A stretch of 64,000 bases of DNA, from NCBI GenBank assembly GCA_020848435.1, contig JADLAC010000089.1, forward strand, positions 1 to 64,000. Reading direction: 5' to 3'. The notes beneath the pieces were generated by a model, which searched no databases, was not told where the DNA came from, and saw nothing but the letters and a program-made list of their open reading frames with translations. Both the position numbers and the translations under genes were made by a program. The first letter of the stretch is position 1. Each line of letters begins with the position of its first letter. Origin of the DNA: Burkholderiales bacterium. GTDB lineage: Bacteria > Pseudomonadota > Gammaproteobacteria > Burkholderiales > WYBJ01. Shown here piece after piece: positions 1-64,000 of the stretch.

Positions 1-126
1 CGCTTTTCGCGCATGGCGGTGTCGAACGACTTGCCGATAGTCTCGCTATCGGCTGCGTCGTCCTCCTAGCCCTGCGCGAAAATCGCCTCCGTCGCACACG
101 TGAAATCAAGTCCGACAGGCTCCTAG
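1..126 (-). repeat. Structured dispersed repeat, copy 1
   Basis: Read on the minus strand, it starts with a 25-nt block (126 down to 102) identical to positions 39587-39611. A nested hairpin region follows. Outer arms are 4-13 and 73-82 (perfect 10 bp), middle arms 26-30 and 57-61, and inner arms 33-40 and 46-53 (perfect 8 bp, 5-nt loop). It lies just downstream of the thiolase-like gene and in the same orientation. It may extend beyond the left window edge. No reading frame of note is present. Confidence 0.7.
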
Positions 127-161
127 CTAGGGTCGAGACTACCGCGCCTTGGGCCGGCGCG

Positions 162-1316
162 CTATACGGTGTTCTCCGCGCCGAGGATGACCGTCACCTG
201 GCTCGACAGCACGCCGCCGTTGCCGTGCGCGAGCGCGACGTCGCAGTTCGCGACCTGGCCCTCTGCGCGTTCGCCGCGAAGCTGGCGCACGGCCTCGATC
301 AGCAGGAAGATGCCGTACATCCCGGGATGACAGTAAGACAGGCCGCCGCCGTTGGTGTTGACGTTGAGCTTGCCGCCGGGCGCGATGCCGCCGCCTGCCA
401 CCAGGCGCCCGCCCTCGCCCTTGGGCACGAAGCCCAGGTCTTCCAGGAAAAGGATGGTGTTGATGGTGAACGCATCATAGAGCTCGATCGCCTTCACGTC
501 GGCGGGTTTCAGGCCCGCCATCTTGAATGCCTGCGGGCCCGAGCGCGATGCGCCGGTCACGGTCAGGTCGGGCATGTTCGAGATGCTGTTGTGGCTCAGA
601 TACTCGCCCACGCCGAGGACATAGGCGGGTTTGTTCTTGAGCGACTTGGCGCGTTGCGCGGATACCATGATGAGCGCTCCGCCGCCATCGCTGACGAGAC
701 AACAATCGCGCACCGTGAAGGGATAGCTCACCATGCGCGCGCTCAACACCTGCTCGATGGTGAGCGGTTCCTTTTCCCACGCACGCGGATTGCGCAACGC
801 CCACTTGCGCGCCGCGACCGCGACTTCGGCGAGCTGCTCGCGCGTCGTCCCGTACTGGTGCATGTGACGCGACGCGGCCAGCGCGTAGGCCGAGGAGGGC
901 AGGAAAGGCTTGTACACCGTCTCGTAGGGATTGAGCTCGCGCGGGCTCGACTGGGCACGCGAGACCGTGCGCTGCGTGCTGCCGTAGGTGATCAGCGCGA
1001 CGTCGCACAATCCGTTCTGGATTGCGGCGTGCGCATGGCCGACGTGCGACTCGAACGACGAGCCGCCGATCTGGCTGTTGTCGGCATAGCGAGGCTCGAT
1101 GCCGAGATACTCGCGCAAGTGCAAAGTGGGGCTGCGAGCCTGCGTCGTGGCCGCGAAAATGGCGTCGATGTCGGAGAGCTTCAAGCCGCAATCGTCCAAC
1201 GCACGCCGCGTCGCCTGCGCCATCAGGTCGATCGGGCTCATGTTCGGTGCGACCGCGTGCAAGTCCGATTCGGCGGCACCGACGATGGCTACACTGCCGC
1301 GTTGAAGGCCTTTCAT
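162..1316 (-). CDS. Thiolase-like (SCP-x/archaeal-type) protein
   Basis: A 384-residue thiolase-fold protein of the lipid-transfer/SCP-x type that pairs with DUF35 proteins. It is expected to act on acyl-CoA thioesters in the cytoplasm. The ATG at 1316 overlaps the upstream DUF35 stop as ATGA, which fixes the start and implies translational coupling. The C-terminal glycine-rich region with a Cys-His pair (GGGLSYCHPG, about residues 330-340) is present. At the usual N-terminal nucleophile position the sequence reads GGSSFES (84-90), with no cysteine, so ordinary thiolysis is doubtful. It is the last gene of the operon with the DUF35 protein, two Bug proteins and an acyl-CoA ligase. The family call is firm; the substrate is unknown. 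Confidence 0.88.
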   Translation of the reverse strand: MKGLQRGSVAIVGAAESDLHAVAPNMSPIDLMAQATRRALDDCGLKLSDIDAIFAATTQARSPTLHLREYLGIEPRYADNSQIGGSSFESHVGHAHAAIQNGLCDVALITYGSTQRTVSRAQSSPRELNPYETVYKPFLPSSAYALAASRHMHQYGTTREQLAEVAVAARKWALRNPRAWEKEPLTIEQVLSARMVSYPFTVRDCCLVSDGGGALIMVSAQRAKSLKNKPAYVLGVGEYLSHNSISNMPDLTVTGASRSGPQAFKMAGLKPADVKAIELYDAFTINTILFLEDLGFVPKGEGGRLVAGGGIAPGGKLNVNTNGGGLSYCHPGMYGIFLLIEAVRQLRGERAEGQVANCDVALAHGNGGVLSSQVTVILGAENTV

Positions 1317-1702
1317 TTCGAGCCCTCCACGGGAACGAACACCGGATAGGGCGGCTGCTTGTCGTCGCCCGGATGCATGCGCACTTTCACCCGCATGCCG
1401 ATTTTCACCTGCATCGGGTCGATGTCCTCGACCCGGCTCATCATGCGAAAGCCCTCGTCGACATCGATCAGCGCCACGTTGTAGGGCGTGACGTCCTTGC
1501 TGTGGACCACCGTGGTCGCGTGCACGCTGCCCAGGCCCTGGCTCACGCGCCATTCCAGGTTGGTGCTGCCCGAACCGGGGGCCAGCACGCGCGGGAAGAA
1601 GACGGGCTTGTTGTCGTCGAGCGAATACTGATACGCGAGCAGCCCCTTGCGGCAATGCTCGAGGAAGGTGCCGTAGGGCGATGCCTTCAGCTTTTCATCC
1701 AA
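1313..1702 (-). CDS. DUF35 OB-fold protein, acyl-CoA-associated
   Basis: A 129-residue DUF35 protein. Members have an N-terminal rubredoxin-like zinc ribbon and a C-terminal OB fold, and form complexes with thiolases, as the adjacent gene suggests. The start is a TTG at 1702 with AAGGAG six bases upstream; no ATG fits as well. The ribbon region keeps a single Cys (EHCRKG) and lacks the usual CxxC pairs, so zinc binding is probably lost. The OB-fold part (about residues 50-125, VHSKDVTPYNVALIDVDEG) looks intact. It probably channels or positions acyl-CoA for the downstream thiolase-like protein. Confidence 0.85.
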   Translation of the reverse strand: MDEKLKASPYGTFLEHCRKGLLAYQYSLDDNKPVFFPRVLAPGSGSTNLEWRVSQGLGSVHATTVVHSKDVTPYNVALIDVDEGFRMMSRVEDIDPMQVKIGMRVKVRMHPGDDKQPPYPVFVPVEGSK

Positions 1703-1739
1703 AGTGCTTCTCCTTGCTGTCGATTGCGATGCTTGGTTG

Positions 1740-2708
1740 CTATTCGAGCTTGATGCCGGAGGCGGCGACCACCTTGCCCCAGCGATCCAGCTCTTCGCGC
1801 ACGAGCTGCGCCAACTGTTCCGGCGTTCCGGGCGCCGCATCGGCGCCGAACTTGAGGAAGATGGCCTTGGTTTCGGGCGCATTGAGCACCCGCACCATGT
1901 CGGCGTTGAGCCGCGCGATCATCTCCCTCGGGGTCGCGGCCGCGGCGAAGATGCCGTACCAGTTGTAGGCGACGACCTGGAAGCCCTGTTCGAGCATGGT
2001 CGGCACCTGCGGCAAGCTCGGCGAGCGCTCGCGCGTACCCACCGCCAGCGCGCGCAGCTTGCCGGACTGGACCTGCGGCAGCAGCACGGGCAGGTCGGCG
2101 AAGATGAGCTGGGTCTGGCCGCCGATCACCTCCATGGTGGCCGGACCCGCGCCCTTGTACGGGACATGCACCATGTCGATTCTGGCTGCTTGCTTGAACA
2201 GCTCCATCGCCAGGTGCGGCGTGCCGCCCGTGCCGGAGGAGGCATAGACGAGCTCGCCCGGACGGCGCTTCGCGAGCGCTACCAGCTCCTTCACGGTGCG
2301 CACGGGCAGCGACACGTTGGTCGTGAGCAGCTCCGGCATGGTGGCCATGGTGGTCACCGGGGCGAAATCCTTCACCGGATCGTAGGGCAGCGGGCGCACG
2401 AATGCCTTCGGGCTGATGGCGAACGGGCCCGCCGCGCCGATCGTGAGCGTATAGCCGTCGGGCGCGGACTTGGCGACATACTCATAGCCGATGGCGCCAT
2501 TGGCACCCGCGCGATTCTCGACCACCACCGGGCTCTTGACCGACTCGCTCAGGCGTTGCGCGAACGGGCGCGTGAGGCCGTCGATCGGACCGCCCGGCGG
2601 ATACGTGACCACGATGCGCAGCGGCTTGCCGTAGCCCGATTGAGCCGCGACGCCCACCGGGAACAGCAGTACCAGCGCGCAAAACGGAACGCAATGTCGT
2701 AGCTGCAT
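1740..2708 (-). CDS. Bug-family (TctC) periplasmic binding protein
   Basis: A 322-residue tripartite tricarboxylate transporter substrate-binding protein. It has an N-terminal signal peptide (about 1-22, ending VGVAAQ), the family's PLRIVVTYPPGGPID strand-loop, then ENRAGANGAIG and PDGYT motifs. Bug proteins bind small carboxylates such as organic acids or aromatic acids in the periplasm. No TctA or TctB membrane subunit is nearby, as is usual for the expanded Bug families of betaproteobacteria. It sits in an acyl-CoA operon, so its ligand is plausibly the acid activated by the ligase at 3787-5934. The ligand cannot be read from sequence. Confidence 0.93.
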   Translation of the reverse strand: MQLRHCVPFCALVLLFPVGVAAQSGYGKPLRIVVTYPPGGPIDGLTRPFAQRLSESVKSPVVVENRAGANGAIGYEYVAKSAPDGYTLTIGAAGPFAISPKAFVRPLPYDPVKDFAPVTTMATMPELLTTNVSLPVRTVKELVALAKRRPGELVYASSGTGGTPHLAMELFKQAARIDMVHVPYKGAGPATMEVIGGQTQLIFADLPVLLPQVQSGKLRALAVGTRERSPSLPQVPTMLEQGFQVVAYNWYGIFAAAATPREMIARLNADMVRVLNAPETKAIFLKFGADAAPGTPEQLAQLVREELDRWGKVVAASGIKLE

Positions 2709-2800
2709 GCTTCATCCCCCTCCACGTGGCAACGATCGCGCGCGGCCGTGCGCGATCGCAATCGATCGGCATACGCCTGCTCACCCCGGCGTCCGGCTGC

Positions 2801-3790
2801 TTAAGTCCCCGCTTTCACGCCCGCAAGCTTGATGACCTTCGACCACTTCGCGATCTCGTTGCGCAGGAAGCGGGCGAAATCGGCCGGCGTGGATCCCACC
2901 GGATCCGAGCCCTCGGCCTTGAGCCGCTCGCGGATGTCCGGCGCCGCGAGCAGCTTGCGCACCGCGCTCGAAATGCGTTCGACCACTTCCGGCGGACTTT
3001 TCGCCGGCCCGGCCAACCCGTTCCATGCCACGGCTTCGAAGCCCTTCAGGCCCGATTCGTCCAGCGTCGGCAGTTCGGGCAGCACGGCGGAGCGCTTGAT
3101 GCTCGTCACCGCGAGCGCGCGAATTTTGCCGGACTTGATGAGCGGGTAGGCCGACGTGAGGCCATTGAAGACCAGGTCGACGTGGCCTCCGACCAGGTCG
3201 GTCAATGCCGGCGCGTTGCCTTTGTACGGAATGTGCACCATCTTCACCCCGGCCATCGCCTGGAACAGCTCGCCGGCCAGATGGTTCGAGCCGCCGCTGC
3301 CCGAGGAGCCGTAGTTGAGCATGCCGGGTTTGGCCTTGGCGAGCGCGATCAGTCCCTTCACGTCGCGCGCCGGCACGCTCGGATTGACGACCACCGCGAG
3401 CGGCGTCGTGTTGATCAGCGTGATCGGCGTGAAATCCTGCACCGGATCGTACGGCAGCTTCGGCAACAGGCTTGGATTGATGGTGAAGGGCGCGGGCACG
3501 ACCAGCAGCGTATAGCCGTCGGGCGCCGCGCGCGCCACCAGCTCGGTCCCGATCACCGTGCCGCCTCCGGGACGGTTATCGACGATCACGGTCTGGCCGA
3601 GCATTTCGGTCAGGCGTGCGCCGACCGCGCGGGCGATGATGTCGGTGCTGCCGCCGGCGGCGAACGGGACGATGAAGCGAACCGGCCGGCTAGGGTAGGG
3701 CTGCGCCGCCGCGAACCCGGACATCAAGGCGATGGCGAGCGCCGCGTAAGCGCGAAGCGGATGTTGCGTGCGCATCGTCGTCGGCATCAT
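2801..3790 (-). CDS. Bug-family (TctC) periplasmic binding protein
   Basis: A 329-residue Bug protein with a signal peptide (about residues 6-29, LAIALMSGFAAAQ), then RPVRFIVPFAAGGSTD, DNRPGGGTVIG and PDGYT family motifs, and the C-terminal WSKVIK stretch. The start ATG at 3790 overlaps the stop of the acyl-CoA ligase gene as ATGA; an internal ATG five codons later is an alternative. It is the second Bug gene in this operon and clearly diverged from its neighbour, so it may bind a related but different acid. Confidence 0.93.
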   Translation of the reverse strand: MMPTTMRTQHPLRAYAALAIALMSGFAAAQPYPSRPVRFIVPFAAGGSTDIIARAVGARLTEMLGQTVIVDNRPGGGTVIGTELVARAAPDGYTLLVVPAPFTINPSLLPKLPYDPVQDFTPITLINTTPLAVVVNPSVPARDVKGLIALAKAKPGMLNYGSSGSGGSNHLAGELFQAMAGVKMVHIPYKGNAPALTDLVGGHVDLVFNGLTSAYPLIKSGKIRALAVTSIKRSAVLPELPTLDESGLKGFEAVAWNGLAGPAKSPPEVVERISSAVRKLLAAPDIRERLKAEGSDPVGSTPADFARFLRNEIAKWSKVIKLAGVKAGT

Positions 3791-5934
3791 CGGGTCGTAC
3801 TCCCGTGTAGCACCACCAGCGCGTCCGCGGCCACCACGCCTTCGCCCGCCGGACGCACGAACAGGGGATTGACGTCGATCTCCTTGATGCGTGCCGCATG
3901 ATCGGCGATCAAGAGCGACAGGCGCACCAGCACTTCGGCGAGCGCAGCGACATCGAGTGCCCGCGCACCGCGATAGCCGCGCAGCAGGGCCGCGCCCTTG
4001 ATCTCGTTCACCATGTCGTGCGCGACGGCGAGATCGAAGGGGGCGAAGCGATGGGTCACGTCGTGCAGCAGCTCCGTCAGGACTCCGCCCAGCCCGAACA
4101 TGACCGTCGGGCCGAAGTAGGGGTCATCGACCGCGCCGAGGATGACCTCGGTGCCGCTCGCCATCTCCTGGACGAGGACGCCGTCGATGCGCGCATCCGG
4201 TCGATACGCGCGTGCCGCCGCGACCACCACGCGCGCGGCGCTGCGCAGGCCGGCGAGATCCGTCACGTTCAAGCGAATCGCCCCGGCCTCGGTCTTGTGC
4301 GCGATGTCGGGCGATTCGATCTTGACCGCGAGCGGGTAGGTGAGTCGCGGGTCGCGCAGGGTGTCGATCTCGTTCTCGGCGAACAAGCGGCTGCGCACCA
4401 CCGGTATGCCGTAGCGCGCGAGCACCTGCTTGGATGCGCCCTCGCCGAGGGCGCCGCTCGCCGGCAACTCGAGCGCCTTGGCTTGCACCAGACGCGGCGC
4501 GTCGCCGCCGGCACGTGCTTTGAAACGATCGGCCTTGACGCCGAAGCGATACATGGCGCCGAGCGCGTTCATCGAGCGCCGCGGCGAGAGAAAGCAGGGA
4601 ATGCCGGCGGCTTGCACGGTATCGAAGGCTTCCTGGGTGCGTTCCGAGCCCGACCCCCATTGCAGCATGACCGGCTTGTCGCTCGCACGTGCGACCTCGA
4701 CGAAGCCGCGCGCCCACACCGCGGCGATCGCACCGGGCGCGGAGCGCACGATCGCCTGATCGAATTCGGGGGCGGCGAGCACGGTTGCGATGACCCGATT
4801 GTAGGAAGCGAAATTGTCGCCGTAGCCTTGCGGGGTGAGATCGATCGGATTGCCGAGCGCGCCGAACTCCGGCGCATCCGGTTTCAGCTTCTCGAGCGTC
4901 GCCGCCGATGTCTCCGGGACCTCGAAGCCGTTCTGTTCGCACAGATCGGCGACCAGGACGCCGGCACCGCCCGAGAGCGTGAGGACCGCCACGCGGTTGC
5001 CGCGCGCGCGCTTGCGGTAGCGCAGGAACTGGGCGAGATCGACCACGTCGTCGGTGTCGCCGATTTCGATGTAGCCGCCTTGCTCCAGCGCGCGGCGAAA
5101 CAGCTCCGGTCCCGCGCTAAGCCGGCCGGTATGCGAGGTGGCGGCCCGCCGGCCCGAGCGCGAATTGCCGACCTTCCACATCAGCACGGGCTTTTCCAGC
5201 GCCAGCGCGCGCCGGCCGATGTCCAGCAGGCCGCGCCCGTCGGTGCTGCCTTCGAGATAGGCGACCACCGCATCGGTGTCCTCGCGCTCGAGCAGATAGC
5301 GGATGAGCTCGGTGGCGCTGATGTCGGTCTCGTTGCCGGTGGAAACGATGTAATTGAACCCGACGCCTTGTTGATCGGCCGCCGTTACCATGCCCAAGCC
5401 ATAACCGCCGCTTTGCGTGACCATCGCGAGCCGTCCGGCGCGCAGGTTCCGGTTGGACATGGCGCCGCCGAAACCGGCGTGAATGTGCTCGTCGAGATTG
5501 AGCAGGCCGATGCAATTGGGGCCGACGATGCGCACGTCGTTGCGGGCCAAGGCCGCCTCGAGCGCGCGCTGGCTGTCCGCGCCGCGCGCACCGATCTCGT
5601 GAAACCCGGCGCTCAACACGATGGCGAACGGGAGACCGCGCGCACCGCATTGGTCGATCACGCCCGGCACGTGGTGCGCGCCGACCACAATGAGCGCGAG
5701 GTCGCAGGGATCGGGCACCGACGCGACGTCCGGATAACAGGGCAAGCCCTTCAGCTCGGGATACTTCGGATTCACCGGATAGACGCGGCCTGCGTAGCCG
5801 TACTCGGTGAGAAAGCGCAGCGGCTGCCCGCCCAAGCTGGTCGGGGTGGCCGAGGCGCCGACCAAGGCGATACCGCGCGGGCTGAACAGGCGATCGAAAT
5901 CGGCGTAGGGCGAAGTGTTACGCGTCGAGACCAC
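3787..5934 (-). CDS. NDP-forming acyl-CoA ligase (Acs/Acd type)
   Basis: A 715-residue protein combining both subunits of the NDP-forming acetate/acyl-CoA synthetase family. A CoA-binding Rossmann domain comes first (about 10-110, ALVGASATPTSLGG), then two succinyl-CoA-ligase-like domains (about 140-470, with the GPNCIG and SQSGG motifs), then a C-terminal ATP-grasp domain (about 495-710). It converts an organic acid, CoA and NTP to acyl-CoA through a phosphohistidine intermediate. The GTG at 5934 has AAGGAG six bases upstream; another GTG at 5964 is in frame but less well placed. It is first in the operon with two Bug proteins, DUF35 and thiolase. The acid substrate is unknown. Confidence 0.92.
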   Translation of the reverse strand: MVSTRNTSPYADFDRLFSPRGIALVGASATPTSLGGQPLRFLTEYGYAGRVYPVNPKYPELKGLPCYPDVASVPDPCDLALIVVGAHHVPGVIDQCGARGLPFAIVLSAGFHEIGARGADSQRALEAALARNDVRIVGPNCIGLLNLDEHIHAGFGGAMSNRNLRAGRLAMVTQSGGYGLGMVTAADQQGVGFNYIVSTGNETDISATELIRYLLEREDTDAVVAYLEGSTDGRGLLDIGRRALALEKPVLMWKVGNSRSGRRAATSHTGRLSAGPELFRRALEQGGYIEIGDTDDVVDLAQFLRYRKRARGNRVAVLTLSGGAGVLVADLCEQNGFEVPETSAATLEKLKPDAPEFGALGNPIDLTPQGYGDNFASYNRVIATVLAAPEFDQAIVRSAPGAIAAVWARGFVEVARASDKPVMLQWGSGSERTQEAFDTVQAAGIPCFLSPRRSMNALGAMYRFGVKADRFKARAGGDAPRLVQAKALELPASGALGEGASKQVLARYGIPVVRSRLFAENEIDTLRDPRLTYPLAVKIESPDIAHKTEAGAIRLNVTDLAGLRSAARVVVAAARAYRPDARIDGVLVQEMASGTEVILGAVDDPYFGPTVMFGLGGVLTELLHDVTHRFAPFDLAVAHDMVNEIKGAALLRGYRGARALDVAALAEVLVRLSLLIADHAARIKEIDVNPLFVRPAGEGVVAADALVVLHGSTTR

Positions 5935-6163
5935 GACAAGCTCCTTCGCGCTCGATTCTATCACCGGGGTGCGTCATGACCGGCGGCCGCGGGCGTGCCG
6001 ATCGCGGCGACAGCATAGCGGCGGCGGTCGATATTCAGGGCAGGCGCCACAGCGTTGACATGGCGCAAGCCGCGCAAGCGCGAAAGCGGTGATGATGCGC
6101 CGTACCAGCGCGTTCGAGTGACGTTAGCGAACGCTTTGCACGGTCCAGACAAGGAGCCAGGCC

Positions 6164-6592
6164 ATGGAGAAAGTCATCGTTCCGGTGGACGGATCAGCGC
6201 CCTCGCAGCGGGCCGTGGAGTTCGTCGTCGCGCGGGCGAAGGAAGCCCCGGGGATGCACATCTATCTCGTCAACGTGCAAGAGCCGCCGGCCGCGGAGGT
6301 CGTGGCGCGCGCCGGCGTGCCGGCCGAAAACCTGCACGTCGTCCATCAACGCGAGGGCATGAAAGCGATGGAAAGCGCCCGCAAAGCCTTCGACGAGGCC
6401 AAGCTTCAGTACACCGTGAGCGTGCTGGTCGGCAACGTCGCCGATCACATTCTCGCCCGCGCCCGCGAGTTGGGCTGTACCCAGATCGTCATGGGCACGC
6501 GCGGCCGCGGCGCCCTGCCGAGCCTGGTGCTCGGCTCGGTGGCGACGCGGGTGGTCCACGGCGCCGCCTGTCCCGTCACCCTGGTCAAGTAG
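6164..6592 (+). CDS. Universal stress protein, UspA family
   Basis: A 142-residue single-domain Usp. It has the N-terminal VDGS strand-loop and, near the C-terminus, the nucleotide-binding GTRGRG plus LGS motif (G-x2-G-x9-GS), so it is of the ATP-binding type. An AAGGAG site seven bases before the ATG supports the start. It is transcribed alone, divergently from the acyl-CoA operon. The role in stress survival is a family inference. Confidence 0.93.
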   Translation: MEKVIVPVDGSAPSQRAVEFVVARAKEAPGMHIYLVNVQEPPAAEVVARAGVPAENLHVVHQREGMKAMESARKAFDEAKLQYTVSVLVGNVADHILARARELGCTQIVMGTRGRGALPSLVLGSVATRVVHGAACPVTLVK

Positions 6593-6607
6593 CCGCTCGG
6601 GCTGGCG

Positions 6608-7468
6608 TCACGCGGCGATTTCCGCGCGTCCGCCGTTCAACACTACGGCATCGCGGTCCGCGACCAGCGAACGGAACGAGACCACGCTGCCGTCGCGCCA
6701 TATTTCCGTGCGGATGGTCTCGCCCGGATACACGGGCGAGGAGAAGCGACCTTCCATCGCCAGCAGCTTTGCCGAGTCGTAGCCGCAGCATTCGCGCAGA
6801 ATCGCGTGGCCCGCGACGCCGAAGGTGCAGCGCCCGTGCAGGATGGGCATCTTGAAGCCCGCGCGCTTGGCGAATTCGGGCTCCGCGTGTAAAGGATTGT
6901 AGTCGCCGCTCAAGCGGTAGATGAGCGCGGCCTGCGGCAGGGTCGGCAGATCGCACACCAGGTCGGGCTTGCGCGCGGGCAGCTTGTGCGGCTCTTTCAC
7001 CGGGCCGCTCGGGCCGCCGAAACCGCCGTTCGCGCGGGCGAACGAGGTGGACGTGAGCGAGCAGACCAACTCGCCGCTATCCTTCATGCTGACGTCCGTG
7101 GCTGTCTGGATCAACGCACCCCGGCCTTCGCCCTTGTCGAATACGCCGGTCACACGGGTGCGGCCGACGATCGTGCCCTCCACCGGCAGCAGGCGGTGGA
7201 TGCGAAAGCCCTGTTCGCCGTGGACGACCTTGGAGCCGTCGATTCCCGTGTTGCCGGTGCGATGCCAAGGGCCGGGATAACCCAGAACGATCGACATGGT
7301 GGGCAGCGCGGCGAGATTCTTCTCGTAGACGAACCGGAGCTGGTTCTCGTCCATCGGATCGAATCCCAACCCGGTTCCGAGCGCATACAGCATCGTGTCG
7401 CGCTTGGTGAGCACCTGCTCGACCTCGGGTATCTTCCAGTTCATCAACGTTTCGTAGACGATGGCCAC
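6608..7468 (-). CDS. MaoC-like (R)-specific enoyl-CoA hydratase
   Basis: A 286-residue double-hotdog protein of the hydratase-2/MaoC family. The N-terminal half is a degenerate hotdog. The C-terminal half carries the hydratase-2 motif SGDYNPLH, with the catalytic Asp and His, followed by the helix ending LHG. It would hydrate trans-2-enoyl-CoA to (R)-3-hydroxyacyl-CoA. The GTG at 7468 is preceded by GGGAGGA and chosen as the start; an upstream extension would be low complexity. It is convergent with the usp gene and lies downstream of the glycolate oxidase genes, 156 bp from glcF. Confidence 0.9.
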   Translation of the reverse strand: MAIVYETLMNWKIPEVEQVLTKRDTMLYALGTGLGFDPMDENQLRFVYEKNLAALPTMSIVLGYPGPWHRTGNTGIDGSKVVHGEQGFRIHRLLPVEGTIVGRTRVTGVFDKGEGRGALIQTATDVSMKDSGELVCSLTSTSFARANGGFGGPSGPVKEPHKLPARKPDLVCDLPTLPQAALIYRLSGDYNPLHAEPEFAKRAGFKMPILHGRCTFGVAGHAILRECCGYDSAKLLAMEGRFSSPVYPGETIRTEIWRDGSVVSFRSLVADRDAVVLNGGRAEIAA

Positions 7469-7624
7469 GTTAGCTTCCTCCCGCTGGCTGTGATGTCGGC
7501 TCGCGCTACTTATACTACATGGGGTCGGCTGCGGGAACCTCGCGCGCGCGGTCGGTGAGCGCTGGCGCGGCGACTCATCAGGACGCGCGAGCACAAGCTG
7601 CGATCGTACGGCGCAGCGATCGCA

Positions 7625-8860
7625 TCAGCGCGGCCGGCCGATGCGATCGGCGACCCATTCGATCCAATGCCGCACCGGGGTATCGATACCCGATTGCAGG
7701 TGCGCGAGACAACCGATGTTCGCGGTCAGGATTTCCTCGGGCCTGCCCGAGGTCAGTGCCGCCTGCTTCTTCGCCTTGAGTCGGCGCGCAAGCTCGGGCT
7801 GCAGGATCGAATACGTGCCGGCCGAGCCGCAGCACAGGTGCGCATCGGGCACGGGAACGAGGCGGCATCCGAGGTCCCGCAGCACGCCTTCTATGTTCGG
7901 GCCCAAGCGCAGGCCGTGCTGCAGGGTGCAGGGCGCGTGAAAGGCGATGCGAGGCATCGTAGCCTCGGTACGCGCCAGGGCGAGGAGGCGATCGCGCTCG
8001 GCGCACACGACTTCGCTCAGATCCTTGCACAGTCGCGAGATGCGCTCGGCCTTAGCGCGGTAAGCCGGGTCGTCGGCGAGCGCGTGCGCATAGTCTTTCA
8101 GCATGACACCGCAGCCGCTGGCCGTGAACACGATCGCTTCGATGCCACCATCGATCCGATGCCACCACGCATCGATCAAGCGGCGCATCCGTGCCCGCGC
8201 CTGCGCCTGAGCATTCATATGGAAGTCGAGCGCGCCGCAACACCCCGCCGCGCTCTCGCGCACGAGCGCTATGCCGAGGGCATCGAGCACGCGCGAGGCC
8301 GCCGCATTGATGTTCGGCGCGAGGCTCGGCTGCACGCAACCGTCTAGCACGAGCATGCGCCGCTCGTGGCGCACGCTCGCCCACGAGGTTTGCTCGCGGG
8401 TTTCGGGGATCGCCTGCCGCAAGGACTTGGGCAGCGCAGGGGCGAGCGCCTGGCCGAGCTTCAACAGCGGATCGAACAGCGCCGGCTCGGCGATGCCATG
8501 CCGGATCGCGCCGCGCCGCAGCCGCTCGGCCAGCGGACGGCGCGTCTTCATCTCCACGACGGCGCGGCCGATGTCGGCCAGGCGAGCGTACTGCACGCCG
8601 GAAGGGCAAGTCGTTTCGCAGGCGCGGCAGGTGAGGCATCGATCCAAATGGGTGCGGGTCTTGTCCGTCGGCTGCGCGCCCTCGAGCACTTGCTTGATCA
8701 GATAGATGCGCCCGCGCGGCCCATCGAGCTCGTCGCCCAGGAGCTGGTAGGTCGGGCACGTGGCCGTGCAAAAGCCGCAGTGCACGCACTTGCGCAGGAT
8801 CGCCTCGGCTTCGCGCCCCGCGGCCGTGTCCTTGATGAATTCGGCGAGCTTGGTTTGCAT
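7625..8860 (-). CDS. glcF: Glycolate oxidase iron-sulfur subunit GlcF
   Basis: A 411-residue membrane-associated electron-transfer subunit of glycolate dehydrogenase. Two 4Fe-4S motifs are present, CVHCGFCTATCP (about residues 25-36) and CLTCRACETTCP (about 76-87). Two cysteine-rich CCG domains follow (CCGALDFH and CCGSAGTYS). The start ATG directly follows the glcE stop codon with no gap, as expected for coupled translation. With GlcD and GlcE it oxidises glycolate to glyoxylate and passes electrons to quinone. Confidence 0.96.
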   Translation of the reverse strand: MQTKLAEFIKDTAAGREAEAILRKCVHCGFCTATCPTYQLLGDELDGPRGRIYLIKQVLEGAQPTDKTRTHLDRCLTCRACETTCPSGVQYARLADIGRAVVEMKTRRPLAERLRRGAIRHGIAEPALFDPLLKLGQALAPALPKSLRQAIPETREQTSWASVRHERRMLVLDGCVQPSLAPNINAAASRVLDALGIALVRESAAGCCGALDFHMNAQAQARARMRRLIDAWWHRIDGGIEAIVFTASGCGVMLKDYAHALADDPAYRAKAERISRLCKDLSEVVCAERDRLLALARTEATMPRIAFHAPCTLQHGLRLGPNIEGVLRDLGCRLVPVPDAHLCCGSAGTYSILQPELARRLKAKKQAALTSGRPEEILTANIGCLAHLQSGIDTPVRHWIEWVADRIGRPR

Positions 8861-9919
8861 CTACAGATCCGGATAGAGCCGCCCGCGGTTGAGAATGCCC
8901 GCGGGATCGAAGACCTGTTTCAAGCGGCGATGCAGCGCCATGGCCGCGCCGGGCAGGGGATGAAAGGGCGAGTCGATCGTCCGAGGGGCGCGAAACAAGC
9001 TCGCGTGGCCGCCGGCTTTGCGGGCGACATCGCGCACCATCGCGGGGTCGTCGTCGGTCTTCGCCCAGCGCAGCGCGCCGTTCCATTCCAGCAGTTGACG
9101 TCCCGAAAGCGGCAGCGCCGGCGCCGTGGAGCGGACGCTGATGCGCCACAGCGGCGTGTCATCGGCGAAGAAGCTGGCCTCGTGCTCGCGCAGCGCGCGC
9201 CAAAATGCCGCCGCTTGGGTCACGCGCTCGCCGCCCAACTGCCGTGCCGCGGCATCGACCCCGGCCGCTGAGCCCGAGAGGCGCAGCGTCAGACAGTGCC
9301 CCTCGTGGCACGTCGCGCTGATGGGATGGGGTTTGCCTGCCCAGGCGTTGAGGTGGCGCAGGGCTTCGCTCGAGTCGAGCCGCAAGCACAGGCTCAGTTC
9401 GTGCTCGGGGCGCGGCAGAACCTTGAGCGAAATGTCGAGCAACACGCCGAGTGTCCCCATCGCGCCGGCCATCAATCGCGAAACGTCGAATCCCGCGACG
9501 TTCTTCATCACCCTGCCGCCGAAGGCGAGATCCTGGCCGCGGCCGTCGAGCAGACGGATGCCGAGCACGAAATCGCGCGCCGAACCGCTCGCGGCGCGAC
9601 GCGGGCCCGACAAGCCGCTCGCGATCGCACCGCCGAGCGTGGCGGCCTCACTGAAATGAGGCGGCTCGAAGGCGAGCATCTGGCCCTGGGCCGCGAGCGC
9701 GGCTTCGAGCTCGCGCAAAGGCGTGCCCGCACGCGCAGTGACCACCAGCTCGGTCGGCTCGTAGTCGAGAATGCCACTATAGTCGCCGGTCGCGAATAGC
9801 TCGCCTTGTTTGAGCGCACCGTAGAAATCCTTGCTGCCACCGCCGCGGATGCGCAACGGCTGCGCCGTCTCGGCACAGCGCCGGATGCGTTCAGACCAGT
9901 GCGCGACGAGATTGTGCAT
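8861..9919 (-). CDS. glcE: Glycolate oxidase FAD-binding subunit GlcE
   Basis: A 352-residue FAD-binding subunit, close in length to E. coli GlcE (350). The FAD_binding_4 domain begins with RIRGGGSKDF and continues through GTPLRELEAALA and GGAIASGLSGPRR. The C-terminus ends FDPAGILNRGRLYPDL, which is typical. I chose the ATG at 9919 because the text from there aligns with E. coli GlcE. An in-frame ATG at 9961 is possible; neither has a strong ribosome-binding site. It lies between glcD and glcF. Confidence 0.94.
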   Translation of the reverse strand: MHNLVAHWSERIRRCAETAQPLRIRGGGSKDFYGALKQGELFATGDYSGILDYEPTELVVTARAGTPLRELEAALAAQGQMLAFEPPHFSEAATLGGAIASGLSGPRRAASGSARDFVLGIRLLDGRGQDLAFGGRVMKNVAGFDVSRLMAGAMGTLGVLLDISLKVLPRPEHELSLCLRLDSSEALRHLNAWAGKPHPISATCHEGHCLTLRLSGSAAGVDAAARQLGGERVTQAAAFWRALREHEASFFADDTPLWRISVRSTAPALPLSGRQLLEWNGALRWAKTDDDPAMVRDVARKAGGHASLFRAPRTIDSPFHPLPGAAMALHRRLKQVFDPAGILNRGRLYPDL

Positions 9920-10001
9920 GGCGCTAGTGCCGGCGAATTCCGAAGCACTGCCTTGCGTCATCGTCGTTTTGCATCGTTTTCGAAACCTGTGGGTCGGAGC
10001 A

Positions 10002-11531
10002 CTAGAAGCGGGGCAGCTCGGGAAAGCGCTCGGCGCCGCGATGCACGTGCATACGCCCGAATTCGGCGCAACGATGCAGCGACGGGATCGCCTTGCCCGG
10101 GTTGAGCCGCTCAGCGGGATCGAAGGCATGCTTGACGGCATGGAAGGCGGCGAGCACCTCGGCCGGAAATTGCACGCACATCTGGTCGATCTTCTCTATG
10201 CCGACGCCATGCTCGCCGGTGATGGTGCCGCCGGCCGCGATGCATAACTCGAGGATCTCCGCGCCGAAGGCTTCACAGCGTTCGAGCTCGCCCGGCTGGT
10301 TGGCATCGTAGAGAATCAAGGGGTGCAGATTGCCGTCGCCCGCATGGAACACGTTGGCGCAGCGCAGCGCGTATTTCTTCTCCAGCCGCGCGATTCCCGC
10401 CAAGACTTCCGCCAAGCGCTTGCGCGGAATGGTGCCATCCATGCAATAGTAATCGGGCGAGATGCGGCCCACGGCCGGGAAGGCGGCTTTGCGCCCGGAC
10501 CAGAAGCGCAGCCGCTCGGCTTCGTCGCGAGATATGCGGATGTGCTGCGAGCCGGAGCCGCGCATGATCGCGTCGACCCGGTCGATTTCCGCGCCGACCT
10601 CGGCCTCGGTACCGTCGACTTCGCACAGGAGTATGGCTTCGGCATCGAGCGGATAACCGGCGTTGACGAATGGCTCGACCGCGGCCGTGGCCGCCTTGTC
10701 CATCATTTCCAATCCGGCGGGGATGATACCGGCGCCGATCACGGCGGCGACGGCATCGCCCGCGGCAGTGACGCTATCGAACGCGGCCAGCACGCACCTG
10801 GCCGTGCGAGGATTCGGCAGCAGCTTGAGGGTCGCTTCCGTGACCACGCCGAGCAGCCCCTCGGAGCCGGTCACCAGGGCGAGCAGATCATAGCCGGGAC
10901 TATCCAGAGCCTCGCTCCCGATCTCCAGCACCTCGCCTTCGATCGTGCACAGCCGCACGCGCAAGACGTTGTGCACCGTGAGGCCGTACTTGAGGCAGTG
11001 CACGCCGCCGGAGTTCTCGGCGATGTTGCCGCCGATCGTGCAGGCGATCTGGCTCGACGGATCGGGCGCGTAATACAAGCCGTAGGGCGCGGCCGCTTCC
11101 GAGACGGCGAGATTGCGCACGCCGGGCTGCACGCGGGCCGTGCGCGCGATCGGGTCCAGCTCGAGAATGCGCATGAAGCGCGCGAGTGAGAGCAACACGC
11201 CGCCCGGATGCGGCAATGCGCCGCCGGAGAGGCCGGTGCCCGCGCCGCGCGCGACGACCGGCACGCCGAGCCGATTGCAGGTGGCGAGGATGCGGCACAC
11301 CTCCGCCTCGGTGCTGGGCAGCACCACGGCGGCGGGCAGCCGCCGATAGGCCGATAGGCCGTCGCACTCGTAGGGACGCAACTGCTCCTCTTCGACGAGG
11401 ACCGATTCGGCCGGCAGGATCGCGCGCAGCTCCGCGGCGAGCGCCGCACGTTCGCGTGTCCCGAGCCCGGTTGCCGCGAGGTGCGGCGGCTCGGCCGCAG
11501 CTTGCGGCGCGTGCTCGGTTATTCCGGCCAC
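10002..11531 (-). CDS. glcD: Glycolate oxidase catalytic subunit GlcD
   Basis: A 509-residue FAD-linked oxidase. The N-terminal PCMH-type FAD domain contains ARGAGTGLSGGALP and IGGNIAENSGG. The C-terminal FAD-oxidase domain holds the family motif GEHGVGIEK. It is the glycolate/D-lactate dehydrogenase subunit of the GlcDEF complex. The first 25 residues are Ala-rich and may be over-called. It is followed by glcE and glcF and preceded by the tartronate semialdehyde reductase gene, a typical glyoxylate-use arrangement. Confidence 0.96.
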   Translation of the reverse strand: MAGITEHAPQAAAEPPHLAATGLGTRERAALAAELRAILPAESVLVEEEQLRPYECDGLSAYRRLPAAVVLPSTEAEVCRILATCNRLGVPVVARGAGTGLSGGALPHPGGVLLSLARFMRILELDPIARTARVQPGVRNLAVSEAAAPYGLYYAPDPSSQIACTIGGNIAENSGGVHCLKYGLTVHNVLRVRLCTIEGEVLEIGSEALDSPGYDLLALVTGSEGLLGVVTEATLKLLPNPRTARCVLAAFDSVTAAGDAVAAVIGAGIIPAGLEMMDKAATAAVEPFVNAGYPLDAEAILLCEVDGTEAEVGAEIDRVDAIMRGSGSQHIRISRDEAERLRFWSGRKAAFPAVGRISPDYYCMDGTIPRKRLAEVLAGIARLEKKYALRCANVFHAGDGNLHPLILYDANQPGELERCEAFGAEILELCIAAGGTITGEHGVGIEKIDQMCVQFPAEVLAAFHAVKHAFDPAERLNPGKAIPSLHRCAEFGRMHVHRGAERFPELPRF

Positions 11532-11569
11532 GACTGTGCTCGGTTACGCGCGCGTGCTCGCCGCGGCGC

Positions 11570-12457
11570 TCAACGCGTGCCCAGCTCCTGCTTGGCCATG
11601 AGCTCGAGCGCCCGCACCATGGCGGAATGATCCCACTTGGCGCCGCCGTTGGCGACGCAGGCATTGAAAAGCTCCTGCGCGGTGGCGGTGTTCGGCAGGC
11701 TCAGCCCCAACGCGCGCGCACCGGCGAGCGCCAAGCCGAGGTCCTTCTGATGCAGCTCGATGCGAAAGCCCGGATCGAAGGTGCGCTTGATCATGCGCTC
11801 GCCGTGGACCTCCAGCACCCGCGAGGCGGCGAATCCGCCCATCAAGGCCTGCCTCACCTTGGCGGGATCCGCGCCGGCCTTGGCTGCGAACAGCAAGGCC
11901 TCGGCCGCGGCTTCGATGTTGAGGGCGACGATGATCTGGTTGGCGACTTTGCAGGTCTGGCCGTCGCCGTTGGCGCCGACCAGCGTGATGTTCTTGCCCA
12001 TCAGCTCGAAGATGGGCTTGGCGCGCTCGAACGCGCTTTGCGGCCCGCCTACCATGATCGTGAGGGCGGCATTCTTGGCGCCCACCTCGCCGCCCGACAC
12101 CGGCGCGTCGAGATAGTCGCAGCCCAGCCCGTTGACGCGTGCGGCGAGCGCCTTGGTGGCGAGCGGCGAGATCGAGCTCATGTCGATGACGAGCTTGCCC
12201 GCGCTCAAGCCATCGGCGAGCCCGTTCGCGCCGAACAGGACCTTCTCGACATCCGGCGTATCGGGGACCATGAGGATGACGACGTCGGCGCTGCGCGCGA
12301 GCGCTTGGCCCGAATCGCACGCCTTGCCCCCCGCGGCTACGAGCTCGGCCGGCACGCCGCTGCGCGAATGCAGGAATAGCGTATGGCCGCCCTTGATCAG
12401 GTTCAAAGCCATGGGCTTGCCCATGATGCCCAGACCGATGAAACCGATGTTGCTCAT
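11570..12457 (-). CDS. glxR: 2-hydroxy-3-oxopropionate (tartronate semialdehyde) reductase
   Basis: A 295-residue beta-hydroxyacid dehydrogenase. It has an NAD(P) Rossmann motif GFIGLGIMGKPMA (5-17), the substrate-binding DAPVSGG (118-123) and the catalytic lysine K170 in GQTCKVANQ. It reduces tartronate semialdehyde to glycerate, the step that follows glyoxylate carboligase. Gcl itself is not in the window. Being first before glcDEF supports the glycolate-to-glycerate role. A related 3-hydroxyisobutyrate dehydrogenase activity cannot be excluded by sequence alone. Confidence 0.9.
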   Translation of the reverse strand: MSNIGFIGLGIMGKPMALNLIKGGHTLFLHSRSGVPAELVAAGGKACDSGQALARSADVVILMVPDTPDVEKVLFGANGLADGLSAGKLVIDMSSISPLATKALAARVNGLGCDYLDAPVSGGEVGAKNAALTIMVGGPQSAFERAKPIFELMGKNITLVGANGDGQTCKVANQIIVALNIEAAAEALLFAAKAGADPAKVRQALMGGFAASRVLEVHGERMIKRTFDPGFRIELHQKDLGLALAGARALGLSLPNTATAQELFNACVANGGAKWDHSAMVRALELMAKQELGTR

Positions 12458-12535
12458 GTGCGCGCTCCTCGCTAGCCGTGGCTTGGTGCCGGGGTGGACT
12501 GGAGCCTATTCTAACGGGGACTGCGCGGCAGCTCG

Positions 12536-12587
12536 GGGTCAGGTCTTGCACGTTGCATGATGTGTTGCAACGTGCAAGACCTGACCC
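12536..12587. repeat. REP-like perfect palindrome
   Basis: Two perfect 22-bp arms (12536-12557 and 12566-12587) flank an 8-nt spacer. Each arm contains GGGTCAGGTCTTGC. No run of T follows, so it is not a classic terminator. A closely related arm pair is found at 19368-19484. No REP-associated transposase gene is in the window. Confidence 0.8.
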
Positions 12588-12638
12588 AGAACCTGACCGC
12601 GATTAGAATTCCGACGCAGAGGTGTGGGGACAACGCAC

Positions 12639-13244
12639 ATGCGTATCGTCGCAATACTCTTGGCCGCAGGGCGAGGCAGCCGCTTCGGCGGCGACAAGCT
12701 GCTTGCGCCGCTTGCCGGCGGCACGCCGCTCGGGGTGCAGGCGGCGCGCAGTTTGAAGGCGGTATTCGGCGATACCGTCGCGGTGGTGCGGCCCGAGGAT
12801 GACGCGCTCGCGCGATTGCTGCGTGCGGCAGGCGTGGAAGTGCTCGCGTGTCCCGACGCGCACCTGGGTATGGGATCGAGCCTCGCGCACGGGGTGCGTG
12901 CCCGATCGGACGCGGACGCCTGGGTGGTGGCGCTCGCCGATATGCCGCTGGTGCGCTCCGATACGCTCGTTCGCATCGCCGCCGCGCTGCGCGCCGGCGC
13001 CCTTATCGCCGCGCCCTGCTACCGGGGCGAGCGCGGCCATCCGGTCGGCTTTGCCGCCAGCCTCGGCGCGCGCTTGGCGGCGCTGTCGGGCGACGTCGGC
13101 GCCCGCGAGGTGGTGCAAGCCGAGCGTGCCGGCCTGGTGCTGGTCGAGGTGGATGATGCCGGCGTGTTGGCCGATATCGATACCCAGGCCGAGCTGGCGA
13201 GCGTCGCGCGCGGCGAATTGCCGCGCCAACGTTCGCGCGGGTAA
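12639..13244 (+). CDS. MobA-like nucleotidyltransferase (MocA type)
   Basis: A 201-residue NTP_transf_3 protein. The nucleotide-binding LAAGRGSRFGGDKLL lies at the N-terminus, and the metal-binding LADMPLV at about residue 95. Relatives are MocA (CTP:molybdopterin cytidylyltransferase) and similar enzymes that serve molybdenum hydroxylases. The ATG at 12639 is preceded by GGGGA; a GTG 15 bases upstream is also in frame. No molybdenum hydroxylase subunit is nearby, so the exact nucleotide and partner are unproven. Confidence 0.85.
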   Translation: MRIVAILLAAGRGSRFGGDKLLAPLAGGTPLGVQAARSLKAVFGDTVAVVRPEDDALARLLRAAGVEVLACPDAHLGMGSSLAHGVRARSDADAWVVALADMPLVRSDTLVRIAAALRAGALIAAPCYRGERGHPVGFAASLGARLAALSGDVGAREVVQAERAGLVLVEVDDAGVLADIDTQAELASVARGELPRQRSRG

Positions 13245-13368
13245 CATGACCTGGAAATGCCCAACCCTGGAATGACATGTTGCACCACCCACGGCGTGCG
13301 TTAGGCGCTTGTGGCGGGTCGCGTGCGACAACCAAGACGTGACCCGACGCACCAAGGGGGAGACAGCC

Positions 13369-15510
13369 GTGACTGCGAGTACAGCCGAGCCCTCGGGCGG
13401 CGATATACCGTTCGGCGAGATGTCGGCGCTGCTTGCCCCGCGCTCGGTCGCCGTCGTCGGCGCCTCCGATCGCGAGGGCAATCTGGGCGGCGTCGCGGTC
13501 GGCTTCCTGAAGAAGTTCGCCTTCCATGGACCGGTGTGGCCGGTAAACCCCGGCCGCAAGCTGGTGGCGGGCCTTCCCTGTTATCCGAGCCTACGCGAGC
13601 TGCCTTCGCCCCCTGATCTGGCGATTCTCGCCGTTGCCGCGGAATCGGTCGCGGAAGCGGCAAGGGAATGCGCTGCTGCGGGCGTGCCGGCGGCGGTCGC
13701 CTGGGCCGGGGGCTTCGCAGAGCTGGGAGAGGAAGGCCGGGCGCGACAGCGGCAGCTCGAAGATGCCTGCCGCGCCGGCGGCGTGAAGCTCTGCGGCCCG
13801 AACTGCATCGGCATCATCAACACGGCCATCGGCTTGACTGCGTCCTTCAGCTCCATGCTGTACGACTGCGATCGGCTGACACCGGGCGCCGTCTCCGTCG
13901 TGAGCCAGAGCGGCGGCATCGCGGTCATGGCGCACTCGCGGGCGCAGCAGCTCGGGCTCGGTTTTCGAGTCACGGTGAGCTGCGGCAACGAGGCCGTGCT
14001 CGGGATACCGGACTTCGTGAGCGCCCTCGCGCGCGACGCGGGCACGCGCGTGATCGCCGTGTACCTGGAAAGCCTGTCGAGCCCGACGCTGGTTGATGCC
14101 CTCGCCGCGGCACGCGCCGCCGGCAAACCCGTGGTGGTGCTCAAAGGCGGCGGCAGCGAGGCGAGCAATCGCGCAGCGCTCGCGCACACGGGGCGTCTCG
14201 CCGGCATCGACCGCACGTACGACGCGATCTTTCGCGAGCTCGCGGCGATCCGGGTGTACTCGGTGGAGGAGTTGCTCGACGTGTCGCTGCAGCTCGCGTC
14301 GCTCGAGGCGAATCAGCTCCCGGCGGGCAACCGCGTCCTCGTGTCCACGTTCGGCGGCGGCAACGGCGTCATCTGCACCGATCAATGCGCGCGCGAGGGC
14401 CTGAGTGTCCCACAGCTCGACGCCGACACCATGCGCGAGGTCGTGCCGTTGTTGACGCCCATCAGCTCGGCGCTGAACCCGATCGATTTCACGCCGGCCA
14501 TGATGACGAGCCCGCAGTATCGCGCCAACATGCCGCAGGTCCTGCAGGTGCTCGCGGGCGCCCCCAGCCACGACGCGTGGGTCTTCCTCACGGCGGGTCT
14601 CGGCAGCCTGGCGCCTGAGATGGTGGAGATGTACGACCGGCTGCGCTCGAGCAGCGCCAAGCCCATCCTGCTCGCGTGGCAGTCGCCCCCGGAGGGGATT
14701 ACGGAGGCGCTCGCGGCGCGGGGCATCTGTACGTATCCGGAAACCGCGCGTGCCGTGCGCACCGCGGGTTACCTGGCGCGCTACGCCGCCGACCTGAAGC
14801 ATCGCATCCGGCGCTGCGCGGGTGATGCGCTGGCGTTCGCGTGGGGTGATCACGTAAACGGCCAAGCGCGAGGCGTCATCTCCGAGCACGCGGTTGCGCG
14901 CATCCTGGAGGCGGCCGGGCTGCCCGTCGCGCCGGGGCGACTTGCCGCTTCCACGGGCGAGGCCGTCGGCGCCGCGGAAGCGCTCGGCTTCCCGGTGGCG
15001 ATCAAGGCGATCTCAGCCGCGGTCACGCACCGCGCCGAAGCGGGGTTGGTCGCGCTGAACCTCGGCGACGCACAGGCCGTCGCCGCGGCCGATCGGGCGT
15101 TGCGCAGCCGCGCGGCCGAGCTGGGAGTGACGCTCGAAGGCATATGGGTCCAACGCATGTTCGCCGGCGACCGGGAGCTGCTCGTCACGGCTTTTCGCGA
15201 TCGCGAATTCGGCGTGATGGTGGGCTGCGGCATGGGCGGAGGTATGACGGAGCTGATCGACGATGTCGCGCTCGCGCGCGCGCCGATCGCGCCGGACGGC
15301 GCGCTCGACCTGCTGGCGCGGTTGCGGACGCTGCGCCGCCTGCCGGCCTTGCTCTCGGAGCGCCAGAGGACGCAGGCCGCGGCCTTCGTCGCACGCTTCT
15401 CCGCGCTCGCCGCCAGCGCACCGTGGCAGCAGTTCACCCTGGAAGTGAACCCGCTCAAGCTCGGGCGCGATGGCGTCGCCGCCGTGGACGGCTTGCTGAT
15501 CATCGAGTGA
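13369..15510 (+). CDS. NDP-forming acyl-CoA ligase (Acs/Acd type)
   Basis: A 713-residue paralogue of the protein at 3787-5934. The CoA-binding domain (VAVVGASDREGNLGG) comes first, then ligase-CoA domains (GPNCIGI, SQSGG, HTGRLAG), then a C-terminal ATP-grasp domain (EVNPLKLG near the end). It activates an unidentified carboxylic acid to its CoA ester. The GTG at 13369 has an AAGGGGGAG site six bases upstream and gives a compact N-terminus. It leads an operon with an enoyl-CoA hydratase and a Bug protein. Confidence 0.92.
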   Translation: MTASTAEPSGGDIPFGEMSALLAPRSVAVVGASDREGNLGGVAVGFLKKFAFHGPVWPVNPGRKLVAGLPCYPSLRELPSPPDLAILAVAAESVAEAARECAAAGVPAAVAWAGGFAELGEEGRARQRQLEDACRAGGVKLCGPNCIGIINTAIGLTASFSSMLYDCDRLTPGAVSVVSQSGGIAVMAHSRAQQLGLGFRVTVSCGNEAVLGIPDFVSALARDAGTRVIAVYLESLSSPTLVDALAAARAAGKPVVVLKGGGSEASNRAALAHTGRLAGIDRTYDAIFRELAAIRVYSVEELLDVSLQLASLEANQLPAGNRVLVSTFGGGNGVICTDQCAREGLSVPQLDADTMREVVPLLTPISSALNPIDFTPAMMTSPQYRANMPQVLQVLAGAPSHDAWVFLTAGLGSLAPEMVEMYDRLRSSSAKPILLAWQSPPEGITEALAARGICTYPETARAVRTAGYLARYAADLKHRIRRCAGDALAFAWGDHVNGQARGVISEHAVARILEAAGLPVAPGRLAASTGEAVGAAEALGFPVAIKAISAAVTHRAEAGLVALNLGDAQAVAAADRALRSRAAELGVTLEGIWVQRMFAGDRELLVTAFRDREFGVMVGCGMGGGMTELIDDVALARAPIAPDGALDLLARLRTLRRLPALLSERQRTQAAAFVARFSALAASAPWQQFTLEVNPLKLGRDGVAAVDGLLIIE

Positions 15511-15535
15511 ATGCAGATTGACAAGGAGGGTTGCC

Positions 15536-16372
15536 ATGCCATCGAGATACGCGTCCAACTACGATCCGTCCATGATGCCGAAGGATCTGGAGCACGTGAT
15601 CTACCGCAAGAAGGGCCACGTGGCCTACGTGACCATCAACCGTCCCGAGCGGCGCAACGCGCTGCATTCCTATGCCTACGCGGAGCTGCGTTCGTGCTGG
15701 CGCGACATCGGCATGGACCCCGACATCTACGTCGGCATCGTGACCGGCGCGGGACATGCGTTCTGCTCCGGCCGGGACGTGAAGTTCCTCGCCGAGCACC
15801 AAGCGCAGAACAAGCCCACCCCCCACGAGGATCCGACCAACCCGCTCTATCACTGGGGCGGTGGCGGCCAGCCCTCCGACGTCAACCTGGAGAAGCCGCT
15901 GATCGCCGCCATCAACGGTTACGCGGTCGCCGTCGGCTTGAGTCTCGCGCTGCAATGCCCGTTGCGCGTGATGGCCGACGACGCCTGGATCGGCGACACC
16001 CACACCAAGGTGGGCAGGCTGGGCTCGGCGCACAACCTCTACGAGATGCTGCCGCGCACGGCCGCGGCCTACCTGACGCTGTGCAACGGCAGGCTCTCGG
16101 CGCAGGAATGCCTGCAACTGGGCATCGTCAACAAGGTCGTGCCCAAGGACCAATTGATCCCGGCGGCAGAGCAGCTCGCTGCCATGATCTGCGAAAACTC
16201 GCCGCTCGCGGTGCAGGCGGCGGTGCGCCTGTACAGGCTGAGCGCGGCTTTCCCGCCGTCGCTTACCGCCTACGCGCGCCACCTCGACCAGGAGATCGCC
16301 GAGACGGACGACTGCTTCGAGGGCTCGCGTGCATTCAAGGAAAAGCGCAAGCCTGTGTGGAAGATGAAATGA
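15536..16372 (+). CDS. Enoyl-CoA hydratase/isomerase (crotonase) family
   Basis: A 278-residue crotonase-fold protein with NRPERRNAL (about 38-46), the oxyanion-hole region GHAFCSGRDVKFL, and INGYAVAVGLSLALQC. AAGGAGG seven bases before the ATG at 15536 sets the start. In crotonases the second oxyanion glycine lies in the latter stretch. The canonical hydratase Glu pair is not obvious, so it may act as an isomerase or on a special substrate. It lies between the acyl-CoA ligase and a Bug gene, whose ATG overlaps this stop. Confidence 0.9.
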   Translation: MPSRYASNYDPSMMPKDLEHVIYRKKGHVAYVTINRPERRNALHSYAYAELRSCWRDIGMDPDIYVGIVTGAGHAFCSGRDVKFLAEHQAQNKPTPHEDPTNPLYHWGGGGQPSDVNLEKPLIAAINGYAVAVGLSLALQCPLRVMADDAWIGDTHTKVGRLGSAHNLYEMLPRTAAAYLTLCNGRLSAQECLQLGIVNKVVPKDQLIPAAEQLAAMICENSPLAVQAAVRLYRLSAAFPPSLTAYARHLDQEIAETDDCFEGSRAFKEKRKPVWKMK

Positions 16373-17328
16373 GCCCCGGCCGCTTGCTCTGCGTCACGCT
16401 CGCCGGTTTGCTGCCGGTATTCGCGTACGGCGCGGACTATCCCGCGCGCCCGATCCGGCTCGTCGTCGGTTTCGCGCCGGGCGGCGGCCTGGACATGAGC
16501 TGCCGCTACTGGGGACAGAAGCTGACCGCGCGCACGGGCCAGCAGGTGATCGTGGACAACCGCCCGGGTGCGGCGAGCGAGCTGGCGGTAAAGCTCGTGA
16601 TCGCTGCCCCGGCCGACGGCCACACGCTGCTGTGCACATCGCCCAGCGCCACCATCCTGTCGAGCAAGCCTAAGCCCGCGTTCGACATCCGCAGCGCCGT
16701 GGCGCCGGTGATACAGATGACGCAGTACTCGTTCGCGATCTACGTCAATCCGGCGCTGCCCGTGAAATCGATGAAGGACCTGGTGGCGTACGCGCGCTCG
16801 CGCCCCGGCCAGCTCAACTACGGCTCGGTCGGCGCGGGATCGACGACCAACCTCGCCTTCGAGCTCATCAAGATGGCGACGGGCATCGACATCGTGCACG
16901 TTCCGTACAAGGGCACGGCGCAGACCACGGCGGCCGCCATCGGCGGGGAGATCCAGGTCGGCCTCGACGCCGCCGCCGCGGTGCGGCCGCACTTCGAGGC
17001 CGGCCGGTTGCGCCCCATCGGGGTGAGCACCTTGAGGCGTTCGCCGGCGCAGCCTAATCTACCTGCAATGGAGGAGGCGGGCATCGCGGGCGTCAATGTC
17101 GTCGGGTGGTCCGGGCTGACGGCACCGGCAAGAACGCCGGGCGAGCGCGTGCAAGCGTTGAGCGCGCATTTCAACGCCATCCTCAAGGAGGACGACGTCA
17201 AGGCGCAGTTCGCCAACCTCGGCTACGAGACCGCCGGCGGCACGCCGCAAGATTTCGGCCGCCTGCTCGCGGACGAAGTGGCGACGTGGAGCAAGGTGAT
17301 CAAGGCCGCGAACATTCAGTTCGATTAG
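16369..17328 (+). CDS. Bug-family (TctC) periplasmic binding protein
   Basis: A 319-residue Bug protein with a short signal peptide (MSPGRLLCVTLAGLLPVFAYG), then RPIRLVVGFAPGGGLD, DNRPGAASELA and the C-terminal WSKVIKAANIQFD end. The ATG overlaps the hydratase stop as ATGA, giving a coupled ligase-hydratase-Bug operon. It probably binds the acid processed by that operon; the ligand is unknown. Confidence 0.93.
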   Translation: MSPGRLLCVTLAGLLPVFAYGADYPARPIRLVVGFAPGGGLDMSCRYWGQKLTARTGQQVIVDNRPGAASELAVKLVIAAPADGHTLLCTSPSATILSSKPKPAFDIRSAVAPVIQMTQYSFAIYVNPALPVKSMKDLVAYARSRPGQLNYGSVGAGSTTNLAFELIKMATGIDIVHVPYKGTAQTTAAAIGGEIQVGLDAAAAVRPHFEAGRLRPIGVSTLRRSPAQPNLPAMEEAGIAGVNVVGWSGLTAPARTPGERVQALSAHFNAILKEDDVKAQFANLGYETAGGTPQDFGRLLADEVATWSKVIKAANIQFD

Positions 17329-17466
17329 CCGGATATCGCGCGCGAGGCCGAGGCGAAGGCTGGCTGACTCGCGGCGGCCTTGATAGGCGATGACCTGCCG
17401 GATACCGCGGTCGCGACGCCGAGGCTGCGATTCTGTCCCGGCCTCGTCTTGCGCCGCAATCCGATC

Positions 17467-18354
17467 TCAGCGCAAGCAACGGTTTCGAGTGCGTTTACCC
17501 TTGCGACGCAGTTGCCACCCGACCAGGCCGATGCCGGTGAGCAGCATCGCGTATACCTCGGGCTCCGGCACCTGGGCGGCGAAGAGCTCCGCGCGCGTCC
17601 AGGTCTCGCCCTGGAAAATCGCGGGCGTCGCGCTCAACAGAAACGGTTGTCCCGCCTGCTGGTTATCGACGAAGCTGAATTTGGCCTGGATGACGTTGGC
17701 GAGAGAGTCCTTGTACAGCGTGAGCGCGATCTGGTCGTTATTGCCGATGAAGGCGTCGATCGGCTGCGTATCGAGGCGGACGATATCTCCCGAGAGGAAA
17801 TCCTGGCGCTGGAAGCGCACGGCGCGAACGCCGTTCTGCCCATGGACCACCGACAGATCGAGAACGTCGTTGCCTGCCGGTCCACCGAAGTTGCCGAGCG
17901 CATCGCGGTCGGTCAGGCGGATGCCATAGACATCCCCGGCGGCGCTGTTCGCGGGCAAGTCGAATACGCCGGTCACGCTGAACGTATGTCCGCTTTTCAG
18001 GCCGCTCGCAGGATCCGAGTCGACGATGTTGCTGGAGAAGGTCGCGCGTGTCACCAGCGACACCACGCCGGCGGCGTTCTGGGCACTGACGCCGGTGGCC
18101 GTATTGAGCGTCAGCCTGCCGTTCGCTTCAACGAAGGTTCCGCGCGGATAGAGGTAGGTCTGGAATTCGCCGGGCGCGGTGGGCGGCGGCGAGCCGTCGT
18201 CGAAGCTATCCTGGAAATACACCGGCACCGAATTGTTCTTGCTGACCGTGAAGGTGTCGAGATCGACCAACAAGGCATGTGCGTGTTGGCTCAAGACGAC
18301 CAATGCGAGGGAGGACGTGATGCCGGCCAAGCTCTTCTTGAGGCTGCTGGTCAT
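17467..18354 (-). CDS. PEP-CTERM sorting-domain exported protein
   Basis: A 295-residue secreted protein with a signal peptide at the N-terminus (cut near HAHA, about residue 27) and a C-terminal sorting tag VPEPEVYAMLLTGIGL, a hydrophobic helix and a basic RRKGKR tail. Such tags are processed by exosortase, usually in EPS-producing bacteria. The middle is rich in Gly, Asn and Asp with beta-strand character and has no family I recognise. It is monocistronic between the Bug operon and the MoxR gene. No exosortase lies in the window. Confidence 0.85.
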   Translation of the reverse strand: MTSSLKKSLAGITSSLALVVLSQHAHALLVDLDTFTVSKNNSVPVYFQDSFDDGSPPPTAPGEFQTYLYPRGTFVEANGRLTLNTATGVSAQNAAGVVSLVTRATFSSNIVDSDPASGLKSGHTFSVTGVFDLPANSAAGDVYGIRLTDRDALGNFGGPAGNDVLDLSVVHGQNGVRAVRFQRQDFLSGDIVRLDTQPIDAFIGNNDQIALTLYKDSLANVIQAKFSFVDNQQAGQPFLLSATPAIFQGETWTRAELFAAQVPEPEVYAMLLTGIGLVGWQLRRKGKRTRNRCLR

Positions 18355-18469
18355 GGCAATGCTCCGGGCAGACGGGCAGGCGACCGAATAATTATGCTTA
18401 CGCGATGGCGCGTTCCGCAACTGTCGGTTTGGCTTACAGTGTAAGAGTCCTCGACACGGCGTTCCTCGC

Positions 18470-18475
18470 TATAAT
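18470..18475 (+). promoter_or_regulatory. Putative -10 box for the MoxR gene
   Basis: A perfect TATAAT, 30 bases before the ATG at 18505. No convincing -35 sits 16-18 bases upstream (TCGACA at 18451-18456 is only 13 away), so activity is a guess from the -10 and its position. Confidence 0.4.
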
Positions 18476-18504
18476 CAACTCATTCCCGCACTCGAGGTCG
18501 ATCC

Positions 18505-19350
18505 ATGTCCCGCTTCACCGGAACCGATTCGTATATTGCGACCGACGACCTGATGATGGCCGTCAATGCGGCCATCACCCTGGAGCGTCCGTTACTGGTG
18601 AAGGGCGAGCCCGGTACCGGCAAGACGATGCTGGCCGAGGAGGTCGCGCGCGCGCTCGACCGGCCGCTTTTTCAGTGGCACATCAAGTCGACCGCCAAGG
18701 CCCAGCAAGGCCTGTACGAATACGACGCGGTGTCGCGCCTGCGCGATTCGCAGCTCGGCGATGCGAAGGTGCACAACATCGCGAACTACATTGTGCGCGG
18801 CGTGCTGTGGCAGGCATTCGAGTCGGAAGTACCCGCGATCGTCCTGATCGACGAGATCGACAAGGCCGATATCGAATTCCCCAACGACTTGCTGCGCGAG
18901 CTCGACCGGATGGAGTTCTACGTCTACGAGACGCAGCAACTGGTGCGCGCCGCGCATCGTCCGACGGTGATTATCACCAGCAACAACGAGAAGGAATTGC
19001 CGGACGCATTCCTGCGCCGCTGCTTCTTCCATTACATCCGTTTCCCGGACAAGGAGACGATGAGCCGCATCATCGACGTGCACTATCCGGGGATCAAGCG
19101 GGAGCTGGTACGCGAGGCGATGGAAGCCTTCTTCGGCATTCGCGAAGTGCCCGGACTGAAGAAGAAGCCCTCCACCTCCGAGTTGCTCGACTGGCTCAAG
19201 CTGCTGCTCGCCGAGGACATCCCGCCGGATGCCTTGCACACCAGGGATGCGCACAAGGTCATCCCGCCGCTGCACGGCGCGCTGCTCAAGAACGAGCAGG
19301 ACGTCCACTTGTTCGAGAAGCTCATTTTCATGTCGCGCCGCAAGTCCTGA
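18505..19350 (+). CDS. MoxR-family AAA+ ATPase
   Basis: A 281-residue AAA+ ATPase with Walker A GEPGTGKT (34-41), Walker B VLIDEIDKAD (about 113-122) and a sensor region ITSNNEKELPDAFLRR. MoxR proteins work as chaperone-like ATPases with VWA-domain partners in cofactor insertion or complex maturation. The VWA gene follows 162 bp downstream on the same strand, which supports that pairing. The target complex is unknown. Confidence 0.93.
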   Translation: MSRFTGTDSYIATDDLMMAVNAAITLERPLLVKGEPGTGKTMLAEEVARALDRPLFQWHIKSTAKAQQGLYEYDAVSRLRDSQLGDAKVHNIANYIVRGVLWQAFESEVPAIVLIDEIDKADIEFPNDLLRELDRMEFYVYETQQLVRAAHRPTVIITSNNEKELPDAFLRRCFFHYIRFPDKETMSRIIDVHYPGIKRELVREAMEAFFGIREVPGLKKKPSTSELLDWLKLLLAEDIPPDALHTRDAHKVIPPLHGALLKNEQDVHLFEKLIFMSRRKS

Positions 19351-19367
19351 TGGGGCTCGGCTGATCG

Positions 19368-19484
19368 GGGTCAGGTCTTGCGTGTTGCAAGAAATGCGCT
19401 GGCGCGAGGCAGGCACCGGCCGACCGCAGGCGCCAGACCCACGCCCCGAGCGATACTGGCGCTGCAACATGGAACACCTGACCC
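19368..19484. repeat. REP-like inverted arm pair
   Basis: The arm at 19368-19389 matches the 12536 palindrome arm at about 20 of 22 positions. A reverse-complement arm at 19463-19484 matches at 19 of 22. The arms are 73 bp apart, so this is a bipartite version of the 12536-12587 element. It fills the gap between the MoxR and VWA genes and has no coding potential. Confidence 0.65.
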
Positions 19485-19512
19485 TGCAATGCGCACGACC
19501 TGAGCCCACGTC

Positions 19513-20688
19513 ATGCTGATCGACTTTTTCTTCACGCTGAAGGAATTCGGCGTTCCGGTCTCGATCAAGGAATTCCTGGTCCTGATCGAGGCGCTGAAGA
19601 AGCACGTCGCCTATTGCTCGATCGACGATTTCTACTTTCTCGCCCGCACCTGCCTGGTCAAGGACGAGAAGCACTTCGACAAGTACGACCGTGCGTTCGG
19701 CAAGTATTTCAAGGGCGTGCTGGCGATCGACGGCGTGGTGGCGCAGATTCCGGAAGAGTGGCTGCGGCGGATGGCCGAGAAGTACCTGACCGACGAAGAG
19801 AAAGCGCTGATCGAATCGCTCGGCGGCTGGGAAAAGCTGATGGAGACGCTGCGCAAGCGGCTCGAAGAGCAGAAGGGCCGCCACCAAGGCGGTTCGAAGT
19901 GGATCGGCACCGCGGGTACCAGTCCTTTCGGGGCCTATGGCTACAACCCCGAAGGCATACGCATCGGCCAGCAGGAATCGCGCAACCGGCGCGCGGTGAA
20001 GGTCTGGGATGCGCGCGAGTACAAGAACTACGACGATTCGATCGAAATCGGCATCCGCAACATCAAGGTGGCCTTGCGGCGGCTGCGCAAGTTCGCCCGC
20101 GAAGGGGCGCCCGACGAGCTCGATCTCGACGACACCATACGCTCCACCGCGCGCAATGCCGGCTGGCTCGACATCAAGATGGTGCCCGAGCGGCACAACG
20201 CCGCGAAGGTGTTGCTGTTCCTGGACGTCGGCGGCTCGATGGACGATCACATCAAGCTGTGCGAGGAGCTGTTCTCCGCCGCGCGCACCGAGTTCAAGCA
20301 CCTGGAGTACTACTACTTCCACAACTTCCTTTACGAACGGGTGTGGAAGGACAACCGGCGCCGCTCGACGGAGAAGATCGCCACCTGGGACGTGATGCAC
20401 AAGTACGGCCAGGACTACAAGCTCGTGTTCGTCGGCGACGCGACCATGAGCCCCTACGAGATCACTTATCCGGGCGGCAGCGTCGAGCACACCAACCCCG
20501 AGGCGGGTTCGGTATGGCTGCAGCGCATGCTCGATATCTATGAGCACGCGGTCTGGATCAATCCCCAGCCCGAAGCGCACTGGGAATATCACGAGTCGAT
20601 CGAGATCACCAAGCAGCTCATGGGCGGGCGCATGTATGCGCTGACGCTCGACGGGCTCGATCGCGCCATGCGCAAGCTGAGCAAGTGA
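19513..20688 (+). CDS. CoxE-like VWA-domain protein
   Basis: A 391-residue protein of the CoxE/VWA_containing class. The N-terminal half is alpha-helical and charged. The C-terminal VWA domain has a MIDAS-like motif DVGGS (238-242) and later a DAT motif (VGDATMSPYE). These proteins partner MoxR ATPases, as here. The MIDAS begins D-V-G-G-S rather than the usual D-x-S-x-S, so the first serine ligand is replaced by glycine. The start ATG is immediately after the repeat-filled gap. Confidence 0.9.
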   Translation: MLIDFFFTLKEFGVPVSIKEFLVLIEALKKHVAYCSIDDFYFLARTCLVKDEKHFDKYDRAFGKYFKGVLAIDGVVAQIPEEWLRRMAEKYLTDEEKALIESLGGWEKLMETLRKRLEEQKGRHQGGSKWIGTAGTSPFGAYGYNPEGIRIGQQESRNRRAVKVWDAREYKNYDDSIEIGIRNIKVALRRLRKFAREGAPDELDLDDTIRSTARNAGWLDIKMVPERHNAAKVLLFLDVGGSMDDHIKLCEELFSAARTEFKHLEYYYFHNFLYERVWKDNRRRSTEKIATWDVMHKYGQDYKLVFVGDATMSPYEITYPGGSVEHTNPEAGSVWLQRMLDIYEHAVWINPQPEAHWEYHESIEITKQLMGGRMYALTLDGLDRAMRKLSK

Positions 20689-20720
20689 GCGTTGCTTCGC
20701 CGCGGCGGGCGAGCGCTCGA

Positions 20721-22526
20721 TTACCGCGTCGCCTTGCGCGGATCGCCCGATGCCGGCGGGGCCACCTTCAGCACTTCGTCGACCGTGGTGGTGCCCGCGG
20801 CGATTTTCGCGGCGCCGCTGATGCGCAGCGGTTTCATGCCGTCCTTGTAGGCTTGCTCGGTGAGCGCCTGCAAGTCGGTCGCTTCGGTCACCAGGCGGCG
20901 CAAGGTCGAGCCCATGGTGAGCATCTCGTATAGCCCGACTCGGCCGCTGTAGCCCGTCATGCGGCATTCCAGGCAGCCCTTGGCGTAGAACACCTTGGGC
21001 GGCTTGTTCGCCTTCCAGGGCGTGACGAGCATGTCCCAGGTCTCGTTCTTGAGCGCTCCGGCTTCCTTGCAGTGCGGGCACAGCGTGCGCACCAGGCGCT
21101 GCGCCATCACGCCGATCAAGGTCGAGTTGAGCAAGTAATACGGCACGCCGAGGTCGAGCAGGCGCGTGATCGCCGAGGGCGCATCGTTGGTGTGCAGGGT
21201 GGAGAGCACCAGGTGGCCGGTGAGCGCGGCCTGCACCGCCATTTCGGCCGTCTCCAGGTCGCGGATCTCGCCCACCATGATGATGTCCGGGTCCTGGCGC
21301 AGGAGCGTTCGTATCCCGGCCGCGAAGCTCAAGTCGATGCCGTGCACGACCTGCATCTGGTTGAACGTCGGCTCGACCATCTCGATCGGATCTTCGATCG
21401 TGCACACGTTCAGTTCCGGCGTGGCGAGCTGTTTCAGCGTGGAGTAGAGCGTCGTCGTCTTGCCCGATCCGGTCGGGCCGGTGACGAGCACGATCCCGTT
21501 CGGCAGGTTCACCATCGCATTCCAGCGCTGCTCGTCCTCCTCGGTGAAACCCAATTCAGTGAAATCGCGCACCAGCACTTCGGGGTCGAAGATGCGCATC
21601 ACGAGCTTCTCGCCGAATGCCGTCGGCATGGTCGAGAGCCTGAGCTCGACTTCGTTGCCTTCGGGCGTCTTGGTCTTCACCCGTCCGTCCTGCGGGCGGC
21701 GCTTCTCGACCACGTCCATCCGCCCGAGCACCTTGATGCGGCTCACCATGGCCGCCATGACGGGAGTCGGAATCTGGTAGACCTGGTGCATGACCCCGTC
21801 GATGCGAAAGCGCACATTCCCGGCCTCGCGCCGCGGCTCCAGGTGAATGTCGCTCGCGCGCTGCTCGAACGCATATTGCAGCAGCCAATCGCAGATATGA
21901 ACGATGTGCTGATCGTTGGCATCGAGCTTGCCTGCCCGGCCCAACTGCACGAGCTGCTCGAAATTCGCGATCTCGCTGTAGGCGCCCTTGTCCTGTTCGG
22001 TCGCGCCCTTGACCGAGCGGGCGAGGTTGTAGAACTCGACGATGTAGCTGGTGATGTCGAGCGGATTGGCGACGACGCGCTTGATTTCCTTGCGCAGGAT
22101 CTGCTCGAGCTGGGGCTCCCATTCGCGTACGTACGGCTCGCAAGTTGCGATCACCACTTCGCGCGAGCTCACTTCGATCGGCAGGATCTTGAAACGCGTC
22201 GCGTACGCGTTCGACATCACCTTGGTGACGGTGGCGAACTCGATCTTGAACGGATCGATGTGGATGTAGGGCAGCTTGGCCCGGTCCGCGAGCCACTGCG
22301 TGAGCACCTCGACGTGCAGCGTCTTCTTCGGGTTGCGGGGGTCTTTCCACTTCTGGTCGGCCACGATCACCAGCGGGTGCGCATCGTTGCGCGCGAGACG
22401 CCGGTCGCGCAGCAGCTTTTCGCCGACCTCTTTGGGCACGAGAGCGTCGGCGACCAGGTCGTTGACGACGCTGTCCAGCGTCAAGCGCCGGTCGGGGGAG
22501 GGCTGTTGCGCGGTCGCGCTTTGCAT
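20721..22526 (-). CDS. GspE/PilB-type secretion ATPase
   Basis: A 601-residue type II secretion/type IV pilus assembly ATPase. An N-terminal GspE/MshEN-like domain (about 1-190) is followed by the ATPase core: Walker A GPTGSGKTTT (near residue 345), an Asp box, Walker B with MVGEIRD, a His box, and a zinc-binding CPHC...CLEC pair. It powers pseudopilus or pilus assembly at the inner membrane. No other T2SS or pilus gene is in the window, so it is an orphan here. It is divergent from amtB. Confidence 0.92.
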   Translation of the reverse strand: MQSATAQQPSPDRRLTLDSVVNDLVADALVPKEVGEKLLRDRRLARNDAHPLVIVADQKWKDPRNPKKTLHVEVLTQWLADRAKLPYIHIDPFKIEFATVTKVMSNAYATRFKILPIEVSSREVVIATCEPYVREWEPQLEQILRKEIKRVVANPLDITSYIVEFYNLARSVKGATEQDKGAYSEIANFEQLVQLGRAGKLDANDQHIVHICDWLLQYAFEQRASDIHLEPRREAGNVRFRIDGVMHQVYQIPTPVMAAMVSRIKVLGRMDVVEKRRPQDGRVKTKTPEGNEVELRLSTMPTAFGEKLVMRIFDPEVLVRDFTELGFTEEDEQRWNAMVNLPNGIVLVTGPTGSGKTTTLYSTLKQLATPELNVCTIEDPIEMVEPTFNQMQVVHGIDLSFAAGIRTLLRQDPDIIMVGEIRDLETAEMAVQAALTGHLVLSTLHTNDAPSAITRLLDLGVPYYLLNSTLIGVMAQRLVRTLCPHCKEAGALKNETWDMLVTPWKANKPPKVFYAKGCLECRMTGYSGRVGLYEMLTMGSTLRRLVTEATDLQALTEQAYKDGMKPLRISGAAKIAAGTTTVDEVLKVAPPASGDPRKATR

Positions 22527-22592
22527 TCGAACCTCGCGGGAGGCGCTGCGCCGTGGCGCACAGGATAGTAGCCGTAACGCGACGGCCTCTCA

Positions 22593-22687
22593 AACGCTAC
22601 GCCGAGCATAGCCCACGCCCGGCATGGCGGCACTGATGCGGTCCATGTAGCGCCTCTGCGAACGATACGCCGAGCATAGCTTACGCC
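22593..22687. repeat. Imperfect 27-nt direct repeat pair
   Basis: Positions 22593-22619 and 22661-22687 are alike at 24 of 27 bases (shared core ACGCCGAGCATAGC), 68 bp apart. They lie in the divergent region between the GspE-like gene and amtB and upstream of the NtrC-like sites. Function is unknown; they could be regulatory or a small duplication. Confidence 0.6.
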
Positions 22688-22698
22688 GCGGGACGCAG

Positions 22699-22744
22699 GC
22701 ACCGCCGTAGTGCAGCGCCGCCGCCGCGGGCACCACAAACGTGC
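22699..22744 (+). promoter_or_regulatory. Tandem NtrC-type binding sites upstream of amtB
   Basis: Two copies of GCACC-N5-(A/C)GTGC occur at 22699-22713 and 22730-22744. This matches the GCAC-N7-GTGC NtrC consensus. Their centres are 31 bp apart, about three helical turns, so dimers would face the same side of the helix. They lie about 125 and 94 bp upstream of the predicted sigma-54 start point, normal for enhancer sites. Confidence 0.65.
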
Positions 22745-22804
22745 ACCGGGGTCGCCCCAGAAATCCGCACGAAACCATAAGCCGATGAAACATAACCGTT
22801 GTAT

Positions 22805-22820
22805 CGGCACGGAACAAGCT
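22805..22820 (+). promoter_or_regulatory. Putative sigma-54 promoter of amtB
   Basis: The sequence CGGCACGGAACAAGCT has the invariant GG (22806-22807) and GC (22818-22819) separated by exactly 10 bases and keeps the GGCACG half. The TT before GC is AA, a departure from consensus. The implied start point is near 22831, leaving a 28-base leader before the amtB ATG. Confidence 0.55.
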
Positions 22821-22858
22821 TTGCTTAGGCCTCGCGGGTCACCTGCCAGGGAGCGGCC

Positions 22859-24061
22859 ATGGAAGCGCTGAAGATATCTAGCGACGTTCTGTTCATCCTG
22901 CTCGGGGCCATCATGGTGCTCGCCATGCACGCCGGTTTCGCGTTCCTCGAGCTGGGTACGGTGCGGGCGAAGAACCAGGTCAACGCGCTGGTCAAGATCC
23001 TGTGCGATTTCGCCATGTCGACGCTGGCCTACTTCTTCATCGGCTATGCCTTGGCCTACGGCGTCAACTTCTTCTCCGGCGCCGAGCAGCTCGCGCAGCG
23101 CAGCGCTTACGACCTGGTCAAGTTCTTCTTCCTGCTCACCTTCGCCGCCGCCGTGCCGGCGATCATCTCGGGCGGGATCGCCGAGCGCGCGCGTTTCTAC
23201 CCGCAGCTCGCAGCCACCTTCTTGGTCGTCGGTTTCGTCTATCCGCTGTTCGAGGGCATCGCCTGGAACCAGCAGCTCGGGGTGCAGGGCTGGATCAAGG
23301 CGGCGTTCGGCGAGGAATTCCACGACTTCGCGGGCTCCGTGGTCGTGCACGCCGTCGGCGGATGGATCGCCCTCATGGCCGTGATCCTGCTCGGGGCGCG
23401 CACGGGTCGCTATACCAAGGACGGCCGGGTCACTGCCCAGCCGCCGTCGAGCATTCCGTTTCTGGCATTGGGAGCCTGGGTGCTCTCGGTGGGCTGGTTC
23501 GGCTTCAACGTGATGTCGGCGCAAACCATCGACAAGATCAGCGGCCTGGTCGCGGTCAACTCGCTGATGGCCATGGCGGGCGGGATCCTGGTCGCCATGG
23601 CGGTGGGGCGCAACGACCCCGGCTTCGTCCATAACGGCCCGCTCGCCGGGTTGGTCGCGGTGTGTGCTGGTTCGGATGTGATGCATCCGCTCGGTGCGCT
23701 CGCCACGGGGGGTGTGGCGGGCGCGCTGTTCGTCTGGATGTTCACCGCGACGCAGAATCGGCTGCGGGTCGACGACGTGCTCGGCGTGTGGCCCCTGCAT
23801 GGCTTGTGCGGCGCTTGGGGCGGCATCGCTTGCGGCATTTTCGGATCCAAGGCGCTGGGCGGCCTGGGCGGGGTCACGTTCCTATCCCAGCTCGCCGGTA
23901 CGCTGCTCGGCGTCGCGCTCGCCGTGATCGGCGGTGGGATCGTCTACGGCGCGCTCAAGGCGATCGTCGGTATCCGCCTCAGCGCCGAGGAGGAGTTCCA
24001 AGGCACCGACCTTTCGGTGCATCATTTCACGACCGCCCAGGAGGTCGACGGCCGCTGGTAA
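22859..24061 (+). CDS. amtB: Ammonium transporter AmtB
   Basis: A 400-residue Amt/MEP/Rh protein with about eleven membrane helices and no long N-terminal leader. The pore twin histidines are visible as H164 (VVVHAVGG) and H314 (WPLHGLCGAWG). The structural aspartate D156 is eight residues before the first, as in E. coli AmtB. It conducts ammonium/ammonia across the inner membrane and is normally blocked by GlnK-type P-II proteins. The P-II gene in this window is about 15 kb away, not adjacent. A GGGAG site precedes the ATG, and upstream NtrC/sigma-54 signals suggest nitrogen control. Confidence 0.95.
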   Translation: MEALKISSDVLFILLGAIMVLAMHAGFAFLELGTVRAKNQVNALVKILCDFAMSTLAYFFIGYALAYGVNFFSGAEQLAQRSAYDLVKFFFLLTFAAAVPAIISGGIAERARFYPQLAATFLVVGFVYPLFEGIAWNQQLGVQGWIKAAFGEEFHDFAGSVVVHAVGGWIALMAVILLGARTGRYTKDGRVTAQPPSSIPFLALGAWVLSVGWFGFNVMSAQTIDKISGLVAVNSLMAMAGGILVAMAVGRNDPGFVHNGPLAGLVAVCAGSDVMHPLGALATGGVAGALFVWMFTATQNRLRVDDVLGVWPLHGLCGAWGGIACGIFGSKALGGLGGVTFLSQLAGTLLGVALAVIGGGIVYGALKAIVGIRLSAEEEFQGTDLSVHHFTTAQEVDGRW

Positions 24062-24072
24062 TCGGGGCAATA

Positions 24073-24106
24073 GGGTCGGACCAGGGTCACGACCCTGGTC
24101 CGACCC
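24073..24106. repeat. Perfect palindrome after amtB
   Basis: Arms of 16 bp (24073-24088 and 24091-24106) are separated by two bases, starting 12 bases after the amtB stop. Each arm contains GGGTCGGACC. There is no T-run, so intrinsic termination is unproven. It resembles the repeat palindromes found between genes in related genomes and could still act as a bidirectional stop for the convergent genes. Confidence 0.7.
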
Positions 24107-24139
24107 CGGCCCGGCCGGCCCGGGACCCCGCTCCGGGCT

Positions 24140-25705
24140 TCAGGGACGGACGCCGGACCTATGCTTCGGCCCGAGCGAGGTGGCGATGCGCGCTTGGGCC
24201 GCATCGATGAAGCGGCACAGATAGGGACGGGTTTCGCGCGGATCGATCACGTCTTCGACCGCGAACGCTTCCGCGGTGAGGAAAGGCGAAGCGTAGCGGC
24301 GCAGCTCGGCTTCCAGCTCGGCGATGCGCTGTTCGGGATTGGCGCTCGCGGCGAGCTCGCGCCGATAGGCGGCCGCCACGCCGCCTTCGATCGGCAGCGA
24401 GCCCCACTCGGCCGAGGGCCATGCGATCTTGAAGTCGAGCTGGTTCTTGTCGCACGTCGCCATCCCGGCCATGCCGTAGCACTTGCGAATGACGACCGTA
24501 TACATAGGCACCGACGCCTGCATGGCGACATAGACCGCTCGCATGCCGTCGCGCAGCGTGCCGAGCTGCTCGGCCTGGCTGCCCACCATGAACCCCGGCA
24601 CGTCCACCAGGAAGACGAGCGGAATGTGGAAGGTGTCGCATAGCTCGGTGAAGCGGATCTGCTTGCGCGCCGCCTTCGCATCCATGGCGCCGCCGTTGAC
24701 CATGGGATTGTTCGCGATTACGCCGACCACCTTGCCTTGCATGCGGGCAAGACAGGTGATCAGCGCGCGGCCGAAGGTGGGTTGGATCTCGAACGTCGAG
24801 CCGCGATCGACCACGAGCCCGATCAGCTTGCGCATGTTGTAGGGCCGGCGCCGATCGCGCGGGACGATCGAAAGCAGCGCTTCTTCGCGCCGATCGGGCG
24901 GATCGTCGGCGGCCACGACCGGTGGGGCTTCCCACACGTTCTGCGGCAGGTACGAAAGAAAGCGCCGGATCGCTGCGAAAGCATCGCGCTCGCTCGCCAC
25001 CGCATTGTCGATGGTGCCACCGATATCGACGGCGACGCGGGCACCGCCGAGCGCTTCCTTGTCGAGCTTTTCGCCGAGCGAGCGTTCCACCACGGGAGGC
25101 CCGGCCGCGAAAATCTGGCTCTGCCCTTGCACCATCACGCTCCAGTGCGACAGGATCGCGCGACCGGCCGGGCCACCTGCCGCGGTGCCCATCACGGCGC
25201 TCACGACCGGTACGTAGGAAAGCAGGTCGACGCAACGCTCGAAGCCGTGCATGCCCGGGAACACCGCGTAGCCGCGCCGCTTCGAGGACGTGACCGTGCC
25301 GCCCGCGCCGTCGATGAGATTGACCAGCGGAATGCGATACTCGAACGCGAGGTCTTCGACGAATCCGCCCTGCCCGCCCTTGCGGCGCAAGTCGCCCATG
25401 CCGGTGCCGCCGCGCACCGTGAAATCCTCGCCGCCCACGGCAACCGGCCGCCCATCGATGCGGGCAAGCCCCATGACATAGGGCATCGGCCGCACGCCCA
25501 CGAGCTTGCCGTCGGGCGAATACGTGCCCTGACCGGCGAGCTTTCCGACCTCCTGGAACGACTGCGGATCGGTCAGCTCGCCGATGCGCTCGCGTATCGT
25601 GAGCTTGCCATCGGCATGCTGCCGGCCGACCGAGGCCTCGCCGCCGAGCGCTTCGGCGAGGTGATGGCGCCGGGCGATTTCGTCTGCTTCGGGCTGCCAG
25701 CTCAT
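24140..25705 (-). CDS. Acyl-CoA carboxylase, carboxyltransferase subunit
   Basis: A 521-residue carboxyltransferase of the biotin-dependent acyl-CoA carboxylase family (propionyl-, methylcrotonyl- or geranyl-CoA type). The N-terminal CT domain has DFTVRGGTGMG and GAGG oxyanion loops. The C-terminal CT domain has VIANNPMVNGGAMD, DVPGFMVG and CYGMAG. It moves carboxyl from biotin to acyl-CoA. No biotin carboxylase/BCCP gene is in the window. A second, diverged paralogue lies on the other side of acnA at 28404-29936. Confidence 0.9.
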   Translation of the reverse strand: MSWQPEADEIARRHHLAEALGGEASVGRQHADGKLTIRERIGELTDPQSFQEVGKLAGQGTYSPDGKLVGVRPMPYVMGLARIDGRPVAVGGEDFTVRGGTGMGDLRRKGGQGGFVEDLAFEYRIPLVNLIDGAGGTVTSSKRRGYAVFPGMHGFERCVDLLSYVPVVSAVMGTAAGGPAGRAILSHWSVMVQGQSQIFAAGPPVVERSLGEKLDKEALGGARVAVDIGGTIDNAVASERDAFAAIRRFLSYLPQNVWEAPPVVAADDPPDRREEALLSIVPRDRRRPYNMRKLIGLVVDRGSTFEIQPTFGRALITCLARMQGKVVGVIANNPMVNGGAMDAKAARKQIRFTELCDTFHIPLVFLVDVPGFMVGSQAEQLGTLRDGMRAVYVAMQASVPMYTVVIRKCYGMAGMATCDKNQLDFKIAWPSAEWGSLPIEGGVAAAYRRELAASANPEQRIAELEAELRRYASPFLTAEAFAVEDVIDPRETRPYLCRFIDAAQARIATSLGPKHRSGVRP

Positions 25706-25735
25706 GACGCCGCGATCCGAACGTATCGCGAGCGC

Positions 25736-28387
25736 CTACAAGCGTGATCTGAGCACATAGTGCAGGATGCCTCCGTGACGGAAATATTCGAGCTCCGAGC
25801 GGGTATCGAGGCGCATGCGCAGCGTCACCTCGGTGCGAGCGCCGCCGTTGCGCGTGATGGTGCAGCAAAGCTGCATGCGCGGTTGCAGCGTGCCTTCGAG
25901 CCCGCGCACGTCGAAGGTTTCATCGCCGCGTAATCCGAGGGTGTGGCGGGTGGTTCCCACCGGGAGCTGCAAGGGCAGCACGCCCATGCCGACCAGGTTG
26001 GAGCGGTGGATGCGCTCGAAGCTCTGCGCGATGACCGCGCGCACCCCGAGCAGCCGCGTGCCCTTCGCCGCCCAGTCGCGCGAGGAGCCCGCGCCATATT
26101 CGGCGCCGCCGATGATCACCAGCGGCACGCCTTCGCGTCGATAGCGCATGGCCGCGTCGTAGATCGACATCGATTCGCCCGAGGGCCAATGCGTGGTCGC
26201 GCTGCCCTCGCTACCGGGTGCGAGCTCGTTGCGGATGCGCACATTGGCGAAGGTGCCGCGCAACATCACCTCGTGATTGAGGCGGCGCGAAGCATAGTTG
26301 TTGAAATCCTTTGGCGCGATGCCCAGGCTTTGCAGGTAGCGTCCCGCGGGCGCTCCGGGCGCGATGTTGCCGATGGGCGAGATATGGTCGGTAGTCAACA
26401 TATCGCCGAACATGCCGAGCACGCGCGCCGCGACGATGTCGCGTACCGGCTCGGGCTCGCGCGGCATGTCATCGAAGAATGGCGGCCGGCGGATGTATTG
26501 GCTGTCCGCGTCCCACGCGAAGGTCGTGCCGCTCGCCCCTTCGAGGGCGCGCCACTGTTGCGGGCCGGCCTCGATGTCGGCGTAGCGGCTGCGGTAGAGC
26601 TGCGGCGTGAGATGGCGCTCGATGAGCGCGCGCACTTCGCCCGGATCGGGCCAGACTTCCTTCAGGTACACGGGTTTGCCGTCGGCGCCGGTGCCGAGCG
26701 GTTCGCTGGAGAGATCCTTGCAGACGCTGCCGGCAAGGGCGTAGGCGAGCACCAGCGGCGGCGAAGCGAGAAAGTTCGCCCGCGCGCTCGGATGGATGCG
26801 GCCTTCGAAATTGCGGTTGCCCGACAGCACGGCAACCGCCGCGATGCCCTCGCGTTCGATCGTCTCCGCCAGCGCCGGATCGATCGGCCCGGAGTTGCCC
26901 ATGCAGGTCATGCAACCGTAGCCGGCCAGGTGGAAACCGAGCGCATCGAGGTCCTGTTGCAGCCCGCTCTCCTGAAGATAAGCCGTGACGACGCGCGAGC
27001 CGGGTGAAAGCGAGGTCTTCACCCACGGCTTGGGCCGCAAGCCGCGCTCGCGGGCATTGCGTGCCAGCAAGCCCGCGCTCAGCATGACGGCGGGGTTGGA
27101 CGTGTTGGTGCAGCTCGCGATCGCGGCCACGACGACGTCGCCCTGGTTCAGCTCCAGGCCCAACGAGGGTACGGCGGCGCTGCGGCGGCCCGGATGCGCC
27201 TGCGCAAAGGCCTCGGGCACTTCGGCTAGCGCGCGCCGTTCGTGCGGGCGCTTGGGTCCGGCGACGGCCGGCTCGACGCCGGCGAGATCGAGCTCGATGG
27301 TTTCGGTATAGAGCGGTGTCGGCGTCGTCTCGTCGCGCCACAGACCCTGGATGCGGCAATACGCTTCCACCAGCGCGATCTGCTGCTCCTCGCGTCCGGT
27401 GAGGCGCAGGTAGGCGAGCGTCTCCCGATCGACCGGGAAGAAGCTCATCGTGGCGCCGTATTCCGGAGTCATGTTGGCGAGCGTAGCGCGGTCGGGCAGG
27501 CTCAAAGCATCCAGGCCGGGGCCGAAGAACTCGATGAACTTGCCTACCAGCGCCTTGCTGCGCATGAGCCGGGTGAGGCCGAGCACGATATCGGTCGACG
27601 TCACCCCCGCGCGCGGACGGCCGCTCAAACGGCAGCCGAGCACTTCCGGCAAGAGCAGCGACACGGGCTCGCTCAAGGCCGCGGCGCCGCCCTCCAGGCC
27701 GCCGACGCCCCAGCCCGCGACACCGAGGCTGTTGATCATGGCGGTATGGCTGTCCATGCCGAGCACCGAGTCCGGATAGGCGAAGGTCCCATCGGCGCGC
27801 TGGGCCGTCCAGACCACGCGCGCGAGATGCTCCAGGTTGATCTGGTGGCAGATGCCCGTGCCCGGCGGCACCACGCGCAAATTGTCGAACGCGTTCGCCG
27901 CCCACTTGATGAAGCGGTAGCGCTCGGCATTGCGCTCGAATTCAAGCGCGACATTGCGCTCGGCGGCATCCGGGCGCGCGGACACGTCCACCATGACCGA
28001 GTGATCGATGATGAAGTGCACCGGCACCAGGGGATCGATGCGCTTGGGATCGCCGCCCAAGCGCACCACGGCATCGCGCATCGCCGCCAGATCGCCGGCC
28101 AGGGGGACGCCGGACGAGTCGACCATCATCACCCGCGCCGGCCGGAATTCGATTTCGCGCTCGCTTTGCCGCGACCCGAGCCAATGGGCGAAGGCATCGA
28201 TATCGGCCGCATCGGCGCGGCCCTCGGCGCTATCGCGCAGCCTGTTCTCGAGCAGCACCTTGAGGCAATAGGGCAGCGCTGCGGTTGTGCCCAGCCCGAG
28301 CGAATCGGCCGCGGCGAGACTGTAATAGCGGTACGGCGCGCCGGCCGCGGTCAACGTGCGCACGGTGGCTTGGGGATCGATGGTCAT
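25736..28387 (-). CDS. acnA: Aconitate hydratase AcnA
   Basis: An 883-residue AcnA/IRP-type aconitase, close to E. coli AcnA (891). The N-terminus (YRYYSL, LPYCLKVLLENRLR) is typical. The 4Fe-4S ligands are visible in CTNTSNP and CMTCMGNSGP. The C-terminal swivel domain contains GGAEYGAGSSRDWAAKG. It interconverts citrate and isocitrate, or possibly methylcitrate-cycle intermediates. The ATG at 28387 lies 17 bases after the stop of the upstream carboxyltransferase gene; an in-frame upstream extension would overlap that gene. Being placed between two acyl-CoA carboxyltransferases suggests co-expression with acyl-CoA breakdown. Confidence 0.94.
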   Translation of the reverse strand: MTIDPQATVRTLTAAGAPYRYYSLAAADSLGLGTTAALPYCLKVLLENRLRDSAEGRADAADIDAFAHWLGSRQSEREIEFRPARVMMVDSSGVPLAGDLAAMRDAVVRLGGDPKRIDPLVPVHFIIDHSVMVDVSARPDAAERNVALEFERNAERYRFIKWAANAFDNLRVVPPGTGICHQINLEHLARVVWTAQRADGTFAYPDSVLGMDSHTAMINSLGVAGWGVGGLEGGAAALSEPVSLLLPEVLGCRLSGRPRAGVTSTDIVLGLTRLMRSKALVGKFIEFFGPGLDALSLPDRATLANMTPEYGATMSFFPVDRETLAYLRLTGREEQQIALVEAYCRIQGLWRDETTPTPLYTETIELDLAGVEPAVAGPKRPHERRALAEVPEAFAQAHPGRRSAAVPSLGLELNQGDVVVAAIASCTNTSNPAVMLSAGLLARNARERGLRPKPWVKTSLSPGSRVVTAYLQESGLQQDLDALGFHLAGYGCMTCMGNSGPIDPALAETIEREGIAAVAVLSGNRNFEGRIHPSARANFLASPPLVLAYALAGSVCKDLSSEPLGTGADGKPVYLKEVWPDPGEVRALIERHLTPQLYRSRYADIEAGPQQWRALEGASGTTFAWDADSQYIRRPPFFDDMPREPEPVRDIVAARVLGMFGDMLTTDHISPIGNIAPGAPAGRYLQSLGIAPKDFNNYASRRLNHEVMLRGTFANVRIRNELAPGSEGSATTHWPSGESMSIYDAAMRYRREGVPLVIIGGAEYGAGSSRDWAAKGTRLLGVRAVIAQSFERIHRSNLVGMGVLPLQLPVGTTRHTLGLRGDETFDVRGLEGTLQPRMQLCCTITRNGGARTEVTLRMRLDTRSELEYFRHGGILHYVLRSRL

Positions 28388-28403
28388 GGCGGATTCCGTA
28401 TAC

Positions 28404-29936
28404 TCAAAACGATGTCGGCCAGGCACGCATGAGATGTTGTCCGATGCCGTTGGTCTTGCGCAAACGGTGGATCTCGAGCATGCGAATGAGATACTGGCGG
28501 GTCGTGTGCGGCAGGATCACATCCTGAACCGCGTACAGCGAGGCGATGTCCCAGACGGCGCTGTCGCGCTGCATGCGCGCGAGCGCTTCGTCGTAGCCGG
28601 GCTCACCGGGGCGCAATCCCCAGGTGACCGTGACGCCCGAATTCGGCTCCATGAAGCTCACTTCGGCCGTCGGCCAGGCGAGGAACTCGTCGGAATTGCG
28701 CCCGCCGCCCATGTTGATATACGCCTGGCCGTAGCTCTTGCGCACCAGGATCGTCAGCTTCGGCACGGTGACGAGCGAGAGCGCATTCATGAAGTTCATG
28801 ATCTTGCCGGGAGCGCGTTTCTTCTCAGCCTCGATGCCGATCGCGAAGCCGGGCGTATCGACCAGCATGACGATCGGAATATTGTAGGAATCGCACAGCA
28901 CGAGGAAGCTCGTGATCTTGTCGCAGGCGTCGGCGTCCAGCGCGCCGCCCTTGAACAAGGGGTTGTTGGCCACGATGCCGACGCTCATGCCGCCGAGGCG
29001 AGCGAGCGCGGTGAACGCGGCCCGGCCGAAGCGCGCCTTCAGCTCGAACACGCTGTCGCGATCGGCGATGAGCGCGACGATCTTGCGCATGTCGTAGACC
29101 TGCGTGCGGCTCTGCGGCAGCACACCGTAGATTCGTTCCTGCGCGGTGCCCGAACCGGACGGGATCGGCGCCAGCGGCGGCGCCTCGTTATGATGACTCG
29201 GCAGGTAGGCGAGACAGCGCTTGATGATGTCGATCGCCTCCTCGTCGCTGTCGGCGACCTGGTCCGCGAACCCGGTGACCTCGGCATGGATGCGCCAGCC
29301 GCCGAGGCTTTCGGGGTCGACCGTTTCGTTCATGGCGAGCGATGCGAGCAACGGACTCGACACCGCCATCACCGCGCCCTTGCGAAACACGTTGAAATCC
29401 GCCAGCACGCAATACCACGTGGACGAGCCGAAGCACTGGCCCATCGCCGCCGAGAGCCAGGGCGTTTCGCGCGTGCGCCGATACTGTGCGGAGTCGTTGC
29501 CGAGCAGCGCGCCCATGCCGCGCGCGCCCATGTGATCGGGCATGCGCGCCCCCGACGATTCGCCCAGGAAGATAAGCGGCAGGCCGCGCTCGGCGGCCGT
29601 GCGCTTCATGTGGCCGATCTTCTTCATGTTGGTGCCCCCGGACGAGGCGCCCTTCACGGTGAAGTCGTTGACGACGAAGGCCACGTCGCGGCCGTCGATG
29701 CGGCCGAAGCCCGCGATCTTGCCGTCCCCCGGAGTGGACGCCGCATCGGCCGGATTGAGGCTCGCGGCAAACAAACCCGATTCGACCAACGTGCCGGCGT
29801 CGAGCAGCCGGTCGATGCGCTCGCGCGCGTTCAGCCAGCCGGCTGCCTTGCGCCGCGCGAGGCGTTCCGGGCCGCCCATCGCCAGCGCTGCCGCGCGCCT
29901 CGCGTCGAATTGCTTCAGCAGCTCGTCAAAAGCCAT
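28404..29936 (-). CDS. Acyl-CoA carboxylase, carboxyltransferase subunit
   Basis: A 510-residue carboxyltransferase. The N-terminal CT domain has NDFTVKGASSGG and GESSGARMPDHMG. The C-terminal domain has VANNPLFKGGALD, DTPGFAIG and SYGQAYINMGGG. It is related to, but clearly distinct from, the one at 24140-25705, so the two probably handle different acyl-CoAs rather than being a recent duplication. It heads the carboxyltransferase-acnA-carboxyltransferase run, 45 bases after the oxidoreductase gene. The acyl-CoA substrate is undetermined. Confidence 0.9.
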   Translation of the reverse strand: MAFDELLKQFDARRAAALAMGGPERLARRKAAGWLNARERIDRLLDAGTLVESGLFAASLNPADAASTPGDGKIAGFGRIDGRDVAFVVNDFTVKGASSGGTNMKKIGHMKRTAAERGLPLIFLGESSGARMPDHMGARGMGALLGNDSAQYRRTRETPWLSAAMGQCFGSSTWYCVLADFNVFRKGAVMAVSSPLLASLAMNETVDPESLGGWRIHAEVTGFADQVADSDEEAIDIIKRCLAYLPSHHNEAPPLAPIPSGSGTAQERIYGVLPQSRTQVYDMRKIVALIADRDSVFELKARFGRAAFTALARLGGMSVGIVANNPLFKGGALDADACDKITSFLVLCDSYNIPIVMLVDTPGFAIGIEAEKKRAPGKIMNFMNALSLVTVPKLTILVRKSYGQAYINMGGGRNSDEFLAWPTAEVSFMEPNSGVTVTWGLRPGEPGYDEALARMQRDSAVWDIASLYAVQDVILPHTTRQYLIRMLEIHRLRKTNGIGQHLMRAWPTSF

Positions 29937-29981
29937 GCGGCGTGCTCGTCGTCGATGAGCTCGTTCTGGGCGCCCGGTCGC

Positions 29982-31073
29982 TCATTCGCACGCGGGGTCG
30001 AGCGGCAGGCGCACCGTCTGGCCGCTGCGTGCCGCAAGCTCGATCGCGAGCGTCGCCTCCAGGTTGGCGCGCGCCGCGCTCGGGGTCGCCAGGTTGCACG
30101 CCTTGCCGGTTGCCAGATGATCGAGCCAGGCGCGCGTCTCGCTCGCCACCGGGCCGATGAAATCACCCAGCGCCCAGTCGCCGGGCGTGCCGCTGGAAAG
30201 AAACACCGCGTTGACGCTGTGTTCCGGCAGATAGACGTGGGGCATTCCGTGGTCGCTGTACATCACCTGGTCGGTGTGATCGTCGTCGAGCAGCACGACG
30301 CCATCGGTACCGAGCAACTCTACCCGGGCCGCATGGCCGAGCGCCGGATACTTCGCCGGCAACGCATAACAGACGCCGAGATTGATCGCCGCGCCGTCGT
30401 CGTACTTGAGCAACGCCCAAGTGAGGTCGTCGGTCTCATGGCCGGCGGCTGCGAGCACGCCGCGCTGGCCGATGGCGGTGACTTCCTGCAAGCGCCGGCC
30501 TTCAAAAAACCAGTTCATCAAGTCGACGTAATAGGTGAGGGCGTCGACTACCGGGGTTGCGTGAGGATTGCGTGCGAGCATCGCCAGCGCCTGCGAACGC
30601 GAGTTGTACACGCGCGCTGCGGCGCCGATGAGCCGGCCCAGCCGGCCGCGCACGATCTGCTCCTTGGCGATCTGGTAGCGCTTGCGAAAGCGCCTGCTGT
30701 AGCCGACCCGCAGGTCGCCGCCGTGTGTGCGCAGCCGGTCGAGAATGCGATCGGCATCGCAGAGCGTGAGCGCGAGCGGCTTTTCCACCAGCACCGCCTT
30801 GCCGTGCGCGAGCGCCTCGAGCGCCGCATGCACGTGCTCGCCTTCGCTGGTCGAGACCACGACGGCGCTGACCTCGGGGTGAGCGATGAGCTCGATGGGA
30901 TCGCCCGACCACGCTTGCGCCGAAATCGTTTCGGCGAGGCTGCGCGCTCGCGCCGGCTCGATATCGGCGACGCCGACGAAGCGCACCGCGGGATGCTCGG
31001 CGGCGATGCGTGCGCGCAGCGATCCGATCCGCCCGGAGCCGATCACCGCGAGCCCGATCGAATCGCGCTTCAT
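29982..31073 (-). CDS. Gfo/Idh/MocA-family oxidoreductase
   Basis: A 363-residue NAD(P)-dependent dehydrogenase. The N-terminal Rossmann fold has VIGSGRIGSLRA, and the signature EKPLAL lies near residue 98. The C-terminal alpha/beta domain contains DALTYYVDLMNWFFEG with a likely catalytic Asp/His neighbourhood. The closest inositol 2-dehydrogenase-like relatives oxidise cyclic polyols or sugars. The ATG at 31073 overlaps the upstream thioesterase stop as ATGA. A close paralogue is two genes upstream (31673-32755). The substrate is unknown. Confidence 0.9.
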   Translation of the reverse strand: MKRDSIGLAVIGSGRIGSLRARIAAEHPAVRFVGVADIEPARARSLAETISAQAWSGDPIELIAHPEVSAVVVSTSEGEHVHAALEALAHGKAVLVEKPLALTLCDADRILDRLRTHGGDLRVGYSRRFRKRYQIAKEQIVRGRLGRLIGAAARVYNSRSQALAMLARNPHATPVVDALTYYVDLMNWFFEGRRLQEVTAIGQRGVLAAAGHETDDLTWALLKYDDGAAINLGVCYALPAKYPALGHAARVELLGTDGVVLLDDDHTDQVMYSDHGMPHVYLPEHSVNAVFLSSGTPGDWALGDFIGPVASETRAWLDHLATGKACNLATPSAARANLEATLAIELAARSGQTVRLPLDPACE

Positions 31074-31666
31074 GCGCCCATCCGCGCGCGGCGCCCCAAC
31101 CGGGTACCTTGCCGGCGCGTTTGGCCAGGGTGGTCCACTTGCCGGTCTCCTGCCGGCCGAGAAACGCGCTGCGGCGATGGGGGGTCGATGCGCATGCCGC
31201 GGCTCGCGCCGGGGATGACGATCTGGGTCTGCGTCACCAGGGCGACGCGGCGCCCGTCGGCATTGCTGATGCTCGTCTGCCACACCATGGTCGTGCGGCC
31301 GATGTGCAGGGGAAGCGATTCGCCCTTCAAGCACGGACCGGCGCCGGCGGCAAAGAAGTTCGTTTTCGATTCGATCGTGCTGGTGCGTGCGCCAGGCGGC
31401 AGATTGGCGACCGCGCCGCGCGCGCCGACCACGTCGGCGAAGGCCATGATGATGCCGCCGTTGACGCGCCCGTTCGGATTCGTGTGCGACGCGGACACGG
31501 CCATTTCCGCCAGGATGCGCTTGCGCGTCACGCTGAGCATGCGAATGCCGAGCAGCTCGACCACCGCGTGATTACGGAACTCCGGGTTGCTCGATCGCGC
31601 GCGCGTAGGCCGCGCCGATTGCGCAGCCTTCGTCCGCGCCGAGGCGCGCTTGGCGGCCTTGGTCAT
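31070..31666 (-). CDS. PaaI-like hotdog thioesterase
   Basis: A 198-residue hotdog-fold acyl-CoA thioesterase. The core (about 35-150) has HTNPNGRVNGGIIMAFADVVGA, with the PaaI-type Asn/Gly helix start, and TSTIESKTNFFAAG. It would release acids from CoA thioesters. The N-terminal 25 residues are basic and disordered-looking. The last 45 residues are Arg/Pro-rich and unlike the family, which may mean a late frameshift or a real extension. The stop overlaps the start of the downstream oxidoreductase gene. Confidence 0.82.
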   Translation of the reverse strand: MTKAAKRASARTKAAQSARPTRARSSNPEFRNHAVVELLGIRMLSVTRKRILAEMAVSASHTNPNGRVNGGIIMAFADVVGARGAVANLPPGARTSTIESKTNFFAAGAGPCLKGESLPLHIGRTTMVWQTSISNADGRRVALVTQTQIVIPGASRGMRIDPPSPQRVSRPAGDRQVDHPGQTRRQGTRLGRRARMGA

Positions 31667-31672
31667 GCCCGG

Positions 31673-32755
31673 TTACGTCTCCAGCGGGAGCCGAACGGGC
31701 CGACCCGTGGCCACCGCGCGCTCGATCGCGATGGTCGTCTCCAGGTTGATGCGCGCCTGCTCCGGAGTCGTGTGCACCGTGGGATTGCCCGTGACCAGGT
31801 GATCGAGCCAGGCGCGCGTTTCGTTTGCGAGCGGCCCCCAGAAGTCGCCGAGCGCCCAGTCGCCGGCGGTATTGCTGCCGAGGAAGGCCATGTTGACCTG
31901 ATGATCGGGCACGTAGGCGTGCGGTATGCCGCGCTCCGAATAGAGCAGGTGGTCCATGTGATCGTCGTCGACGATGAGCGTGCCTTCGGTGCCGAGCAGC
32001 TCGACGCGATCGGACTGGCCGAGCGTCGGGTACTTGGAAGGCAGCGCGTAGCTCACGCCGAGATTCACCACCGCGCCGTCTTCGAAGGTCACGATCGCCC
32101 AGGTGACGTCGTGCGCGCCGTAGCCCGCCGCGTGGAAAACCCCGCCCTGGCCGCGCGCGATCACCTCCACCGGACGGTTGCCTTCCATGAACCAGCACAT
32201 CAAGTCGACGTAATAGGTGAGCACGTCGAGCACCGGGGTCGCATGCGGATCGCGCTTGAGAATGGCGAATGCCTGGGCGCGCGAGTTGTAGACGCGCGCG
32301 AGCCCGCCGACGATCTTGCCCAGGCGCGCATGGTTCATCTGCTCCTTGGTACGCAGGAAACATTCCTTGAAGCGGCGGCTGTAGCCGATTCTCAGCGTGC
32401 CCCCGGTCTGCTTCAGCGTCGCCAGGATGTCGTCCGCGTCGGCCAGGGAGAGCGCGATGGGCTTTTCCACCAGCACCGGCTTTCCCAGCTCGAGCGCTTT
32501 GCGTACCGCAGCCGCGTGCTCGCCTTCGGGGGTGGACACGAACACGGCATTCACCTCCGGGCGCGAGATTGCCTCGTCGTTGTTCGCGCCGAAGAACGCC
32601 GCGCCGGACTGCTCGGCGAGAGCGCGCGCGCGTGCGGGGTCGACATCGGCGATGGCGAGAAAGCGTACCGACGGATGCTTGGCGGCAAGGCGTGCCCGCA
32701 AGGTGCCGATGCGTCCCGCGCCGATCACGGCGACGCCAAGTTCCCTGGGTCTCAA
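31673..32755 (-). CDS. Gfo/Idh/MocA-family oxidoreductase
   Basis: A 360-residue paralogue of the protein at 29982-31073, sharing long blocks such as YNSRAQAF, PHATPVLDVLTYYVDLM and GDWALGDF. The Rossmann motif is VIGAGRIGTLRARLA and the signature EKPIALS. I chose the TTG at 32755 because GGGAGGAG lies just upstream; a TTG at 32791 would overlap the preceding gene. It begins the dehydrogenase-thioesterase-dehydrogenase trio. The similarity suggests an old tandem duplication around the thioesterase, or two steps on related substrates. Confidence 0.88.
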   Translation of the reverse strand: MRPRELGVAVIGAGRIGTLRARLAAKHPSVRFLAIADVDPARARALAEQSGAAFFGANNDEAISRPEVNAVFVSTPEGEHAAAVRKALELGKPVLVEKPIALSLADADDILATLKQTGGTLRIGYSRRFKECFLRTKEQMNHARLGKIVGGLARVYNSRAQAFAILKRDPHATPVLDVLTYYVDLMCWFMEGNRPVEVIARGQGGVFHAAGYGAHDVTWAIVTFEDGAVVNLGVSYALPSKYPTLGQSDRVELLGTEGTLIVDDDHMDHLLYSERGIPHAYVPDHQVNMAFLGSNTAGDWALGDFWGPLANETRAWLDHLVTGNPTVHTTPEQARINLETTIAIERAVATGRPVRLPLET

Positions 32756-32777
32756 TGGCTCCTCCTCCCTGCGAGAT

Positions 32778-33716
32778 TCACGGCCAGCCAACGGCTTTGC
32801 CCGGCGCCGTTCGGGTCGCGCTGAACGGCAATTTGCCTCGACCCGCCACTTCGATCGTGCCCTCGATGCGCTCGCCGCTCACTTGTCCGCTGGCGACGTA
32901 GTTGCGACCGCCGAGCGGCAAGGCGAGCTCGATGCGCTCGCCGCGCAGCGCCGCGTGCGCGAGCGGGCGCGCTTTCGCGCCGCTGATCGTTCCCGTGATC
33001 TTCTGATAGCTTTGCTGCAACTGGATCTCGGCACTGCGTTGCGGCATGCCCTCGGGCAGCGAGAATCTCCAGGTTCCGGCCACCCGCGCGGGAACGACGT
33101 AGTAGAAGAGGCTGGTCTGGCTCGCGCCGTTGACCACTTCCTTCTCCGGCGAATCGAACGTGATCGCGTTGTCCGCATCCCAATCGCCCAGGCTGTAGTC
33201 GTGACTGACGATACGCGACCCGGGCTTCAGCTCGACAAGCATCTTGGGCCGCAGGTCGAGGACGAAGCGCGGCAGCAGATAGAGCGTGAGCACGGAGGCT
33301 GCGCCGATATCGGTCTTGAATGCATCCTGGCGAACGAAACGCACGCGCCCGGCGACTTGCTCCTTGTAGGAATTGGTCGTGGCGAGGTCCACCAGCTTCT
33401 CGCTGATATCGACCCCCATGCCGCGGGCGCCGAAGCGCTTGGCCGCGGTGATCACGATGCGACCGTCGCCGGAACCCAGGTCGATGACGTAATCCTTGCC
33501 GCTCACCGCGGCCATTTGCAGCATGCGATCGACGATGTATTGCGGTGTCGGGACGTAGGGGCCGGCATCGACGTCTTGCGCTCGGGCCGGCGCCGCGTGC
33601 AGCCACGCGGCGATGCCGAGCGCGAGCGCGCTTGCGAGCCAGAGATGCGCCGCACTCGCGCCCCGACGGTTCGGCGCCTCCGGTGAGGGACCCTTGCTGA
33701 AGCGGCTGCGTATCAA
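32778..33716 (-). CDS. Exported class I SAM methyltransferase-like protein
   Basis: A 312-residue protein with an N-terminal signal peptide (hydrophobic LWLASALALGIAAWLHA, cut near ARAQ), then a SAM-binding Rossmann core (DLGSGDGRIVITAA, MGVDIS) and a beta-rich C-terminal domain. The TTG at 33716 follows AAGGAG by eight bases. Export of a methyltransferase fold is unusual because SAM is cytoplasmic, so it may bind another ligand or be membrane-anchored. The start lies 20 bases after the gcdH stop. The function is unassigned. Confidence 0.8.
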   Translation of the reverse strand: MIRSRFSKGPSPEAPNRRGASAAHLWLASALALGIAAWLHAAPARAQDVDAGPYVPTPQYIVDRMLQMAAVSGKDYVIDLGSGDGRIVITAAKRFGARGMGVDISEKLVDLATTNSYKEQVAGRVRFVRQDAFKTDIGAASVLTLYLLPRFVLDLRPKMLVELKPGSRIVSHDYSLGDWDADNAITFDSPEKEVVNGASQTSLFYYVVPARVAGTWRFSLPEGMPQRSAEIQLQQSYQKITGTISGAKARPLAHAALRGERIELALPLGGRNYVASGQVSGERIEGTIEVAGRGKLPFSATRTAPGKAVGWP

Positions 33717-33736
33717 GGCGTGTGCTCCTTGGTCGA

Positions 33737-34930
33737 TCAGAAGAACGCCTGGATCCCGGTTTGCGCCCGGCCGAGGATCAAGGCATGGATGTCGTGGGTG
33801 CCCTCGTAGGTATTGACCGCCTCCAGGTTCATGACGTGGCGAATGACGTGGAACTCGTCGGAGATGCCGTTGCCGCCGTGCATGTCGCGCGCCACGCGCG
33901 CGATCTCGAGTGCCTTGCCGGCGGCGTTGCGCTTGACGATCGAAAGCATCTCGGGCGCCCAGCGATCGGCATCGATCAGGCGCCCGACGCGCAGCGCCGC
34001 TTGCAAGCCGAGTGCGATCTCTGTTTGCATGTTGACGAGCTTCAACTGGATGAGCTGGTTGGCCGCGAGCGGACGGCCGAATTGCTTGCGGTCGAGGGTG
34101 TATTGGCGTGCGGCATGCCAGCAGAATTCGGCCGCGCCCATCGCCCCCCAGGCAATCCCGTAGCGCGCCTTGTTGAGGCAGCCGAAGGGACCCGCGAGCC
34201 CGGACACGTTCGGCAGCAGATTCTCGGCCGGCACGAACACCTCGTCCATGACGACCTCCCCGGTGATCGAGACGCGCAAGCTGAACTTGCCCTCGATCTT
34301 CGGCGCGGACAAACCCTTCATGCCTCTTTCCAGGATGTAGCCGCGGATCTTGCCGGCGTCGTCCTTCGCCCAGACCACGAACACGTCGGCGATCGGCGCG
34401 TTGGTGATCCAGATCTTGGAGCCTTTGAGCATGAAGCCGCCGTCGACCGTGCGCGCGCGCGTTTGCATGCCGCCGGGATCGGAGCCGTGGTTGGGCTCGG
34501 TGAGGCCGAAGCAGCCGACCCATTCGCCGCTCGCGAGCTTCGGCAGATACTTCTGGCGCTGGGCTTCGGTGCCGTAGGCGTAGATCGGATACATCACCAG
34601 GCTCGACTGGACGCCGGACGCGGAGCGATAGCCGCTGTCGACGCGCTCGATTTCACGCGCGATGAGACCGTAGCAGACGTGGTTCACCCCGGCGCAACCG
34701 TAGCCTTCGATGGTCGGGCCGAGAAAGCCGAGTGCCCCCATTTCGTTCATCACGTCGCGATCGAAGCGCTCGTGGCGATGCGATTCACGCACCCGCGGCA
34801 TCAGCTTTTCCTGGCAGTACGCGCGGGCGCTGTCGCGCACCATGCGCTCTTCGTCGCTCAGTTGCTCGTCGAGCAGGAAGGGATCGTCCCACTGGAATTC
34901 GCCGGCTTGCGCCGCGGGCTGCTTGCTCAT
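33737..34930 (-). CDS. gcdH: Glutaryl-CoA dehydrogenase
   Basis: A 397-residue flavin-dependent acyl-CoA dehydrogenase of the glutaryl-CoA type. The substrate-binding [14 protein letters not shown] stretch with its arginine, [12 protein letters not shown], and the catalytic glutamate in [16 protein letters not shown] are all present. It oxidises and decarboxylates glutaryl-CoA to crotonyl-CoA in lysine, tryptophan and benzoyl-CoA catabolism. AGGAG seven bases before the ATG at 34930 supports the start. It follows the Nudix gene and precedes the exported methyltransferase-like gene. Confidence 0.95.
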
Positions 34931-34968
34931 CGGGTTCTCCTGCGATGCGGTCTGCGGCCGCGCGGCGC

Positions 34969-35529
34969 TTATGTTCCGCTCCGCGCCGGGCTGCGCGGCA
35001 ACGGCTCGATGGTGCCGATGTGGAATTCGAAGCGGCCCTTGCGCCTGTCGTTGAAGTAGTGCGTGAGCGTATTGCGCACGGTGGCGAAGGCGATGTCGTC
35101 CCAAGGCACCTCGGTTTCGCCGCACAGCCGCACTTCGAGGGTTTCTTCGCCGGCGGAGAAATCGAGATCGAGCAGCCGGGCGCGAAACAGCATGTACACC
35201 TGGCTGATGTGCGGGATGTTGTAGAGCGCGAACAGGCTATCGATCTCCACCCGCGCATGAGCTTCTTCCAGGGTCTCGCGCCGGGCGCCATCGCCCGTGG
35301 TCTCGCCGTTTTCCATGAACCCCGCCGGCACCGTCCACAAGCCGCGCCGCGGCTCGATGGCGCGGCGGCAGAGCAGGATCCGATTGTCCCATTCGGGGAT
35401 GCAGCCGACGACGATCTTGGGATTCTGATAATGGATGGTGCCGCAGGCATCGCACACATGCCGCGGCAACGTGTCGCCGGTAGGCACGCGCACGACCACG
35501 CGCGTGCCGCAATGAGAGCAGAAGTTCAT
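34969..35529 (-). CDS. Nudix hydrolase with zinc ribbon
   Basis: A 186-residue Nudix protein. An N-terminal zinc ribbon has two cysteine pairs, CSHCG (residues 4-8) and CDACG. The Nudix box starts GFMENGE and continues [12 protein letters not shown], with the metal-binding glutamates present. Zinc-ribbon Nudix enzymes of this type resemble NudC-like or ADP-ribose pyrophosphatases that hydrolyse NADH or ADP-ribose. The ATG at 35529 places the ribbon at the very N-terminus, as usual. The substrate is not determined. Confidence 0.9.
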
Positions 35530-35639
35530 GGCCGGGGTTTGAAGCTTGACCGATTCTATACGCTCGTCCAGCGACGGCAAAGCCGCGCTGCGCCTTGGTT
35601 GCAGCCGCCGCGGCCGGCGACCGGCGCGCGGTGCATGCT

Positions 35640-36710
35640 ATGATCGATCGCATGCGTCCTTCGCATGTGCGCGCGGTGCTCGAGCGCGAATTCCGGGCGG
35701 CGGCCGAGGGCGTCCACACGCCGGTCATGGTGTGGGGGCCGCCCGGCGTGGGCAAGTCGCGCATCGTGGCCGAGATCGCGCTGCGTCATGGCGTGGCGCT
35801 CATCGATCTGCGCCTGTCGCAGATGGAACCGACCGATCTGCGCGGCATTCCGTTTCGAGTCGGCGAGCGCGTGGAATGGTCGGTGCCCTCCATGCTGCCA
35901 GATGCCGAGCGTCATGGCGAACGCGGCATCCTGTTCCTGGACGAGATCACCTCGGCGCCGCCCACGGTGACTGCGGCCGCCTATCAACTGATCCTCGACC
36001 GCCGGCTCGGCGAGTACGCGATCCCGCCGGCTTGGGCGATTTTTTCCGCCGGCAATCGCTACGGAGATCGCGGCGTTACCTATGTCATGCCTTCGCCGCT
36101 GGCGAACCGATTCACGCACTACGAGATCGAGCCGCATCTCGACGACTGGGTGGCGTGGGCGAACGCCGCTGCGCTCGATTGGCGCATCGTCGCCTTCCTG
36201 CGCTTTCGCCCGGAGCTGCTGTTCGAGTTCGATCCGGCGCGCAATCCGGTCGCCTTCCCCAGTCCACGCTCGTGGGAGTATGCGCACCGCGCGCTGGCCA
36301 AGTTCGAAGGCGAGGGCGTTCTGCTGCTCGAGGCGCTGCAAGCTTGCGTCGGCCTCGGCTGCGGGGTCGAGTTCATGGCGTTTCTCGACCACATGCAGGA
36401 GATGCCCGACGTGGATGCGATCGCGCGCGGCGACTCGTTCGCGGTGCCGGCACGGCTCGATATCCAGTACGGCGTCGCGGCGGCACTCGTCAGGCGGGCC
36501 CGCGCGGCCGCGGGCGGTGCGCAGGCGCAGGCTATGATGCGCAATATCCTGCGTTACGCGCGCGAGTTTCCGCAGCGGGAAATGGGCGTCATGCTCGTCA
36601 CCGACATGCATCGCACGCTCGGCCAGCCGCTGTATGCACTGCCCGAGTTCCAGGATTGGGCGCAGTCGGTGAGCGATCTGCTGCTCTACGACCGGGCCCT
36701 GCCGCGATGA
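35640..36710 (+). CDS. MoxR-family AAA+ ATPase
   Basis: A 356-residue AAA+ ATPase with Walker A GPPGVGKS (33-40), Walker B ILFLDEITSA (about 99-108) and a sensor-like FSAGNRYGDRG. It is followed by a VWA gene with ATGA overlap. This second MoxR-VWA locus differs in sequence from the one at 18505-20688. Starts at 35640 or 35652 are both possible; neither has a strong ribosome-binding site. It is divergent from the Nudix gene. A chaperone or protein-remodelling role is inferred from the family. Confidence 0.9.
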   Translation: MIDRMRPSHVRAVLEREFRAAAEGVHTPVMVWGPPGVGKSRIVAEIALRHGVALIDLRLSQMEPTDLRGIPFRVGERVEWSVPSMLPDAERHGERGILFLDEITSAPPTVTAAAYQLILDRRLGEYAIPPAWAIFSAGNRYGDRGVTYVMPSPLANRFTHYEIEPHLDDWVAWANAAALDWRIVAFLRFRPELLFEFDPARNPVAFPSPRSWEYAHRALAKFEGEGVLLLEALQACVGLGCGVEFMAFLDHMQEMPDVDAIARGDSFAVPARLDIQYGVAAALVRRARAAAGGAQAQAMMRNILRYAREFPQREMGVMLVTDMHRTLGQPLYALPEFQDWAQSVSDLLLYDRALPR

Positions 36711-37981
36711 TCGCCGCGTCCGGCGCCTCTGAGCACGAGGCACGGTTGGCGCGCTGCATGACCAAGCTGCAGGCGGCGCGCACGCGGCTCATCCTGGACC
36801 AGCCGTTCATCGGTGCCTTGTTGCTGGCTCTGCCGTTCGAGCCGGTGGCGTGGTGCGAAAGCCTCGCCACCGATGCGCGCCGGATCTACTTCGATGCGGC
36901 TTTCATCGATCGTCTCGATAGCGGCGAGTGCCGATTCTGGCTGGCCCATCAGGCGCTGCATTGCGCGCTCGGGCATTTCGCTCGCCGCCAGCACCGCGTG
37001 CGCGCGCTCTGGGATCGTGCCTGCGATCAGGCCGTCAATCATCTGCTCGCCGCCGAAGGCATGCGTCCGCCCCAGGGTGCACATCTCGACGAACGCTTTC
37101 GCGGCCTCAGCGCCGAGGAAACTTATCCGCTGCTCGATACCCTCGCCGAGCGCTCGGCCATAGACCTGCATCTCTTCGATGGTGCCGGCGCACGCGACGC
37201 GCGCACCGGCGCGCGGCGAACGGCCGCTACGGACCCTATCCGCGCACGCGCGCAAGCCGAGACGGTGGCGGCGAACGACGCGGAGATGGGAAGCGACGCC
37301 GCATCGCAACCGCGGCGCGATGCCGAGCGCGCAGAATCGGAACCGGCGCCGGACCCGGAGCACCTGTTGCAGCGTTGGGAGATGCGAGCTGCGATGGCCG
37401 CACAGCAGGCGCGCTTGTCCGGGCGCTTGGCGCCGTCCTGGGAGCGCGTGCTCGGGCGGGTGCTCACGCCGGTGCTGCCCTGGCGCGCGCTGCTCGCCCG
37501 CCATCTCGTCGCGCACGCGCAGGAAGATTACAGCTTCGTGCGCCCGGCGCGGCGCGCGGGCGAGGCCATCCTGCCGCGCCTGTATTCGCGTCAGCTCGAT
37601 CTGTACGTCGTTCTGGATACCAGCGGGTCGGTCGGCGCCGCGCAGTTGAACGCGTTCGCGGCCGAGATCGACGCGCTCAAGAGCCAAGTGCGCGCGCGCG
37701 TGACGCTGCACGCCTGCGACGAGCGGCTCGCGACCGGCGGACCGTGGACGTTTCAGCCTTGGGAGGCGCTCGAGCTGCCGCAGCGGCTCACCGGCGGCGC
37801 GGGCACGGATTTGCGCCCCGTGTTCGATTGGATCAGCCGCGATAGCCTGCGCCCGGATGTGCTGGTGTATTTCACCGATGCAGACGGTGAGTTTCCGTCC
37901 GTGGCGCCGCCCTATCCGGTGCTTTGGATCGTGCAGGGCGCGCGCCCGGTGCCCTGGGGCGAGCGCATCCAGCTCAACTAG
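36707..37981 (+). CDS. DUF2201-type VWA protein with metallopeptidase-like region
   Basis: A 424-residue protein. The N-terminal half corresponds to the putative metallopeptidase domain of this family. The C-terminal VWA-like domain has an intact MIDAS DTSGS (304-308) and a later threonine and Asp (GAGTD; FTDADGE). At the expected HExxH site the sequence is HQALH (81-85) followed by GH, so the catalytic glutamate is replaced by glutamine. An acidic, Ala-rich linker lies between them. It is coupled to the MoxR ATPase by an ATGA overlap. The role is probably structural or regulatory rather than proteolytic. Confidence 0.86.
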   Translation: MIAASGASEHEARLARCMTKLQAARTRLILDQPFIGALLLALPFEPVAWCESLATDARRIYFDAAFIDRLDSGECRFWLAHQALHCALGHFARRQHRVRALWDRACDQAVNHLLAAEGMRPPQGAHLDERFRGLSAEETYPLLDTLAERSAIDLHLFDGAGARDARTGARRTAATDPIRARAQAETVAANDAEMGSDAASQPRRDAERAESEPAPDPEHLLQRWEMRAAMAAQQARLSGRLAPSWERVLGRVLTPVLPWRALLARHLVAHAQEDYSFVRPARRAGEAILPRLYSRQLDLYVVLDTSGSVGAAQLNAFAAEIDALKSQVRARVTLHACDERLATGGPWTFQPWEALELPQRLTGGAGTDLRPVFDWISRDSLRPDVLVYFTDADGEFPSVAPPYPVLWIVQGARPVPWGERIQLN

Positions 37982-39137
37982 TCGCGGCGTCCAAGCGCGC
38001 GACGTGGTACGGGCTGCGCTCGTTCAGCTCGTCGACGTATTCGCCGATGCCATGGGTCTCGCGCGCAAGGTATTGGGCGATGGCACGGCGGAATTCCGCG
38101 TGCGCCACCCAATGGGCCGAGCACGTTTCCACCGGCATCAGGCCGCGCGCCATCTTGTGCTCGCCCTGCGCCCCGCCTTCGAAGCGCCCGATGTCGTGCG
38201 CGATGCAATACTCGATGCTCTGGTAATAGCAAGCTTCGAAATGCAGCAGCGGGACCGCGGCGATCGCACCCCAGTTGCGGCCGTAGAGCGCCTCCCGGCC
38301 TGCGACGATATTGAAGGTCGCGGCGATAGGTTTGCCGTCGCGATACGCCTGGATGAGCAGCACGTTGTGCGGCATCCGCTGCGCGAGGTGCAGGAAGAAC
38401 TCGAGGTTGAGATACGGCGTGGAGCGGTGCTCGCGATAGGTCTTGCGATAGCAGCGCTCGAAGAATGCCCAGTCCGATTCCTTCGCCGTCGCGCCGTCGA
38501 GCCAGCGAAAGCCGATGCCTTGCTCGTGCACGCGGCGGCGCTCCTGGCGGATTTTCTTGCGCTTGTCGCGCGTGAGCTGCGCCAGGAAATCGTCGAAGCT
38601 GCGATAGCCCGGATTGGTCCAGTGGAACTGGACCGCCTTGCGCACCAGCATGCCTGCCTCTCGGCATTCCTCGACCGCCGAAGGGGATGGAAACAGCACG
38701 TGCAGCGACGAGGCGCGGCTACGCTCGGCGAAGGCGAGCGCAGCGCCGAGCAGCGCGTTCCGATCGCGTGTGGTATGCGCCATGAGACGTTCGCCCGTGA
38801 TCGGGGTGAACGGCACGGCGCAAACGAGCTTGGGATAGTAGGCGAGACCGTGGCGCCGGTACGCGTCCGCCCACGCCCAATCGAACACGTACTCGCCATA
38901 CGAGTGGTCCTTGAGGTACAGCGGCATCGCGGCGATCAGCGTATCGCGCCGCCACAGCGTGACGTGGCAGGGGATCCATCCCGTGCTTGCCGACACGCAT
39001 CCGCTGGTTTCGAGGCCGTGCAGGAAAGCATGGCTCGAGAGCGGGTTGGCCGGCGCGAGTCGGTCCCATTGCTCGGCCGGCGCTTCGGCCAGCGCGCCGA
39101 GGATGCGAACGCTCGTTTGATCGGATCGTACGCTCAT
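37974..39137 (-). CDS. FemAB/GNAT-like acyltransferase (COG3146-type)
   Basis: A 387-residue protein with two GNAT-like halves, as in the peptidoglycan-related COG3146/PF04339 family. Recognisable stretches are DRNALLGAALAFAE, RKKIRQERRRV and YGRNWGA...LHFEACYYQSIEYCI. Members are widespread and poorly characterised, with predicted aminoacyl or acetyl transfer. It is convergent with the VWA gene, their 3' ends overlapping by eight bases, and divergent from glnB. Confidence 0.85.
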   Translation of the reverse strand: MSVRSDQTSVRILGALAEAPAEQWDRLAPANPLSSHAFLHGLETSGCVSASTGWIPCHVTLWRRDTLIAAMPLYLKDHSYGEYVFDWAWADAYRRHGLAYYPKLVCAVPFTPITGERLMAHTTRDRNALLGAALAFAERSRASSLHVLFPSPSAVEECREAGMLVRKAVQFHWTNPGYRSFDDFLAQLTRDKRKKIRQERRRVHEQGIGFRWLDGATAKESDWAFFERCYRKTYREHRSTPYLNLEFFLHLAQRMPHNVLLIQAYRDGKPIAATFNIVAGREALYGRNWGAIAAVPLLHFEACYYQSIEYCIAHDIGRFEGGAQGEHKMARGLMPVETCSAHWVAHAEFRRAIAQYLARETHGIGEYVDELNERSPYHVARLDAATS

Positions 39138-39209
39138 CGCCGGACGGGTTCGCGCTCGAGTGCGGGGAGCGCATGCGCGTTGCGCTTGCGTTCCTTCGTC
39201 TTGGGTTAG

Positions 39210-39720
<511 letters not shown>

Positions 39721-39898
39721 CCCGGATGTCACCTCGGCCGGCCCGTCGTAAAGGCAACGGGCCGGAGGATAGAAGGGCTCGCGTCCATCCGATACGCGGC
39801 GCTCATGCCCAAGGCCCACGCGCGCGGCCGGCGCATCGCTCGACCGGGCGCTTCCACAGCCGCGAGCGTTTGCCTGCCTCTCGTGCCGGAATCGCTCG

Positions 39899-40446
39899 CT
39901 AGCCCCGCAGTAGCACGACCACCGCACCCGATCCGCCGTCCGCCGGGCGTGCTTCGCAGTAGGCGAGCACCTCGTCGCGCAGCGTCAGCCAATGCGCGAG
40001 CTTGCGCTTGAGCACCGGTTCGCGGTTGCGTGAGCGCAGGCCCTTGCCGTGAACGATACGCACGCAGCGCGTGCCGCGCTGCATGCACTGCGCGAGGAAC
40101 GCGGAGGTCGCGATGCGCGCCTGCGCGGCCGTCATGCCGTGCAGGTCGAATTCGTCTTGCACCACCCAGTGACCGCGCCGCAGCTTGCGCAATACCCGCT
40201 CGGCATGCCCGGACGCAAGTAAAGCATTTCCTCGCCCGTCGCGGTCCCGGCATCGGGGTGCGGGCGGGAGCGCAGCGATTCGTGCAGCACTTGCCGATCA
40301 TCGCGCAGCCTTTGCAGCGGCAACGGCGCGGGGGGCAGGGGCCTGATTTCCACCCGCGCCGGCCCGCTGAGCGGCACGACGCCGCGCATCGCCTGATGGA
40401 AATCCGGGTCGTGCCGCCGCACGGGCTCGGTTGCGGGTTTCTTCAT
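39899..40446 (-). pseudogene. Smr-domain protein gene with frameshift
   Basis: Two adjacent reading frames together give one Smr-family protein of about 182 residues. The 5' part (from ATG 40446) encodes a linker ending EEMLYLRPGMP. The 3' part, in the other frame, encodes the Smr domain: FDLHGMTAAQA, IVHGKG and the final GGSGAVVVLLRG. A single missing G near 40200-40203 restores one frame. Smr domains are MutS2-like nucleases or RNA-binding factors. Because the domain itself is intact and conserved, either a sequencing or assembly error or a recent mutation could explain the shift. It is downstream of trxB on the same strand. Confidence 0.8.
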
Positions 40447-40481
40447 GGGGGTGCGCGCGGGTCAGCCGGCCGGCGTTTCGT

Positions 40482-41522
<1,041 letters not shown>

Positions 41523-41564
41523 TTAAATGTGCCGAGCCAAGCGATTGTCATAGAATCGAAAACG

Positions 41565-43361
41565 ATGATTCAAGTCCGCCCTTATGGTCACTGCATGAGT
41601 CGCGCTCAAGCTACCATCTTCCTCGTCACGTTATCGCTGGCCGCGGTGCCGGCACTCGCTGCCCAGGCGGGTCAGCGCGCCGAAAAGGCCCGCGCCAAAG
41701 CCACCCCTGCCCGCCAGTTGCTTGCGCAGGCCGCCCAGCCGGCGCCGGCACTGCCTGCGCCTCAAGACGTGGTGGTGCCGCCGGCGCCGCGTTTCGACAT
41801 CGAGCGCTTCGATGTCCAGGGCAATACGCTGCTGCAGGCACAGGAAGTCGAGGGGGCAGTCGGCATCTACACGGGCAAGAGCAAGGACTTCGCCGACGTT
41901 CAACGCGCGCTGGAGTCGTTGCAGGACAGATATCGGGCCCGCGGCTACGGCAGCGTCCAGGTGCTGCTGCCCGAGCAGGAGTTGGAGCGGGGTGTTATCG
42001 TACTGCGGGTGATCGAGCCCAAGCTCGGCAAGATCACTGTCGAAGGCAACAAGTTCTTCGATACCGACAACATCCGGCGCAGCATCCCGGATCTGCAGGA
42101 AGGCACTACGCCCAATGCGGTCGCGATCGGCCAGAGCGCACGCCTCGCCAACGAAAACGCCTCCAAGCGGACCTCGGTTTTGCTGCGCGCCGGCGCCAAC
42201 GAAGGCGAGGTCGACGCGACCATTCGGGTGCAGGACGAAAAATTCTGGCGGGCGAATGTCAGTCTTGACAATACCGGTTCGCGTACCACCGGGATGTACC
42301 GGTTGGGTCTGGGCTTCCAGCATTCGAACCTGTTCAATCGCGACCACACGGTGACGGTTCAGTATCAGCTCGATCCGGAGCCGATCCAGAAGGCCGACGA
42401 GCTCAAGATCCTAGGCGTGGGCTACCGCATCCCGTTGTACCGTTACGATGCCTCGCTCGACCTGCTCGCGGGCTATTCGACCATCGGTCCCGCGTCCGCG
42501 GTTACGATTCCGGGGACGACGACGTCCTTGAACTTCACCGGCAGCGGTACGATTTTCGGCGCGCGCTACAACTACATGCTGCCGCGGGTGTCGTGGCTCG
42601 ACGATTACGACCATCGGCTTTCGCTCGGCCTCGACTACAAGGCGTTCTCTAACCAGGTCGTGCCGGTGACCGCCGGCGTCGCGGGCGCGAGCCTCACGCC
42701 CGACGTGACGGTCTATCCGCTGAGCCTTACGTATAGCGGCACCAAGCGCATGGAGAGCGCGGAGTTCGGGTTCTTCGGCTCGGTGGCGCATAACATCTAT
42801 CCCCACGGCCCGGACGCCTATTCCGAGAAATTCCACGGTCCGACCGGGGCGCGCCCCAACGAGGGTCGGCCGACGTATACGATCTGGCGCTACGGGCTCA
42901 ATTACGTCCGTGCCTTCGCCAGCGACGTTCAATTGCGCGGCTTGTTCGTCGGCCAATGGACCCGCGACGCGCTCATTCCCGGCGAGCAGTTCGGCATCGG
43001 GGGTTGGGACAACGTCCGCGGAATGCAGGAACGCGAGGCGGCGAACGATCGCGGCTACCGCGCGACCGTGGAGCTGTACACGCCCGATCTCGGGCCCAAG
43101 CTTCAGCTCGAGGGCGCGCGCCTGCGCTTCCTCGCGTTCCTCGACTGGGCCAGCATCCGCCAGAACATCATCATCCCGCAGAACCAATGCGTGGCCTCCG
43201 CGGCATGCGGACTGACGGCGTTGAGCGCGGGCGTCGGCATGCGGATGAGCTTGCGCCAAGGCGTAAGCCTGCGTCTGGACTACGGCCAGATGTTGGACGC
43301 CGGCATGGAAGGCAACCGCGGCGACGACCGCTGGCACTTCGGCTTGGCCGTCGCATTCTGA
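41565..43361 (+). CDS. Two-partner secretion transporter (ShlB/FhaC/HecB, TpsB)
   Basis: A 598-residue outer-membrane Omp85-superfamily transporter. A signal peptide (VTLSLAAVPALA) is followed by an Ala/Pro-rich linker, a ShlB-type POTRA domain (about 75-150, FDIERFDVQGNTLL), a second POTRA (KITVEGNKFFDTDNIRR), and a 16-strand barrel. The conserved lid-loop motif appears as VRGMQERE, where the family usually has VRGY/F. It would secrete a large TpsA exoprotein, but no TpsA gene is in the window. The ATG at 41595, right before the signal peptide, is an equally good start. Confidence 0.9.
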   Translation: MIQVRPYGHCMSRAQATIFLVTLSLAAVPALAAQAGQRAEKARAKATPARQLLAQAAQPAPALPAPQDVVVPPAPRFDIERFDVQGNTLLQAQEVEGAVGIYTGKSKDFADVQRALESLQDRYRARGYGSVQVLLPEQELERGVIVLRVIEPKLGKITVEGNKFFDTDNIRRSIPDLQEGTTPNAVAIGQSARLANENASKRTSVLLRAGANEGEVDATIRVQDEKFWRANVSLDNTGSRTTGMYRLGLGFQHSNLFNRDHTVTVQYQLDPEPIQKADELKILGVGYRIPLYRYDASLDLLAGYSTIGPASAVTIPGTTTSLNFTGSGTIFGARYNYMLPRVSWLDDYDHRLSLGLDYKAFSNQVVPVTAGVAGASLTPDVTVYPLSLTYSGTKRMESAEFGFFGSVAHNIYPHGPDAYSEKFHGPTGARPNEGRPTYTIWRYGLNYVRAFASDVQLRGLFVGQWTRDALIPGEQFGIGGWDNVRGMQEREAANDRGYRATVELYTPDLGPKLQLEGARLRFLAFLDWASIRQNIIIPQNQCVASAACGLTALSAGVGMRMSLRQGVSLRLDYGQMLDAGMEGNRGDDRWHFGLAVAF

Positions 43362-43669
43362 GCCCGCCGGCGGGACTGTTCATACGGTGGTTGTTGCGAT
43401 TGATGCGCTCGATCTGATTACACCAGCGCTCGGCGCGATGCCCGCCAGGTCTTCGGGATCCTCGCCGCCCGTCTCGCTGCCCGATCCATTCATCGGCTGA
43501 CTTGCCGGCGGCGGCGCCGAGCACGGCAAACTAGGCCGCGATCGCAGCGCCGCACGCTATGACGAAGCCATTGCGGCGATCTATCAACGCCCGCGTCGGA
43601 GGCGACAACGCGATCGGATCTGGTGTAGCATCGGGTTAAAAAAGGCGGGTCTTCCCGAGGAAACTGGCT
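43362..43669. other. 308-bp gap without a recognisable gene
   Basis: Between the TpsB stop and the Crp-like gene. No conserved frame or strong inverted repeat is visible. The last 50 bases, including an A-rich stretch near 43640 and a GAGGAA site before the ATG, probably hold the promoter and ribosome-binding site of the regulator. Confidence 0.6.
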
Positions 43670-44374
43670 ATGGTTACCACGGATGTCCTCAAGTCGGTGC
43701 CGTTGTTCTCGGCCATGCCGACCGAGCAGCTCACGGCACTGGCCGGTTGCGCGACTTTGCGCCGTTATCCCCGCAGCACCTTGATCCTCCGCGCCGGCGA
43801 GGAGACCGACGGCCTGTACGTGATGCTCTCCGGGCGCGCCAAGGTCCTGATCCCGGACGACGAGGGCCACGAAGTCATCCTCGCCGTGCTGAGCCAGCGC
43901 GATTTCTTCGGTGAGATGGGGTTGCTGGATGATCAGCCGCGCTCAGCGAGCGTGGAGACGCTGGAACCGTGCGAGTTGCTGCGCCTGGGAAAAGCCGAGT
44001 TCTTGCGCTCCCTGCATGACAATTTCGAGCTGGCAATGCGCATCATTCGCGCACTAGTGAAACGACTGCGCGAAGCCGATCGGCAGATCGAAAGCCTGGC
44101 ATTGATGGACGTATATGGCCGCGTCGCGCGCGTGCTGCTCGACCTGTCGGACAATGTCGACGGCAAGCGCGTCGTCGGCAAGGCGCCGCCGAAGCAGGAG
44201 ATCGCGCGCATGATCGGCGCATCGCGCGAGATGGTGAGCCGGGTCATGAAGGACCTGCAGACCTCGGGTCATATCCGCGTCGACAAGCGGCGCATCATGC
44301 TGCTCTCCGACATGGAGGTGTCCAGCAAGAAGATCCGGGAGCAGGCTCGCAAGGCGTGGAACTTCAAGGTATGA
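43670..44374 (+). CDS. Crp/Fnr-family transcriptional regulator
   Basis: A 234-residue regulator. The N-terminal cyclic-nucleotide-binding fold (about 10-125, [38 protein letters not shown]) is followed by a dimerisation helix and a winged helix-turn-helix ([22 protein letters not shown]). The phosphate-binding cassette reads [14 protein letters not shown], close to Crp, so cAMP or a similar ligand is possible. No Fnr-type cysteines are seen. It lies between the TpsB and FecR-domain genes, and may regulate them. Confidence 0.92.
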
Positions 44375-44474
44375 GCGCAACTGCCGGGCGGTAGCGTCCG
44401 TTCCGAGTTCCGATTTGGCGGGCCGAGCGATTGAACTGCGGAGGGCGCTCGAAAGCGCGCTCCAGGAGGCGAAC

Positions 44475-45191
44475 ATGATGGTGCGGATTGGTGTCTGTGG
44501 CTTGGCGATCCTGGCTTGGGCCGGCACGGCCGAGCTTGCCTCGGCGGCCAGCGCCGGGACGGTCACGCATCTCAGCGGCACGTTGTCGGTGACGCGGGCG
44601 GACGGCAGCGCGCGCATCCTGTCGCGCAAGTCGGAGGTCAATCCCGGCGATGTGCTCGCCACGCAGCGCGATAGCTATGCGCAAATCAACTTCACCGACG
44701 GCAGCAACATGACCCTGCGACCCAATTCGCAGATGAAGATCGAGGACTACAAGTTCACCGAAGATCGGCCGCAGGAGGACAACTCGTTCTTTCGCCTGCT
44801 CAAGGGCGGGTTGCGCACGGTCACCGGCCTGATCGGCAAGCGCGGCAACATGGACGCCTACCGCATCGGAACCAGCACCGCCACCATCGGTATCCGCGGC
44901 ACCTCGGGCGACACGATGGATTGCACCCAGGGCTGTGAAGGGGTGACGCTGAATTCCGATAAGCTGCCGCCCGCGCTGTACCACGCGACCTACACGGGTA
45001 GCTACGTGCTCAGCAACGAGCGCGGCAGTGTCACTGTCGAGGAGAAGCAGTTCGCAGTCGTGCAGGATCGCAATACCGCGCCGCGCGTCCTCGACCGCGA
45101 TCCAGGTCTGAATTTCGACATCATGCCGTTTGCGATTCCCGGCCAGGGCGGGCCGCAGCGCTCGGGCGGCCAGGAGTGCGTGGTGCGCTGA
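44475..45191 (+). CDS. Exported FecR-domain protein
   Basis: A 238-residue secreted protein. A signal peptide ([16 protein letters not shown]) precedes a FecR domain (about 50-150) with the hallmark [12 protein letters not shown] and IGIRGTSGD stretches. Two cysteines (CTQGC) sit after the domain. It lacks the FecR N-terminal anti-sigma region and membrane helix, so it is a periplasmic or secreted FecR-fold protein and not a sigma regulator. The AGGAGG five bases before ATG 44475 fixes the start. Such genes often neighbour two-partner secretion genes, as here. Confidence 0.88.
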
Positions 45192-45214
45192 GGGCAGCGG
45201 TTTAGCGAGTGTTC

Positions 45215-45239
45215 GAGGCCCCGCCCTGCGCGGGGCTTC
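45215..45239 (+). terminator. Possible terminator after the FecR-domain gene
   Basis: A GC-rich hairpin (arms 45215-45224 and 45230-45239, one G-T pair, five-base loop) sits 24 bases after the stop. There is no T-run, so termination strength is uncertain. Confidence 0.45.
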
Positions 45240-45279
45240 GCGCTCATGGCGGCCGCGGTCCCGGCGCGGCACGAACCGA

Positions 45280-45285
45280 TATAAT
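45280..45285 (+). promoter_or_regulatory. Putative -10 box for ftsK
   Basis: A perfect TATAAT in the gap between the FecR-domain hairpin and ftsK. The -35 area is GC-rich and unconvincing. The implied start point near 45292 lies upstream of both candidate ftsK start codons. Confidence 0.4.
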
Positions 45286-45344
45286 GATTGGCGCCGTCCG
45301 AGCGATTGCCCGGGCGGACGCATCGCGTGCGAGGTCCGAAACGT

Positions 45345-47630
45345 TTGCAGAACGCGGCACGTAATCCGCTGCCACCCAAGCTGGCCGCGCTCCTGCGCGA
45401 GTCCTGGTGGCTTGCCTTCGTCGCCCTCGGGCTCTATCTCGTCCTCATCCTGGTGAGCTACACGCCGGCTGATCCGGCGTGGTCGCATAGCGTCGAGCCC
45501 GAGAAGATCGGCAATGCCGGCGGCCGCTTTGGCGCCTGGGTGGCCGACGTCCTGCTGTATGTGTTCGGCGTGTCGGCCTATTGGTGGATCGTGTTCTGCC
45601 TGTTCCTCGTGCTGTGGGGCTATCGCCAGCTCGAGCGCGTGGACATCGGCGATCGCCGTTCGCTTCTCGTTTCCGGCGCCGGCTTCCTGCTGTTGCTCGC
45701 CGCCAGCAGCAGCATCGAGACGCTGCGGCTTTACGGCATCAAGGCCGCGCTGCCGCTCGCGCCCGGCGGCATCGTCGGACGATCGTTCGGCAATGCGCTG
45801 CACGCCGCGTTCGGCTTCACCGGTGCGACCCTCGCTCTGCTGGTATTGGCCGCGATCGGGTTGAGCCTCTTTACGCAGGTGTCATGGATCGCGGCGATCG
45901 AGCGGCTCGGTGGTTGGCTCGAAGACGCCTGGGTGAGGATCGCGGGCCGCATCGGCACCTGGCGCGATCGCAAGGTGGGCGAAGTGGCCGCGGTGGAGCG
46001 CGAGGCGAGCGTGGAACAGGTGCGCAAGCGCCTCGATGTCCACGAGCCGGTGCGCATCGAGCCCCCGCTCATGGAGATCGTGAAATCCGAGCGTGTGGTG
46101 CGCGAAAAGCAGCGCTCGCTGTTCGAGGAGATTCCGGATTCGCCGTTGCCGCCGCTTCATCTGCTCGACGAGCCCGAGGCCGACATCGAGGTCATGACCA
46201 GCGAGGCGCTGGAGTACACCTCGCGTTTGATCGAGAAGAAGCTGCTCGATTTCGGCGTCGAGGTGAAGGTGATCGCCGCCTATCCCGGCCCGGTCATCAC
46301 CCGCTACGAGGTGGAGCCCGCGGTCGGGGTGAAGGGCAGCCAGGTCATCAATCTCGTGAAGGATCTCGCGCGCGCGCTCTCGGTTGTCAGCATTCGCGTC
46401 GTCGAGACCATTCCAGGCAAGAGCTGCATGGGATTGGAGATCCCGAATCCGAAGCGCCAGATCGTGCGCTTGTCCGAGATCCTCAGCAGCAAGGTATATG
46501 CTGACATGCATTCCCCGCTCGCGCTGGCATTGGGGAAGGACATCGCCGGCAAGCCGGTGATCGCGGATCTCGCCCGCATGCCGCATATGCTGGTGGCGGG
46601 CACGACCGGCTCGGGCAAGTCGGTCGCGATCAACGCCATGATCCTGTCGCTCGTGTACAAGGCGACGCCGGCACAGGTGCGGCTCATCCTGATCGATCCC
46701 AAGATGCTCGAGCTGTCGGTCTACGAGGGCATCCCGCAGCTGCTCGCCCCGGTCGTGACCGATATGAAGCAAGCCGCCTACGCGCTGAGCTGGTGCGTGG
46801 GCGAGATGGAGCGCCGCTACCGGCTCATGTCCACGCTCGGCGTGCGCAACCTGTCGGGTTTCAACCAGAAGGTGCGCGACGCCGACAAAGCCAAGCAACC
46901 CTTGCCCGATCCTTTCGCCATTGCTATCGGCGACCAGAAGCCGGCGACGCTGCAAGAGCTGCCGCTCATCGTCGTGGTCATCGACGAGCTGGCCGATCTC
47001 ATGATGGTGGTCGGCAAGAAGGTCGAGGAGCTGATCGCGCGCCTGGCGCAGAAAGCGCGTGCCGCCGGGATCCACCTGGTGCTCGCCACGCAACGCCCGT
47101 CGGTCGATGTGATCACCGGGCTCATCAAGGCGAACATCCCGGCGCGGGTCGCGTTCCAGGTTTCGGCCAAGGTGGATTCGCGCACCATTCTCGATCAGAT
47201 GGGCGCCGAGTCGCTACTCGGCCAGGGCGACATGCTCTATCTGCCGCCGGGCACGGGCTACACCATTCGCGTGCATGGCGCCTTCGTCGCCGACCAGGAA
47301 GTGCACAAGGTGGTCGAGCAACTGAAGGCGCATGCTGAGCCGAACTACGTCGAGGGTGTGCTCGATGCGCCCGAAGCCGAGGCCGACGATGCGCTGGGTG
47401 CCGCGCCAGCCGGCGACGGCGAAACCGATCCGCTCTACGATCAGGCGGTCGAAATCGTGCTGCGTACTCGGCGGGCCTCGATATCGCTGGTGCAGCGCCA
47501 TTTGCGCATCGGCTACAACCGGGCAGCCCGGCTGATCGAGCAGATGGAGCGTGCGGGGATGGTTTCGCCGATGCAGTCGAACGGCAATCGCGACATCCTC
47601 GTGCCCGCCTCGGCACCGGAGGCGCGCTGA
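45345..47630 (+). CDS. ftsK: DNA translocase FtsK
   Basis: A 761-residue FtsK/SpoIIIE protein. Four N-terminal membrane helices (about 15-190), a short linker, the alpha-beta motor with Walker A GTTGSGKS (about 418-425) and Walker [13 protein letters not shown], and a C-terminal gamma winged helix ([22 protein letters not shown]) that reads KOPS are all present. It pumps chromosome dimers toward the septum and activates XerCD. The start is uncertain: TTG 45345 or GTG 45327. It heads the ftsK-lolA-rarA-serS block. Confidence 0.95.
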
Positions 47631-47753
47631 CCCGAGGAACCCTGCCGCAGGCGGCGGTTCCAATCGGGATCGGTGCACGCCGTCGCAGCCCGGATGGCGC
47701 GCTTTTCTGAGCTGGACGACGTTGCGCACGCGCGCGGCAGGAAAGGACGACCC

Positions 47754-48365
47754 ATGCGTTTCATTGTCTGGACAGGGATGCTGTTCGCGCTGGTCGGCAA
47801 CGCCGCCGCGGCCGGCGTGGAGACCCTGAAGTCCTACCTGCGGGAGACGAGCGCAGCTTCCGCGCAGTTCACCCAGGTGGTCTACGATCGCAGCATGCGC
47901 AAGCTCCAGGAAACCAGCGGCACCATGCATTTCTCGCGGCCGGGCCGCATTCGCTGGGCATACGAAAAACCGTACGAGCAACTGATCGTCGGCGACGGCG
48001 AGAAACTCTGGGTCTACGACAAGGACCTCAATCAGGTCACCGTCAAGGCGATGAATCAGGCGATCGGCGGCAGTCCGGCGGCGCTGCTCGCCGGCAGCAA
48101 TGAAATCGAAAAGGACTTTCGCCTGAATCCGGCTGGTATGCAGGATGGCCTCGATTGGCTGGAGGCCGTCCCGCGCAGCGGCGAATCGACCTTCCAGAAG
48201 GTGCGCATGGGCTTCGGCAAGTCCGGGCTCGAGGCCATGGATCTCACCGACGGATTCGGCCAGCTCACAGTGGTGCGCTTCAACGCCATCGTGCGCAATC
48301 CGAAGCTCGCGCCCGACCTGTTCCGCTTCACCCCGCCCCGAGGCGCGGACGTCATCAGTGGCTGA
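47754..48365 (+). CDS. lolA: Outer-membrane lipoprotein carrier LolA
   Basis: A 203-residue periplasmic chaperone. A signal peptide ([15 protein letters not shown]) is followed by the LolA barrel: [33 protein letters not shown], and [18 protein letters not shown]. It ferries lipoproteins from LolCDE to LolB. AAGGA precedes the ATG. The last eight bases overlap the GTG of rarA, so the two are co-translated. Confidence 0.95.
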
Positions 48366-49692
48366 TCTGTTCGCCCCGGCCGCGCCGGTGGCTCCGCTGG
48401 CCGAGGCGTTGCGGCCGGCCTCGATCGACGAAGTCATCGGCCAGTCGCATCTGCTCGGCGCCGGCAAACCGCTACGGGTGGCATTCGAGTCCGGCAAGCT
48501 GCACTCGATGATCTTGTGGGGCCCACCGGGGGTCGGCAAGACGACGCTCGCTCGCCTCATGGCGCGCGCATTCGACGCCGAGTTCATCGCGCTCTCTGCG
48601 GTGCTCTCCGGCGTCAAGGACATCCGCGAGGCGGTCGAGCGCGCCGAGCGCAATCTGCAAGCCCATGGCCGGCGCACGATTCTCTTCGTCGACGAGGTGC
48701 ATCGGTTCAACAAGGCGCAACAGGATGCCTTCCTGCCGCACGTCGAACGCGGCTTGCTCACCTTCATCGGCGCCACGACCGAGAATCCGTCGTTCGAAGT
48801 GAACGGCGCGTTGCTGTCGCGTGCCGCCGTGTACGTGTTGCAACCCTTGTCCGCAGAGGAGCTCGGCATGCTCGTCGATCGGGCCATCGAGCGACGGCTG
48901 CCTGCGCTCAGGCTGAACGCCGATGCACGCAGCTTGCTGGTGGGATATGCCGACGGCGATGCGCGCCGGCTGCTCAACATGCTGGAGCAGCTCGACGTGG
49001 CCGTGCAGGCGCAAGGCAAGGCCGAGGTCGATGAGGCATTCCTGCGCTCGACCATCGTCCAGGCGCAGCGCATGTTCGACAAGGGCGGCGAACAGTTCTA
49101 CGACCAGATCTCGGCCTTGCACAAGTCGGTGCGCGGCTCGAGTGCCGATGCCGCGTTGTACTGGCTCACGCGCATGCTCGACGGCGGCGCCGATCCGTTG
49201 TATCTCGGCCGCCGCATCGTGCGCATGGCGATCGAAGACATCGGCTTGGCGGACCCTCGCGCCCTGCGGGTGGCGCTCGACGCCTGCGAAACCTACGAGC
49301 GCCTCGGCTCGCCCGAAGGCGAGCTGGCGCTGGCGCAGGCGGCGATTTACCTGGCGCTGGCGCCGAAGAGCAATGCGGCCTACGTGGCCTACGGCGCGGC
49401 GCGAGAGGCCGTGAAGCGAAGCGGTACGCTGCCGGTGCCGCTGCACTTGCGCAACGCGCCGACCCGCCTCATGAACAATCTCGGCTATGGACGCGATTAC
49501 CGGTACGCCCACGACGAGCCTGAAGGCTATGCTGCCGGGGAACGCTATCTCCCTGAGGCAATGGCGGACGCGCGCTTCTATGAGCCGACCGAGCGCGGAT
49601 TGGAAGCGCGCATCCGGGAGCGGATGGCACAGTTGCGCGCGCTCGATAGCGCGCACGCCGGTGTTGCGGGCGGCGATACGGGCCGCGGATGA
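48358..49692 (+). CDS. rarA: Replication-associated recombination protein RarA
   Basis: A 444-residue AAA+ ATPase of the RarA/MgsA/WRNIP1 family. Walker A GPPGVGKT (58-65), Walker [12 protein letters not shown], sensor [11 protein letters not shown], and the C-terminal tetramerisation region with [20 protein letters not shown] are present. It acts at stalled forks. The GTG at 48358 overlaps the lolA end and matches the family N-terminus. Confidence 0.95.
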
Positions 49693-49805
49693 CGCCGGGA
49701 AAGCGGATGCGCCGGCGCGAATGCGGCGTGATAGGGGTGCCGCGAAGCGCTCGCGGGCCGGCGAATCGATCGGGCGCGACGCGATGAAGCGTGCGTGGCC
49801 TCAAG

Positions 49806-49921
49806 TCAGTCGGCGCGTGCGCCGGAGTCCTTGATCACCTTGGCCTCGCCAACGCGCCGGCGTGCGGCACCGCGAGCAGCGGGAACGCAATCAACGCGGC
49901 AGCGAGCCTGGCCATGCTCAT
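49806..49921 (-). pseudogene. Deletion remnant of a Bug-family gene
   Basis: On the minus strand, GGAGGAAA precedes an ATG at 49921. The frame gives a signal-peptide-like MSMARLAAALIAFPLLAVPH, ending after 28 codons at 49835. Overlapping it in another frame, 49846 to 49806 reads EAKVIKDSGARAD and a stop, the typical Bug C-terminus. The central 850 bp or so are gone. No other gene was found in the 413-bp gap between rarA and serS. Confidence 0.75.
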
Positions 49922-49979
49922 GGGTTTCCTCCGGTTCATCGATCGGCGCGGACCCGCCGCTCGCGCGTCCGTGCAGTAG

Positions 49980-51392
<1,413 letters not shown>

Positions 51393-51507
51393 GGCGCGTT
51401 CTTGAGCGATTGCCGAGGCGCTGCGCGGCACTATCTTGCCGGGTCGCTTCGCCCCGTAGTGCGGCAGGGTAGCGCCTCACTCGACACGGCAGGGCAGAGC
51501 GCGACGG

Positions 51508-52497
51508 TCACTGCTTCGGGATCTTCGCTTCGGCGACGACGCGCGCCCAAAGCGCGATTTCCTTCTTCACAAACTCGCCGAACTCCGGCGGCGTCGAGCC
51601 GCGATCGTCCAGCGAGAAACCGATCTCGAGCAACTTGCCGGCGACCTCGGGCAGGTTTCTGACCGCGTTGACTTCCGCATTGACCCGATCGACGATCGCC
51701 TTCGGCGTCTTGGCCGGATACCACCACGCAATCCAGGCGGTGAAGTTGATCGCGGGAAAGCCGACTTCGGCCATCGTCGGTACGTCGGAAAAGCTCTCGG
51801 AACGCTTGCCGGTCGCGATGCCGAGGGCGCGCAGTCGCTTCGACTGCAGGAAGGGGCGGGCTACGCTGTTGTCGAGGAACATCATCGTGATCGCCCCGGT
51901 CATCACGTCGGCCGCCGCCAGCGGATTGCCCTTGTAGTTGACTTGCGCGAAATCGGTGCCGGTCGCGAGCTTGAACAACTCGGCCGCCACCGTCGCCGAG
52001 GCATTGCCGGCGCCGTAAGTGAGCTTGCCCGCGTTCTGCTTGGCGTAGCTCACCAAGTCCTGCACGCCGCGCGCCGGATGGTTGGGCGCGACCACGAGGA
52101 AATAGTGCAGGCCGCAAATGTAGGCGACGGGCGAAAAATCGCGCACCGGATCGAAGGGCAGCGACTTGTACATGTTGGGATTGGCCGCGTGCGTCGTATT
52201 GCCGCCTGAGAGCAAGGTATAGCCATCCGGCGTCGCCTTGGCCACCAGGTCGGTGCCGATGATCGCGTTGGCGCCGGGACGATTGTCGACGATGATCGGG
52301 CGCCCCAGTCGAGGCGCCAGGCGGTCGGTGACGAGCCGGGCAACGGTGTCGCTGGCCGACCCCGTGCCGAATGGAATGATGAGTCGGATCGGCCGTTCCG
52401 GCCACGCGCTTTGTGCGAATGCCGCGGTCGGCAAGGCGTACGCGAGCGCGAGCAACATGCGAGGCAGCTTCGAGCCATTTCGTTTGGATTGATGCAC
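51508..52497 (-). CDS. Bug-family (TctC) periplasmic binding protein
   Basis: A 329-residue Bug protein with a signal peptide (LLALAYALPTAAFAQ), RPIRLIIPFGTGSASD, DNRPGANAIIG and PDGYT. The phosphate/carboxylate loop reads GTGSASD where most have AGGxxD, a variation seen within the family. It is monocistronic between serS and tRNA-Ser. The ligand is unknown and no membrane subunits are near. Confidence 0.93.
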   Translation of the reverse strand: MHQSKRNGSKLPRMLLALAYALPTAAFAQSAWPERPIRLIIPFGTGSASDTVARLVTDRLAPRLGRPIIVDNRPGANAIIGTDLVAKATPDGYTLLSGGNTTHAANPNMYKSLPFDPVRDFSPVAYICGLHYFLVVAPNHPARGVQDLVSYAKQNAGKLTYGAGNASATVAAELFKLATGTDFAQVNYKGNPLAAADVMTGAITMMFLDNSVARPFLQSKRLRALGIATGKRSESFSDVPTMAEVGFPAINFTAWIAWWYPAKTPKAIVDRVNAEVNAVRNLPEVAGKLLEIGFSLDDRGSTPPEFGEFVKKEIALWARVVAEAKIPKQ

Positions 52498-52716
52498 CTT
52501 GCTCCTCCCCTGTCGTCTGTGGCCGCATTCAAGCCACTGGCGCGCGAAACTCGTTCCGGCACTGGGCGTGGGACGCTATCCGCCGTGGAGCTCGACGCCT
52601 GGACAGCATAACATCCGATCCGCGCGATGCCCGCGGCGGGAACCACCGCGATGCCGTTCCAGCCTGCTCGACCGGCCGAGTGGTCCACAGCGGGTGTCTG
52701 CTAGAATCCGCGCTAC

Positions 52717-52809
52717 GGAGAGGTACCGAAGCGGTCATAACGGCGCCGACTCGAAATCGGATGGTCAGGGAAACCTGGCACGTGGGTTCGAATCCCACCC
52801 TCTCCGCCA
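52717..52809 (+). tRNA. tRNA-Ser (anticodon CGA)
   Basis: A class II tRNA with acceptor GGAGAGG paired to CCTCTCC, loop CTCGAAA with anticodon CGA at 52752-52754, a long variable arm, T-arm GTGGG-TTCGAAT-CCCAC, discriminator G and encoded CCA (52807-52809). It decodes UCG. A truncated gene on the opposite strand ends just beyond its 3' end. Confidence 0.96.
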
Positions 52810-53029
52810 AGGATGTGTCGACGATGCGGGTTTGGGGCCGCGGGCCGCGGGCGGCGAGCGCGTCGACCAGGTGCGAGTCTGCGCCTCCCACCTCAAGGAC
52901 ACAGCTCTGCGGGGTCATCCCGGCAGCCTCCAGCAGCTCGAGCGAGATCGCTGGCAGCGGCTCGAACCAGCTGACTTCCTGTTCGGTCTTCGTGGTGTAG
53001 ACGCGGTTCCAGTGCGCGGCGCGTTCCAT
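52810..53029 (-). pseudogene. 5' fragment of a class I SAM methyltransferase gene
   Basis: From ATG 53029 the frame encodes MERAAHWNRVYTTKTEQEVS and the SAM motif VLEVGGADSHLVDALAARG. Then, after about 62 codons (near 52843), it stops resembling any methyltransferase. The open frame continues across the tRNA antisense strand, which is clearly not protein. A complete homologue would be about 200 residues. The truncation is at the tRNA-Ser 3' end, 10 bases after a phosphorylase gene on the same strand. Confidence 0.75.
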
Positions 53030-53038
53030 GGTGGTAAC

Positions 53039-53875
53039 TCAGCGTGTCGTCTTCCTGGCGCTGGGTGATGTGCGCCGGGTGCGGATGAAGTGGGCGGCGC
53101 CGGCGATGATGCCGTTCAGCACCGCCACGCGGTAGGCGTGCTCGCCGGTGTCGAACTGTTCTCCGGCGTGGTCGCCGGAGTTGCTGACCATCGCGACAAC
53201 GCCGATCGCCGCGCGGCGCGCCTGCGCGAACGCGAACAGCGAGGCCGCCTGCATCTCGACCGCAAGGGCACCCGCCGATGCCCAGTGCCGCACCTGCCGG
53301 CGCGTCTCTCGATAGGGCGCGTCGGTCGTCCACACCAGCCCACGCGTGACCGGGGCGACCGCGGCCAGGCTGTCGGCGAGGGCTGCTGTCAACGACGCGT
53401 TGGGTGCCGAGACGCGTTCGCCGGCCGGCAGGTAGTGCAACGAGGTGCCTTCGTCGCGAACGGCTTCGGTGGCGATCACCAGACTCGGCAAAGGAAGGGC
53501 GGGAGCCAGGCGGCCCGAGGAGGTCAGGCCCACGACGACTTTCGCTCCGGCGGCAACCAACTGCTCGGCAACGAGGACGGCGAACGGTCCCCCGATGGTG
53601 CGCGGCACCACGCCGCAGCGCACGCCGAGCCGCCGCACGGCGACCATGGGCGTGTGGAAGCACGCCCAGTCGACGGCGGGATGCGCGGTGCCGTCGTGCA
53701 CCAGGCCGTCGAAGAGATCGCCGTCGAAATCGAGGACGCAGATCGGCGGCACCGGCACCGTCCTGAGGCGGCGGGTCCGCCGGACTTCCCGCATGAGGGC
53801 GTCGGCCGTGAGGACTGACGGCTGAGACAGGGCATGCGTATGGAGGAGTGGGAGCTTCGAGCCGCGACGCCTCAT
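53039..53875 (-). CDS. Nucleoside phosphorylase-like protein
   Basis: A 278-residue PNP/UDP-family protein. GLTSSGRLAP resembles the phosphate-loop region and VEMQAASLFAFA the substrate region. The usual second glutamate in the VEMEAA motif is glutamine here, so ribose contact may be altered. It would cleave nucleosides or methylthioadenosine-like compounds with phosphate. The start (ATG 53875) is uncertain, as an in-frame GTG at 53911 exists. It is part of the accessory stretch beyond tRNA-Ser. Confidence 0.82.
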   Translation of the reverse strand: MRRRGSKLPLLHTHALSQPSVLTADALMREVRRTRRLRTVPVPPICVLDFDGDLFDGLVHDGTAHPAVDWACFHTPMVAVRRLGVRCGVVPRTIGGPFAVLVAEQLVAAGAKVVVGLTSSGRLAPALPLPSLVIATEAVRDEGTSLHYLPAGERVSAPNASLTAALADSLAAVAPVTRGLVWTTDAPYRETRRQVRHWASAGALAVEMQAASLFAFAQARRAAIGVVAMVSNSGDHAGEQFDTGEHAYRVAVLNGIIAGAAHFIRTRRTSPSARKTTR

Positions 53876-54014
53876 ACCTAGCCCGGCTTTCGAGCGGGTT
53901 CTCGTCACCACCTAGGGCGAATCCCGAGTTATTGAGCGTACGCTGCCTCCCGCCCTGGTGCAAGGCGCCCGCCGAGCTTGGGCTTACCTCGTGTCGTACT
54001 TGGTGGGCATGGCG

Positions 54015-54461
54015 TCACTCGTCACGAATCTCCGGATCGACCAGCCTGCCGAGCTGCACCAGGGACTCCTGCCAGCCGAGGTAGCACATCTCGGCGGGAA
54101 TGACGTCGGGCACGCCCGCCTGCTCGATCTCGAGCTCGGTTCCGCCCAGGACTTTCTTCAGTGTGACGCTGACCGTCATCTCGCCGGGCAGGTTGGGATC
54201 GTCGAACTTGTCGGTGTAACGGATCAGCTCGTAGGGCTTCAGCTCCAGGTAGTTTCCGCCGAAGGAATGGCTCTTTCCGGTGGTGAAATTGGTGAACGAG
54301 GCCTTGTGCGTGCCGCCGACTTTAGCGTCGATATGATGGACCGTGCAGGTGAAGCCGTATGGCGGCAGCCACTTACACATGGCAGCAGGATCGAGAAACG
54401 CGCGGTAGACTCGCTCGGGGGGGGCCTTCAGAACGCGGTGCAGACGGATGGTGCTGGGCAT
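54015..54461 (-). CDS. SRPBCC/AHSA1-family protein
   Basis: A 148-residue START-like (Bet v1) fold protein of the AHSA1 type. Features are PERVYRAFLDPAAMCKWLPP at the N-terminus, the central GGTHKASFTNF and the C-terminal GWQESLVQLGRLVD. These bind hydrophobic ligands or act as Hsp90 co-chaperone-like proteins; the bacterial roles are mostly unknown. It is monocistronic on the minus strand. Confidence 0.88.
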   Translation of the reverse strand: MPSTIRLHRVLKAPPERVYRAFLDPAAMCKWLPPYGFTCTVHHIDAKVGGTHKASFTNFTTGKSHSFGGNYLELKPYELIRYTDKFDDPNLPGEMTVSVTLKKVLGGTELEIEQAGVPDVIPAEMCYLGWQESLVQLGRLVDPEIRDE

Positions 54462-54578
54462 GGCTAGGTCCTTTCAGCGAGCAGCAGGCAGAGCGGCCAG
54501 GAGAGCAGCTCTAAGCGAATCGACACGGGTGCCGGCGCAAAGTTTGCGGCCATCGCATCATTGCCGGGATTGGATCCG

Positions 54579-55562
54579 ATGAAAATCGCCGTCCTCGACG
54601 ACTACCAGGACGTGTTCCGGCGGCTGCCGCGCTTCGGGCTGCTGGCAGGCCACGAGGTGGTAGTACACCGCGACACGGAGAAGGACGCGGATCGTCTCGT
54701 GGCGCGGCTGGCTGATTGCGACGCCGTGGTCTTGCACGCGCAGCGCACGGCGATGCCGCGAGCGGTGATCGAGTGCCTGCCGCGGCTGAAGCTGGTGGCG
54801 CAGGCGGCGAGCCTCAAAGACCACCTCGACATTGTGGCGTGTACCGAGCGCGGCATCCTGGTCGCGGCGGTGCCCGCCGGGATTCCCTGGCCGACCGCCG
54901 AGCTCACCTGGGCGCTCATTCTCGCGAGCGTTCGGCACCTGCCGTTCGAGGTCGAGCAGTTGAAGCGCGGTCGCTGGCAGTCGACAGTCGGCACCGAGTT
55001 GCGCGGCCGCACGCTCGGCATTTACAGCTTCGGCAAGATCGGCCGGTGCGTCGCGGAGGTGGGGCGAGCGTTCGGGATGAAGGTGGTGTGCTGGGGACGC
55101 GCCTCCTCGCTGGAAAGCGCGCGTGCCGCCAGGTTCGACGTGGCGCCGAGCCGCGAAGCCTTCTTCGCTGGCGTCGACGTGCTGAGCCTCAACCTGCGCT
55201 ACAACGCCGAGACCCACGCAATCGTCACGGCCGCCGACCTCGGCCTGATGAAGCCGACGGCGCTGTTCGTGAACACGAGTCGCGCGCGTCTCGTCGCCGA
55301 CGGTGCGCTGGTCGAGGCACTTTGGCGCGGCCGGCCGGGCTTCGCGGCGGTCGACGTGTACGAGGACGAACCCGTGCTGGGCGCGGGTCACCCGCTACTC
55401 GGCCTGCCGAATGTACTGTGCACGCCGCATCTGGGCGGGGCCACGCAGGCGGCGTACGAACGACAATATGATCCGATGATCGACGCTCTCGTCGCCTTCG
55501 CAGCCGGGACGCCCATGCACATCGTCAATCCCGAAGCTTGCGGGTGGCGCCGCACCACCTGA
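54579..55562 (+). CDS. D-2-hydroxyacid dehydrogenase
   Basis: A 327-residue NAD-dependent D-isomer 2-hydroxyacid dehydrogenase. The NAD motif reads LGIYSFGKIG. Catalytic residues appear as Arg (LNLRYNAETH), Glu (DVYEDEPV) and His (TPHLGGAT). It interconverts 2-keto and D-2-hydroxy acids, such as hydroxypyruvate or phosphoglycerate relatives. ATG 54579 begins MKIAVLDDYQDV, typical for the family. It ends 55 bases before a decayed Bug 3' end. Confidence 0.93.
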   Translation: MKIAVLDDYQDVFRRLPRFGLLAGHEVVVHRDTEKDADRLVARLADCDAVVLHAQRTAMPRAVIECLPRLKLVAQAASLKDHLDIVACTERGILVAAVPAGIPWPTAELTWALILASVRHLPFEVEQLKRGRWQSTVGTELRGRTLGIYSFGKIGRCVAEVGRAFGMKVVCWGRASSLESARAARFDVAPSREAFFAGVDVLSLNLRYNAETHAIVTAADLGLMKPTALFVNTSRARLVADGALVEALWRGRPGFAAVDVYEDEPVLGAGHPLLGLPNVLCTPHLGGATQAAYERQYDPMIDALVAFAAGTPMHIVNPEACGWRRTT

Positions 55563-55617
55563 GATGCCGCGGCACCGTCGCCGTCACGACCGATCCCGAG
55601 CTCCGGGCGAGACCAGC

Positions 55618-55675
55618 TCAGTCCACGGTTGCACCGGACAGCTTTATCACCCGGGCCCACTTCGTCATCTCGGCG
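55618..55675 (-). pseudogene. 3' remnant of a Bug-family gene
   Basis: The frame ending at 55618 reads EMTKWARVIKLSGATVD and stop, the standard C-terminus of Bug proteins. Nothing of the rest of the gene is left. It abuts the 3' end of the decayed TcmP gene. Confidence 0.7.
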
Positions 55676-56209
55676 CTAGCTAGCGCCCTCATTACCACCG
55701 AACGGCGATCCAGTCTTAGGCCCGATGCTCCGGATGTTCTCCCAAAACTCCAGCGCTCGCCGGTGACGCGCGGCGAAAGCGAGCCAATACAACGCAACGG
55801 CTGATTATTCGGTTCGGAGATCAATTCCGCCGCTTCAGCGGTTTCCATTTCGATCCCTTTGAGAAGCTTGCGCCAGTGCTCGAAGATCCTTCCGTGGATC
55901 TCTACGTCCGAACAGTTCAAGTTACCCACTGCTTCGCGCCAGCCGGGAGCAAATCGTTCAAGCGGGGAATAGGTCCGGGATACGTAGCGCCGAAGATTCC
56001 GATTGAAATCCTGCGTACTGAAATGGATCAGGATGTCCATTCGCGCCAACTTGGCCAACCGACTGAATCACCGAGAACGGGAGCGTGCTCAAATTGTATG
56101 GATCGAGAAAGGCGAAATGAAGCGCATACGGATCCAACTGCGCGATCACGCGTTCGACCAGGGCCGGCGGCTGCCTGGTCGAAATAATCTCGTGGAGTGT
56201 GGCAGACAT
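55676..56209 (-). pseudogene. Decayed TcmP (three-Cys-motif partner) gene
   Basis: Three frame segments join to give the C-terminal half of a TcmP-like protein. The first reads ...FAFLDPYNLSTLPFSVIQS (start near 56209). After a one-base slip near 56060 comes LAKLARMDILIHFSTQDFNR and on to ELISEPNNQPL. After a 5-bp CGTTG duplication at 55790-55799 (minus strand) comes YWLAFAARHRRALEFWENIR. The N-terminal half is missing. TcmP partners a radical-SAM-like or three-Cys-motif protein and is common in mobile and defence loci. The GC content here is visibly lower than in the flanking genes. Confidence 0.75.
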
Positions 56210-56278
56210 TGTCGCTTATTGTTAAGCGTATGAACGGCGGGATCAATATGGATTGCGATCCCCAAGTAATCAGCAAAA

Positions 56279-57019
56279 TTACGCCGGCTTGACCGCCACG
56301 GCATTGATCAGGGTTTCCTCGCGCTCCGCGGGCAGCGCCATCCCCAGCTTTTCGAGCAGCCCGAGATCGGCCCGGCTCCACCACAAGTACGGGTAGGAGA
56401 TCCGTTCGGGCGGCACGAGGAAGCCCGCGTCGCGAATGAGCGCGAGATATTCGGGAGCGCTCTTTTGCACATGCATCGGATGCCGGAACAGGATCCGGAT
56501 GACGAGCGAATGGATGTAGCGTCGTGTCGACTCGGCGAAGAGCAGCACACCGCCGGGTCGTAGCACGCGATTAAATTCGCGGATCGCGCGTTCCTGGTCG
56601 ATGATGTGATGGAAGCTTTGATGGCAGAAAACCATGTCGAACGATGCGTCGGGGAGCCCGGTGCGACTGCCGCTCGCATGCACGAACTCGAATGCGCAGC
56701 GCAGTCGCTCCGCCTGGCGCAACGCGTGCGAGCGCACTGCGAGCTCAGCGTCAAGGCCGACGATGCGGCACGGCCGAAAATGCTCGTCCAGCAGCGCCAA
56801 CGCCTTGCCGTAGCCGCAGCCCACGTCGAGAATCTCCGGAAACACCTTCGGCGCACCCATGAGCCGGATGAGGTCGAGCAGCGCGCGCCGAATGACGTGC
56901 GTCACCCAGGTCTGGGTATCGAGAAACCAGACGCCGAATCTCGATTCACGGATGTAATCCGCATCCGGCACGAGGCCTGCCGATTCGCGGTCGTCCGCCG
57001 CGGTGGGCTTTACCTGCAT
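56279..57019 (-). CDS. Class I SAM methyltransferase, aryl-polyene cluster
   Basis: A 246-residue methyltransferase. SAM motif I is ILDVGCGYGKALALLDEHF; later DMVFCHQSFHHI and VLRPGGVLLFAES are typical of Methyltransf_11. The ATG at 57019 overlaps the PPTase stop as TGATG, so the two are coupled. In aryl-polyene clusters a methyltransferase often tailors the aromatic head group, and the neighbours suggest that here. The exact target is not shown. Confidence 0.87.
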   Translation of the reverse strand: MQVKPTAADDRESAGLVPDADYIRESRFGVWFLDTQTWVTHVIRRALLDLIRLMGAPKVFPEILDVGCGYGKALALLDEHFRPCRIVGLDAELAVRSHALRQAERLRCAFEFVHASGSRTGLPDASFDMVFCHQSFHHIIDQERAIREFNRVLRPGGVLLFAESTRRYIHSLVIRILFRHPMHVQKSAPEYLALIRDAGFLVPPERISYPYLWWSRADLGLLEKLGMALPAEREETLINAVAVKPA

Positions 57020-57702
57020 CACGGCAAGGCGCCCCGTTCGCCCGGGTCGTTCGCTGCATGGCTATGCGCACACCAGGCGATCGCGCCGAACGCATCTGCG
57101 CCGCAATCGACCGCGGCAAAGCGGAAATCATGGAACAGCGGCGCCTCGACACCCCCGACAGATACGCTTCGGAACGCCGAGCCGAAGCGAACCCGTTCGA
57201 ATCCCAGAGACAAGCCCCGCCCGAGCGCCTTCGCGAACGCTTCCTTGTAGGTCCAGTGGCGGTAGAAAGCCGCCCAGCGGTCATGTTCGCCGAGCGTTTC
57301 GATCTCGGCCAGTTCGGCAGGATGCAGCACCGCATCCGCAAGCCTGTGCCACGGCGTCCGGCGCGGCCGCGGTCGTTCAACGTCGATGCCGATGCACCCC
57401 CGCGCTGCGATTGCGCAGGCAACGAGGCCCCGGGAATGGGCGATGCTCGCGGCAAGGAAGGAGTCCCCGCGCGCGAGGCGTATGCAGCCGGTCTTGAGCG
57501 TATCGATCCGCCACCGATCGGCGGGCGCATCGAACGTTCGTTCGATCGCATGCCGCAGCAGCAGACGTCCGGCCAGGAATTGCGCGCGCCGGCGTGGATG
57601 GCTCATCGCTTCGAAACGACAGCCGTCGGCGGCGCACAGCGTATTCGCGGCAGCGCGTGGTACGGAATTCACATCCTGAATCTCGGCGAGGAAGACCCGC
57701 AC
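57019..57702 (-). CDS. 4'-phosphopantetheinyl transferase (Sfp type)
   Basis: A 227-residue PPTase with the Mg-binding GIDVE and the WTYKEAFAKALGRGL motif that supplies the catalytic Glu and Lys. It would load phosphopantetheine on the cluster's two acyl carrier proteins (59443 and 59721). The GTG at 57702 has GAGG seven bases upstream; an ATG at 57816 is in frame and would add 38 residues with no family match. It is divergent from the polyketide genes. Confidence 0.88.
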   Translation of the reverse strand: MRVFLAEIQDVNSVPRAAANTLCAADGCRFEAMSHPRRRAQFLAGRLLLRHAIERTFDAPADRWRIDTLKTGCIRLARGDSFLAASIAHSRGLVACAIAARGCIGIDVERPRPRRTPWHRLADAVLHPAELAEIETLGEHDRWAAFYRHWTYKEAFAKALGRGLSLGFERVRFGSAFRSVSVGGVEAPLFHDFRFAAVDCGADAFGAIAWCAHSHAANDPGERGALP

Positions 57703-57850
57703 CGCCGTGCCTCGCCCGCTGTCGTCGACGGCGTGCTCTCCTGTGCGGAACGACGGCCGCAGGCACTTGATTGGCGCTCCGAAATACTCCAAACTTCCAT
57801 TCATCCTTGTACGCACTACTGGACTTCAGTATCCGTCGTCAGGCGAAGTA

Positions 57851-57867
57851 TGCGTCCGATGGACGCA
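57851..57867. promoter_or_regulatory. Palindromic operator candidate in the aryl-polyene divergent region
   Basis: TGCGTCC-GAT-GGACGCA is a perfect 7-bp inverted repeat with a 3-base spacer. It is directly followed by TATAAG at 57872-57877, a possible -10 for the plus-strand genes. The arrangement fits a repressor site overlapping the -35/-10 spacer. The intergenic region is 236 bp long and nothing else is evident. Confidence 0.45.
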
Positions 57868-57938
57868 ATCATATAAGAAAGGCTGCGGGCAAAGACTTCG
57901 CGGCCGCCCACGACAGGAACCAACTCGGACAAGCTCGT

Positions 57939-58643
57939 GTGAGCAAGGCGGCCATCATCCCTACGCAGTTGTCCATCCGCGTCCCGGTGCTCAACTGGGC
58001 TGTCTGGCCGCACGATGCTTCCGTGCCGGAAGGGCCGGCGCATGGCTTCGAGCTTCAATACATCGACGCGATGACCCGCCGCCGCCTCAGCAATCTGACA
58101 AGAATGGCGCTGCATGTCGCAGGCGTATGCGTCGGCAAGACACCGCGCGTTCGCACCGTTTTTGCCTCCCGGCATGGCGAGCTTCACCGCACCGTGGATA
58201 TGCTGACCTCACTCGCGCACGCCGAACCACTGTCGCCGACGGCGTTCGGGCTCTCGGTGCACAACGCCTCGGCCGGAATTTTCTCCATCGCGCGGCGTGA
58301 TCGGTCGAGCGCCACAGCTCTCGCCGCCGGCGAGGATACCTTCGGCTATGCCTTGCTGGAAGCACATGTGCAGCTCCGGTCCGACCCCGCTGCACCGGTG
58401 CTCGTGGTGTACGCGGACGAACCGCTGCCGCAGGTGTATGCGGCGCGAAGCTGCGCCGGGGACCGCCCGCATGCCCTCGCCGTGCTCTTGTCGCATGAGG
58501 CGGTGCGTGACCTCACGCTCACCGCGAACCGATCGACCGAAGCACCGTCCGGCGGGATGCAGTCACTCGCGTTCCTGCCTTGGCTCGCGCAGGGCGAGAG
58601 CGGCAGTTGGACCGGCCACCGGCATACTTGGCGATGGCACTGA
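57939..58643 (+). CDS. Beta-ketoacyl synthase chain-length factor (aryl polyene)
   Basis: A 234-residue protein of the Ketoacyl-synt_2 family found only as a chain-length-factor-like subunit of aryl-polyene type II systems. Recognisable are RTVFASRHGELHRTVDML, LSPTAFGLSVHNASAG and ALLEAHVQL. It lacks the active-site cysteine of true ketosynthases and is expected to pair with a ketosynthase beyond the window edge. I took the GTG at 57939; upstream sequence lacks family features. Its end overlaps the next gene's start. Confidence 0.85.
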   Translation: MSKAAIIPTQLSIRVPVLNWAVWPHDASVPEGPAHGFELQYIDAMTRRRLSNLTRMALHVAGVCVGKTPRVRTVFASRHGELHRTVDMLTSLAHAEPLSPTAFGLSVHNASAGIFSIARRDRSSATALAAGEDTFGYALLEAHVQLRSDPAAPVLVVYADEPLPQVYAARSCAGDRPHALAVLLSHEAVRDLTLTANRSTEAPSGGMQSLAFLPWLAQGESGSWTGHRHTWRWH

Positions 58644-59455
58644 ACCTGATCGCAGCGCGTGCCGACTACTGCTGGCGTTTGGCAATGACCGGCTTTTGTT
58701 TTGTCGGCTTTTCCATCGGCAGTGTGGTGCTTTCTTTCGTGCTCTTCCCCGGGCTGCATCTGATTGCGCGCTGCGCTCAGCGTCGGCACCGACGTGCGCA
58801 ATGGCTGGTCCACAAGGCGTTCGGTCTGCTCGTCGCCGTGATGACCGCAGCGCGGGTCATGCGCATCGAAATCCTTGGCGGAGAACACCTGCGCTCGGCC
58901 GGCGGCGTGCTCGTGCTCGCCAATCATCCGTGCCTGCTCGACATCGTCGTTCTGCACGCCCTCATTCCGCGCGCCTGCTGCGTGGTGAAGAACGAGCTGT
59001 GGACGCATCCGGTCGTGGGATGCCTAGTCCGCACGGCCGGCTACATCGGCAACGCCGCGGCCGAGGAGGTGGTCGGAGATGCGGCGCTCGTGTTGTCGCG
59101 CGGCATTCCGCTTGTCGTCTTCCCAGAAGGCACGCGTACTCGTCCCGGCACGCCGCTGCAATTCCAGCGCGGCGCGGCCCATATCGCGCTCGCAAGCGGC
59201 AAGCCGATCCTGCCGGTGCTGATGAGCTGCGATCCGCCGACGCTGCTGAAGGGCTCGCGCTGGTATCAAATCCCCTCGCGGACGTTCGTCATTCGAGTCA
59301 GCGTCAGGCCGCCGCTGCAGGCAAGCGAGCTCGCGCAGGAAGGCGTGGACCGCAGCATCGCTGCGCGACGGCTCACTCGGGCGCTGGAAGGTTATTTCAG
59401 CCGCGAGCTGCTCAGTCTGCCGCACTCATTCACAGGCACACCATGTCGGAACTGA
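58634..59455 (+). CDS. Lysophospholipid acyltransferase-like protein (PlsC type)
   Basis: A 273-residue 1-acyl-glycerol-3-phosphate acyltransferase-like protein. A membrane helix (GFSIGSVVLSFVLFPG) is followed by NHPCLLD (the HX4D motif, about 96-102) and FPEGTRTRPG. In aryl-polyene clusters it attaches the polyene to a lipid anchor. The ATG at 58634 overlaps the previous gene and precedes the ACP gene with a short overlap. Confidence 0.9.
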   Translation: MALNLIAARADYCWRLAMTGFCFVGFSIGSVVLSFVLFPGLHLIARCAQRRHRRAQWLVHKAFGLLVAVMTAARVMRIEILGGEHLRSAGGVLVLANHPCLLDIVVLHALIPRACCVVKNELWTHPVVGCLVRTAGYIGNAAAEEVVGDAALVLSRGIPLVVFPEGTRTRPGTPLQFQRGAAHIALASGKPILPVLMSCDPPTLLKGSRWYQIPSRTFVIRVSVRPPLQASELAQEGVDRSIAARRLTRALEGYFSRELLSLPHSFTGTPCRN

Positions 59456-59724
59456 AACTGCAAATCAAGCAGCTCATCGTCGACGCGTTGAACCTGGAGG
59501 ATCTGCGGCCGGAAGACATCGGCGATGACCAGGCTCTGTTCGACGACGGGCTCGGGCTGGATTCGATCGATGCACTCGAGCTCGGTGTCGCGCTGCGCAA
59601 GAAGTACTTGCTCAAGCTCGACGCTGGTGACGCATCGGTGCGCGCGGCCTTTCGCTGCGTGAATACGCTCGCGGAGCTGGTTCATGCCCGCCGCACCGAC
59701 TCTGAGAGGACGGCCAACGAGTGA
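59443..59724 (+). CDS. Acyl carrier protein 1 (aryl polyene)
   Basis: A 93-residue ACP with the phosphopantetheine serine S41 in GLGLDSIDALEL. Helix I (ELKLQIKQLIVDALNLEDL) is typical. It carries the growing chain or its aromatic starter. It starts inside the acyltransferase gene and overlaps the next ACP as GTGA. Confidence 0.93.
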   Translation: MSELKLQIKQLIVDALNLEDLRPEDIGDDQALFDDGLGLDSIDALELGVALRKKYLLKLDAGDASVRAAFRCVNTLAELVHARRTDSERTANE

Positions 59725-59966
59725 AAGACGAAGAGATACTCGAGCGCGTGAAGAGCGTGCTCGCCGAATCGTTCGAGGTGGATCCCGAGCGCGTAACGCT
59801 GTTCGCAAATCTGTTCGACGATCTCGGTCTCGACAGCATCGACGCGGTGGACCTCGCCATCAAAGTTCAGGAAATCACTGGCAAGCGCGTGCAGCCGCAG
59901 GAGTTCCGAACCATACGCACGGTTGCCGATGTCGTGGCTGCGGTGCAGAGACTCCTGGACACCTAG
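59721..59966 (+). CDS. Acyl carrier protein 2 (aryl polyene)
   Basis: An 81-residue ACP with serine S39 in DLGLDSIDAVDL. The GTG start overlaps the upstream stop as GTGA. Aryl-polyene systems use two ACPs with different roles, one for starter or chain loading and one for elongation. Which is which cannot be told from sequence. Confidence 0.93.
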   Translation: MKDEEILERVKSVLAESFEVDPERVTLFANLFDDLGLDSIDAVDLAIKVQEITGKRVQPQEFRTIRTVADVVAAVQRLLDT

Positions 59967-59978
59967 CCGCTCCGATCG

Positions 59979-60539
59979 ATGTCTCGGATCTTCATACTCG
60001 GGAAGCTCGTTCTCGCCCTTTCGCCAGTGGTGGTTTTCGTCGGCCTGCGCTTCGGCGATCCGCGTGCGCTCGCTATGCTGTTGCTGGGACTCATCGTGCT
60101 GCAGAATCTGCGCAACGCGAAACGATTGGTCGCGGATCTGCTTCCTGCGGAGCGTGCGCTGTTCGCGCTGCCCGCGCTGCTTGCACTTGCCGTCGCGGCA
60201 ACGAACAGCGAGCCGCTGCTGCTGCTGTATCCGGCTGCAGTGAGCGTGAGCATGCTGATCGTGTTCGCCTGGTCGCTCGTACGGCCGCCCAGCATCATCG
60301 AGCGCATCGCGCGCTTGAGCGACCTCGGCCTCGCGCCCGCGGGTGTGCGCTATACGCGCAGTGTCACGCTGGTGTGGAGCGCATTCTTCATTCTCAACGG
60401 CGCCGCGGCCGCATATACCGCGCTCTATGCCAGTCGCGAGATCTGGGCGCTCTACAACGGACTCGTCGCCTACGTGCTGATGGGCATGCTCTTCCTGGGT
60501 GAGCGCCTGGTCCGGCCCGCCCGGCTCGCAGGTTCATGA
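59979..60539 (+). CDS. Aryl-polyene cluster membrane protein (COG4648)
   Basis: A 186-residue protein with about five or six membrane helices (LGKLVLALSPVVVFVGL, LAMLLLGLIVLQNL and others). It matches the COG4648 family that is nearly restricted to aryl-polyene gene clusters (ApeG type); the function is unknown, perhaps export or anchoring. Its stop overlaps the ligase gene's ATG. Confidence 0.85.
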   Translation: MSRIFILGKLVLALSPVVVFVGLRFGDPRALAMLLLGLIVLQNLRNAKRLVADLLPAERALFALPALLALAVAATNSEPLLLLYPAAVSVSMLIVFAWSLVRPPSIIERIARLSDLGLAPAGVRYTRSVTLVWSAFFILNGAAAAYTALYASREIWALYNGLVAYVLMGMLFLGERLVRPARLAGS

Positions 60540-62254
60540 CGGTGCCAAGCACCACGCCCTTCATCGCGATTTCGAAGCTCTTCGCTACGCCGCGCGCCGC
60601 GGGGCATCCGGCGTGCGTAAGCCGGGAGGGAACCATAGGCTGGGCGAAGCTGTCATCGCAGGTAGGTGCGATCTGCACGGCACTCTCCGCCCGTCTCGAA
60701 TCGCGCTGGCTCATCGCCGCCGACGATGTCCTGGAATTCTGCGCATCGCTCCTCGGCGCGCTGCATGCCGGCAAGCGCGCGGTGATCGCGCCCAACCTGG
60801 GTGAGGGCACGCTGCGCGATCTGCGATCCGCGTATGACGCGAGCATCGGCACGGCCATCCCGGCGGACATCGATCCCTTGACGCTGGCGCCGATACCCTG
60901 GTCCGCCCGCCAGCTCGATCCTGATGCTGCCGCACTCGATCTCTATACCTCGGGCAGCAGCGGCGTGCCGAAGCGCGTCACGAAGCGCCTGCGTCAGCTC
61001 GAAGCGGAGGTGCAGGCGCTCGAAACCTGCTGGGGCGCGATGCTCGCCGACGCCACCGTGATCTCGACCGTCCCGCACCATCATATCTACGGCCTGCTGT
61101 TCCGGCTGCTGTGGCCGTTGTCTGCGGGACGACCGTTCGACCCCGCGCTGTATGCCGAACCCTCGGGACTCCTTCATGCCACCGCGACCTACGGCCGGAT
61201 TGCGCTGATCTCGAGTCCCGCGCATCTGTCCCGCCTGCCCGAGCTGCTTGCGCTCGATGCGCTGCTCCCCGGCGTGCGCTGCATTTTTTCGTCCGGGGCA
61301 CCGCTGCCTGCCGCCTGCGCGCAGCAGTTCCGACTCGCTGCCGGACATGCTCCGGTGGAGGTGTACGGCAGCACCGAGACGGGCGGCATCGGCTGGCGTC
61401 AACGCAGCGACGATCCGCACGACGATCTCTGGACTCCGTTTCCGCAGATCGAGTTCCCGGGCTCTGGCAGCGAGGAACCGCGATTGCGCAGCCCCTACCT
61501 CGAGCCTGGCGCCGAGGTACGTCTCGACGACGAGATCACGCTTCTTGCCGACGGCCGCTTCCGTCTCGGCGCACGCCTCGACCGCATCGCCAAAGTCGAG
61601 GGCAAGCGCGTCTCCCTGCCGGAGATGGAGGACCAGCTGCGCCGACATCCATGGGTGCAAGATGCCGCAGCCACGGTGCTGAGCCGCAGCCGCGACGAAG
61701 TGGGTGCCGCCGTGGTGTTGCGCCCGCGCGGCATCGACGAAGCAAAGCGCGATCGGCGCGTGGTAATCGGCGCGTTGCGCGACTTCCTGCGTGCATGGCA
61801 GGATCCGGTCGCCGTGCCGAAGCGCTGGCGGTTCGTGGCTGCGCTTCCGCTCGATACGCGCGGCAAGCTGTCTGCAGCCGCAGTGCGCGCCTTGTTCGAA
61901 GCGGCAACGGCGGCTGCGCTGCCGCCGATCCGCTCGCAGCGCCCCGGCCCGCAGCGCATCGAATTCGAGCTCTATCTGCCGGGTGATCTCCCGTGTTTCG
62001 ATGGGCATTTTCCCGGTTTGCCGGTGCTGCCGGGCGTGATCCAGGTCGACTGGGCCATACGTCTCGCGCGCAGGCACCTCGGCTGCTCGGGACGGTTTCG
62101 CGGCATCGACAATCTGCGCTTCCAGTCCGTGGTGGTGCCCGAGCGAGCGCTCAACCTCTTGCTGGAAACGAGCGCGGACGCAACGCGGCTGTCGTTTCGC
62201 TACACACTCGGGGAACGCAAATGCTCGTCGGGCACGATCCTGTTCAGGCCATGA
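60536..62254 (+). CDS. Acyl-AMP ligase fused to a FabA/FabZ-like dehydratase (aryl polyene)
   Basis: A 572-residue two-part protein. Residues about 1-455 form an AMP-binding ligase with P-loop YTSGSSGVPKRV and STETGGIGWRQ. Residues about 460-572 form a hotdog dehydratase with the FDGHFPGLPVLPGV motif (about 488-501), whose His is catalytic. The ligase would activate the aromatic starter for the ACP, and the dehydratase would act during chain extension (ApeH- and ApeI-like roles combined). The stop overlaps the next gene as ATGA. Confidence 0.9.
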   Translation: MTVPSTTPFIAISKLFATPRAAGHPACVSREGTIGWAKLSSQVGAICTALSARLESRWLIAADDVLEFCASLLGALHAGKRAVIAPNLGEGTLRDLRSAYDASIGTAIPADIDPLTLAPIPWSARQLDPDAAALDLYTSGSSGVPKRVTKRLRQLEAEVQALETCWGAMLADATVISTVPHHHIYGLLFRLLWPLSAGRPFDPALYAEPSGLLHATATYGRIALISSPAHLSRLPELLALDALLPGVRCIFSSGAPLPAACAQQFRLAAGHAPVEVYGSTETGGIGWRQRSDDPHDDLWTPFPQIEFPGSGSEEPRLRSPYLEPGAEVRLDDEITLLADGRFRLGARLDRIAKVEGKRVSLPEMEDQLRRHPWVQDAAATVLSRSRDEVGAAVVLRPRGIDEAKRDRRVVIGALRDFLRAWQDPVAVPKRWRFVAALPLDTRGKLSAAAVRALFEAATAAALPPIRSQRPGPQRIEFELYLPGDLPCFDGHFPGLPVLPGVIQVDWAIRLARRHLGCSGRFRGIDNLRFQSVVVPERALNLLLETSADATRLSFRYTLGERKCSSGTILFRP

Positions 62255-63015
62255 CATCGGCGCCGAGCTTTCTGCCCTGCGTCATCATACCCGTCTACAA
62301 CCACGGCAGCACCGTGCGCGGCACGGTGGCCGCCGTCGATCGCTACGGCATGGCGATCTATCTGGTCGACGACGGCAGCGAAGCGCCGACCCGACCGGCT
62401 CTGGACGACATCGCGCGCGAGTTTCCCCGGGTGAGGCTGACGCGTCTTCCTTGCAATTGCGGCAAAGGCGCTGCGGTGATTACCGCGCTTCGACGAGCGC
62501 ATGCCGAGGGCATGACGCACGCACTGCAGATCGACGCCGACGGCCAGCACGACACGTCGGACATTGCGCGCTTCATCGCCCTGGGTCGCGCGCACCCCGC
62601 GGCCGTGGTGTGCGGGCAGCCGGTCTATGACGGCTCGGTGCCGAAATGGCGTCTGTATGGTCGCTACCTCACGCACTTCTGGGTCTGGATCGAGACTCTG
62701 TCCTTCGGGGTGAAAGACGCGATGTGCGGTTTTCGGCTCTATCCGCTCGCGGCAACCAGCGCGTTGATCGATGCGGTGCGATTGCCGTCGCGCATGGATT
62801 TCGACATCGCGATCGTCGTGCATCTGGCATGGCGCGGCGCCCCGATCGAGAATCTTCCTACTCGGGTGGTCTATCCGCCCGGCGGCACCTCGCATTTCGA
62901 CATGCTGCGTGACAACTTGCGCATCTCCAGAACCCACACACGCCTCATCTTCGGCATGTTGCTGCGCCTGCCCATGTTGCTCGGCCGTCGTATCGGGCAG
63001 CTCGCGCGGCAATGA
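62251..63015 (+). CDS. Family 2 glycosyltransferase (aryl polyene)
   Basis: A 254-residue GT2 glycosyltransferase. The N-terminal IPVYNHGSTV strand, VDDGS (nucleotide-sugar site), and DADGQHD (the DxD metal site) are visible. ATGA overlaps on both sides couple it with the ligase and the next acyltransferase. In aryl-polyene clusters the polyene head is linked to a glycolipid, and a GT fused to an acyltransferase is often found. Here the two are separate genes. Confidence 0.9.
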   Translation: MTSAPSFLPCVIIPVYNHGSTVRGTVAAVDRYGMAIYLVDDGSEAPTRPALDDIAREFPRVRLTRLPCNCGKGAAVITALRRAHAEGMTHALQIDADGQHDTSDIARFIALGRAHPAAVVCGQPVYDGSVPKWRLYGRYLTHFWVWIETLSFGVKDAMCGFRLYPLAATSALIDAVRLPSRMDFDIAIVVHLAWRGAPIENLPTRVVYPPGGTSHFDMLRDNLRISRTHTRLIFGMLLRLPMLLGRRIGQLARQ

Positions 63016-63980
63016 ACGCCGGCCACTGGGCGAGCCTCGCCGAGCGCGGCAGCGCGCTCGGCCTGCGCCTGACCGAGGCCTGTTATCAGCTGCTCGGCGA
63101 ACGCATCACACGCATCCTGCTGGTCCCGATCGCCGCCTACTTCCTGCTTGTCGCCGGTGATGCGAGACGTGCTTCCTTCGATTACTTCGGCCGGCTGGAA
63201 CGGTTCGGCGGCAGCGCGGGCGAGCTTCCTCGTCCCGGCTGGCGCACGAGCTTTCTTCATATGCTTGCGTTCGCAGTGTCCGCTCTGCACAAGCTGGGCG
63301 CCTGGATGCAGCACATCGAGCCGGAGGCGATCGATTTTCCGCATCGCTCGACGCTGGACGAGCTCGCGCGCAGCGGTCGCGGCGCCCTGCTGGTGAGCGC
63401 GCACATGGGCAACATCGAAATGCTGCGCGCGCTTGCCGTCACGCGCGGCCTCACGGCGGTGAATGCCGTCGTTTATACGCGTCACGCAGCCCGGTTCAAG
63501 CGCATCCTCGAACGCGCGAACGCGAGCTTCGGTGTGAATCTGCTGGAGGTGAGCGAGCTCGGACCGGACACGGGCATGATGCTCAGCGAGAAGATCGATC
63601 GCGGCGAGATTCTCGTGATCGTCGGCGACCGCATTCCCGCCGCCGACCGTGGTCGCACCTGCCGCGCCGATTTTCTCGGCGCGTCCGCTCGCTTCCCGCA
63701 GGGACCATATATACTCGCCGCCAGCCTGCAATGCCCGGTTTACACGTTCTTCTGCATCGAGGCCGGTGCGCGCTACCGGGTACACTTCGAATTGCTCGCG
63801 GATCGGATCGTCCTGCCGCGCACGAGCAGGGGCGCGGCACTGGAGGCGTACGCGCGCGAGTACGCACGTCGCATTGAAGCGATGTGCATCCGTTATCCGT
63901 ATCAGTGGTTCAACTTCTATGATTTCTGGCAAGCCGAGGAGCGCGTGTCGAACGCCCGCACGAGCCCTCTGACACTCTGA
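63012..63980 (+). CDS. LpxL/HtrB-like lipid acyltransferase (aryl polyene)
   Basis: A 322-residue lysophospholipid acyltransferase of the LpxL/HtrB superfamily (HAMGNIEM motif near residue 135, then GDRIPA). A membrane helix (ILLVPIAAYFLLVAG) lies near the N-terminus. It would add acyl chains to the polyene lipid carrier. The ATG overlaps the GT stop as ATGA. The cluster continues right of the window; the expected ketosynthase, ketoreductase, lyase and MMPL exporter genes are not included here. Confidence 0.9.
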   Translation: MNAGHWASLAERGSALGLRLTEACYQLLGERITRILLVPIAAYFLLVAGDARRASFDYFGRLERFGGSAGELPRPGWRTSFLHMLAFAVSALHKLGAWMQHIEPEAIDFPHRSTLDELARSGRGALLVSAHMGNIEMLRALAVTRGLTAVNAVVYTRHAARFKRILERANASFGVNLLEVSELGPDTGMMLSEKIDRGEILVIVGDRIPAADRGRTCRADFLGASARFPQGPYILAASLQCPVYTFFCIEAGARYRVHFELLADRIVLPRTSRGAALEAYAREYARRIEAMCIRYPYQWFNFYDFWQAEERVSNARTSPLTL

Positions 63981-64000
63981 ACCGCAGCCTCTGCCCACAT

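Follow-up and report, generated by a model that had tools for sequence, protein, structure and literature searches.

A probable IS1182-type MITE with hairpin arms at CTAG sites in a Burkholderiales genome

Introduction

IS1272 is a member of the IS1182 family of insertion sequences (IS). It is reported to undergo stem-loop-replacing transposition, and a structure-dependent mode of transposition has been proposed for it (PMC5678879). In Methanosarcina acetivorans, non-autonomous elements (MITEs) derived from ISMac2 measure 160 and 169 bp, with IR of 26 and 25 and DR of 4 and 0, respectively (PMC3852290). In the literature searched, these MITEs and the IS1272 paper were the only work relevant to IS1182 together with MITEs, or to the terminal inverted repeat (TIR) and loop strings of the element described here.

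The window analysed comprises the first 64,000 nucleotides of contig C89, which is part of a 5.73-Mb draft genome (89 contigs, completeness 93.55%). A sequence-only reading of it had singled out a structured repeat behind two genes, and had proposed either an RNA element at gene 3' ends or a mobile intercalating element. We found that this repeat is very probably a non-autonomous IS1182-type transposable element (MITE), with hairpin arms that are probably distant members of a family apparently under single-strand selection. A MITE of IS1182 type is an already known kind of element; the conserved hairpin family behind it is the newer and more interesting part.

Results

Two opposite arms of one element type in the window

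The 25 nt CTAGGAGCCTGTCGGACTTGATTTC at 102-126 (minus strand) and 39587-39611 (plus strand) match exactly, as had been described. In a search of the window, the 16-nt core of this block had exact matches only at these two places, and allowing up to three mismatches gave six matches against 0.28 expected from shuffles. Read on the minus strand, 1-126 begins with CTAG, continues with GAGCCTGTCGGACTTGATTTC and then enters a hairpin region cut by the window edge; it is incomplete because contig C89 starts within the element, with about 127 nt left to the element's end. The inverted-repeat regions proposed behind both leads were borne out by folding, which gave -59.1 kcal/mol for 1-126 on the minus strand (z=-5.2 against shuffles) and -60.5 kcal/mol for 39591-39716 on the plus strand (z=-2.7). 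Both repeats do lie downstream of a gene, since the genes for a thiolase-like protein (1-126) and for the P-II protein glnB (39587) read toward them. The features are listed in Table 1.

Table 1. Coordinates of the repeat features within the window
Feature	Position	Strand	Remarks
MITE right arm, truncated by contig start	1..122	-	Hairpin core with GCAG/CAAG internal loop; matches right half of full copies L201, L240 and L025
Right-end TIR GAGCCTGTCGGACTTGATTTC	102..122	-	Core matched 115 times in the genome with up to two mismatches
CTAG target-site duplication, right end	123..126	.	Second CTAG directly after, at 127-130
CTAG target copy with glnB TAG stop codon	39587..39590	+	Congener locus L314 has the empty site: ...GGCGGCAATCTAGCCGCGCAG...
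Left TIR and left arm of second MITE copy	39591..39716	+	Matches left arms of 46 ends; standard right arm absent
Remainder of 308-bp insert relative to congener	39717..39898	.	Not recognisable as standard right arm (decayed or rearranged); bounds from L314 alignment
Second CTAG copy with TAG stop of convergent Smr-domain gene (39899-40192)	39899..39902	-	L314 alignment

Rather than repeating the same part, the two stretches represent opposite arms of a single element type: 1-126 is a right arm, and 39591-39716 belongs to a different copy, of which it is the left arm. A common layout with differing bases had been seen at both because they are the two halves of an inverted structure. The alignable common core that had been pointed out is indeed present: the arms align nearly gap-free, and both carry GCAG...hairpin...CAAG. 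Past the 25-nt lead, 62 of 117 columns are identical between left and right arms, compared with 44.9 ± 5.3 (maximum 60) in 200 shuffles of one arm. The arms have 16 base pairs in common, five of them with both sides changed, and, judged from this alignment, are diverged inverted paralogues.

Copies in the source genome

Throughout the source genome, the TIR core was matched 53 times on the forward and 62 times on the reverse strand, corresponding to about 100 ends. Read inward from these ends, the arms are of two kinds, left (46 ends) and right (41 ends). Complete two-ended copies (L201, L240 and L025) are 266 bp long and gene-free. Shorter two-ended forms of 180, 99, 76, 50 and 38 bp, with one or both arms lost, make up an internal-deletion series with CTAG at the ends, and CTAG flanks both sides in six of ten two-ended copies. 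The ends of dozens of contigs fall about 127 nt into the element, indicating that the assembly is broken at a repeated element; the element thus interrupts draft assemblies at its copies. One base pair of the left arm is G-C in seven copies of this genome, C-G in six and the unpaired intermediate C-C in five. One otherwise complete copy (L240:1202-1467) has its left hairpin reversed between the stems, the outcome that recombination or template switching inside a hairpin is expected to give.

Against the roughly 100 ends found here, three congeners (G001, G002 and G003) have 0, 2 and 0 TIR matches, respectively. This difference, together with CTAG duplications and an empty site, upholds the earlier suggestion of a mobile intercalating element.

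Insertion at CTAG and position behind genes

The empty site was found at glnB in the congener G001 (locus L314), where one CTAG ends both glnB (...GCAATCTAG) and, on the other strand, the convergent gene for an Smr-domain protein. The window instead has a 308-bp insert between two CTAGs, with the glnB stop at 39587 and the Smr stop at 39899; its bounds are set by the L314 alignment, in which the window up to 39590 and from 39899 abut. Only the first 126 bp of this insert are assignable to known element parts. The other 182 bp (39717-39898), not present in the congener, contain a GC-rich hairpin and an internal CTAG at 39717.

CTAG is strongly under-represented in the window, being seen 25 times against 56 expected from trinucleotides and 200 from base composition. 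At 27 of the 104 ends examined, a host TAG stop lies inside the flanking CTAG, with both arms alike. The frequent position behind genes is therefore explained by insertion into CTAG, a sequence that is rare here and often part of a TAG stop codon, and it illustrates that a hairpin which is no 3'-end signal of the host can still end up precisely at stop codons. Across the same 104 ends, the flanking gene reads toward the element at 26 left and 19 right ends, and away from it (gene 5' end) at 19 left and 21 right ends, counts that are approximate because the genes were called by a codon-usage script. Meaning had been attached to the sense orientation of both window copies; either arm faces the upstream gene about equally, and the orientation of the two copies follows from the TIR and inverted symmetry of the element. 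This lack of arm polarity toward genes gives no sign of a sense-strand 3'-end function.

Relationship to IS1182 transposons

The TIR GAGCCTGTCGGACTT is found, identical or with one to two changes, at the ends of the IS1182 elements L088, L179 and L186, and the ends of an IS1182-family transposon at L145 are the same or nearly the same. At L179, on a Pseudomonas aeruginosa plasmid, CTAG-CAGCCTGTCGGACTT...AAGTCCGACAGGCTG-CTAG surrounds a 457-aa transposase annotated as IS1182 (NF033551, 383 bits against a cut-off of 270), and this IS has the CTAG target duplication in common with the MITE copies. In another genome (G110), an IS1182 element and a hairpin element both carry the variant TIR GAGGCTGTCCGAGAA. 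As in a MITE, the repeat combines a shared TIR and CTAG duplication with multiple copies and no transposase gene. The TIRs, the CTAG duplication, the copy number, the empty site and the same TIR on IS1182 transposons elsewhere were observed directly, and we infer that an IS1182 transposase moved the element in this lineage.

No match to PF01609, PF13751 or NF033551 was retrieved from the 93.55%-complete draft of the source genome (G000); the autonomous partner is therefore absent, has been lost, or lies outside the assembled draft. None of the autonomous IS1182 elements examined has the hairpin core. In a Pseudomonadota sample, an IS1182 gene was present in 14 of 40 hairpin-positive and 47 of 209 hairpin-negative genomes, a weak co-occurrence. 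All three observations weigh against the IS1182 reading. At L303 (G110:C143), the flanks extend the inverted repeats of an IS1182 copy to 29 nt, as could result if it had inserted into a terminator or another palindrome.

A conserved hairpin family in Proteobacteria

The TIR TAGGAGCCTGTCGGACTT was retrieved from more than 100 stretches of the GTDB collection, belonging to beta-, gamma-, delta- and zetaproteobacteria, Nitrospirae and a few other phyla, where it often bounds palindromes of 167-169 bp. Members of this 167-bp family form a single long stem, with the TIRs as its foot. We aligned 30 members that were less than 90% identical and alignable end to end (alignment A1). Their consensus hairpin has 59 pairs, 39 of which show compensatory change. 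In A1, 93.3% of cells are paired and 321 cells have changed on both sides, compared with 105 ± 9 in shuffles; the covariation score is 0.503, compared with 0.184 ± 0.008 in shuffles and 0.067-0.147 when partners were slid. The compensatory changes sought with covariance models are hence present in the wider family. The earlier claim that pairing is kept while bases change holds very strongly there (39 of 59 pairs) and weakly between the two window arms (5 of 16). Internal loops conserved in sequence are TCGnAGCGA/GCAGnCGA, GAGGnCAG/ATGGnCCG, and GCAG/CAAG or GAGGCGAATAG/CTATTTAACGA.

With a covariance model (R1), the element was detected in 40 of the 249 Pseudomonadota genomes sampled. A GCAG-hairpin-CAAG tip is present in the window arms, and a model of the inner core (R2) gave 15.4 bits for the window arm and 15.4-18.7 bits for right arms, scores that are weak (E 0.07-0.5) and always at the homologous place; overall, the homology of the window arms to the family is weak, at E 0.05-0.5. 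In 141 kb, all sub-threshold R2 matches lay inside an element. Because R2 scores the arms weakly yet at the right place, their membership in the 167-bp hairpin family is likely and unproven. The hairpin core of the family is carried on TIRs of this class across Proteobacteria.

In one genome of the same order and another family (G047; 3 Mb; loci L032, L044-L062 and L248-L277), we counted more than 200 family ends. Copies there are of two size classes, 168 bp and, with 39 bp inserted in one arm, 207 bp; L186, encoded in this genome as well, is related to the P. aeruginosa IS1182 transposase at 73% identity. The element is likewise found in many sampled genomes of family f74 (e.g. G106, G110, G192 and G219), perhaps Mariprofundaceae, from another class of the phylum, with the TIR variants GTCGGACTT and GTCCGAGAA.

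Searches of the window and ten loci against Rfam 15 gave no match to the element above the gathering score, and at a relaxed E only a chance-level one (19.6 against 68 bits). Neither the family nor its TIR was found described as a mobile element in the literature searched; most subscription journals and ISfinder lay outside this search, so a name may exist there. Within this scope, the earlier remark that no named family was known for the repeat stands.

Strand asymmetry of tolerated mismatches

We compared mismatch survival, expressed as a fraction of the shuffled expectation, on the strand defined by the loop motifs. On this motif strand, G-U survives at 0.71, A-C at 0.28 and other mismatches at 0.26; G-U exceeds A-C in 22 pairs against 5 (sign test, p=0.0015, uncorrected for relatedness). 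To guard against a bias from choosing pairs on the sense strand, pairs were also predicted from both strands, and the asymmetry held (G-U 0.56, A-C 0.28, other mismatches 0.22). An independent set of 15 other sequences gave 0.52, 0.25 and 0.21, respectively. Recent changes within the source genome showed no G-U preference, in small numbers, and a mutation-spectrum control in G047 counted 7 C>T against 2 G>A distinct sites, which are few. G-U is thus tolerated and A-C is not, whereas upkeep of a cruciform or of the TIRs would treat both alike; selection therefore appears to act on the single-stranded form of one strand, RNA or ssDNA. We tentatively infer that this form is RNA.

Among the other explanations of these patterns, the one that survives best, and still an unlikely one, is a MITE whose palindrome is kept as DNA, with cruciform extrusion joining the two TIRs for the transposase as proposed for IS1272. 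It draws on the reported targeting and replacement of inverted repeats by IS1272 (PMC5678879), on the TIRs at the foot of one long stem in the 167-bp family and on the left arm of L240, whose inversion is of a kind that hairpin recombination can produce. However, both strands are present in a cruciform, which should therefore tolerate G-T as readily as A-C, and only G-U is tolerated; nor does extrusion need the conserved mismatched internal loops. It is less probable again that the compensatory changes in a MITE are mutational, with template switching perfecting imperfect palindromes and no structural selection. Long palindromes are prone to correction by template switching, and the elements do lose arms by deletion between short repeats, but such a process would erase the conserved unpaired loops (TCGnAGCGA/GCAGnCGA and GAGGnCAG/ATGGnCCG) and does not predict the preference for G-U over A-C.

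Tandem-gene contexts in the wider family are 14 sense to 8 antisense, not significant; as the element has no fixed orientation relative to genes, nothing points to a role in host mRNAs. A cis-acting RNA kept by the host in sense orientation at gene 3' ends (terminator, mRNA stabiliser or RNase III site), the first proposal of the sequence-only reading, is very improbable despite the stable hairpins, the many copies directly behind stop codons and the strand-specific G-U tolerance of the wider family, since either arm faces the gene equally often, tandem contexts are of both orientations, many copies adjoin gene starts, congeners nearly lack the element, and the CTAG duplications and empty site mark a MITE. 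A MITE randomly oriented to genes was the outcome that the sequence-only reading had itself set as refuting, and by that rule the RNA proposal fails, while the compensatory changes that it also asked for are present in the wider family.

Discussion

For the IS1182-type MITE that we favour, the following course of events can be proposed. The 266-bp element consists of two hairpin arms of about 100 nt, diverged inverted copies of each other, with a 21-nt TIR (GAGCCTGTCGGACTTGATTTC) on the outer side of either arm. An IS1182-family transposase supplied in trans would recognise the TIRs and insert the element at CTAG, duplicating the 4 bp. With CTAG rare and many of the used sites being stop codons, copies often lie right behind genes, each flanking gene keeping its TAG stop after insertion. 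The hairpin core would then be maintained by selection on the single-stranded form of one strand. The single strand may matter for transposition, or may make read-through transcripts tolerable; an RNA role would perhaps be to render such transcripts harmless or to stabilise them, as has been suggested for hairpin MITEs of other kinds.

More tentatively, the hairpin core could be an unnamed structured RNA that has spread through Proteobacteria on MITEs, switching TIR variants with the local IS1182 transposons and acting as a one-strand RNA either in mobility or to render insertions harmless. The usual view of MITEs is that they are passive transposon debris; here, the core is conserved, with loops and compensatory changes, across classes and TIR variants. 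This makes a functional RNA (or ssDNA) stage of a bacterial MITE a hypothesis that can be tested.

Compared with described systems, the element resembles IS1182-family IS and MITEs in its similar size, long TIRs and 4-bp duplication, and its TIR matches proteobacterial IS1182 elements. It differs from IS1182 MITEs in residing in a genome with no detected IS1182 gene, in its two-arm 266-bp architecture and in a hairpin core that is common to several classes and absent from the autonomous elements examined. YPAL/RU-2 of Yersinia (167-169 bp) is alike in length, long hairpin, intergenic dispersal and a proposed effect on read-through mRNA (PMC2229807), but as described it lacks terminal repeats and its duplications measure 3-26 bp, and the RU-2 sequence (PMC2759123) is without this TIR. 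Homology to YPAL/RU-2, suggested by the length of 167-168 bp, was rejected, as the published 168-nt sequence, compared by eye, does not have the GAGCCTGTCGGACTT end. Correia/NEMIS, ERIC/RU-1 and RUP are likewise small hairpin-forming, non-autonomous mobile elements found between genes, but the published descriptions give them TA ends and different TIRs (PMC2229807). IS1272 insertions replace their target without duplication, whereas CTAG is duplicated here; the IS1272 transposase acts on palindromic sequences, which is a possible reason why hairpins matter to the element described here (PMC5678879).
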